A program made the position numbers and the translations under genes. A DNA stretch of 37,674 bases from Desulfobulbaceae bacterium (GTDB taxonomy: Bacteria; Desulfobacterota; Desulfobulbia; Desulfobulbales; Desulfocapsaceae): assembly GCA_008933635.1 (NCBI GenBank), contig WBUQ01000028.1:1-37674 (forward strand), written 5' to 3'. The notes beneath the pieces were generated by a model, which was given only the letters and a program-made list of their open reading frames with translations, was not told the DNA's origin and did no database searches. Positions 1 to 37,674 of the stretch are shown here, in pieces; within the stretch, counting starts at the first letter, position 1; each line of letters opens with the position of its first letter.

Positions 1-423
1 CTCCAGGCCAAGGGGCACGAGTTCGGGGCGACGACCGGCAGGCCGCGTCGTTGCGGCTGGCTGGATGGCGTCGTGGTGAATGATGCGGTCCGCCTCAACG
101 GCCTGACTGGCCTGGCCATCACCAAACTCGATGTGCTCAGCGGTCAGCCGGTGCTGAAAATGGCCAGCGGCTACACCCTGCAGGAGAAAAAACTGGCAAC
201 GATGCCGGCCAATATCCGCCAGGTGGAGAAGGTCGTCCCTGTTTATGAGGAGATGGCTGGCTGGCAGAACGATATTTCCAGTGTCCGGCAGTTCGACGAC
301 CTCCCCCGGGAGGCCAAGGAGTATATCCGGCGTATCGAGGATTTTACCGAGACTCCGGCCTTCATCGTCTCGGTCGGTCCTGATCGGAACGAGACGCTGC
401 TGCTGAAAAATCCTTTCGAATAG
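1..423 (+). CDS. purA: Adenylosuccinate synthetase, C-terminal part (5' end outside window)
   Basis: The frame is open from the first base and ends at a TAG. PurA condenses IMP and aspartate with GTP to adenylosuccinate, the first committed step of AMP synthesis, in the cytosol. The visible 140 residues carry the family's C-terminal landmarks: the substrate-loop region reading GATTGRPRRCGWLD, the segment LTGLAITKLDVLSG, and a terminal region ending in VGPDRNETLLLKNPF. GATTGRPRRCGW contains the Arg-rich loop that binds the IMP phosphate. No damage is visible. It is followed after about 80 bases by rpoZ on the same strand; no clear terminator lies between them, so readthrough is possible. Confidence 0.96.
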   Translation, partial: LQAKGHEFGATTGRPRRCGWLDGVVVNDAVRLNGLTGLAITKLDVLSGQPVLKMASGYTLQEKKLATMPANIRQVEKVVPVYEEMAGWQNDISSVRQFDDLPREAKEYIRRIEDFTETPAFIVSVGPDRNETLLLKNPFE

Positions 424-501
424 AACCAACACAGACGATGCCGGAGAGTGACGGATTGAATACGCTTCCGGTTGTTCAAACACATAAGAGGATAGAACGA
501 T

Positions 502-768
502 ATGGCGAGAATTACTGTAGAGGATTGTCTTGACCAGGTAGGTGACGACAACCGTTTCAACTTGATCCACCTGGCTGTCAAACGGATCAAACAGCACCGG
601 CAGGGCGAGCCTTTTCTCCTTGAGGGCAAGAACAAGGAGGTTGTCATGACCCTGCGTGAGATTGCCGCCGGCAAGGTGACGATGGACAACATCGAATCGC
701 TCCCTGATACATCGGTCAAACTGCAGCCGCAGCCACTCCAGGAGCAGGAAACCGACGTTGTCAAGTAA
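502..768 (+). CDS. rpoZ: DNA-directed RNA polymerase subunit omega
   Basis: This 88-residue protein begins MARITVEDC and contains [15 protein letters not shown], the pattern of RpoZ, the small subunit that helps beta-prime fold into RNA polymerase. The omega N-terminus together with beta-prime forms ppGpp site 1 in Escherichia coli, and the MAR start that contributes there is kept. An AGAGGATAGAACG ribosome-binding region precedes the ATG. It heads a close-set run with dnaJ, moaC and dksA; many proteobacteria instead place rpoZ next to gmk and spoT. Length is normal for the family and the acidic tail is variable, as usual. Confidence 0.93.
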
Positions 769-794
769 TGGCCTGAATTTCTTTTTGAAATGAT

Positions 795-1916
795 ATGAGC
801 ACCGATTACTACGAGATACTCGCTGTCAGCCGCAACGCCAGCGTGGCTGAGATCAAGAAGGCCTATCGCAAGCTGGCGATGAAATACCATCCCGACCGGA
901 ATCCCGACGATAAGGAGGCCGAGGCAAAGTTCAAGGAATGTACCGAGGCCTATGAAGTCCTCAGTGACGAGAAGAAGCGGCAGATCTACGATACCTACGG
1001 TCATGACGGCCTGAAAAACAGCGGATACCGCGGTCCCGGGAATTTCGAGGATGTGTTCTCCAGCTTCGGCGATATCTTCGGCGACCTGTTCGGCTTCAGC
1101 GGCGGCCGGACCCAGGCCCGCCGCGATGGGCCTGTGCAGGGCAACGATCTGCGTTATGATCTCTCGGTCACCTTCATGGAAGCCGTCCACGGGGCATCGA
1201 AAGAGGTCGAGCTGACCCGCCGCGACACCTGCTGGACATGCGAAGGCAGCGGTACCAGGCCGGGACATCCGAAGACGACCTGCCCGACCTGCAATGGCAG
1301 GGGCCAGGTCATCCGCTCCCAGGGATTCTTCCAGGTCAGCACCACCTGCCCGAAGTGCCGGGGGGAAGGACAGATCATCACCGACCCCTGTGCCGATTGT
1401 AACGGCGCGGGTCTGGTCGAGCAGACCAAGAAGGTGATCATCAAGATTCCGGCCGGTGTCGACACCGGGGCCCGGATGCGCCTGCGTGGCGAGGGTGAGG
1501 GCGGGCGCCGGGGAGGCCCGTCCGGCGATCTCTATGTCATCATCCATGTCGAAGAGCATGAATTCTTCAAGCGGGAAGGCGACACGATCTACTGCCGCCT
1601 GCCGGTATCGATGGTCAGTGCCGCCCTGGGCACGACTGTCGAGGTCCCGACCATCCACGGTAAAAAGAAACTCGATATCCCCGCCGGCAGCCAGTCCGGT
1701 GACATGTTCACCCTGCGCAAGGAAGGCGTGCCGAGTCTGCGCGGACATGGCCGCGGCGATATGGTTATCGAACTGCAGGTACAGACGCCGACCAATCTCT
1801 GCGAGGAGCAGAAAGAGGTCCTGCGGAATTTCGACAGTCTGTGCCAGAAACAGGGACAGCACGTTGAACGGGAAGGGTTCTTTGCCCGGCTGTTCAACGA
1901 GGTTCTCGGCAAATAA
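795..1916 (+). CDS. dnaJ: Chaperone protein DnaJ (Hsp40)
   Basis: This 373-residue co-chaperone stimulates DnaK ATPase and delivers unfolded clients in the cytoplasm. The J domain occupies residues 1-70 with the HPD tripeptide at 32-34. A Gly/Phe-rich linker follows ([14 protein letters not shown], about 90-105). The zinc domain has all four CxxCxGxG repeats: [24 protein letters not shown] and CADCNGAG. C-terminal beta domains follow, with [21 protein letters not shown] as their entry. This is full-length type I DnaJ. It lies 26 bases behind rpoZ and 14 before moaC, without dnaK or grpE nearby. No CIRCE-like element is apparent in the short upstream gap, so expression is probably tied to the rpoZ transcript. 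Confidence 0.97.
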
Positions 1917-1930
1917 CGGAGCAGGAGACG

Positions 1931-2434
1931 ATGGCACAGCGCAAATCACCGGAATTCACGCACTTCGATGCCCAGGGGAATGCCAGGATGGTCGATGTCA
2001 GTGCCAAGGCCGAGACCATGCGGGTGGCAGAGGCAAGCGGTACCATCCGGATGAACAGAGATGCCTATGCCATGGTGAAATCCGGGACGATGGCCAAAGG
2101 GGATGTCCTCGGTGTCGCCAGGATCGCCGGGATTCTGGCGGCCAAGAAGGTGCATGAGCTGATTCCCCTGACCCACCCGCTGCTGATCACCAGCAGCAAT
2201 GTTGACTTTGCTTTCCAAGACGATCAAAATTTGATACATATCAGAGCTGCCATCGGCATCTGCGGTAAGACCGGAGTCGAAATGGAGGCCCTGACCGCTG
2301 TATCGGTAGCAGCGTTGACGATCTACGACATGTGCAAGGCCGTCGACAAGGCGATGGTTATTGGCGATATCTGTCTGGTGAAAAAGACCGGTGGAAAGAG
2401 CGGTACATACATACGTGATGGACATCTCGGGTAG
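1931..2434 (+). CDS. moaC: Cyclic pyranopterin monophosphate synthase MoaC
   Basis: MoaC converts the cyclised GTP product of MoaA to cyclic pyranopterin monophosphate, the first stable intermediate of molybdenum cofactor synthesis. The 167-residue protein shows the family motifs [41 protein letters not shown] and the C-terminal KKTGGKSG loop. These include the conserved Lys and Asp of the active site ([12 protein letters not shown]). An AACGGAGCAGGAGACG region precedes the ATG. No other moa genes lie nearby, so moaC is separated from the rest of the pathway here. Confidence 0.96.
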
Positions 2435-2469
2435 TCCCGGTTCCACCCAATGCAATAAAGGAGAAGTTG

Positions 2470-2835
2470 ATGGAGAAAGAGCAGCTTGAGAAATTCAGAA
2501 TCCAACTTCTGGAGAAACGCGAGGAGATCCTCAACGAAGCAGGCAAGACACTGTCGGAGATGACAGATCAGACGACGAACATCCCCGACCCCAATGACCG
2601 TGCCACCGTTGAGTCCGGACGAAGCTTCGAATTGCGGATACGTGATCGGGAGAGACGGCTGCTCTCCAAGATCGATGAGGCCCTTGTCAGGATCGACGAA
2701 GACAAATACGGCATATGCGAGGGATGCGGTGAAGAGATAGGCATCAAGCGGCTTGAGGCCCGACCGGTGACCACCCTCTGCATTGACTGTAAGACGCTGC
2801 AGGAAACGAAGGAAAAGGCCCAGGGGCAGGGATGA
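2470..2835 (+). CDS. dksA: DksA/TraR-family RNA polymerase-binding zinc-finger regulator
   Basis: This 121-residue protein has an N-terminal coiled coil and a four-Cys zinc finger (CEGC at the start, CIDC at the end, 21 residues between). The coiled-coil tip keeps the DxxDxA signature as DPNDRA, the residues that reach into the RNA polymerase secondary channel in E. coli DksA. DksA with ppGpp retunes transcription initiation in the stringent response. I chose the ATG rather than the TTG one codon upstream because an AAAGGAG lies 6 bases before it. The stop is three bases before galT. It is shorter than E. coli DksA (151 residues) but complete in the conserved parts. Confidence 0.9.
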   Translation: MEKEQLEKFRIQLLEKREEILNEAGKTLSEMTDQTTNIPDPNDRATVESGRSFELRIRDRERRLLSKIDEALVRIDEDKYGICEGCGEEIGIKRLEARPVTTLCIDCKTLQETKEKAQGQG

Positions 2836-2838
2836 GCC

Positions 2839-3837
2839 ATGCCTGAGCTGCGGAAGGATCCGGTTCTCGGCCGGTGGATCATTATTTCCAAGGAACGGAG
2901 GAAGAGGCCAACCGATTTCGCTATCGAGAAGCAGACCTCCCTGGGAGGATTCTGTCCACTCTGCCCCGGCAACGAGAATACCACACCCCCTGAAGTCCTG
3001 GCTTACAGAACGGGTGGAAACCAGGCTGCCAACAGTCCTGGCTGGCAGGTCCGGGTCGTTCCCAACAAGTATCCTGCCCTTGTCATCGAAGGCGACCTCG
3101 AGAAGGAAGGCGAGGGTCTGTATGACCGGATGAATGGCATCGGTGCCCATGAAGTCATCATCGAAAGCCCGAATCATGACGAGAGCCTCAGCGATATGCC
3201 GCCTGAGCGGATGTTTTTCGTCTTCAAGTCGTTCAAAGAACGGATCGTCGATCTGGAGAAAGATCCCAGGTTTCGATATGTCATCGTTTTCAAGAATTTC
3301 GGTCGGGCGGCCGGGGCGTCGCTCGAACATTCGCACTCCCAGTTGATCGCCCTGCCGATCCTGCCGAGGATGATCGTTTCGGAACTGGCAGGAGCCCTTT
3401 CCTACTTCCAGTACAAGGAGCGCTGTGTTTTCTGCGATATCATCCGGCAGGAAATGCAGCAGAATATCAGGGTGGTCTGCCAGAACGACCATTTCATCAC
3501 CATCACCCCCTTTGCCCCCCGGACCCCCTTCGAGATGTGGGTGCTGCCGAAACAGCATTCCTCGGCCTACAGCAGGCTGGACGATTTTCTCCTGTCTTCT
3601 CTTTCGGCCTTGTTTTCCGAGACGCTCAGGCGATTGAACAGCTGCATCCCCAATGTTCCGTACAACTTTGTCCTGCATACCGATCCGCTCCGGTCCGGAG
3701 GTGTCGAGCATTACCACTGGCATTTCGAGATAGTCCCGAAATTGACATCAATCGCCGGTTTCGAGTGGGGATCCGGTTTTTATATCAATCCGATCCCGCC
3801 AGAGGAAGCAGCCGAGTATTTGCGTGAGTCTTTATGA
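2839..3837 (+). CDS. galT: Galactose-1-phosphate uridylyltransferase
   Basis: GalT swaps UMP between UDP-glucose and galactose-1-phosphate (Leloir pathway) through a uridylyl-histidine intermediate. The 332-residue protein shows the zinc-binding CPLC pair at the N-terminus, the conserved NKYPAL and GAHEVIIESPNHD segments, and a histidine triad-like active site reading EHSHSQ. The common form is HPHGQ or HPHSQ, and the HxHxQ core is kept. A second CVFC pair and HYHWHFEIVPK lie near the C-terminus. No other gal genes are adjacent. It begins three bases after dksA, so the two are almost certainly cotranscribed. Confidence 0.93.
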   Translation: MPELRKDPVLGRWIIISKERRKRPTDFAIEKQTSLGGFCPLCPGNENTTPPEVLAYRTGGNQAANSPGWQVRVVPNKYPALVIEGDLEKEGEGLYDRMNGIGAHEVIIESPNHDESLSDMPPERMFFVFKSFKERIVDLEKDPRFRYVIVFKNFGRAAGASLEHSHSQLIALPILPRMIVSELAGALSYFQYKERCVFCDIIRQEMQQNIRVVCQNDHFITITPFAPRTPFEMWVLPKQHSSAYSRLDDFLLSSLSALFSETLRRLNSCIPNVPYNFVLHTDPLRSGGVEHYHWHFEIVPKLTSIAGFEWGSGFYINPIPPEEAAEYLRESL

Positions 3838-3856
3838 CTGACGAAAGGAGAAACGC

Positions 3857-4210
3857 GTGAAAAAGATACTGCTGGTTGATGATGATGAGAGTATCCAGCT
3901 CCTGTACCGCGAAGAACTCGAAGATGCCGGCTTTCAGGTGATTTCGGCTATCAATGGCAGCGAGGGGCTCGAAACCTTCCAGCGTGAGATGCCGGACCTG
4001 GTGATTCTTGACATCCAGATGCCGGGATTGAACGGGATCGAAGTGCTGCGGCAGATGAAGATGCTCAAGGCCGACGTACCGATCATTCTCAGCAGCGCCT
4101 ACCACGAATACAAGCAGGATCTCGGGGCCTGGGCGTCCGATGAATACGTCGTGAAGTCAGCGGATATCGGCGACCTGCTGAAAGCGGTGCGGAAACATAT
4201 CGGCAACTGA
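3857..4210 (+). CDS. Stand-alone response-regulator receiver protein
   Basis: This 117-residue protein is a single CheY-like receiver domain without an output domain. The acidic pocket is D8-D10 (LLVDDDES), the phosphoacceptor is D52 (LVILDIQMPG), the switch Ser lies in ILSSAY, and the conserved Lys is in YVVKSAD. All residues needed for phosphorylation are present. The start is a GTG with AAAGGAG 6 bases upstream. No histidine kinase is nearby, so the partner is unknown. It follows galT by 19 bases and is likely part of that transcript. Confidence 0.93.
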   Translation: MKKILLVDDDESIQLLYREELEDAGFQVISAINGSEGLETFQREMPDLVILDIQMPGLNGIEVLRQMKMLKADVPIILSSAYHEYKQDLGAWASDEYVVKSADIGDLLKAVRKHIGN

Positions 4211-4230
4211 AGGCTTCACCGCTCGCCGGG

Positions 4231-4267
4231 CACGGACACGGCCTGCGGCGGCGGCCTGTTGTCCGTG
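4231..4267 (+). repeat. Intergenic inverted repeat, possible RNA hairpin
   Basis: CACGGACA and TGTCCGTG form a perfect 8-bp stem around a 21-base GC-rich loop between the receiver gene and the folE2-like gene. No U-tract follows, so it is not a standard terminator. It could act as an RNA stability or processing element that sets different levels for the genes on either side. Confidence 0.4.
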
Positions 4268-4292
4268 AGAAGATGGATGTGCAGGGGCCCTG

Positions 4293-5018
4293 ATGAAGGA
4301 TATACAGAATCAGACCGACCACCGTCGGATCAATATCAAGAAGGTCGGCGTCAAGACCATCTCCTACCCGGTAACCGTCCTCGACAAGGCGAAGAAGCGC
4401 CAGAACACCATCGCCACGGTCAATATGTACGTCAATCTGCCACACCGGTTCAAGGGCACGCACATGAGCCGGTTTGTCGAAGTCCTCAACCAGTTTCACG
4501 GCGAGATCGGACTGAAGAGCTTTCACCAGATTCTGGCCAGGATGAAGGAGCGTCTCGATGCCGAGGCCTCCCATCTCGAGATGACCTTTCTCTATTTTCT
4601 GGCGAAGGAACGGCGGCCTGAATCGCTCAATGTCTGTCATTATCGCTGCTCCTTCCACGGCAGTCTCGAACAGGAATCCGATCTGCAGCTGAAGGTCGAG
4701 GTGCCGGTCATACTGCCCCTGACCAGACAGCAGTCGAGCGGGTTGCCGCGTTCGATGGGCCACTGGGGCAGAGCGGAAGTAACGGTGAGGCTGAAGAGTT
4801 TCATCTGGATCGAGGATCTCATCCTCCATGTCGAGCGTGCAATCGGAGCCGATACCGGGAGGCTGGCAGAAACGGGTTCGGATCTCTCCGTTGAGACCCT
4901 TGTCCGTCGGATTGCCGAGTGTTTGTCGCAGCTTGCGGGTGTGGGCTGGTTCTTTCTGCGGGTGGAGAATCTCGGCAACGAGTATTCGACATTTGCCACT
5001 CTGGAATCCACCGTGTAG
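4293..5018 (+). CDS. FolE2-family protein (GTP cyclohydrolase IB fold) lacking the catalytic Cys motif
   Basis: The 241-residue protein matches GTP cyclohydrolase IB (FolE2), which makes dihydroneopterin triphosphate from GTP. Seen directly: the hallmark block ATVNMYVNLPHRFKGTHMSR at 41-60, FVEVLNQFHGEIGL after it, WIEDLILHVE at 172-181, and a C-terminal RVENLGNEYSTFAT. The family normally has LCPCSK after VPVT. That Cys is the catalytic and metal-binding residue in the Neisseria enzyme. Here residues 137-157 read VPVILPLTRQQSSG... with no cysteine, although the His of GH (157) remains. The usual segment between the last two landmarks (LLKRPDEK-like) is also altered. No stop or frame change interrupts the gene. 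Family membership is secure. Cyclohydrolase activity is doubtful, so I give no symbol. It precedes glyS by about 50 bases. Confidence 0.85.
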   Translation: MKDIQNQTDHRRINIKKVGVKTISYPVTVLDKAKKRQNTIATVNMYVNLPHRFKGTHMSRFVEVLNQFHGEIGLKSFHQILARMKERLDAEASHLEMTFLYFLAKERRPESLNVCHYRCSFHGSLEQESDLQLKVEVPVILPLTRQQSSGLPRSMGHWGRAEVTVRLKSFIWIEDLILHVERAIGADTGRLAETGSDLSVETLVRRIAECLSQLAGVGWFFLRVENLGNEYSTFATLESTV

Positions 5019-5071
5019 CCTTGCCCCGTTTGCATTAACAGTAAACCTCTCCCTCATAAAGAACATCCTGT

Positions 5072-7147
5072 ATGCGCGATCTATTGTTTGAAATTGGCAC
5101 GGAGGAACTGCCGGCGGGATTCATCCAGCCGGCATTGGCCCAGCTCCACGACAATTTTGTCAGGAAAGCAGAGGCCTTGAATCTCGTCCACGGCGACGTG
5201 GCGGTCAAGGGCACGCCGCGACGTCTGGCACTGATTGTCCGGCAATTGGCCGATCGGCAGCTAGATTGCCGAGAGGAACTGCTCGGCCCATCCAGGGCCG
5301 CGGCTTTTGGCCCGGATGGCCAGCCAACCCGCGCCGCGGAGGGGTTTGCCCGGTCAAAGGGAGTCACTGTCGCCGATCTCCGGGCGGTTGACACCCCCAA
5401 GGGCGAATACCTGATGCTGGTGCGGGAGGTTGCCGGGAGACCGACTGAAGAGTTACTGCCGGATCTGCTGCACGAGCTGATTCTCGAGATGACCTTTGCC
5501 AAATCCATGCGCTGGGGACAGAACCTTCACCCCTTTGGCCGGCCGATCCAATGGCTGACCGCCCTGTTCGGAAACACGGTGGTCGCGGTCGAGCACGAGG
5601 GGATTGTCGCTGCCGCAACCAGCCGTGGCCATCGCTTCATGGCCCATTTTCCGTTTGCCGTGGAAAGCGCCGCCACTTACGAGGAGCAGCTCCGGCAGCA
5701 CCATGTTCTCGTCGATCCCGGGCAACGGCGGCAGGCGGTGGTAGCTGAAATCGAGGCAGCGGTCAGGACCTTTCCCGGTTCTGGCACTCCCCGTGTTGCC
5801 ATCGACGAAGATCTCGTCGATACGGTGACCAATCTGGTCGAATATCCCTTCGGCATCTGCGGCACTTTTGAGGATAAATTTCTCCAGGTCCCGCCCGAAG
5901 TGCTGATCACCTCGATGCGCGAACACCAGAAATATTTTCCGGTGGTCGATGAAGATGGCGTGCTGCTGCCAGGATTTGTCGCCGTCAACAATACCCGGGT
6001 AGACAATCCTGACGTCAGCCGCAAGGGACATCAGCGGGTATTGCGGGCGCGGCTGTCTGACGCCCTGTTTTTCTTCAATACAGACCGTGAACTTTCCCTC
6101 GATCTGCGACGGCAACAACTTGGCGGCATCGTTTTCCAGGCCCGATTGGGGACCATGTTGGAAAAGACGGAGCGGATCGTCAAGCTGGCACGGATGCTGT
6201 GCGAGATTGTGAAGCCGGAGCTGGCAGATGCTGCCTGTCGGGCGGCTGCACTCTGCAAAGCGGACCTGCTGACCAGCATGGTCGGTGAGTTCCCCTCCTT
6301 GCAGGGGATCATGGGGAGGGCGTACGCACTCCACGATGGAGAAGCGCAGGAGGTCGCCCAGGCGATCCAGGAACATTACATGCCCAGGCGGGCAGGGGCG
6401 GAACTGCCGGATTCTGACATCGGTGCCGTTCTCGGACTGGCCGATCGGATCGACACCATCGCCGGCTGTTTCGGGATTGGCCAGGTGCCGACCGGTACCG
6501 CTGATCCATTCGGTCTCCGTCGGCTCTCCCTGGCCGTGCTCAATATTGTCTCCGGCAAGGGATACCGGCTGTCGCTGCATGAAATATTTCACAAGGCTCT
6601 TGCCCTCTATGGTGAGAAAGTCGACGCCGGGGCGGATACGCTGCAGGCATTGATGACCTTTGTCCAGGGCCGTTTTGTCAATGATTGCGCGGCAAAAGGG
6701 ATGGATACGGAGGCTGTCGATGCGGTGGTTTCCGTCGGCTTCGATGATGTCGTCGACTGCCTCGAACGGATCGAAGCTTTCCGGACGATCCGTTCCGAGG
6801 ATGCCTTCAGCGTCCTCGCCGCTGCGTACAAGAGAATCCGCAATATCCTGAAGGACAATAGTGAAACCGCGATCGATTCCGCCCTGCTCCGGGAAGCTGC
6901 GGAGAAGGAATTGCACGAGGTATTTCTCGGGGTCCGACAACGAGTCGAGGCCCTTCTCGCCGGTCGGGACTACCTGGGCGCCCTGAAAGTTCTTCTCGAT
7001 CTGAAACAGCCTGTCGACAGATTCTTTGACGATGTGATGGTCATGACGGACGATCTCGCCGTTCGCAGAAACAGGCTGAACCTGCTGACCGCCATCGGCG
7101 AGCTGATCCTGCAGATCGGTGATATCTCGAAGATGCAGGAAAACTAA
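5072..7147 (+). CDS. glyS: Glycine--tRNA ligase beta subunit
   Basis: This is the 691-residue beta chain of the alpha2beta2-type bacterial glycyl-tRNA synthetase, which charges tRNA-Gly with glycine. The start MRDLLFEIGTEELPAGFIQPAL and internal VTSMREHQKYF-like (ITSMREHQKYFPV), EFPSLQGIMGRAYA and DPFGLRR segments are diagnostic of GlyS. An HD-like region and an anticodon-binding C-terminus follow. Length is normal. The catalytic alpha subunit gene glyQ, often immediately upstream, is not in the window. The folE2-like gene takes that position. Transcription ends at the strong hairpin just downstream. Confidence 0.97.
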   Translation: MRDLLFEIGTEELPAGFIQPALAQLHDNFVRKAEALNLVHGDVAVKGTPRRLALIVRQLADRQLDCREELLGPSRAAAFGPDGQPTRAAEGFARSKGVTVADLRAVDTPKGEYLMLVREVAGRPTEELLPDLLHELILEMTFAKSMRWGQNLHPFGRPIQWLTALFGNTVVAVEHEGIVAAATSRGHRFMAHFPFAVESAATYEEQLRQHHVLVDPGQRRQAVVAEIEAAVRTFPGSGTPRVAIDEDLVDTVTNLVEYPFGICGTFEDKFLQVPPEVLITSMREHQKYFPVVDEDGVLLPGFVAVNNTRVDNPDVSRKGHQRVLRARLSDALFFFNTDRELSLDLRRQQLGGIVFQARLGTMLEKTERIVKLARMLCEIVKPELADAACRAAALCKADLLTSMVGEFPSLQGIMGRAYALHDGEAQEVAQAIQEHYMPRRAGAELPDSDIGAVLGLADRIDTIAGCFGIGQVPTGTADPFGLRRLSLAVLNIVSGKGYRLSLHEIFHKALALYGEKVDAGADTLQALMTFVQGRFVNDCAAKGMDTEAVDAVVSVGFDDVVDCLERIEAFRTIRSEDAFSVLAAAYKRIRNILKDNSETAIDSALLREAAEKELHEVFLGVRQRVEALLAGRDYLGALKVLLDLKQPVDRFFDDVMVMTDDLAVRRNRLNLLTAIGELILQIGDISKMQEN

Positions 7148-7180
7148 GCGGTCCTTGCTGCTTCGCTGATCCGCGAAATG

Positions 7181-7225
7181 AAAAAGGCCTCGGCGGGAAA
7201 CATCCCGCGGAGGCCTTTCTTTTTG
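7181..7225. terminator. Bidirectional intrinsic terminator between glyS and the cytochrome gene
   Basis: AAAAAGGCCTCGGCGGG and TCCCGCGGAGGCCTTT pair into a long GC-rich stem closed by a short AACA-type loop. It is flanked by an A-run on one side and TTTCTTTTT on the other, so it has U-tracts on both strands. It sits between two convergent genes and should stop both. Confidence 0.9.
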
Positions 7226-7247
7226 CTGAAAATCTGCTTAGTGCCGA

Positions 7248-7673
7248 CTATTTCGCGTGGCAGGTGGTGCACTTGTCGAGACCCTTCTCCTTCAGGGCCG
7301 GATCCTTCTTGACCATATCCTTGTGGCATTCGAGGCAGTTGCCGTGGCCGGCGCCTTTCAGCGTGTCGAGTTTGAGGGCACCTTTGGTCTTGCCGGCAAG
7401 TTTCTCGGGATTGTGGCAGCTTTCACATTTGCCGATTTCCATTCCCTCGGCATAGGGCACCTGCTTGCCATCCTGCATGCCATGATGGCAATCACCGCAC
7501 TTGAGGGTTTCCTGGTGTTTCTTGTGGGGGAAGGTGGCCGGTTTCGGCTTGGCGCTGCCGGTGGCCGTCATGGTGATCGTTTCCGGGCCGGTATCACCGG
7601 CGAGACTGGTAAATGCAAGACCACACAGGAGAAATGCTGCAGCTGTTCCGCAAACCAAGGCCTTTCTGATCAT
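7248..7673 (-). CDS. Periplasmic tetraheme cytochrome c, class III (c3/c7 type)
   Basis: This 141-residue secreted protein has a signal peptide at 1-25 (MIRKALVCGTAAAFLLCGLA, cleavage near LAG) and four CxxCH haem sites: CGDCH (59-63), CESCH (83-87), CLECH (113-117) and CTTCH (135-139). Extra histidines (H50, H53, H64, H110) can serve as distal ligands for bis-His haems. Proteins of this class shuttle electrons in the periplasm between hydrogenases or formate dehydrogenases and membrane complexes in sulfate- and metal-reducing bacteria. I chose the ATG preceded by AAAAGGGG with 8-base spacing; a GTG three codons upstream is also possible. It has its own consensus promoter and lies beside the cytochrome c maturation genes that would haem-load it. 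Confidence 0.93.
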   Translation of the reverse strand: MIRKALVCGTAAAFLLCGLAFTSLAGDTGPETITMTATGSAKPKPATFPHKKHQETLKCGDCHHGMQDGKQVPYAEGMEIGKCESCHNPEKLAGKTKGALKLDTLKGAGHGNCLECHKDMVKKDPALKEKGLDKCTTCHAK

Positions 7674-7734
7674 AAGATTCACCCCTTTTGTTGATATGGA
7701 AAATTACCGGCAACACCATATTGCCACTCGCCTA

Positions 7735-7763
7735 TTTGTACTTTTTTCCCCGCAGGTTGTCAA
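7735..7763 (-). promoter_or_regulatory. Sigma-70-type promoter for the tetraheme cytochrome gene
   Basis: On the minus strand TTGACA (7758-7763) is followed by a 17-base spacer and TACAAA (7735-7740). The -35 is perfect and the -10 matches 4 of 6. It lies about 62 bases before the chosen ATG, separating this gene from the ccsB-resB transcript. Confidence 0.7.
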
Positions 7764-7809
7764 ATGTCCCGTGTGAAAATATCAGCACGTCGCCGTCAGC
7801 GGAAGGGTC

Positions 7810-8661
7810 TCAGCCCGATCCGTAGCTGTGCAGCCCGGAGAGGAAGAAGTTGACGCCATAGTAGGTGAAAATGACCGAGATCAAACCGAGAATCGCCATC
7901 CAGGCCATGGTCTTGCCCCTCCATCCCCTGGTGTAGCGCGAGTGCAGGGTGATGGCGTAGATGAACCAGGTGATCAGAGACCAGGTTTCCTTCGGATCCC
8001 AGCTCCAGTATGTCCCCCACGCCGAATTGGCCCATACCGCTCCGGTGATGATGCCGGCACTGAGCCAGATAAAACCGAACAGCATCGATTTGTAGATCAG
8101 GTCCTCGATGGTATCGGCAGCCGGGATGACGAAGGTCGAATGGTCTCCTTGTTGAGGTGTATCCGGCTTGGCGATTTTGAAGAAAAACATCAGCCCGAGT
8201 CCGGCGGCGACGGTGAAGGCCGCATAGCCGACAAAGCAGGTGATGACGTGGGCGATGAGCCAGTTTGATTGCAGGGCGGGGATCAGTGGCGTAATTTCCC
8301 TTGAGATATTTGTTGCAAACGAAGCATAGGCCATAGCCAGAAAGGCGAAGGGCAGGGCGAAAAGGCCGAGGACCCTGATCCTGAATTTCCACTCCATGAC
8401 CAGATAGAAGAGGGCGATGGTCCAGGAGAAAAAGACCACCGATTCATACATATTGGTGAGCGGGGCATGGCCGATTCCCATATCGTACGATTCGTACCAG
8501 CGCAGCCCGATTCCGGCAGTCTGGGTCAGGAAGGCGACGACGGTGGCGGCAACGGCAGTGTGATGAGCTCTGTCGGCCTTGAACACCAGGAAATAGACGA
8601 ACAGCAGTGTCGCAAACAGATAAATAAACGTTGTTATGCCAAGTAATTGAGAGCTAGTCAT
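7810..8661 (-). CDS. ccsB: Cytochrome c biogenesis protein CcsB/CcsA type (haem-handling, System II)
   Basis: This 283-residue polytopic membrane protein has about eight hydrophobic segments and the tryptophan-rich WWD haem-handling signature, WGTYWSWDPKETWSLITW, near residue 215. With ResB it exports haem and joins it to CxxCH motifs of apocytochromes on the periplasmic side. It belongs to the CcmC/CcsA superfamily; the name CcsB is used for this protein in many Desulfobacterota genomes and CcsA/ResC elsewhere. I chose the ATG nine codons inside the open frame because GGAG lies 7 bases upstream of it. resB lies about 100 bases upstream on the same strand. Confidence 0.92.
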   Translation of the reverse strand: MTSSQLLGITTFIYLFATLLFVYFLVFKADRAHHTAVAATVVAFLTQTAGIGLRWYESYDMGIGHAPLTNMYESVVFFSWTIALFYLVMEWKFRIRVLGLFALPFAFLAMAYASFATNISREITPLIPALQSNWLIAHVITCFVGYAAFTVAAGLGLMFFFKIAKPDTPQQGDHSTFVIPAADTIEDLIYKSMLFGFIWLSAGIITGAVWANSAWGTYWSWDPKETWSLITWFIYAITLHSRYTRGWRGKTMAWMAILGLISVIFTYYGVNFFLSGLHSYGSG

Positions 8662-8763
8662 GATATTCTCCGTGAAGTCCTGAGGCAAAGGGCTTTGCGA
8701 ATCTGGCAGAATGCTGGCGTTGCAGGAACGGTACAGCCTGCACGGGATGGTCGTTCAGGCGCA

Positions 8764-10086
8764 TTACCTGCCTCTCAACTGGTCCGTCAGGTTGGTAAAG
8801 GTTCTGGTGAATCCGGACTTGTTCTTGCTGCTGGCAGCGGCGCACAGGACGTTCGTTGATGCCCCGCCCTGTTCCTGTTCAAGCAGTATCCAGATCCGCT
8901 GGTGCGAGAGGAAAAACGCTATATACAGGCCTACAAGCATCAGGCAGCAGCCGAGATAGACCAGCCAGACTCCCGGATCCTTCGCAACCTGCAGGCCGGT
9001 TGCGTACATCTGTTTGGCCGAGATGGTGAAAGATCTGCCCGCCGAGGGGATCGATGTCTGCTGATTGTTATCCAGCCAGAAGGTCGATGCCGGCTGCTCC
9101 CCGTCTTTCAGCCAGATCTTCAGGCGTGTCGCCCGGTCGCCGGTACCTTCGGCATTGACGATACCGAAACGGAGCTGTTTTTCCGGCCATTCCATTTCAC
9201 GCTGGTAGGGGATGGTGAAGACCTTGCCGGTGCGGTCCGGCTCGACGACAATCGAGACGAGAAAATCCTGATAGGCCTGATAACTCGATTGATAGAAAGT
9301 TACCCCCCGGTGGGTCATCGGTTTGTTGACCTCGATTGTCTCCCTGCGGACTTCCTTACCCTGCTCTTTGACGATGAGCACTGACTGGTATTCCTTCGGC
9401 ATGCCGTTGGGATAGAAATCGACGGTGAACGCGTCGCACTCCACCTCGAACCCAAGGTCGATGGGCTCCGATGTGTCGGAGGCGAAGACCTTGTCGGTGC
9501 TGTTCTTCTCCGGCAGCATCACGGTTCCCTTGTAACCGAGAAAATTGCCGATGATCGCGCCACCGAAAATGATCAGAATCGAAACGTGGACGACATAGAC
9601 CCCAAGCCTTGACCAGGCTCCTTTTCCGGAGAAGATCAGGATACCGTTGCCAGTTTCCCGGGAGGTCGGGCGCCATCCTGCCTTTTCCAGGGCAGTAGAG
9701 AGCGCGGCGGCGTTCTGCTGAATTGGCCCGGCTGATGACCAGTTTTCACGAAAGCTCATGCCTCTGAGCCTGTCAGCGGCGACTGCCAGCTGGTCGGCGT
9801 TGATAAGCCGCCAGGCGGCTGGGAAACGGTCGATACTGCAGATAATCAGGTTGGCGGAAAGTAGCCCGAGGAGGAGCAGGAACCACCAGGAGCCGTACAT
9901 GTCCGGGATATCGAGGATCTGGAAGAACTGGGCGGTCGCGGCGCCGTAGGTCTCCACGTACCAGTTGCCGGGTTTGTTCTGGGGAATGATGGTGCCGATG
10001 ATTGAGGTCAGGGCAAGGGCGCAGAGTGTGAAGATAGCCAGTCGCACCGAGGCAAAAAAATCCCAGACTCGATTATTGTTTTTCAT
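8764..10086 (-). CDS. resB: Cytochrome c biogenesis protein ResB/Ccs1
   Basis: The 440-residue protein starts with a membrane region (VWDFFASVRLAIFTLCALALTSIIGTIIPQ, a typical ResB opening). A second helix pair follows at about 65-85, and another helix near 165-185 (GVYVVHVSILIIFGGAIIGNFLGY). Then comes a large periplasmic beta-rich domain containing KPMTHRGVTFYQSSYQ, and a last helix near 390-410. ResB binds apocytochrome and works with CcsA/CcsB in System II maturation. It is the first gene of the pair and serves cytochromes such as the neighbouring tetraheme protein. No strong Shine-Dalgarno is seen before its ATG. Confidence 0.92.
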   Translation of the reverse strand: MKNNNRVWDFFASVRLAIFTLCALALTSIIGTIIPQNKPGNWYVETYGAATAQFFQILDIPDMYGSWWFLLLLGLLSANLIICSIDRFPAAWRLINADQLAVAADRLRGMSFRENWSSAGPIQQNAAALSTALEKAGWRPTSRETGNGILIFSGKGAWSRLGVYVVHVSILIIFGGAIIGNFLGYKGTVMLPEKNSTDKVFASDTSEPIDLGFEVECDAFTVDFYPNGMPKEYQSVLIVKEQGKEVRRETIEVNKPMTHRGVTFYQSSYQAYQDFLVSIVVEPDRTGKVFTIPYQREMEWPEKQLRFGIVNAEGTGDRATRLKIWLKDGEQPASTFWLDNNQQTSIPSAGRSFTISAKQMYATGLQVAKDPGVWLVYLGCCLMLVGLYIAFFLSHQRIWILLEQEQGGASTNVLCAAASSKNKSGFTRTFTNLTDQLRGR

Positions 10087-10291
10087 GAGTAGGTCGAATA
10101 AAGTAGGAATAATTATTATCTTGGAGGCCTTTTGCTACCATGGGGCCAGCCAGAATGCAATCAAAAAGTGAAGAATTAGAGCCGGTTCAGGGTATGTGCT
10201 GTGTCTGCCGGCTGCGTACTGCGCAATTGTGATCCATAACTCTTGCAACCAGAGGAGTGCCGGCAGTGGCCATGTTACGACAGGATACCAT

Positions 10292-10636
10292 ATGGAGCTG
10301 AATAGAGAATATATTTCGATTACGACAGTGCAGGAGCATCACGCCCGGCCGATGCAATCCTACAGAGTCCTCGGCCGGAGAATTGCCATCTTCCGGGATG
10401 AACATGGAGCATACTATGCCATCGAAACCAACTGCAAGCACCAGGGAGCCGATTTGTTGACGGGGGAGGTTCGGGATCATATCGCCACCTGCCCACGGCA
10501 TCAATGGCAGTACGATCTCCGTTCAGGAATCTGTCTGAACCATGAATCGCCGCGGCTTCGTCGCTACACCGTCATCGTCGCCGGCAATGTGTTGAAAATG
10601 GCTGTCGTCCCCAGTGACGACGAACTAGATTCGTGA
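10292..10636 (+). CDS. Small Rieske [2Fe-2S] ferredoxin-like protein
   Basis: This 114-residue soluble protein is essentially one Rieske domain. The cluster ligands are C48-x-H50 and C67-x2-H70 (CKH and CPRH, 16 residues between). The second ligand group is followed by QWQYDLRSGICLNHESPRLRRY, the usual proline-loop end of NirD/BphF-like ferredoxins. There is no membrane anchor or oxygenase domain, so it is an electron carrier whose partner cannot be named from context. The start MELNREY was chosen because residues before it are not domain-like. Its last 12 bases overlap the end of the convergent radical SAM gene. Confidence 0.88.
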   Translation: MELNREYISITTVQEHHARPMQSYRVLGRRIAIFRDEHGAYYAIETNCKHQGADLLTGEVRDHIATCPRHQWQYDLRSGICLNHESPRLRRYTVIVAGNVLKMAVVPSDDELDS

Positions 10637-11530
10637 ACCGACCTCCCGATAATGTTGCTCCCGTTCTCTCGCAGGGCGGGCGAGGAACGCCTCGATCTGC
10701 GCCAGCATCGCCAGCCGGTCCCTTGGCAACTGGCCTTTGACCTTGATGTAGTTGTTCTCATGATCGCAGGTGAACTCCGCTCCTCTGGCGGTGAGCTGCT
10801 GCAGGAGCAGCTGCAGTTCCAGAACCGTCCCCTCCGGGGATTGCGGCTGAAATTTTCCCGCGGCTATTTCTCCCAGCAGAGGACTGCCCGGACCATACGG
10901 AGATTCGGGGTAGACCCACAGCCGGCGGACGCGGATGAAGGCCGGTTCGATGGCATTGAGCAGTTCGGCGGTGGCAAGGGCGTGCTGCCTCCACAGGGAA
11001 GACCCGCCCAGCCCGAGAAGGACGTACACGGACAGTTCGATGCCGGCGTCGTGGAGCCAGGTCGCCACTTCCCTGACCATCTTCGCGCTCTGCCCCTTGC
11101 GGTGGTAGCGGAGGATCTCGTCGGAACCTGATTCCAGGCCAAGGTGGATGCGGTTGAGGCCGGCGGCGGCGAGTTGCATCACACCGTCCCTGCCGAGTTT
11201 GTTCAATGTCGAGGCCCGGGCGTAGCAGGTGATGCGGGTGAGGGAGAATGCCTGGCGGAGATGCCGGACCAGTTCGCTTATCGTCGCCACACCGGCCTGC
11301 AGCGGATCTGCATCACCCAGGAACATCGTCTCGGTTTCCGGACGAAGCTGGCGCAGGAGGGCCACATCGGCGAGGATGTCGGCCAGGGGGCGAACGGAGA
11401 AGGACGGTTCCCCAAGATTCGGATAGATGCCGCAGAAACGGCAGCGATTCCAGTCGCAGCCCCTGGTAACTCGTATCAGGCCGCTGCGCCATTCGCTCGG
11501 TGGCCGTATCAGTGGTTGTTCAAACGTCAT
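10625..11530 (-). CDS. Radical SAM protein of unknown substrate
   Basis: The 301-residue protein has a radical SAM cluster site near residue 25 reading CDWNRCRFCG (C-x4-C-x2-C, a spacing seen in a subset of the superfamily). The next parts of the half-barrel include ETMFLGDADPL, a SAM-binding region, LNRIHLGLESGSDEIL and SVYVLLGLGG. The GLESGSDEIL and GLGG motifs resemble the Elp3/MiaB-NifB domain found in HemN-like and B12-independent methylthiotransferase-like proteins. No accessory TRAM, B12 or SPASM domain is seen. I chose the ATG of MTFEQPLIRPPSEW, where similarity would be expected to start, although no strong ribosome site precedes it. Function is unassigned. Confidence 0.85.
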   Translation of the reverse strand: MTFEQPLIRPPSEWRSGLIRVTRGCDWNRCRFCGIYPNLGEPSFSVRPLADILADVALLRQLRPETETMFLGDADPLQAGVATISELVRHLRQAFSLTRITCYARASTLNKLGRDGVMQLAAAGLNRIHLGLESGSDEILRYHRKGQSAKMVREVATWLHDAGIELSVYVLLGLGGSSLWRQHALATAELLNAIEPAFIRVRRLWVYPESPYGPGSPLLGEIAAGKFQPQSPEGTVLELQLLLQQLTARGAEFTCDHENNYIKVKGQLPRDRLAMLAQIEAFLARPAREREQHYREVGSRI

Positions 11531-11585
11531 GTTCTGGAAAGGATAGATGTCCTGGAGAAGGGATGCCGCAGCATCCCGGGTTGCT

Positions 11586-11613
11586 TTGAGAGTGATTATG
11601 CTGAAAATATATT
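11586..11613 (+). promoter_or_regulatory. Possible promoter for rpmB
   Basis: TTGAGA and TATATT (each 5 of 6 matches) are separated by 16 bases, about 130 bases upstream of the L28 start. It lies in the divergent space behind the radical SAM gene. This is a pattern match only. Confidence 0.4.
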
Positions 11614-11740
11614 GCCATTCTGAGAAAAAGAAAGTAAAAGAGTGGATTCTGGAAAAGGTGTTCAATATTGTTCATATTCATCGTCTCTCTGTCACGGATA
11701 CGGTTGCGGCAAAGCGGGATGATAGAGAAGGAGATCAGAA

Positions 11741-11935
11741 ATGGCCAAGGTATGTCAGATTTGTGGAAAAGGTCCGGAAACCGGCAACAATGTCTCGCAC
11801 GCACACAACAAGACCAGGCGCAGGTGGCTGCCGAACCTGAAACGGGTTCGAGCCGTGACTGCCGAAGGCGGCAATCAGCGGGTCAGGGTCTGCACCCGGT
11901 GCCTGCGTTCAGGGGCGATTGTCAAGCCGGCATGA
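11741..11935 (+). CDS. rpmB: 50S ribosomal protein L28 (bL28)
   Basis: This 64-residue basic protein begins [25 protein letters not shown] and continues with the [11 protein letters not shown] block of bL28. It has two CxxC pairs (CQIC near the N-terminus and CTRC near the C-terminus), so it is the zinc-binding C+ form of the protein. An AAGGAGATCAGAA ribosome site precedes the ATG. It is monocistronic here, as often seen, and ends at a hairpin terminator. Confidence 0.97.
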
Positions 11936-11962
11936 CGGCATTGCAGTCAGCAAAAAGCAGAG

Positions 11963-11995
11963 AGGCGAGTAGGATTTTCCACTCGCCTTTTTCTT
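11963..11995 (+). terminator. Intrinsic terminator after rpmB
   Basis: AGGCGAGT and ACTCGCCT form an 8-bp stem around a 10-base loop and are followed by TTTTCTTT. The hairpin begins 28 bases after the L28 stop codon. Confidence 0.88.
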
Positions 11996-12010
11996 TGGAG
12001 ATGAACATTC

Positions 12011-12265
12011 ATGAATGAAGAGCAGATACGATTCCTCAGCGTTCAGGAAGCGATGCAGATTGTCGCTGCAATCCAGGAGGAAGAGGATATTCATAATCCC
12101 GGCAAGAGGATACTGACCGTGTACAACCATGACGACCGTGAGGTCTGCTGGTTTGATTACGATGAATTGATCGAGGCTGTCGGACCCGTTGCCAAGGGTG
12201 AGTTGAAGGAAGCTGTACAGAATTACATCCTCATGCATATTCCGGACTGGGCTCTGGATCTTTGA
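12011..12265 (+). CDS. Conserved-looking small acidic protein of unknown function
   Basis: The 84-residue protein (start MNEEQIRFLSVQEAMQIVAAIQ, end HIPDWALDL) is acidic, has no signal peptide or membrane segment, and is rich in aromatic residues near the middle (EVCWFDYDELIEAV). I do not recognise a family. The ATG follows a CTTTGGAGATGAACATTC stretch with a GGAG 10 bases upstream. It lies immediately after the rpmB terminator on the same strand, so it needs readthrough or its own promoter. The codon pattern and a clean Shine-Dalgarno favour a real gene. Confidence 0.65.
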   Translation: MNEEQIRFLSVQEAMQIVAAIQEEEDIHNPGKRILTVYNHDDREVCWFDYDELIEAVGPVAKGELKEAVQNYILMHIPDWALDL

Positions 12266-12395
12266 GGCATATCCCGTCGTGACGATTGGGGGCAAGGGCA
12301 GCTCTGCTCCACCTCCAGTCGCCTTCCTTTTCGCATTCCCCCCAAGAAAAATTCACGTTCCCCATTCTTCTTCCGGGCGGCCAGCCGGCCCCGGG

Positions 12396-13841
12396 TCAGC
12401 GTGAGGCCAGCCACTGTTCAAGCGGTTCAGGATGAATGGCGCAGCGCGTGGGAGCCGTCAGGCAGTTCCGGTTGTGTATTTCCTTCCCATGCTGAATAAC
12501 CGAGACAGGACGATCGGCCGAAACCACGATGATGATGGTCTGGGGGTGTTCGGCGGTGAATCGCAGGGCGGAATTGTACCGTGCGCCCCTGGCCCTGTCC
12601 TCGCCATCGATGCAATGCCCGTCGAGGAGGCAGGCGAAGGCGTGGAGATGGAGGTCCGGCCTCAGGTGCAGGGCTCCGTCGACCTTGGAGAGGGCGCAGG
12701 CCAGGTCCAGTTGATTGGGCAGCCGCAGATCGATCGGCGGATTGATGTCCTGACCGGATATGAAAGCCTTGTCCTTTGCGAGATCAATCACCAGGGCACA
12801 GCCGAACTTCTTGTTCTGGGCACTGTGGACGATGGCGACAATGGCCTGGAACAGGGAATCCCGGCTGCCGGCATCGAGGTCGTAATCGAGAAGGGCTTCC
12901 TCGACTTCAACCAGCCTGGCGCGATAGGTGTTGGACGTGTAGCTGCCATGGATGAAACTGCAGATCTTTTCGTTCTCGAGGGAGAGAAATCCGATTTTTC
13001 CCTGGAAATCTGCGGTTAAATGAAATTCGGGGAGGAATCCTTCCGTTATTCCGATAATGCTGGTTCCGTCAGAGATCAGCTTTCGATCCGAGTGTTCGAC
13101 GGCCTGGAGCAGTTTTCTCACGTGCTTGAAATGATTGACCTTAGGTCGTTCGTCCTTCCTGAACCGGGCAAGAAACGTGATGCCGCTGAGAAATCGCGGT
13201 TCGACAAAGAGCAGCTTGCCATGCGGCCTGACGCTTTCTTCGGGTGTTTTCGAGATCCCCAGAACGGAGTCAAGGACATGGTAGATATCGATCCGGGTAT
13301 CGAGCCCGAGTCGGAGGTTGATCATGTCGACGATATAGTCGTAGACGGCGTGGGTGGCGTATTCCCGGAGGAAACTGCCGGAAATGCCGGTATAGAGGGA
13401 GCGTTCATCGGCTATGTCGTGGGAAAAGCGCAATACGGCATGTTCGAGCCACCTCTCGGTCGGACCGATTGAGCAAACATCCGGATGGTGTTCGGTGAAC
13501 CACATCTGGTAAAAGACGGAACCGGACTTGCCGCCGCAGGAGACCCGTCCATCCAGCTGCAGGCTTGGCACCGGTTCGATCTGATTGAAGGTGTTGCGGT
13601 TGAAGATGAACTTGTCCTGCTGCCGCCAGGCGCAGCTGTCCAGGTAAATCTCCTTGAGTTTCGGTTCGTAGCCGTACAGCAGGTTCTGCGGGTCGAGAAT
13701 GAACAGATCGGCATTCGGGGCCAGGCAATAGATCACGGCAACTCGGCTCTCCCCGGAAAATCGTGAGAGGCCCTCCCGGATACCGGAGAGGGTGTCGGTG
13801 ATGCAACGGCGAATGAAGGTTTTTTCCTGGAGAATTTTCAT
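12396..13841 (-). CDS. Predicted diadenylate cyclase with large N-terminal sensor-like region (DisA_N/DAC domain)
   Basis: The C-terminal part of this 481-residue protein (about 325-455) resembles DAC domains, which join two ATP into cyclic di-AMP. Visible signatures are FGCALVIDL, the DGA motif (388-390), ACLLDG, and RGARYNSALRF (418-428), followed by IIIVVSADRPVSVIQHG. In DisA and CdaA the second motif reads RHR; here it is RYN, in a recognisable GARYNSA context. Residues 1-320 show no helix-hairpin-helix or CdaA membrane helices. They may be one of the sensor modules described next to DAC domains (the DACNx group), but I cannot name which. An extended -10 promoter lies just upstream. Nearby genes give no clue to the signal. 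Cyclase activity is a prediction. Confidence 0.75.
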   Translation of the reverse strand: MKILQEKTFIRRCITDTLSGIREGLSRFSGESRVAVIYCLAPNADLFILDPQNLLYGYEPKLKEIYLDSCAWRQQDKFIFNRNTFNQIEPVPSLQLDGRVSCGGKSGSVFYQMWFTEHHPDVCSIGPTERWLEHAVLRFSHDIADERSLYTGISGSFLREYATHAVYDYIVDMINLRLGLDTRIDIYHVLDSVLGISKTPEESVRPHGKLLFVEPRFLSGITFLARFRKDERPKVNHFKHVRKLLQAVEHSDRKLISDGTSIIGITEGFLPEFHLTADFQGKIGFLSLENEKICSFIHGSYTSNTYRARLVEVEEALLDYDLDAGSRDSLFQAIVAIVHSAQNKKFGCALVIDLAKDKAFISGQDINPPIDLRLPNQLDLACALSKVDGALHLRPDLHLHAFACLLDGHCIDGEDRARGARYNSALRFTAEHPQTIIIVVSADRPVSVIQHGKEIHNRNCLTAPTRCAIHPEPLEQWLASR

Positions 13842-13884
13842 CCTGTCAGCAAGCGGTTGAGGGAAATGGAATTCTGCTGCTGGG

Positions 13885-13893
13885 ATGATAGCA
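13885..13893 (-). promoter_or_regulatory. Extended -10 promoter for the diadenylate-cyclase gene
   Basis: On the minus strand TGCTATCAT gives a TGn extension and a TATCAT -10 (5 of 6), about 44 bases before the ATG. A weak -35 (TTCAGT) lies 18 bases upstream. Confidence 0.5.
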
Positions 13894-14065
13894 CAATTTT
13901 GCCGGGGAACTGAACGAAAAACCGCTGCTGAACACGTGTCAGGTCAGCGATTATCCGGTGTTGCGGAGAGGGATGGGGGCGGCAGCGGCACCGCCGGAAC
14001 GTTTGCCGATCCGGTGATGCCGCTGGCAGGCGGTCAACGCATGCGACCTGAGGCCGGGTCGGCGG

Positions 14066-14593
14066 CTACCACCTGCGGCGGTGGTCGTGCCGCCAGTCGG
14101 GATGACGGTCGTAGCGCCAGTCCGGATGACGGTCGTAGCGCCAGTCATTGCGGTCGCGGCAGACCGTGGTCACCACCTCCCGATAACGGCCATGATGGTC
14201 TCTTCTCTCGACGATCTGGCGGCAGACCTGATCCGGCGGATGGTGCCTCCATGGACGTGGCGGCGGAGCATAGACAATCGGTCGTGGCCGTGGTGGTGGC
14301 GGAACGTAGACAACCGGCGGCGGTGGTGGAGGGCCGTAGACGACCGTTTGGGGCGGCGGATAGGGTCGGCCGTATCCTTTGTCCATTTCGTTGCCGACCA
14401 TATAGCCAAGCATTCCGCCGACCGCCGTACCGATAAGGGTTCCTTCGGTATCCCGGCCGATTGCCTGACCAACCAGAGCGCCGCTCCCTGCGCCGAGCAG
14501 CAGACCATTGACTCCGTGGTCATGCGCCATCGCCTCACCTGTCATCGTCCCTGCCAGAAGTACCGCCGCAAGTGCCATTTTCATCGATTTCAT
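14066..14593 (-). CDS. Secreted glycine-zipper protein with Pro-rich and DWRYDRHP-repeat tail
   Basis: The 175-residue protein has a signal peptide (MKSMKMALAAVLLAGTMTGEAMA), then a glycine-zipper region (LLLGAGSGALVGQAIGRD and GTLIGTAVGGMLGYMVGNEMD) typical of membrane-associating envelope proteins. A proline-rich stretch follows, and last a His/Arg/Trp/Asp tail made of repeats of DWRYDRHP. I chose the ATG with GGAGGG 7 bases upstream, not the one 24 codons earlier. Similar glycine-zipper proteins are found in the envelope of many proteobacteria; their roles are poorly defined. It is monocistronic with no close neighbours on its strand. Confidence 0.8.
   Translation of the reverse strand: MKSMKMALAAVLLAGTMTGEAMAHDHGVNGLLLGAGSGALVGQAIGRDTEGTLIGTAVGGMLGYMVGNEMDKGYGRPYPPPQTVVYGPPPPPPVVYVPPPPRPRPIVYAPPPRPWRHHPPDQVCRQIVERRDHHGRYREVVTTVCRDRNDWRYDRHPDWRYDRHPDWRHDHRRRW
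14077..14148 (-). repeat. 24-bp tandem repeat inside the glycine-zipper gene
   Basis: Two near-identical 24-bp copies (14101-14124 and 14125-14148, sharing a 22-base core) and one degenerate copy (14077-14100) encode successive DWRYDRHP octapeptides. The unit is a multiple of three, so copy-number change would keep the frame. Confidence 0.85.
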
Positions 14594-14957
14594 CTGAAGT
14601 CCCTCCATGGTTGAAAATCTGTGGGTGGTGTTGCCTTTAGCTTTCATGTAGGCTAGAACGAGCAAGAAAAACAGAGGACATCAGGATGAGTCGGGATGCA
14701 GTCGGCCATATATCAGGCCCATGTCGGGTCGATGTCGGGTATCTGAATGTCGTGATTACAGTATGATACGGATTTTAGCAGGGGGATGGGTTCAGCCTCT
14801 TCCGCGGGAAGGGAGTATACGGAAAATCCCGATTCGGGGCGAATGCGGCGGGGCGGGGATGGAAGAAATTCTCCTTGCCTTGTCCGAGAGCCTGGTCTAG
14901 TTTGTACTGCTCCGCAACGCGCGGGGATGTTGCGGTTGCTCCGCCATGGGAAAAACG
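14594..14957. other. Divergent intergenic region (364 bases)
   Basis: This space separates the glycine-zipper gene (-) and the DUF523 gene (+). It holds a possible plus-strand -10 (TATGAT, 14762-14767) without a good -35, and the directly repeated ATGTCGGGT elements annotated separately. I see no credible small gene or RNA. Confidence 0.5.
14721..14752 (+). repeat. Direct repeats of ATGTCG(GGT), possible operator
   Basis: ATGTCGGGT occurs at 14721-14729 and 14732-14740, 11 bases apart (one helical turn), and the core ATGTCG recurs at 14747-14752. The last copy is just upstream of the TATGAT element. Such phased direct repeats can bind a regulator, but no candidate is adjacent. Confidence 0.35.
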
Positions 14958-15449
14958 ATGGAAACGATACTTGTCAGCGCCTGTCTCGTCGGTGAATCAG
15001 TACGGTACAATGCAACCGCCTTGCGGCCCGACAGGCAATGGCTCGGACTTCTGGCAGTTCGCTGCCGGCTTCTGCCCTTTTGTCCCGAGGTGGCTGCCGG
15101 CCTGCCCGTTCCCAGGGCATGTGCCGAGATCGTCGGCGGGAACGGCTGCGATGTTCTGCGGGAGCGTGCTGTAGTGAGGGATAACCGGGGTATGGATCTT
15201 TCCTCCGTTTTCAGAAAAGCGGCGGCCAAGGCCCTGGAAGTGTGCGGGGAGAACGGGATCAGGATGGCGATCATGGCGGAAAACAGCCCCTCCTGCGGCA
15301 GGAACCGCATCTATGACGGGTCGTTTACCGGCCGGCGGAGGGCGGGGATGGGTGTGACCGCGGCGCTGCTGGTTGCACATGGTGTCAAGGTGTTCAGTCA
15401 GGACCAGATCGAAGGGCTCGCGGCCCGCGGCGATGCCGGCAGCATATGA
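14958..15449 (+). CDS. DUF523 (TudS-like) iron-sulfur protein
   Basis: The 163-residue protein has the three conserved cysteines of DUF523 in their usual settings: ILVSACLVGE (C9), FCPEVAAGLPVPR (C42) and ENSPSCG (C113). These coordinate a [4Fe-4S] cluster in the characterised member TudS, a thiouracil desulfidase. The family is widespread and its native substrate in most bacteria is not settled. I chose the second ATG because GGGAAAAACG precedes it. The DMT exporter follows after about 30 bases. Confidence 0.85.
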   Translation: METILVSACLVGESVRYNATALRPDRQWLGLLAVRCRLLPFCPEVAAGLPVPRACAEIVGGNGCDVLRERAVVRDNRGMDLSSVFRKAAAKALEVCGENGIRMAIMAENSPSCGRNRIYDGSFTGRRRAGMGVTAALLVAHGVKVFSQDQIEGLAARGDAGSI

Positions 15450-15481
15450 TCATGCGGGTGCCGTTGTGAAAACGTATTGTC

Positions 15482-16426
15482 ATGGCATTCAGCGATGATG
15501 CCCCCAACCTCCGGCGACAGATGAAATCGGGACGACTTCTCGGCCTGGCCGATTCACCGTATATCCTGCTGGTTCTTGCAGTGTTTTTCTGGGCAGGCAA
15601 TTTTATCGTCGGCAGGGCGGTACGGGCCGATGTTCCGCCCGTCGCCCTGGCCTTCTGGCGGTGGTTTGTGGCCTCCCTCGTGGTGATCGCCCTGGCCTGG
15701 CGGCATCTCCCGGCAGACATGGGGAATCTGCGCCGCGGTTGGCTGCCGGTTGTCCTGCTGTCGATTGCCGGTATCACCTCATTCAACACGCTGGTGTATA
15801 TCGGCCTGCAGTACACCATCGCCGTCAATGCGCTGTTGATGCAATCCCTGATGCCGGTACTGATCGTCGGCCTGTCGTATGTATTTTTTCGCGAGCGGAT
15901 CGGGATCATACAGGGGTGCGGCGTTGTTATCTCGCTTGCCGGGGCCCTGGTCATTATCGGACAGGGGCGCGCCGATGTGCTCCTCTCGCTGTCGATGAAC
16001 CGCGGTGATGTCCTGGTATTCCTCGCGGTTGTCGGCTATGCCGGATATTCGATCGGATTGCGGAAACGACCGGCCGTGCATCCGTTCAGCTTTGTCGCCG
16101 CCACTTTCGTGGTCGGAGACCTGTTCCTGCTGCCCCTCTATATCTGGGAGTCGATGGCGGCAGGGCACACTCTGCGCCTCGATGCCAATGCGATCATGGC
16201 GATCGGTTACGTCGCCATTTTTCCGTCGATTGTCTCCTACCTCTGTTTCAACAGGGGGGTGGAACTGGTCGGGGCGAACAGGGCCGGCATGTTCATCCAT
16301 CTCCTGCCGGTCTTCGGCAGCGCAATGGCGATCATCTTTCTCGGCGAGTCGCTGCAATGGTTTCATGCCGGGGGAATCCTGCTGATTGCCGCCGGGATAT
16401 TCATGGCGACCCACAGGCGGCAGTAA
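15482..16426 (+). CDS. EamA/DMT-superfamily transporter
   Basis: The 314-residue membrane protein has about ten hydrophobic helices in two EamA repeats. The first opens with YILLVLAVFFWAGNFIVGRAV and the second with GDVLVFLAVVGYAGYSIGLRK. The repeat ends carry the usual FREPIG-like (FFRERIGIIQGCGVVISLAGALVI) and FLGESL (IIFLGESLQWFHAGGILLI) signatures. Members export amino acids, nucleosides or other metabolites; the substrate here cannot be told. It runs toward the convergent argP-like gene. Confidence 0.9.
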   Translation: MAFSDDAPNLRRQMKSGRLLGLADSPYILLVLAVFFWAGNFIVGRAVRADVPPVALAFWRWFVASLVVIALAWRHLPADMGNLRRGWLPVVLLSIAGITSFNTLVYIGLQYTIAVNALLMQSLMPVLIVGLSYVFFRERIGIIQGCGVVISLAGALVIIGQGRADVLLSLSMNRGDVLVFLAVVGYAGYSIGLRKRPAVHPFSFVAATFVVGDLFLLPLYIWESMAAGHTLRLDANAIMAIGYVAIFPSIVSYLCFNRGVELVGANRAGMFIHLLPVFGSAMAIIFLGESLQWFHAGGILLIAAGIFMATHRRQ

Positions 16427-16474
16427 CCTGCTTCGATCACTCCGATTTTCCCAGCCCCTCCTCCTCTTTTCGGC

Positions 16475-17380
16475 TCAGGTCCTTGTCGCAACCCCGAGGA
16501 TCTTTCCTGCTCCCGTGCTGAGTTGCTCGGTAAAACCCTCGAGCAGTTCGGAGCGGAGATTCCAGCAATGCCAGAAAAGCGGCACCTCCAGCCGGAATCC
16601 CGGGGCGAGGTCGATCAATTCCCCGGCTGCAAGGAGCCGGTTCGTCTGCAGTCGCGGGACGAGCCCGTAACAGGAGCCGGTGCTGATGAAATCGACAAAC
16701 GACTCCGACGAGGGGACGAAGAATGTCGGGGCATCCGGCGGAGGGGTGGTGCCGAACAGCAGGCGGAACACCTGCTCGTTGAGGCCGTCCTGGCGGTTGA
16801 AGCGGATGATCGGCGCCCGCTCCGCCGCAGCGAGGCAGAAACCCGCCGGAAACCAGGCGCTGGAAAAGGCGGGTGAAGAGCAGAGGATATACTCCATCAC
16901 CCCGAGGCCGATCCGCCGGCAGCCCTGGAGGGGCTTGTCGCGGTTGGTTACGCAGCCCAGGACCTTCCCCTCCTGGAGCAGTCGGTGGGTCCTGTCCTGA
17001 TCGTCGACATGGAGGTCGAGGACGACCTTGCGGCAACTCAGAAATGGCCGGACGGCCGGCAGAAACCAGGTGGCGAGGCTGTCGGCATTCACTCCGAGGG
17101 CAAGCGAGGTGGACCGGCCGGAGGTGGGCGGTGCTGAAAGGGACAGCAGGTCTTCTTCCAGGTGCCTCACCTGGCTGAAATGACGCAGCAGGGCTATCCC
17201 CGCTTCGGTCGGCCTGGGCGGGCTTGTCCGCTGCACCAGGATGCGTCCGCAATACCCTTCGAGCAACCTGATCCGCTGTGAAACGGCGGACTGGGTTATA
17301 TGCAGCCGCTGGGCCGCCCTGTCGAAACCCTTTTCCTCGATGACGGCAGCGAACGCCTCGACCAGCTTATAGTCAAGCAT
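16475..17380 (-). CDS. argP: LysR-type regulator of the ArgP/LysG group
   Basis: The 301-residue protein aligns from memory with E. coli ArgP throughout. Shared features are the N-terminal helix-turn-helix (GFDRAAQRLHITQSAVSQRIRLLE), RTSPPRPTEAG, LALGVNADSLATWFLPA, and the C-terminal SGELIDL-like AAGELIDLAPGF. ArgP/LysG senses lysine and arginine and activates the divergent exporter gene (argO or lysE). Exactly that partner is divergently transcribed 92 bases away. Cytoplasmic DNA-binding protein, full length. The ATG is directly next to an inverted repeat likely to be its own binding site, which would also allow autoregulation. Confidence 0.93.
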   Translation of the reverse strand: MLDYKLVEAFAAVIEEKGFDRAAQRLHITQSAVSQRIRLLEGYCGRILVQRTSPPRPTEAGIALLRHFSQVRHLEEDLLSLSAPPTSGRSTSLALGVNADSLATWFLPAVRPFLSCRKVVLDLHVDDQDRTHRLLQEGKVLGCVTNRDKPLQGCRRIGLGVMEYILCSSPAFSSAWFPAGFCLAAAERAPIIRFNRQDGLNEQVFRLLFGTTPPPDAPTFFVPSSESFVDFISTGSCYGLVPRLQTNRLLAAGELIDLAPGFRLEVPLFWHCWNLRSELLEGFTEQLSTGAGKILGVATRT

Positions 17381-17382
17381 CT

Positions 17383-17397
17383 ATTAGATCAGCTAAT
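17383..17397. promoter_or_regulatory. LysR-type operator between argP and argO
   Basis: ATTAG-ATCAG-CTAAT is a perfect 5-bp inverted repeat with the T-N11-A form of LysR-family sites. Its centre lies about 60 bases upstream of the start expected from the argO -10, the usual position for activation. Confidence 0.7.
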
Positions 17398-17437
17398 GAA
17401 TTATTAAATAGTTTCATTTTACTTTATTGGTGCTGTG

Positions 17438-17443
17438 TACAAT
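17438..17443 (+). promoter_or_regulatory. -10 element of the argO/lysE promoter
   Basis: TACAAT (5 of 6) lies 30 bases before the exporter ATG. The -35 position is poor (CATTTT with 17-base spacing), as expected for a promoter that depends on a LysR-type activator. Confidence 0.55.
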
Positions 17444-17472
17444 ATTCCCCGGATGCAAGCAAGGAGGAGTTG

Positions 17473-18075
17473 ATGACCTTTCCATTCATCCAGGGAATGG
17501 CGGTCGGAGGTGGGCTGATCGTCGCCATCGGCGCGCAGAATGCGTTTGTTCTTTCCCAGGGGATACGACGGCAGCACCATTGGTTGGTCGCTGCCATCTG
17601 CTTTGTCTGCGATGCAGTTCTGGTAGGTGTTGGAGTGGCAGGTGTCGGCAGGGCGGTTGCCGCCAGTCCGATGTTGCAGGCAGCAGCTGCCTGGGGCGGG
17701 GCTATCTTCCTCTTTGCCTATGGTGCCAGGGCCCTGAGGCGCGCGATGATGTCAGACTCCCTGCAGGCCGGAGGGAGAAGGGTCTCTTCGGTCAAAGAGG
17801 CAGTCCTCGCCACCCTGGCCGTCACCCTGTTCAATCCGCACGTCTATCTCGATACAGTGGTGCTGCTCGGCAGCATCGCCAGTCAGTTTCAGGACGGGCA
17901 GCGCCTGGCATTTGCCACCGGCGCCTGCTCCGCATCGTTTCTCTGGTTTTTTTCCCTCAGTCTGGGCGGGGAGCTGCTGGCGCCGATCTTTGCCCGTCCG
18001 GGTTCCTGGAAGGTGCTCGATCTCTTCGTCTGCGGCTCGATGTGGCTGGTCGCCTTCAGGCTTCTGCCGGTCTAG
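17473..18075 (+). CDS. argO: LysE/ArgO-family basic amino acid exporter
   Basis: This 200-residue inner-membrane protein has about six helices. It carries the family's first-helix motif GGGLIVAIGAQNAFVLSQG and the central FNPHVYLDTVVLLGSIA. ArgO exports arginine (and canavanine) and LysE exports lysine and arginine. The match to both is close, so the symbol reflects pairing with ArgP rather than proven substrate. AAGGAGGAGTTG precedes the ATG. It is divergent from its presumed regulator, with the shared operator between. Confidence 0.92.
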   Translation: MTFPFIQGMAVGGGLIVAIGAQNAFVLSQGIRRQHHWLVAAICFVCDAVLVGVGVAGVGRAVAASPMLQAAAAWGGAIFLFAYGARALRRAMMSDSLQAGGRRVSSVKEAVLATLAVTLFNPHVYLDTVVLLGSIASQFQDGQRLAFATGACSASFLWFFSLSLGGELLAPIFARPGSWKVLDLFVCGSMWLVAFRLLPV

Positions 18076-18134
18076 CGTTCGGGGTGACACGGGGAGGAGG
18101 GAGATGCCGTCGCCCTGTCTGTCCTTTCGGGTTG

Positions 18135-18599
18135 TCAGGGGAGGATTGTCGTCTCGGTATAGAGTCCCCTGCCGGGATAACGATACCGCAGGGAGGCCTG
18201 GATGTCTGAAGCCCGTACGGGCCAGTTGAACTCTATTGCGATGATGTGGGATCCTGGCTGCAGGTTCTTGAATATCCATTTCATCTTGCCAAGCTTGCTG
18301 CTGTATTTCTGTGGCATGGGGTTTGCGCTGACGATTTCGTGGCCTGGCGGGAAATACTGTTCGATGATCACGCTGGCTGGCGGTGGATAAATGACGCGGT
18401 ACTCGAGGATGACTGTGCGGCCGAAGGCCGAGAGGTATTTGCCGCTGACGGGTTCAACCGCAAGGGCGGCGCGGGGCAGGATTGAGGGGGCCAGGAAGAC
18501 AAGCAAAACGGCCAGCAGGCGGAGGTGCGCAACCGTCGCGCTGGAGGCTGCCGCAGCAGCTGTTCCGGTGATATGTCGGCAGCGTAATTCCGGTGTCAT
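18135..18599 (-). CDS. Secreted Ig-like-fold protein of unknown function
   Basis: The 154-residue protein has a hydrophobic export segment at about 25-47 (LRLLAVLLVFLAPSILPRAALA) and then a beta-rich domain. EYRVIYPPPASVIIEQYFPPGHEIVSANP followed by GKMKWIFKNLQPGSHIIAIEFNWP resembles the second half of the DUF11-like or PKD-like repeats found in bacterial surface proteins. Its ATG overlaps the stop of the upstream membrane HTH gene (ATGA), so the two are translationally coupled. The partner's ectodomain has the same kind of fold, which suggests a shared ligand or direct contact. I cannot assign a function. Confidence 0.7.
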   Translation of the reverse strand: MTPELRCRHITGTAAAAASSATVAHLRLLAVLLVFLAPSILPRAALAVEPVSGKYLSAFGRTVILEYRVIYPPPASVIIEQYFPPGHEIVSANPMPQKYSSKLGKMKWIFKNLQPGSHIIAIEFNWPVRASDIQASLRYRYPGRGLYTETTILP

Positions 18600-19543
18600 G
18601 GCAGGATTTCGTACGTCGATTTCTTCTCGTTCCAGCGGTAGCCGGAACCCTGCCAGATCTTTTCGATCCTGGCGATGTCGATCCCGAGTTTTTCAGAGCC
18701 GCTGTACTGGTCATGGACGACGAGCATTTCCTTGTCGCTCAGGATCCCGTCGGCATTGGCATCGGCCCAGTGATGGGTGCCGGTGGAGATGGTATCGTTG
18801 CCGACGACGGCCCTGGCCTTCTCCGAGTCCTGGCTGACGGCAATATCACCGGAGAAACGGAAGGCCTCTCCTGGCGCTCCCTGGAGGGTGGCGGTATAGA
18901 TAAATCTGGTTGGTCCGTTAATTTTTTCAAGCCATTTCAATTCCTTGTCAGATTGCTGTCCCTTCTCTGCCGGTGCCGAGAGGGGGGGCGCGGTCTTTTT
19001 AAGTTCCGCCTGAGCCGGCAGGATCTCCCGCAGGATCAGGGCGACAGGATGAGCCGGGCTTGCCGTCACTTCGATGATGACGGGGAAGGGCTGACCGGGA
19101 AGGCAATGTTTGGGCAGGATGCGCCGGGCTGTGATCACCTGGGCTTCAGGCTGAAGGAGAAAGAACCACGTCGCGAGGCCTGCTGCCGCCAGGCCGAGCA
19201 AGATTCCGAAAACAAGCGGTATCGGGTTCTTCGCCGGTCGGATGCCGAAGGATTCGCCGGTTTCCTGGCGCTGCTCATCCGCGCCGGTCTCCGTCACATG
19301 GTTTTCCTGCTGCTCCAGGATTTCTTCCAGCGGGACTTCGAGGGCTTCGGCCAGTTTGACGCAGTTCTCCTTTTTGATCGAAGGATACCGTTTGTTTTCC
19401 CAGCGGGAAATCGTGTCGGTCGTAACCTGGACTGCTGTGGCGACGTAGAGTTGGGTCAGGCCCTTCTGTTCCCGCAGGCGCCTGACTCGCGCTCCATCGA
19501 TTTTCACCATCTGGATGCCGCCGGGCAGCATTTCACCTGTCAT
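18596..19543 (-). CDS. Membrane-anchored XRE-family HTH protein with Ig-like and EF-hand/dockerin-like ectodomain
   Basis: Domains in order for this 315-residue protein: an XRE/Cro-type helix-turn-helix at 17-75 (REQKGLTQLYVATAVQVTTD, SRWENKRYPS); a polar linker; one transmembrane helix at 107-130; a beta-rich Ig-like region at 135-237 (ILPKHCLPGQPFPVIIEVTASP, FSGDIAVSQD); and a canonical 12-residue EF-hand loop at 261-272 (DANADGILSDKE). After the EF hand comes IEKIWQGSGYRWN, a dockerin-like tail seen in repeat-bearing surface proteins. The layout recalls RodZ (HTH, one helix, periplasmic domain), but the ectodomain is different. A one-component transmembrane regulator is likely. Ca2+ sensing is inferred from the loop only. 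It has its own promoter, and the next gene is coupled through ATGA. Confidence 0.8.
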   Translation of the reverse strand: MTGEMLPGGIQMVKIDGARVRRLREQKGLTQLYVATAVQVTTDTISRWENKRYPSIKKENCVKLAEALEVPLEEILEQQENHVTETGADEQRQETGESFGIRPAKNPIPLVFGILLGLAAAGLATWFFLLQPEAQVITARRILPKHCLPGQPFPVIIEVTASPAHPVALILREILPAQAELKKTAPPLSAPAEKGQQSDKELKWLEKINGPTRFIYTATLQGAPGEAFRFSGDIAVSQDSEKARAVVGNDTISTGTHHWADANADGILSDKEMLVVHDQYSGSEKLGIDIARIEKIWQGSGYRWNEKKSTYEILP

Positions 19544-19587
19544 AGCATTCGTTGATTTTCAGATATGGATCTTCGGCCCCCGCAGCG

Positions 19588-19615
19588 AATATACCAAGTT
19601 CGGGTACGCCATCAA
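19588..19615 (-). promoter_or_regulatory. Promoter for the membrane HTH operon
   Basis: On the minus strand TTGATG (19610-19615), a 16-base spacer and TATATT (19588-19593) are seen. The TGG before the -10 gives an extended -10. The element is about 45 bases before the start codon. Confidence 0.6.
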
Positions 19616-19682
19616 AGGGATTAATCATCGCAGGAGGTGCTCGGCGGGTTCTCGGCACCGGCACTCCGGAGCCAGGGAACAG

Positions 19683-21683
19683 CTACCAGTCGAATCGTAC
19701 CAGGTTGTCGAGGGCGTCCGCCTTGATCAGCCTGATCTTGACCATTGAACCGGGGGTTGGCTTGTGGCCTGGGGGGCAGGGAAGATCCACTTCCATAAGG
19801 ATATCGGTAAGCAGCAGAAACACCCTTTTCGGGCCGGATTCAATCACCAGGGCATCGAGCAGCTGTCCCTTCCGGTCTTCCAGGTACTTCAACAGCCAGT
19901 ACCGGTTCCGAATCTGCCTGACATTGTTGGCAGTGGTGACGGTCCGAGTGATAACTGAAGTGAAATCCTTGCACATCTCGTCCGAGAAGCAGGGCTGCCG
20001 TCGCCGGATGATGGAGTTGAGCTGATGCTGCATCACCAGGTCGAGCAGGCGGCGGATCGGTGAGGTTACCGTCGTGTACTGGCTGACTCCGAGGCCGCTG
20101 TGCGAGCCGGCTGTCGTCAGCAGTTCGCCGCGCGGGATCTGCTTGCGCTGTCGCGTATTCTGGAAGAGATCATCGTCTTCGCCATGGACGATGCGGTTTT
20201 TCAGCGGCCCCTGAGCCCTGAACAGGCCCGGCACCATCCGGTCCGAGATATAGCGGGCGGCTTCGGTGTTGGCCAGGATCATCATTTCCGAGATCAGCGT
20301 ACGGGCCGGCGTATCGGTTCTGGCGAGATTGACATGGACCTTGCCGCAGCTGTCGATGAAGATGTTGACATCGGGAAACGGCAGCAGCAGGGCGCCGTTG
20401 TCCAGTCGTCGGCTCCGCAGCTTTTTCCGCAGCATATCGAGTACCCTGAGTTCGGGGTCGCGGTCGATTATCCGGTCTGCCTCTTCGTAGGTGAGTCGGC
20501 GGGCGACCCGGATGACCGATGGCATGATCCTGACCCGCAGCACTTCGGCCTCCGGCGACAGCAGGATCATGAAGCTGAAGGTGGCACGGAGTTCGTTCTG
20601 GATCAGGCTGCAGACCCCCTGGGAGAGGTGTCTGGGCAGCATCGGTATCTGTCCCTCGGGAAAATAGATGGAGGTGCCGCGCTGCATCGCCTCCTGGAAC
20701 AGGGGATCGCCGGGACGGACGTAATGGGCGACATCGGAGATGTGGATGCCGACGAGGTGGTTGCCGTCCTCATCCTGAATGGTGAGGGCGTCATCGAAGT
20801 CCAGGGTGGTGAGGCCATCTATCGTCAGCGGTGCGAGATGGGTGAGGTCGACCCTGCCGGGATCGTCGAGGAGGGCACGGGGATCGCTCTGCAGGATGGA
20901 CTCTGCCTGCTGCCGGGCGGCCAGGGAAAAGCTGACCGGGATATCGTGCCGGAGGAGGGGGAGGTTTTCGTTTTTGCCCCAGATGCCGGCGTTGACGAGG
21001 ATGTGAAAAGGATCGTGGGGGCCGCCAAGCTGGGCCTCTTTCAGCAGGCGCCTGGCGAGATCAGCCTGTTTCGCCTCATTGCCGTAGAGGTAGTAATCGC
21101 GGAGGATGCCGAGGCATTCCTCCAGCCAGGGGTCCATCTGGATATCCGGCACCGGCTGGCTCATCAGTTGCGCGATCAGCCGGGAGCCGTTGCGGATCAG
21201 GTCTTCCTCCTGCTTCTCCTTGTCGAACTGGTGGCGGATCTGTGCCACCTGATCGACCGTGTGCGCCTTGATCCTGCCTTCGCGGTATCTGAAATACAGT
21301 TTGTCGGCGAAGACACAGCGCATAAAGGCGGCGACCATGTCGTCATCGGCGGTCTGGCCGAAGGCGAGCTCGGCGAGAAAATCCGGTTCGAAGGTGGAGC
21401 CTTCCTCTTCGCAGACGATATTCCAGAGTTCCTCGAGATTGATGGACTGCATCAGGGTATTGCGCCGTTCATGGGTTTCCCTGAGTTCGTGCATCATCAG
21501 TTCACGGTCGGTGGTTGGGGGGTAGCTGCGAGCGGAACTGTGAATGATCCTGGATGTCGGGAGATTGACTTCACGGCCGTTCTGGTTGATCAGATGGACA
21601 CGTTTTGCCTGGTTTTCCAGGACGATGCCGCAGATGAATCTGCCTCCATCAAGATATTCGATACGTTTGCCCAAGTACGTCAT
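19683..21683 (-). CDS. RNB-domain (RNase II family) exoribonuclease
   Basis: The 666-residue protein holds the RNB catalytic domain (about 280-600). The four metal-binding aspartates are intact in IDGLTTLDFDDALTI (D289, D295, D297, D298), followed by VGIHISDVAHYVRPGD and FPEGQIPMLPRHLSQG. The family degrades RNA processively 3' to 5'. The N-terminal third lacks the paired cold-shock domains of E. coli RNase II and RNase R. It has an SH3-like start (IEYLDGGRFICGIVLEN) and a long helical region. A short C-terminal S1-like domain follows. This layout matches RNB proteins of cyanobacteria and Desulfobacterota, so I do not call it rnb or rnr. It is divergent from era across a dyad promoter. Confidence 0.9.
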   Translation of the reverse strand: MTYLGKRIEYLDGGRFICGIVLENQAKRVHLINQNGREVNLPTSRIIHSSARSYPPTTDRELMMHELRETHERRNTLMQSINLEELWNIVCEEEGSTFEPDFLAELAFGQTADDDMVAAFMRCVFADKLYFRYREGRIKAHTVDQVAQIRHQFDKEKQEEDLIRNGSRLIAQLMSQPVPDIQMDPWLEECLGILRDYYLYGNEAKQADLARRLLKEAQLGGPHDPFHILVNAGIWGKNENLPLLRHDIPVSFSLAARQQAESILQSDPRALLDDPGRVDLTHLAPLTIDGLTTLDFDDALTIQDEDGNHLVGIHISDVAHYVRPGDPLFQEAMQRGTSIYFPEGQIPMLPRHLSQGVCSLIQNELRATFSFMILLSPEAEVLRVRIMPSVIRVARRLTYEEADRIIDRDPELRVLDMLRKKLRSRRLDNGALLLPFPDVNIFIDSCGKVHVNLARTDTPARTLISEMMILANTEAARYISDRMVPGLFRAQGPLKNRIVHGEDDDLFQNTRQRKQIPRGELLTTAGSHSGLGVSQYTTVTSPIRRLLDLVMQHQLNSIIRRRQPCFSDEMCKDFTSVITRTVTTANNVRQIRNRYWLLKYLEDRKGQLLDALVIESGPKRVFLLLTDILMEVDLPCPPGHKPTPGSMVKIRLIKADALDNLVRFDW

Positions 21684-21817
21684 GAGGTCGATTGTTCAGT
21701 CTTTCACAAACCTGTCCGTCCGGCAATGCTGCGTCCTGGAAAAAGAGTGTGTGTTGGGTCGGAAGGAAAGGTATAGTTTCCACGTTCAGCCCCTGCAGGG
21801 GGGTAAATTCGACCCAG

Positions 21818-21852
21818 TATAGTGTGAAAATAGCTTTTAGCCACACTATAAT
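21818..21852. promoter_or_regulatory. Overlapping divergent promoters inside a 33-base dyad (RNB gene / era)
   Basis: TATAGTGTG (21818-21826) and CACACTATA (21842-21850) form a perfect 9-bp inverted repeat with a 15-base centre. Rightward, the right arm contains the consensus -10 TATAAT (21847-21852) with GTGAAA 17 bases upstream. Leftward, the left arm gives TATACT with GTGGCT 17 bases upstream. Each arm thus holds one -10 facing outwards and the -35 of the other promoter, so one protein bound to the dyad could control both genes. Confidence 0.65.
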
Positions 21853-21884
21853 TAATTTTTATCAATACTTCGGAATCGTTTCAT

Positions 21885-22796
21885 ATGGATCAGCCTGAAA
21901 ATTTCAAATCCGGCGTGGTTGCCATCGTCGGACCTCCCAATGCCGGTAAATCGACACTTCTGAATACCCTGCTGGGGCAGAAGATTTCCATCGTCACGGC
22001 AAAACCCCAGACCACCCGCAACCGGATCCTGGGGGTGGTCAGTCATGACGAGTATCAGATCGTCCTGCTGGATACTCCCGGCCTCCATGAAGCCCGTGAA
22101 CCGCTGAACCGCGAGATGATGCGGGTGGCGATGGACAGCCTGACCGAGGTCGACGCCGTCCTATTCCTGGTGGATGTCTCGCTGCCGGTGCCGGAGAAGA
22201 AACGGGCCGAGCGGGACAAGGAGTTTTCCGGCTGGCTGGAGAAGGTCGTCTCGCCGGCAGTCATGGTGCTCAACAAGATCGATCTCATCGACCGGAAGAC
22301 GCTGCTGCCGATGATCGAGGGCTATGCCGCACTCTACCCGTTCAAGGCCATCGTGCCGGTATCGGCGCTGAAAGGCAGTGGCTGCAATGAGTTGATCGAC
22401 GAATTGCTGCGGCTGCTGCCGGCCGGTCCGCGCTATTTTCCCGACGACATCCCGACCGACGCCAGCGAGCGGTTTCTCGCCGCCGAGATCATCCGCGAAA
22501 AGGTGTTCCAGAAAACCGGGCAGGAGATCCCCTACGCCAGCGCCGTGCTGATCGACTCGTTCAAGGAGGACGCCGAAAAGGGCATGGTGACGATCCATGC
22601 CACCATCGTCGTTGAAAAGGATTCGCAGAAGGGGATCATCATCGGCAAGGGCGGCAGGAAACTGCAGGAAATCGGGACGGCCGCCCGCAAGGAGATCGAG
22701 GAGCTGGTCGGCATGAAGGTCCTGCTCAAGCTCTGGGTCAAGGTGCACAGGAACTGGTCGCAGGACGAACGTTTTCTGAAGGAGCTGGGTTACTGA
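21885..22796 (+). CDS. era: GTPase Era
   Basis: Era is an essential GTPase that binds the 3' end of 16S rRNA and helps 30S assembly. The 303-residue protein shows G1 (GPPNAGKST), G3 (DTPGLHE), G4 (NKID) and the C-terminal KH domain (GIIIGKGGRKLQEIG, LKLWVKVHRNWSQDE). It is full length. Its start is about 33 bases after a perfect -10. It does not sit in the frequent rnc-era pair; it stands alone, divergent from an RNB ribonuclease. Pairing an rRNA-maturation GTPase with an exoribonuclease in one regulatory region makes functional sense. Confidence 0.97.
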   Translation: MDQPENFKSGVVAIVGPPNAGKSTLLNTLLGQKISIVTAKPQTTRNRILGVVSHDEYQIVLLDTPGLHEAREPLNREMMRVAMDSLTEVDAVLFLVDVSLPVPEKKRAERDKEFSGWLEKVVSPAVMVLNKIDLIDRKTLLPMIEGYAALYPFKAIVPVSALKGSGCNELIDELLRLLPAGPRYFPDDIPTDASERFLAAEIIREKVFQKTGQEIPYASAVLIDSFKEDAEKGMVTIHATIVVEKDSQKGIIIGKGGRKLQEIGTAARKEIEELVGMKVLLKLWVKVHRNWSQDERFLKELGY

Positions 22797-22859
22797 GACA
22801 AGGCACCGGCGGAGATCCGGGATGCCATGGCTGCGCCGGGCCCGGCGGCCGGCCGGGCG

Positions 22860-24179
22860 CTATTGCCGGCTGCCCTGCATCCTGCCGTAGGAAGAGAATA
22901 CCTCGAGGCTTCTGAGGATGTTCAGGGCGGTGTTGAGCTGCGGGTCGTTTCTGAGCCTTTCCTTGGTTTCCGGGTCGATCGCCGATGCGGGAGAGGCAGC
23001 CTCATCCTGGCCCTGCATGTGATTGTCGAGGTTGATCTCGCGCCGGGCCTCGCTGTCGGGCGGAGGCTCCTGCCCGACCTCCTCCCCGGCCGGGACTTCC
23101 ACGTCGGGGGCGATGCCGAGGGCCTGGATCGACCGGTTGTTAGGCGTGTAGTACCTGGCGGTGGTCATCCGCAGCCCGGAGCCGTCAGGGAGGGGAATGA
23201 TGGTCTGCACCGAACCCTTGCCGAAAGTCCGGGTGCCGACGACGACTCCCCGCTTTTGGTCCTGGATGGCGCCGGCGACGATTTCCGAGGCGCTGGCGGA
23301 TCCTTCGTTGACGAGGACGACGATGGGCATCGAGGCGTCATCGTTGGTGCTGTGCGCCTGGAAGACCATGTTCTGGTCTTCGGTCCGTCCCCTGGTCGAA
23401 ACGATCGCGCCCTTCTTCAGGAAGATATCGCTGATGCTGACGGCCTGGCTGAGCAGTCCGCCGGGGTTGTTGCGGAGATCGAGGATCAGGCCGCGGATGG
23501 GGTCTTTTTTCTCGAGGCTGCTCAGTTCCTGCTTGAAATCCCGGGTGGTGTGGTTCTGGAAGTTGGTGATGCGGAAATAGGCAAAGCCGGGGGTGAGAAA
23601 GGAGGCCTTGACCGAGTGCAGGGGGATGATATCCCTGGTCAGGGTGACCGGCCGCAAGGCGTTCTCGCCTTCACGCTGGATGGTGATGCTGACCTTTGAC
23701 CCGCGGCTGCCCCTCAGGAGCTTGATCGCCTCGTCGGAGGTCATGTCCTTGGTTTTTTTGCCTTCAATCTCAACGATCAGATCGTTGGCCTTTATGCCTG
23801 CCCTGTCGGCCGGAGTGCCCTCGATCGGGCTGACAACGGTGAGGATGCCGTCCTTGATCGTGATCTCGATTCCGACACCGCTGAACGATCCGCTGGTTTC
23901 TTCCTGCAGCTCCTGGAACTCTTCCGGGGTGAGATAGGAACTGTGGGGATCCAGCGTGAGCAGCAGGCCCCTGATGGCGCCGTCAACCGCCTGCTGGGTA
24001 TCTATCTCCTCGACGTAATTCTCCTGCAGGATGCTGAGGATATTGGAGAAAACCTCCAGCTGCCGGTAGGTCTTCTCGCGTTGTTCCTGTGAAATGTCGG
24101 CATGGGCGATCGGGGCGGCAGCGATGAGCAGGGTGAACAGAATGAGCGATGTCCTAAGTAAGCGAAAAGGAGCGGCCAT
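22860..24179 (-). CDS. ctpA: Carboxy-terminal processing protease CtpA (S41 family)
   Basis: The 439-residue periplasmic protease has a signal peptide (to about residue 27), an S41 N-terminal helix region, a PDZ domain (about 100-170, GVGIEITIKDGILTVVSP), and the catalytic domain. The Ser/Lys dyad is Ser296 (GSASASEI) and Lys321 (TFGKGSVQ), 25 residues apart as in Prc. The C-terminus has a long acidic tail. The family trims C-termini of periplasmic proteins, including peptidoglycan hydrolases. It is downstream of ftsE-ftsX-envC on the same strand, about 50 bases behind envC, pointing to septal wall remodelling. I chose the inner ATG because AAAGGA lies 5 bases before it. Confidence 0.94.
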   Translation of the reverse strand: MAAPFRLLRTSLILFTLLIAAAPIAHADISQEQREKTYRQLEVFSNILSILQENYVEEIDTQQAVDGAIRGLLLTLDPHSSYLTPEEFQELQEETSGSFSGVGIEITIKDGILTVVSPIEGTPADRAGIKANDLIVEIEGKKTKDMTSDEAIKLLRGSRGSKVSITIQREGENALRPVTLTRDIIPLHSVKASFLTPGFAYFRITNFQNHTTRDFKQELSSLEKKDPIRGLILDLRNNPGGLLSQAVSISDIFLKKGAIVSTRGRTEDQNMVFQAHSTNDDASMPIVVLVNEGSASASEIVAGAIQDQKRGVVVGTRTFGKGSVQTIIPLPDGSGLRMTTARYYTPNNRSIQALGIAPDVEVPAGEEVGQEPPPDSEARREINLDNHMQGQDEAASPASAIDPETKERLRNDPQLNTALNILRSLEVFSSYGRMQGSRQ

Positions 24180-24229
24180 GTACATCCTTTGGCGCCATCG
24201 GGCGCGCTGCGAATCTCAATGAGTCAGAA

Positions 24230-25522
24230 CTATTGACGGGAGGGTTTGAGCGACGCCTGCAAGGTACTGGTATCGAGCCACTGCATCGGATCGAGCGACT
24301 CGGACCGATGGCGGATTTCGAAATACATACCTTTGTCGATGAGTGTCGCCGTTTCGCCCAATTCACCGACTATGGCACCGGTTTTCACGGTATCTCCCTT
24401 TGCTGCAAGCACTTTTTCAAGCCTGGAGTAGATAGAATAATACTGAAAACCATGATGCACAATGATTGAGTTGCCGTAGCCCCGCAAATATCCGGCATGG
24501 ATCACGGTACCGGCGCAGATGGCTTTTGCGGGAGTGCCATCGGGAGCTTCGATGGCGATACCGTCCGATTTTTTCCGGATACCGAGGGAATTGGTGGTCT
24601 CCTGGCCAAACCCGACAATGACCGTTCCCTGCACAGGCGGAGGATGGTGGCCTTTGCGCAGCAGAAAACCCTGTTCTCTTGCCTGTTCTTTTTCTTTCAG
24701 GGCGAGCAGGGAGGCGGTGAGATCTTCCGCCGCTTTCTCCAGCTCCCGGATCGCCTGCTGGTGCAGCTTCGACTGGGTGCGGATCAGATGCAGCAGCCTT
24801 TCCTTCTCCTTCCTGGTATCGTCGATGCTGACTTTTTCCGCGACGACCTCGGCGATAAAATCTGAGAGGATATTTTTCTCGAGCACGAGGCTTCTCGTAA
24901 TCCGTTCGAGGTTGCCGATATTGGTCCGGTAGGTGGCGATGACGTTCTGGTCGTATTCGATAAGCGACTGGAAGGAGTCGTGGAAACGCAGGAGTTCAGG
25001 CAGTGTCTGGGCAGAGAAGATGACGTTGAGAAGACCGATGTTGCCCATTTTGTAGTAGGCATTGATCCGTTTCAGCAGATGCTGCTGCACCTTTTCCTTC
25101 TCTGCTCTGATCCCGGCCAGTTCCTGTTCCCTCTGGCTGATCAGGGCCTTCTGGGTATTGCGTTTCTTCTCGAGTCCCGAGAGCTTCGCGAGCTGGTCTG
25201 CCAGGCGCCTGTCAATTTCCTCAAGTTCCTGCAGGATGCTTTTTTCCTTGGTCGCCGCTTCGAGGAATTGCTCCCGCTGCGACTGAAGACCCTGCTGCAG
25301 GCGTTGGATATTGATGCGAAAGGTGCGGACATTTTCCTTCTGCTCAAGCTCGTCGCCGGGCTGCGCGACGGCGGCAGCTGCTGAGGCGAGCAACAGGACC
25401 ACGCAGAAGATCAGGGATTTCCCCGGGACGGCGGATAAAGGCGCCATCCAGCGCGGCCCGCGGGCGATATGCAGGGGATGGTGCGGCACGTTCATCGTAT
25501 GAGAGGCGGTCCTGACACTCAT
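24230..25522 (-). CDS. envC: EnvC-like murein hydrolase activator (degenerate M23/LytM domain)
   Basis: The 430-residue protein has an N-terminal export segment (about 36-53), a long coiled coil (about 60-285), and a C-terminal LytM/M23 fold (about 300-420). The LytM zinc residues are lost. The HxxxD site appears as KKSDGIAIEAP, the YAHL site as YSIYSRL, and the HLHFE site as MYFEIRH (about 399-405). Such non-catalytic LytM proteins, as in E. coli EnvC, bind FtsEX through the coiled coil and switch on amidases at the septum. Its ATG overlaps the ftsX stop (ATGA). The missing residues support an activator rather than a hydrolase. Confidence 0.9.
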   Translation of the reverse strand: MSVRTASHTMNVPHHPLHIARGPRWMAPLSAVPGKSLIFCVVLLLASAAAAVAQPGDELEQKENVRTFRINIQRLQQGLQSQREQFLEAATKEKSILQELEEIDRRLADQLAKLSGLEKKRNTQKALISQREQELAGIRAEKEKVQQHLLKRINAYYKMGNIGLLNVIFSAQTLPELLRFHDSFQSLIEYDQNVIATYRTNIGNLERITRSLVLEKNILSDFIAEVVAEKVSIDDTRKEKERLLHLIRTQSKLHQQAIRELEKAAEDLTASLLALKEKEQAREQGFLLRKGHHPPPVQGTVIVGFGQETTNSLGIRKKSDGIAIEAPDGTPAKAICAGTVIHAGYLRGYGNSIIVHHGFQYYSIYSRLEKVLAAKGDTVKTGAIVGELGETATLIDKGMYFEIRHRSESLDPMQWLDTSTLQASLKPSRQ

Positions 25523-26406
25523 ACCCTCAGGTACTTCTGGATCGAAGTGAAGCTGCCGCCGGTGCAGAGGACGATCGAGACGCCGACGATGGCAAGAGCG
25601 GCGGAGACGGGCAGGAAGGTGAAGTCGAAAAGGTTGAACAGGCCTGGTCCGGAGAACCGGAGCTTTATCCAGTCAAAGAGCAAATACAGCGAAAGCAGAC
25701 CGAAAGCCGATCCGAAGAAACCCTGCAGGACCCCCTCGAGCAGAAACGGCGTCCGAATATAATTGTTGGTGGCGCCGACCAGTTTCAGCAGTTCCAGTTC
25801 CGCCTGACGGCCCATGATCGTCAGGCGGATGGTATAGGCAACCATGAAGACGGTGGTGAGGATCAGCAGATTGCCCGAGAGGATGACGACGATCGAAAGC
25901 AGCTTGGTGAAGGAGTAGAAGCGTTCGATCCAGTCCTTGCCGTACTGGACCTTGAGGGTGCCGGGCAGCTTTGCCAGGTAGTCGGAAAAGAGCTTGATCT
26001 GGTTGAGCCCCCTGAGCGTTTTCAGCGGCACCACCTCAATCGAAGCCGGCAGGAAGTCCTTGGGCAGATCCTCGAGGACATCCCTGTTCTGCGCCATCTG
26101 CCTGGTGAAGCGGTCATAGGCCTCGGCTTTGGAGATGAAATGGATGGCTTCGACATCGTCGAAGTTGGTGATCTTGCGGCGGAGCTGCTCCTGCATCTCC
26201 GGGCCCGGCTCTTCCTCCAGGTAGACGATGAGGCTGAGGTCGTCGCCGAGTTTGTCGCCGATGGTCAGCATGTTGGTATAGACCAGGTAGAAGAAGGCGA
26301 AGATCAGCACCGACAGCGTGACGGTCAGCAGTGTCATCAGTTGCGACGGCCAGGTTTGTCGCAGATTCCTGCCGACCTGACGCAAGACGGTGAACCAGAA
26401 GTTCAT
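25519..26406 (-). CDS. ftsX: Cell division protein FtsX
   Basis: FtsX is the membrane subunit of the FtsEX complex, an ABC-transporter-like machine that relays ATP hydrolysis to periplasmic wall-hydrolase activators. The 295-residue protein has four membrane helices: one near 24-44, then a periplasmic domain (about 45-170), and three near 175-200, 225-250 and 265-290. GNLLILTTVFMVAYTIRLTIMGRQAELELLKLVGATN is the conserved transmission region. It overlaps ftsE upstream and envC downstream by four bases each, forming a tight operon. Confidence 0.94.
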   Translation of the reverse strand: MNFWFTVLRQVGRNLRQTWPSQLMTLLTVTLSVLIFAFFYLVYTNMLTIGDKLGDDLSLIVYLEEEPGPEMQEQLRRKITNFDDVEAIHFISKAEAYDRFTRQMAQNRDVLEDLPKDFLPASIEVVPLKTLRGLNQIKLFSDYLAKLPGTLKVQYGKDWIERFYSFTKLLSIVVILSGNLLILTTVFMVAYTIRLTIMGRQAELELLKLVGATNNYIRTPFLLEGVLQGFFGSAFGLLSLYLLFDWIKLRFSGPGLFNLFDFTFLPVSAALAIVGVSIVLCTGGSFTSIQKYLRV

Positions 26407-27107
26407 GCGGGAACTCCTCCGCTCATGGCATGGATCCGGCCCTTGCGCAACTCCATGACCCGATGCGGCGAGTTGCGGTAGATGGAGCTGTCGTGGGTGG
26501 CGATGACGACCGTCGCCCCGGAATTATTGCATTTGTTCAGCAATTTCATCACCCGTTCGGTGGTAATGGCATCGAGGTTGCCGGTGGGCTCATCGACCAG
26601 GATCAGGGTCGGCGAATTGGCGACGGCCCGGGCCAGGGTGACCCGCTGCTGTTCGCCGCGGGACAGTTCGCCGGTGATGGTATCGTGCTTGTCGGCAAGG
26701 CCGAGCTGGTCGAGCAGATCGACCACGCGCTTGCGGATGATGCCCGGTTTCTTGTACGAGACCTCCATCGAGATGGCGATGTTCTCGGCGGCGGTGCGGT
26801 CTTCCAGGAGCTTGAAATCCTGGTAGGCGACACCGATTTTCTGGCGGAGGCGGGCAAGGGTCGTCCCCTTGATGGTGTGCACCGCTTTGCCGGCGACCTC
26901 GATCAGGCCGTTTGTCGGTGATTCCATGCTGCAGATGAGCTTGAGCAGCGTCGTCTTGCCTGCCCCGCTCATGCCGATGAGGAAAAACATCTCGCCACGG
27001 GCGATGGTCACTGAAATATCGGAAAGGGCCGTGACATCGGGAGGATAGATCTTCGAGACCTTGATCATCTCGATCATCGTATTCGTTCCGGAGTGCTGTG
27101 TCGTCAT
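26403..27107 (-). CDS. ftsE: Cell division ATP-binding protein FtsE
   Basis: The 234-residue ABC ATPase has a Walker A motif ([13 protein letters not shown]), the signature [14 protein letters not shown], Walker B ([12 protein letters not shown]) and the switch His (IATHDSS). It powers FtsX for septal peptidoglycan hydrolysis. I chose the ATG with CAGGAACGT just upstream (start MTTQHSG). A start ten codons later ([13 protein letters not shown]) is nearly as good. The farther upstream start is ruled out because it overlaps the probable transcription start. Confidence 0.94.
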
Positions 27108-27165
27108 ACGTTCCTGTGTCTGTTGGCCATGCCGGGAGATGCCGTCAGGGATCATATTTCGCAGC

Positions 27166-27194
27166 ACTTTAATAAACTCGGGAATTTATGTCAA
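27166..27194 (-). promoter_or_regulatory. Sigma-70-type promoter of the ftsE-ftsX-envC operon
   Basis: On the minus strand a perfect TTGACA (27189-27194), 17-base spacer and TAAAGT (27166-27171, 4 of 6) are present. Expected transcription start is near 27159, about 50 bases before the chosen ftsE ATG. Confidence 0.7.
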
Positions 27195-27285
27195 ATTTTA
27201 AAGGATTTTCGGGACGCGTTCTTCAGCCGGGAGTGGGGCAAAATATTCCTCTTTTCCGGTTCGGAAGGAATTTCCGGATTTTGCC

Positions 27286-27313
27286 TTGCATTGTGATGTT
27301 CAGTTGGTAAATT
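27286..27313 (+). promoter_or_regulatory. Possible promoter for the ileS operon
   Basis: TTGCAT (4 of 6), a 16-base spacer and TAAATT (4 of 6) lie about 115 bases before ileS. Only moderate matches to consensus. Confidence 0.35.
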
Positions 27314-27428
27314 TATCTGTTTCGGTAGAGCGGATCAGCCCGCGGTACGTGGGCCCGGGGAAGGGCTGCGCGATTGAGAAATGATCTACAGAGCGGCGGA
27401 TGGCGCCGATACGATAAAGGAGAACAGC

Positions 27429-30245
27429 ATGGATTACAGGGCGACACTCAATCTGCCCCAGACCTCATTCAGCATGAAAGCCAACCTGACCCAGCGCGAG
27501 CCGGTCTACCTCAAGCGCTGGGAGAAGGAGGATCTCTACGCCCAGCTGGAAGAGCAGGCGGCCGGCAAGCCGCTCTACGTCCTGCATGACGGCCCTCCCT
27601 ACGCCAACGGTCATATCCATCTCGGCACCGCCTTCAACAAGATCCTGAAGGACGTCATCCTCAGGTCGAGGCGGATGGCCGGTTTCAATGCCCCCTACAT
27701 TCCGGGCTGGGACTGCCACGGCCTGCCGATCGAGCACAATGTCGACCTGGAGCTGGGCGAAAAGAAGAAGACGATCCCGAAGCTGTCGAAACGGGGTGCC
27801 TGCCGCAAGTACGCCGAGAAATGGATCAAGACCCAGAAGGCCGAGTTCAAACGACTGGGCGTGCTGGGCGACTGGGATAAGCCCTACCTGACCATGGACT
27901 ACGCCTACGAGGCGACCATCGCCCGGGAGTTCAACCGTTTTCTCCTCTCCGGTTCGGTGATCCGAAACAAGAAGCCGGTCTACTGGTGCGCCACCTGCAC
28001 GACCGCCCTGGCCGAGGCCGAGGTCGAGTACCACGACCACCGTTCGCCGTCGGTCTACGTCAAGTTCCCGGTGGTCGACGATTTTTCAGAAATCAGCCCG
28101 GCCCTGGCGGCAGGCGACGTCTCCGTCGTCATCTGGACGACGACTCCCTGGACCCTGCCCGCCAACCTGGCCGTGGCCTTCCATCCCGATTTCGTCTATG
28201 CCGCGGTGAAGGTCGAGGACGAGACCTGGATCCTCGCCCAGGACCGGGTGGTGCCGTTCATGGCCGAGGTCGGGATCGATCGCTACGAGATCGCCGGTAC
28301 GTTCTCGGCACGAGGCCTGGAAAACCGCCGCTGCCGCCATCCCTTCCTCGACCGTGATTCGCTGCTGGTGCTGGCCGACTATGTCACCACTGAGGCCGGC
28401 ACCGGCTGCGTCCACACCGCTCCGGGGCATGGTGCCGACGACTACCAGACCGGCCTGCGCTACGGGCTCGACATCTTTTCGCCGGTGGACAACGAGGGTG
28501 TCTACACCAGCGAGGCCGGTCCCTATGCCGGGCAGCAGATCCCGGCGGTCAACAAGGTCATCAACCAGGACATGCGCAACCTCGGGGTGCTGATCCATCA
28601 GAGCGACATCAACCACAGCTACCCGCACTGCTGGCGATGCAAGAAACCGGTGATGTACCGGGCGACGCCGCAGTGGTTTATCTCGATGGAGATCAACGAC
28701 CTGCGCGCCAAATCGCTCGACAACATCAAAAAGGTGGTCTGGACCCCGGCCTGGGGCATGCAGCGGATCTACGCGATGATCGAGGGCAGGCCGGACTGGT
28801 GCCTTTCCCGCCAGCGCAGCTGGGGCGTGCCGATCACCATCATCAGCTGCTCCGACTGCGGCGAGATTATCAAAAGCGAAAAACTGGTGCAGCGGATCGA
28901 CGAACTCTTTCGGCAGGAAGGGGCCGACGCCTGGTTCCGTCACGGGGTGGAGACCTTCCTCGAGCCCGGGACTACCTGCGGCAAGTGCGGGTCCGCCAGC
29001 TTCACCAAGGAGGAGGATATCCTCGACGTCTGGTTCGATTCCGGGGTCAGTCACGCCGCGGTCTGCGAACAACGGGAGGAACTGCGGTCGCCGGCCGATC
29101 TCTATCTCGAAGGCAGCGACCAGCATCGCGGCTGGTTCCACAGCGCCCTGCTGACCTCGGTCGGGACGCGCGGCCGGGCGCCCTACCACGGAGTCCTGAC
29201 CCATGGCTACGTTGTCGACGGCCAGGGGCGCAAGATGTCGAAGTCGGTCGGCAACGTCGTCGCCCCGGGCGAGGTCATCGAGAAGTTCGGGGCCGAAATC
29301 CTGCGGCTGTGGGTGGCCAGTGAGGACTACCGGGATGACGTCAAGGTCTCCGATGAGATCCTCCGCCAGGTTGCCGATGCCTACCGCAAGATCCGCAACA
29401 CCATCCGCTACATGCTCGGCAACCTGTACGATTTCGATCCGGCCAGCGATCGCGTTCCCCGCTCCGACCTGCCCGAACTCGACCGCTGGGCGCTGGGGCG
29501 ATATGATGAGCTGGTCGGCAGGATCGTCGGCGCCTACGAGCGCTTCGAGTTCCATTCCGTCTACCAGGCGCTGAACCTGTTCTGCGGCACGACGATGAGC
29601 GCTTTCTACCTCGACATCATCAAGGACCGGCTCTATGCCTCCGGTGCGGACTCGCAGCCCAGGCGGGCGGCCCAGACGGTGCTGTACGAGATCCTCGACG
29701 GCATGCTGAGGCTGATGTCGCCGATCCTCTGCTTCACCGCAGCCGAGGCTTGGGAGTCACTGTATGCGCTTTCGGATTCGGCGCCGTTGACCCGTAGCGT
29801 CTTCTTCGCCGAGTTCCCGAGCGCCGGCGACGGGGGCGAGGAAAGCGGTCTTGACGAGCGCTGGGCCAGACTGATCAGGCTGCGCTCGGAGATTACCAAG
29901 GCCCTCGAGATTGCCCGCCGGGACAAGATCATCGGCCATCCGCTCGAGGCTGAGGTACAGCTGCAGGTCGGTGGTGAACTGGCAGCCTTCATCGAACAGG
30001 AGCGGCAGGCGCTCAAGGAGATTTCGATTGTCTCGGCGCTGCAGGTTGTCGACGGGACCCTCGAAGGCGCCTTCGTCAGTGACGAAATCGAGGGCCTGTC
30101 GATCAGGGTCATTCAGGCCCCGGGCAGCAAGTGCGAGCGATGCTGGACCAGGTCGAAGACGGTCGGCGAACTCCGGGCACACCCGGAGATCTGCGGGAGA
30201 TGCGCTGACGTCGTCGCACAAATGGACGCCGGGCAGGAAGGGTAG
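27429..30245 (+). CDS. ileS: Isoleucine--tRNA ligase
   Basis: This 938-residue class I synthetase charges tRNA-Ile and edits valine. It has the HIGH motif as HIHLG (62-66, in [18 protein letters not shown]), the WDCHGLPIE block, and a CP1 editing domain including [10 protein letters not shown] and [11 protein letters not shown]. The KMSKS loop is intact ([10 protein letters not shown], near 600). The C-terminal zinc site has four cysteines (CERCW and CGRC). The start [14 protein letters not shown] is preceded by ATAAAGGAGAACAGC; the longer upstream frame lacks such a site. It leads a run with lspA, fabD and a small Cys-rich protein. The ileS-lspA pairing is common in bacteria. Confidence 0.97.
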
Positions 30246-30247
30246 CG

Positions 30248-30730
30248 GTGGCCTATTATCTGGTAGCGCTGGCGGCGATTGTGCTCGACCAGCTGACCAA
30301 GCTCTGGATCCTGCGCAGTTTCGAACTCCACGAATCGCGGGAGGTCATCCCGGGGCTGTTCAACCTGGTCTACGTCACCAATACCGGGGCCGCCTTCAGC
30401 ATGCTGGCGGATGTCGATTCCCCCTGGCGGCAGTATTTTTTCCTTGCCGTCGGGCTGCTTGCCTGTGCCGGACTTACCTTCTATTACCACCGGTTCGGGG
30501 GCGGGCGGCGGATCAATGCCACAGCTCTCGGACTGATCGCCGGCGGGGCGCTGGGCAACCTGATCGACCGCCTGCGATTCGGCGCGGTCGTCGATTTCCT
30601 TGATTTTCACCTGGCCGGCCATCACTGGCCGGCCTTCAATGTCGCCGATTCCGCCATCTGTGTCGGAGCGGTGCTCTTTCTGATCGTCAGTTTTGTCGAA
30701 GAAAAAAAGACAGCGAGGACCACGTCATGA
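30248..30730 (+). CDS. lspA: Lipoprotein signal peptidase (signal peptidase II)
   Basis: LspA cuts the signal peptide of prolipoproteins after diacylglyceryl transfer, in the inner membrane. The 160-residue protein has four helices and the two catalytic aspartates in [19 protein letters not shown] and [11 protein letters not shown]. The early DQLTKLWI and VTNTGAAFS motifs are also present. It starts with GTG two bases after the ileS stop. Its stop overlaps the fabD start (ATGA), showing translational coupling. Confidence 0.95.
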
Positions 30731-31671
30731 ACATAGCGGTACTTTTTCCGGGTCAGGGTTCACAATCCATCGGCATGGGGCGAGAGTTCCTTGAGGCCGA
30801 TCCGCGATGCGCCCAGCTGATGGAGGCTGCCGAAGCAAGCTGCGGACAGCCGCTCAGGCGGGTCATCATGGAAGGCCCGATGGAAGAACTGACCAGGGCC
30901 GTCTGCCTGCAGCCGGCAATCACCGTCACCAATCTCATCTGCTGGCAGGCGCTGCAGAACGCCCTGGGTGATCGGCTGGCGGTTCGCTGCTTTGCCGGGC
31001 ACAGCCTGGGCGAATATTCCGCCCTCTATGCCGCCGGGGTGATCACGCTGGAAGACACCCTGCGGGTAGTCGCCAAGCGCGGCGAGCTGATGGAGCGGGA
31101 GGGGTTGCGCAATCCCGGCGGCATGCGGGCCGTCATCGGGCTCGACATCGAGACGATCGACGGCCTGATCGCAGGCTATGAAGGCGACGGAGTGGTGACG
31201 GCCGCCAACCACAACACTCCCCAGCAGATCGTCATCTCCGGGACGATCGCGGCGATGGATGCCGTGGGGGAGAGGGCCGAGGCACTGGGGGCCAAGGTTG
31301 TCCCGCTCAACGTCAGTGTCGCCAATCACAGTCCGCTGGTCGCCGATGCGGTGCCGGATTTCGCCGCCTTCATCGACGGCATCCCGTTCAGGCAGCCGCA
31401 GGTCCCGGTCTACTTCAACGTCTCCGCCGCCAGAGAAACCGACGTCAACGTCATCCGCGACCTGATGGCGCGGCAGATCGCCGCCAGGGTACGGTGGTGC
31501 GAGATCATCGGCGCCATGATCGCCGACGGTGTCGACACCTTCATCGAGGTCGGGCCGAAAACCGTGCTGAAGGGGATGATGCGCAAGATCGTCCCGGCAG
31601 GGGTCAAGGTCAGCGCCCTGCAGTTCGACACCCCCGACAGCCTTGCCGCATGTCTGGAAAAACTGGGTTGA
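30727..31671 (+). CDS. fabD: Malonyl-CoA--acyl carrier protein transacylase
   Basis: FabD loads malonyl groups on ACP for fatty acid synthesis. The 314-residue protein starts with the typical FPGQGSQ motif and has the nucleophile elbow [10 protein letters not shown] (Ser about 97). It also has [14 protein letters not shown], the catalytic-His region VANHSPLV, and [11 protein letters not shown]. Length is normal. It is coupled to lspA and not next to other fab genes, so membrane lipid supply is linked here to lipoprotein processing and isoleucyl-tRNA synthesis only by position. Confidence 0.96.
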
Positions 31672-31720
31672 GGCGATTGCCCCGGACCATCGGGTTTCAA
31701 CGAAGAGGCCGATTCACCGC

Positions 31721-31921
31721 ATGAAAAAAGATTGTCTGCACTGCAAGCACTACCGTCTCGACGATGTGTACTCCGGCGTCTGCCGCCTGGAAAAGGTCGA
31801 CGTGTACCCCCTCAAACGCAACGAGGATACCTGCCCGTCATGGCGTGACTGCGGCCAGCAGTACTATATCAGGCTGGGCTGGATCAAGGCGAAGAGAGAA
31901 TCCGGGGGCAAGGCCTCATGA
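31721..31921 (+). CDS. Small Cys-rich, probably metal-binding protein
   Basis: The 66-residue protein (start MKKDCLHCKHYRLDD) has five cysteines: C5-x2-C8, C21, C38 and C44. The pattern recalls short proteins reading CxxC...GxC...DTCxxW, which often bind zinc or an iron-sulfur cluster. I do not know a characterised member. The ATG lies 50 bases after fabD on the same strand, so it probably ends that operon. An upstream start within fabD is possible, but the Cys pattern begins right after the chosen Met. Confidence 0.7.
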   Translation: MKKDCLHCKHYRLDDVYSGVCRLEKVDVYPLKRNEDTCPSWRDCGQQYYIRLGWIKAKRESGGKAS

Positions 31922-31946
31922 TCGTTGCGCCCCAGGCGCCGGCCGC

Positions 31947-32405
31947 CTAAAGGCGGATCCTGGTGATGCGGGCGACCCGGCTTCTGGCGATCTCGATGAC
32001 CACGCCCCTTTTGTCGGTTACGGTGATCGTTTCCCTGTCGACGGTTATGACCCGCCCCTCGACCCTGCCGCCGTCCGCCAGTTCGACCGTATAGAGGAAT
32101 TGGGCCGACGTGTCTGATTCGGGGATGCTCTGCCGGGATGAATTCTCCCCCGGGCCAAGGTCTCGGAGGAAATCAACGACGGCCTCCCTGCTGACCCCGT
32201 GGGCGAAATGGCGCTCCATCGAGGCAATGGCGGTCGAGAGGCTGTGTGTGGCGCTGGTGAAGAGATCGTGACGGACGGCCGCACCGACGCCGACCAATAG
32301 AGCCGGGACGAGGAAGAAACAGAGGACGGCGGATTTCCACCTCCGCTGCCATCTGGGCCTGAGGTCGCCTTCCGGCGGCAGGTGATTGTCGAATTTCTCA
32401 AGCAT
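31947..32405 (-). CDS. Single-span membrane protein of unknown function
   Basis: The 152-residue protein has a basic N-terminus (RPRWQRRWK), one helix at about 26-45 (VLCFFLVPALLVGVGAAV), and a periplasmic part ending in a small beta domain. That domain reads YTVELADGGRVEGRVITVDRETITVTDKRGVVIEIARSRV and looks like an SH3/Sm-like barrel. No family is recognised. It is divergent from the next membrane protein and convergent to the small Cys-rich gene. Confidence 0.65.
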   Translation of the reverse strand: MLEKFDNHLPPEGDLRPRWQRRWKSAVLCFFLVPALLVGVGAAVRHDLFTSATHSLSTAIASMERHFAHGVSREAVVDFLRDLGPGENSSRQSIPESDTSAQFLYTVELADGGRVEGRVITVDRETITVTDKRGVVIEIARSRVARITRIRL

Positions 32406-32499
32406 TGCAGCAAGGTTGTGTTGGTGTGAGCGGATGACCGCCGAGTTGAACCATGTCGCCAGGGACCGTGCAGGCGGCGACGCACCCCCGAAAGCCCGA

Positions 32500-33135
32500 A
32501 TGGAGGCCCCGTTGAAAAAGCTGCCGCTGTTGACAATGCTGCTGTGGTCCCTGATGATTGCCGGCTATGTCTTTCTGCCCAGGATCTTCCTGCAGGAGTA
32601 TGTCCAGTATCCGCTGGTCGTCCTGCTGTCCGTGATCCTGCCTGTCAGCCTCTGGGTTGCGGTACTGGACGGCAGGCGCATTCTCGCGGCAGCGATGGCC
32701 GCGGTTTTCCTGCTGAACGCCGGGCTGTTGCTGTTTGTCCTCGAAAACAACTATTCTGCCTCGGGCATTCTCGAACATGAAACCGGCAAGGGTATCCTCC
32801 CGCAGGTTGCCGGATTCCTGGCGGAAAATCCGGCCAAGAGTCAGTATGCCGCCCGTCAGATCTATCAGCGCCATGGCGTGGCGGTGCCGTTCAGATCCGG
32901 GGCGGAATCGTTCGGTGTGTTCGCGCCGGGCGACGAGGACAAGAAGCTGTTCCGCGAAAATTTCAACAAGGCCGTCGATATGGATGTGGCGGCAATGAAC
33001 GCCAGCAAGCAAATGCTGACCACCTTCCTGCTGTTTGCCCTCCATGTGGGCATCTTTATCCTGGTGCTGCTCTTCCTGCTGATCTACGAACAGGGGCCGC
33101 CTGCCGGGTCAGGGAGGCCGGGACAGGCAGGATGA
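32500..33135 (+). CDS. Four-helix membrane protein of unknown function
   Basis: The 211-residue protein has three helices near the N-terminus (about 9-29, 36-56, 60-80), a soluble domain of about 80 residues (LEHETGKGILPQVAGF...), and a final helix near 172-195. I chose MEAPLKKLPLLTM as start since the open frame before it begins only with TTG and is non-membrane; no strong ribosome site is seen, so the start is uncertain. No family is recognised. It diverges from the single-span protein above, and the two could act together, but that is only positional. Confidence 0.6.
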   Translation: MEAPLKKLPLLTMLLWSLMIAGYVFLPRIFLQEYVQYPLVVLLSVILPVSLWVAVLDGRRILAAAMAAVFLLNAGLLLFVLENNYSASGILEHETGKGILPQVAGFLAENPAKSQYAARQIYQRHGVAVPFRSGAESFGVFAPGDEDKKLFRENFNKAVDMDVAAMNASKQMLTTFLLFALHVGIFILVLLFLLIYEQGPPAGSGRPGQAG

Positions 33136-33184
33136 CCGGCCTCTCCGGCTGCTGAAACGCCGGCAATGGCGCACGGCTGCCGTC

Positions 33185-33382
33185 TCAATTCTCCGGCATT
33201 TTCCTGGCCGGATCACTGTAGTACTTCGGATTGGTGGATTCCGCAGGACCTTTCTGCTGCAGCTTGTCGACGATTTCGCCCGGCAATGTCGCGATGCTCC
33301 TGCCGGTCATGTAGCGGTAACCGTAGATGATCCCCAGCAGGATCAGGAGGTAGAGGGCGATTTTCTTGACGAGATTGATCAT
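33185..33382 (-). CDS. Small single-helix membrane protein
   Basis: The 65-residue protein starts MINLVKKIALYLLILLGIIYGYRYMTGR, one clear transmembrane helix after two lysines. A polar tail follows with KYYSDPARKMPEN at its end. AGGAG lies 6 bases before the ATG, which supports translation. It is convergent with the four-helix protein. No family is recognised. Confidence 0.65.
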   Translation of the reverse strand: MINLVKKIALYLLILLGIIYGYRYMTGRSIATLPGEIVDKLQQKGPAESTNPKYYSDPARKMPEN

Positions 33383-33485
33383 AGCACTCCTGTGGTCGGG
33401 CTTCGATCTCGGCGGTGGCGATACGCATCGGCGCGGAGCGCCCGCCGCGCTGGCCAGGGTATGGTCACCGGCACAGCCCCGCTGG

Positions 33486-33914
33486 TCAATCCGTTTCCTT
33501 AATGCTCAGCGGACTGCCGGTTTTTCCGGCATAGAACACGATGATCTCGGCCGGTGTCGTCCCTTCGTTGATCCCGTAATGCCAGGTGCCGACGACCTCC
33601 ACTATCGGATCGCCTGCCCGCAGCTGCAGCGTCTTCCCTTCCCTGGTAACGACTGTCAGCACCCCCTTGATCAGGACCCCGGCATTGATGTCCGGGTGCT
33701 GGTGCACCGGCAGCTTCGCCCCCGGGGGTATGGTGATGTCAAGGATGGTTATCTCCGGCTGGCCGGCGGGATAGGCCGGCAGGGGGGCACCGTCCCAGCT
33801 GTGTTCCGATCTCACCAACTCCCTGACGGCGGCTGCCTGGTTCTCCCGTGCCTGGGCATGTCCGCATGTCAGCAGGAGCAGCATGACGGCCAGGGGCAGT
33901 CTGCAGTGTTTCAT
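33486..33914 (-). CDS. Secreted cupin-domain protein
   Basis: The 142-residue protein has a signal peptide (MKHCRLPLAVMLLLLTCGHAQA) and one cupin domain: PPGAKLPVHQHPDINAGVLIKGVLTVV gives motif 1 and GDPIVEVVGTWHYGINEG motif 2. The histidines of HQH and of WHYG would bind a metal; the usual motif-1 Glu is not obvious. I chose the inner ATG because AAAAGGACTCTACG precedes it. Small secreted cupins of this type are common; reactions are unknown. No neighbour points to a role. Confidence 0.8.
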   Translation of the reverse strand: MKHCRLPLAVMLLLLTCGHAQARENQAAAVRELVRSEHSWDGAPLPAYPAGQPEITILDITIPPGAKLPVHQHPDINAGVLIKGVLTVVTREGKTLQLRAGDPIVEVVGTWHYGINEGTTPAEIIVFYAGKTGSPLSIKETD

Positions 33915-34267
33915 CGTAGAGTCCTTTTCATGCATTGCTGCCGAGCGAAGAGCATGTTTCATCCCTGTTGAGCGGAAGCGGTACCGTTCGGAACGTCGCG
34001 ACCTTGCCCGATTCCCTCTCCGGTTTCATTCTTGTCCTCCCTCGCCCGTGCGCGCGTCTATTCACCCGGCAGTATGCCGCATCGGTCACCGGATGACAAC
34101 CGGTAACGCTGTCCCGTCGAGGATCATGATGGCTGGTGTCACTTGTTTTGTCGCACTATTCCTTGATTGGCAAGCAGGTCTCATGCATACTGACTACTAC
34201 GGATGTCTTCGTGGATGCCGGCCATCCAGGCCCCGATCCCGTCACTGCCGAATGCCGGATGGATACC
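33915..34267. other. Divergent intergenic region (353 bases)
   Basis: This space between the cupin gene (-) and the PilZ gene (+) contains a good promoter toward the PilZ gene (annotated separately). I see no further gene or clear RNA structure. Confidence 0.5.
34163..34191 (+). promoter_or_regulatory. Sigma-70-type promoter for the PilZ gene
   Basis: TTGATT (34163-34168, 4 of 6), a 17-base spacer and CATACT (34186-34191, 4 of 6) lie about 75 bases before the chosen ATG. A transcript from here would exclude the longer upstream start. Confidence 0.5.
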
Positions 34268-35191
34268 ATGTCGATCAGCAAAGACGAGATACTTCGCCAG
34301 CTCAACGTGTATTTTCCCCAGGAAAAATACCGGGAGAGCGATGTTGACCAGGGCGTGGAGGATGGGGTCTTCATTACCGACGCAACCAGCCTGGCCAACA
34401 AATTGAAGGGGACGATGCACGACGAGAGCATTGTCGAAGTCGAACTGGACGGATTGACACGGGTTTTCTTCTGCCGGGTGCTTGATCATCCCCCTGAACC
34501 GGAAGCTGAGGATCCTGAAACTCCCCGGGAAGCCGGCGCGCCGGCATACGAGAAGGGCAGCTATCTGAACGGCCGGGACCATGTCATCGTCACCCCGCTC
34601 GAACCGAGCATCGGCAATTTCCTCATCTGTCCTGCGCCGCAGGTGAAGACCCGCGTCCTGCTGCGGATCATCGCCTCGAGGCAGGCGTATGAATTCGGGT
34701 GTTACTTTGCCGCCAAGGTCAATGTCGGCGGAATGCCCGTCCTCCAGCTGACCTTTCCGGTAGTTGCCCGCACCGTTGAAAACGCCAGGGAATTCAGGGC
34801 CAAGATTCCAGCATCCATGCCCTTTGAGGTCGCAGTCGAGATGCGGGGAGGGAGGAGAAAGTTCTCGACCGCGCCGATCGATATCAGCCCCAGCGGCATG
34901 TTCCTCGTCGACCCCATGGGCAGGGGCACCGATCTGCAGCCTGATGAATCCTTGTTTCTCGAAATGCAGGTCCCGGGCTACAGGACCGTCGCTGTCGAGG
35001 CCAATATCAGGCATGTGACCAAACTGAGAAACGCCAAGGGAATCCAGTACTGCTTCGGCGTGCAGTTCGATCTGGCGACGCGCGCCCTGGCCTCCGCCAT
35101 CGAGGGCATGGTCGCCCTGGTCCAGCGGACGCATCTGAGGGAACTGGCCGAGATCGCCGATCAGTTCGGCATCGATTACGAGAACTGGTAG
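34268..35191 (+). CDS. PilZ-domain protein with YcgR-like N-terminal domain
   Basis: PilZ domains bind cyclic di-GMP and control motility, attachment or secretion. In this 307-residue protein the C-terminal PilZ barrel starts near residue 170 and keeps the DxSxxG motif as DISPSG (205-210) and a FGVQF strand. The preceding Arg motif reads REFR (174-177): the first Arg of RxxxR is an Ala, with an Arg one place later. Ligand binding is therefore plausible but not certain. Residues 98-165 resemble the YcgR-type flagellar-brake beta domain. The first 75 residues form a separate region with a small acidic Pro-rich linker. I chose MSISKDEIL, downstream of the likely transcription start. Confidence 0.83.
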   Translation: MSISKDEILRQLNVYFPQEKYRESDVDQGVEDGVFITDATSLANKLKGTMHDESIVEVELDGLTRVFFCRVLDHPPEPEAEDPETPREAGAPAYEKGSYLNGRDHVIVTPLEPSIGNFLICPAPQVKTRVLLRIIASRQAYEFGCYFAAKVNVGGMPVLQLTFPVVARTVENAREFRAKIPASMPFEVAVEMRGGRRKFSTAPIDISPSGMFLVDPMGRGTDLQPDESLFLEMQVPGYRTVAVEANIRHVTKLRNAKGIQYCFGVQFDLATRALASAIEGMVALVQRTHLRELAEIADQFGIDYENW

Positions 35192-35246
35192 GCTGCGGCA
35201 GCCCGGCGCCGGCATGCCGGCAGTCCCCTGACCGGGAAGCGGTCTG

Positions 35247-35690
35247 TCACGCGGCCGGTTCCCGGCAAACTGTACCAGGGGAGAACCCCTGCACTTCCGA
35301 TATCCGGCCCCGCCACCAGGTACCGGCGCTGCCGGAGATGGACCTTCCCCCGGCATCGAAGAACCTTGCATTCTTCAGATGGATGTAAGACGGCGTATCA
35401 GTCTGCTCGGAAGGGACGACACATGAACATGTGTCGCCGATCTTTCTGAAGGCGGACTGCACCTCTTCCGGATTGTCGCCGGAAATGAACGGGCCGGCGA
35501 AGTATGCGCCGAGATCGTCGAAATACTGCCGCACCCCCGCGAGGGTTCCCGAAATCAGGAATCCGCCGACCGTCAGGGTGATATCCAGCTCGATGCTGTT
35601 CTTGTTCGCCTGGTTGACCAGAAACTGCAGAAACCAGTCCCTGGCTGGAGCTGCGTCGCTGCCGGGCGTCTTCCTCATCGCGTGTTCCAT
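35247..35690 (-). CDS. GvpU-like gas vesicle accessory-family protein
   Basis: The 147-residue protein matches GvpU as remembered from Bacillus megaterium. Shared features are a helical start, then ELDITLTVGGFLISGTLAGVRQYFD (34-58), then SYIHLKNARFF (101-111), and WWRGRISEVQGFSPG (125-139). These correspond to LDISLNVNGxxISGT, IHLKN and FWRGKIAEVDGF in GvpU. The middle is variable, as in the family. GGGAGG precedes the ATG with 6-base spacing. No gvpA, gvpF/L or other gas vesicle gene is present, so the family's role in vesicle clustering may not apply here. Family call fairly firm; function open. Confidence 0.75.
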   Translation of the reverse strand: MEHAMRKTPGSDAAPARDWFLQFLVNQANKNSIELDITLTVGGFLISGTLAGVRQYFDDLGAYFAGPFISGDNPEEVQSAFRKIGDTCSCVVPSEQTDTPSYIHLKNARFFDAGGRSISGSAGTWWRGRISEVQGFSPGTVCREPAA

Positions 35691-35720
35691 GACCGCCTCC
35701 CGTGTTCTCGTCGGCCTGTG

Positions 35721-35753
35721 TTGGCAGACTCCTCATCAGGATATACTATTATG
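35721..35753. promoter_or_regulatory. Overlapping divergent promoters for the ALDH7 gene and gvpU-like gene
   Basis: Rightward: TTGGCA (35721-35726, 5 of 6), 17 bases, TACTAT (35744-35749, 4 of 6). Leftward: CATAAT (complement of 35748-35753, 5 of 6) preceded by TGG as an extended -10. The two -10 elements overlap, so only one polymerase can occupy the site at a time. Confidence 0.5.
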
Positions 35754-35766
35754 CCAGAGGGGCCGG

Positions 35767-35872
35767 CTGGCAATGATCGGCGTCCGGAGACCCGATCCCT
35801 CAGGCGCTGCGGGCGAAACCTGCAGTTGCAGGCGTGCGGAGAGAACCGGCCGGGCGGGTTTGCCATTGCCAG
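35767..35872 (+). other. Candidate structured RNA leader of the ALDH7 gene
   Basis: CTGGCAATG (35767-35775) pairs perfectly with CATTGCCAG (35864-35872). Inside this closing stem lie ATCGG/CCGAT and CCTGCA/TGCAGG hairpins, giving a branched fold in a 180-base leader. It matches no riboswitch consensus I know; pairing is seen by eye only. Confidence 0.35.
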
Positions 35873-35939
35873 TGCCGAATTGAGCATAAACAGCAGCAAC
35901 GGTCCGGCCCTGCTGCAGGCGGATTGCCGGGAGGTCGTC

Positions 35940-37472
<1,533 letters not shown>

Positions 37473-37488
37473 GATCGGGCCTGCCGGC

Positions 37489-37674
37489 TCAGCGGATGGC
37501 GCTGATGCCGGTGATCTCCTGGCCGATGATCAGGGTATGCATGTCGTGGGTGCCCTCGTAGGTATAGACCGACTCCAGATTGGCGGCATGGCGCATGATC
37601 GGATACTCACCCATGATGCCATTGGCCCCGAGGATGGTCCGGGCGGCGCTTGCGATCTGCCGCACAGCCCGGAC
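37489..37674 (-). CDS. gcdH: Acyl-CoA dehydrogenase, glutaryl-CoA dehydrogenase-like, C-terminal part
   Basis: Only the last 61 residues are present, running off the right edge. [24 protein letters not shown] and [21 protein letters not shown] are the closing helices of the acyl-CoA dehydrogenase family. The YEGTHDIH-ALILGRAITG pattern is that of glutaryl-CoA dehydrogenase, which converts glutaryl-CoA to crotonyl-CoA in lysine breakdown. The catalytic base lies outside the window, so the subfamily is probable, not proven. It converges on the ALDH7 gene with a gap of only about 16 bases. Confidence 0.8.

Follow-up and report, generated by a model that had tools for sequence, protein, structure and literature searches.

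A two-gene unit from a Desulfobulbaceae bacterium probably encodes a membrane-anchored one-component transcription regulator (TTR), hereafter called A, and an exported co-component, hereafter called B, which would govern an envelope regulon through arrays of helically phased DNA sites. The unit was analysed within the window, that is, the whole stretch of 37,674 nucleotides (assembly GCA_008933635.1, contig WBUQ01000028.1) to which all coordinates refer. Read in this way, the A family would combine, in compact form, a regulator and its partner with candidates for both the operator and the regulon.

Architecture and predicted fold of A

The preliminary description had proposed a two-gene unit in which A joins an HTH domain, a membrane helix, an ectodomain and an EF-hand; both open reading frames and this architecture were confirmed on the minus strand. 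Gene A (18596..19543, minus strand) encodes 315 amino acids, in which an XRE-type HTH domain, one transmembrane helix, an Ig-like ectodomain and an EF-hand loop were delineated by Pfam, AlphaFold and hydropathy. An extended -10-like sequence, TTGGTATATTC (19587..19597, minus strand), is a possible promoter of A-B, and TTGGTATA recurred 5' of A in 14 of 79 loci against 0.5 expected.

The HTH domain spans residues 17-77 (19313..19495, minus strand). Pfam HTH_3 matched residues 20-75 with an E value of 1.6e-13 and 50.9 bits against a cut-off of 23, and the modelled residues 14-80 were superposed by VIA-align on P22 c2 (3jxb; Z 10.6, rmsd 1.8, 64 aligned) and on DNA-bound SinR (3zkc; Z 10.5, rmsd 1.5, 63 aligned). 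A profile of full-length A searched against solved structures likewise retrieved XRE proteins such as PezA, P22 C2 and CylR2, and a phmmer search of the same structures with part of the HTH returned none at 1e-5. The HTH residues, including the recognition segment, are near-invariant across relatives. The transmembrane helix was assigned by hydropathy to residues 110-128 (19160..19216, minus strand) and is modelled by AlphaFold as a helix of residues 109-130. Exactly one hydrophobic helix was found by hydropathy in 58 of 59 full-length relatives, and two in the other.

AlphaFold models were computed from five sequences for A and four for B, with mean pLDDT values of 69.5 and 79.2, respectively. 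The ectodomain of A is predicted to lie in the periplasm and to form an Ig-like beta-sandwich at about residues 134-256 (18776..19144, minus strand), with VIA-align Z scores of about 10 to complement C3 (8cem; Z 10.7, rmsd 2.2, 104 aligned), the BcpA pilin (3kpt; Z 10.7, rmsd 2.6, 113 aligned) and a cohesin (2vo8; Z 10.1, rmsd 2.9, 116 aligned). For B, the best among the VIA-align matches listed were mu-homology domains and other beta-sandwiches with Z scores of 9-10. Foldseek also gave beta-sandwich proteins for both, those for B only at E values above 0.001. Lipocalin structures were absent among the VIA-align matches listed for A or B, which excludes nothing. The Ig-like fold of both proteins is thus predicted from AlphaFold models together with structure comparison, and a common fold alone shows no function for either ectodomain. 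The ectodomain had earlier been called DUF11/PKD-like; an Ig-like fold is retained from this, as a model, and the family label itself was not supported by Pfam, whose Ig, DUF11 and PKD families gave no match in A or B of the window at E values up to 1. DUF11 matched weakly in two of the 43 ectodomains of A and in three of the 50 B proteins searched.

The EF-hand loop DANADGILSDKE occupies residues 261-272 of A (18728..18763, minus strand). It is followed by a helix in the AlphaFold model, in which the EF-hand region is poorly modelled (pLDDT near 40). The loop had been described as canonical, and the motif D-x-[DNS]-x-[DNS]-x6-E was indeed present in all 79 A proteins tested, a count that leaves out five of the 84 loci (L047, L050, L057, L078 and L083) in which A is cut at a contig end or the HTH pattern was not matched. 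The Pfam EF-hand model had no match in A of the window; of 43 members, nine had a weak EF-hand_5 match, the best at E 0.012. Against solved structures, a profile of the ectodomain matched EF-hand-type and other entries weakly, with E values no better than 0.026. The HTH and the W-A-D region of the EF-hand loop were the most conserved parts of A, and the invariance of the loop (79/79) is the strongest sign that a metal site matters in A.

RodZ has an N-terminal HTH, one transmembrane helix and an extracytoplasmic beta domain, an arrangement that A shares. On this analogy A could be a structural tether between DNA and membrane, or an envelope scaffold, whose HTH no longer regulates. The single membrane helix with its linker, as is familiar from RodZ, would suit such a role, as would the genes found near A in the family of the window, namely FtsEX-like genes (recognized by eye), an EnvC-like M23 peptidase and a CtpA-like protease. 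However, A scored 12.6 with the NCBIfam RodZ model against a cut-off of 208, and 12.6 with Pfam HTH_25 against 24.6, and was rejected as a RodZ; its HTH belongs with HTH_3 and keeps near-invariant recognition residues, and the arrays described below are co-conserved with A. We regard the tether as very improbable. A differs from RodZ also in its EF-hand and operator-like arrays, and the analysis supports the preliminary description in setting the membrane one-component build apart from RodZ: the HTH aligns with P22 c2 and SinR, its residues are near-invariant, and A falls far below the cut-off of the RodZ model. A membrane-held regulator remains the preferred reading of A.

Gene B and its linkage to A

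Gene B (18135..18599, minus strand) encodes a 154-residue exported Ig-like protein and follows A with an ATGA stop-start overlap (18596..18599, minus strand). Its open reading frame has an N-terminal hydrophobic segment (residues 23-41 by hydropathy); the predicted beta-sandwich begins near residue 46. The ectodomain of A was matched by a profile of B as well, and profile-profile comparison aligned B with the Ig domain of A over 85 columns (97.4% probability, E 1.1e-11). By these comparisons B is a homologue of the Ig domain of A that lacks the HTH and the EF-hand, in agreement with the earlier claim that A is coupled by ATGA overlap to a secreted partner of similar fold.

At 58 of 84 loci, the window and 57 others, B follows A on the same strand. 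It is missing in the other 26, all of which have at least 1.5 kb of downstream sequence. Among the 58 loci with B, the gap between the genes has a median of 16 bp (range -83 to 465), and an NTGA overlap occurs in 16. Fifty genomes were searched with the B profile: 25 with A and no adjoining B, 24 of the 34 scored as lacking A, and the window's own. B was found only in the window's own genome, the other 16 matches being A itself, and none of the 24 genomes without A had B. Since B occurs only beside A and A often occurs without B, B implies A, and not the reverse, as far as the search extends. The expectation that the two genes are always paired does not hold, and conservation of the partner, on which the preliminary description had also staked its proposal, is kept at the 58 loci and lost at the 26.

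Several other genes were noted around A-B. A LysR regulator and a LysE-type exporter (16475-18075; Pfam), presumably resembling ArgP/ArgO, lie between B and a glycine-zipper gene. A diadenylate cyclase-type protein (12396-13841, minus strand; Pfam DACND, DACNH and DAC) has counterparts near A-B, the gene being found there in 21 loci. Cytochrome c assembly genes for ResB and CcsA (7810-10086, minus strand; Pfam) are also present in the window; ResB is near A in 14 further loci, and a class III-like cytochrome is next in three loci.

Distribution among relatives

A search with the A ectodomain matched 63 of 97 related genomes, its own included, with one match each. The remaining 34 form the set without A, and several of these assemblies are incomplete. 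A profile search matched 37 of 395 genomes of the phylum, one of which (G469; E 9e-4, 46 residues) is doubtful and is not counted as a family member. On a quick look, 29 loci from the phylum (L098-L126) mostly showed the same HTH and transmembrane build; the HTH pattern was unmatched in four, two at contig ends (L104, L125) and two with residue variants (L099, L120), and no A frame was seen at L117, L118 and L126 in this look. With wider flanks, A with its HTH was found at all of 20 places in the phylum, including the genomes of L118 and L126 and not that of L117. The closest named A loci belong to Desulfobulbus sp. Tol-SR and to Desulfoprunum benzoelyticum, a member of the Desulfobulbales.

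Phased GAYRTC sites upstream of A

Of 79 loci, 58 have the word GACATC or its complement GATGTC within 300 bp 5' of A, where 11.5 would be expected from shuffles, and 21 lack it there. At least one in-phase pair of GAYRTC sites lies upstream of A in 39 of the 79. Of GAYRTC pairs separated by 8-46 bp, 72 were in phase and 3 out of phase, where distances of 10-12, 20-23, 31-34 and 42-45 bp, or 38% of all distances, count as in phase. Upstream of control genes in the same loci the word was found for Era in 1 of 26, RNase II in 2 of 25, CtpA in 0 of 16, ResB in 3 of 15 and the DAC cyclase in 3 of 23. Era and CtpA were named by eye and the other clusters by Pfam match, and upstream regions were set by longest-ORF starts and may be shifted. 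The comparison of 58/79 with the pooled controls (6/82; Era, RNase II, CtpA and ResB, with DAC left out) gave a Fisher p of 4e-19, a value uncorrected for kinship, which inflates all p-values given here. In 0.93 Mb of sequence, 14 chains of at least three sites lay upstream of A and three elsewhere; each of these three is found downstream of B, directly before a glycine-zipper gene.

Wider patterns were also searched. A loose pattern, TCGG-gap-GAYRTCGG, was dropped because each of the 20 genomes searched, whether it carried A or not, had many matches to it. A stricter array pattern matched 26 places in 20 of the 97 genomes. Nine loci from this and a further search were inspected; two look like promoter arrays, and most of the others lie inside open reading frames. 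One of the two (L185, G092, at about 1450-1540) is upstream of a large exported protein, which looks like a FecR-domain protein. The other (L195, G040, at about 1500-1540) is a phased array; some 80 bp downstream of it begins a minus-strand gene for a small exported protein, a possible target.

The candidate regulon

In the window, the candidate operator is an array of helically phased sites delineated by site patterns, CCCGACATCGACCCGACATG ... CCTGATGTCCTCT (14673..14739, minus strand). The start codon of an exported glycine-zipper protein (14066..14593, minus strand; Pfam Gly-zipper_Omp, E 1.5e-9), a predicted target, follows 79 bp after it. An array is likewise present at the glycine-zipper gene of a related genome (G001), and the word is found upstream of the glycine-zipper gene near A in 14 of 17 loci. 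A glycine-zipper gene of another family, on a contig other than that of A (L276, G074), carries an array as well, and the same pattern search found arrays at further promoters.

Phased arrays precede the glycine-zipper gene at 10 of 17 loci with A and at 1 of 29 homologues in genomes scored as lacking A, a control that is weak because most of these homologues look by eye like lipoprotein-type paralogues. Loose GAYRTC words occurred upstream of 9 of the 29, in phase in one. Two orthologue-like loci from this set have array-like sites. The one with the phased array (L211) begins at the end of a contig, at the position where A-B should lie; at the other (L236) a short open reading frame with the HTH of A lies upstream, so its genome does not truly lack A.

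Another regulator might bind the phased arrays, in which case A-B would merely belong to the regulon and A would have other targets. A is tied to the arrays by position and co-occurrence alone, and neither the window nor its genus has an array upstream of A, as this alternative would allow. Against it stand the arrays that accompany A in several phylum families with little else in common in their neighbourhoods, and the contrast at the glycine-zipper genes, where the single exception lies at a contig end. We consider a different array-binding protein quite unlikely, and A remains the favoured candidate for that role.

A spaced element, GACATGG-N36-GATGTCCNCT, had 11 exact matches in the 97 relatives: two each in the window's own genome, G001 and G004, three in G003, and one each in G017 and G029. 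Exact matches were thus present in 6 of 63 genomes with A and 0 of 34 without (Fisher 0.088), so that the genome-level link with A is not significant alone. With two mismatches allowed, the element was found in 66 of the 97 genomes, those without A included, largely by chance. A tandem pattern with at most one mismatch occurred in G000, G001, G003, G004, G029 and G059, all with A, and with two mismatches once each in four genomes without A (G053, G057, G063 and G070).

At 13 of 17 places with the spaced element, a readable gene for an exported protein or a cytochrome comes next; the other four (L319, L321, L322 and L324) have no clear following gene. Grouped by eye, and with signal peptides also judged by eye, the candidate targets are glycine-zipper proteins or their relatives (the window, L315, L317 and L318), small exported proteins (L272, L316, L320, L323 and L325) and Cys-rich exported proteins (L271, L273 and L278). 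Neither of the two small exported proteins tested (L316, L323) had a Pfam match, nor did the one Cys-rich protein tested, from the window's own genome (L278). In G064 (L326) the element lies at a class III cytochrome gene divergent from A.

Genes with at least two CxxCH motifs are divergent from A in 19 of the 78 loci that have at least 1.2 kb of upstream sequence, the window not among them, and number 10 among the remaining open reading frames (29 of 902 in all). Both of the divergent genes tested encode class III cytochromes. Among the 18 loci tabulated, 17 had strict GAYRTC words in the gap between A and the divergent gene; in the remaining one (L062, G064) there is a related word only, together with the spaced element at two mismatches. 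No phased array was found at cytochrome genes further downstream in three members of the family, and therefore not all cytochromes are targets.

Proposed function

In the model that we favour, A would reside in the inner membrane with its HTH in the cytoplasm and its Ig-like domain and EF-hand outside, in the periplasm. The XRE HTH would bind GAYRTC arrays; as the sites are spaced by whole helical turns, several membrane-held A molecules could share one face of the DNA near a promoter. A would most likely activate the genes behind the arrays: those for small exported proteins, the divergent multiheme cytochrome c gene in other families and, in many relatives, its own gene. The ectodomain may sense a condition of the periplasm and use a metal ligand, in the simplest case Ca2+, for structure or for sensing, and its state would be set by the metal and another periplasmic signal. 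B, an Ig-like relative without an EF-hand, would bind or compete at the ectodomain of A.

The same parts could work in the opposite sense, with A mainly a repressor that leaves the array on binding a ligand or metal and B a decoy that damps the response. XRE proteins are often repressors, and a homologue of the Ig domain of A without an EF-hand would fit a decoy. By eye, though, the element appears to stop short of the likely promoter on its upstream side and not to cover it, and we judge repression unlikely. Activation by A thus remains the preferred sense of the model.

A broader version, which we put forward tentatively and hold to be somewhat doubtful, is that A is a widespread Ca2+-dependent regulator of the phylum whose Ig sensor would be tuned by a free-standing relative. 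It would dock promoters at the membrane by means of phased arrays, and the regulon thereby linked to the state of the envelope would comprise glycine-zipper proteins, class III cytochromes and exported proteins rich in Cys. From arrays with their sites on one DNA face, direct predictions follow as to how membrane-bound regulators should cluster. The signal input could be probed with simple mutants of the invariant EF-hand loop and the related Ig partner.

Comparison with known systems

How membrane-held transcription factors work is described as poorly understood (PMC10269533). TTRs, which like A combine a DNA-binding domain and a transmembrane region in one protein, are widespread, with BcrR, CadC and ToxR as examples (PMC10269533, PMC3968067). 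BcrR is described as a one-component transmembrane regulator with no obvious extracellular domain (PMC3968067), whereas A has a single membrane helix and an Ig-like/EF-hand ectodomain. HigX of Caulobacter (PMC13384398) is a LytTR membrane transcription factor that binds envelope-gene promoters and is ancestral in its clade; it thus resembles A, as read here, in serving envelope genes, and differs in its four transmembrane helices, its LytTR domain and the lack of an apparent periplasmic domain.

Parallels in gene order are VtrA/VtrC and ToxR/ToxS, in which a transmembrane HTH gene is followed by an often-overlapping gene for a periplasmic partner (PMC9214523). In VtrA/VtrC, as in A-B, the gene adjoining that of the regulator on its downstream side encodes a periplasmic partner that is either exported or tethered to the membrane. 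The VtrA/VtrC partner is lipocalin-like, unlike the sensor of its regulator (PMC9214523), whereas B and the sensor of A belong to one Ig-like family. The HTH of ToxR/VtrA-type regulators is of the OmpR type (PMC5693285); A has no OmpR/CadC-type winged HTH and carries HTH_3 (XRE) instead. These systems also belong to a phylum other than that of A-B.

The preliminary description knew of no described example. This holds for the particular build, since no XRE, Ig and EF-hand regulator with an Ig partner was found in the open-licence literature, although this says little about whether one has been published elsewhere; it does not hold for the kind, since TTRs and overlapping co-component pairs are known (PMC10269533, PMC9214523). 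A-B is best placed with the TTR/co-component type, and what would be new is the combination of an XRE HTH, an Ig-like domain, an EF-hand and an Ig-like partner.
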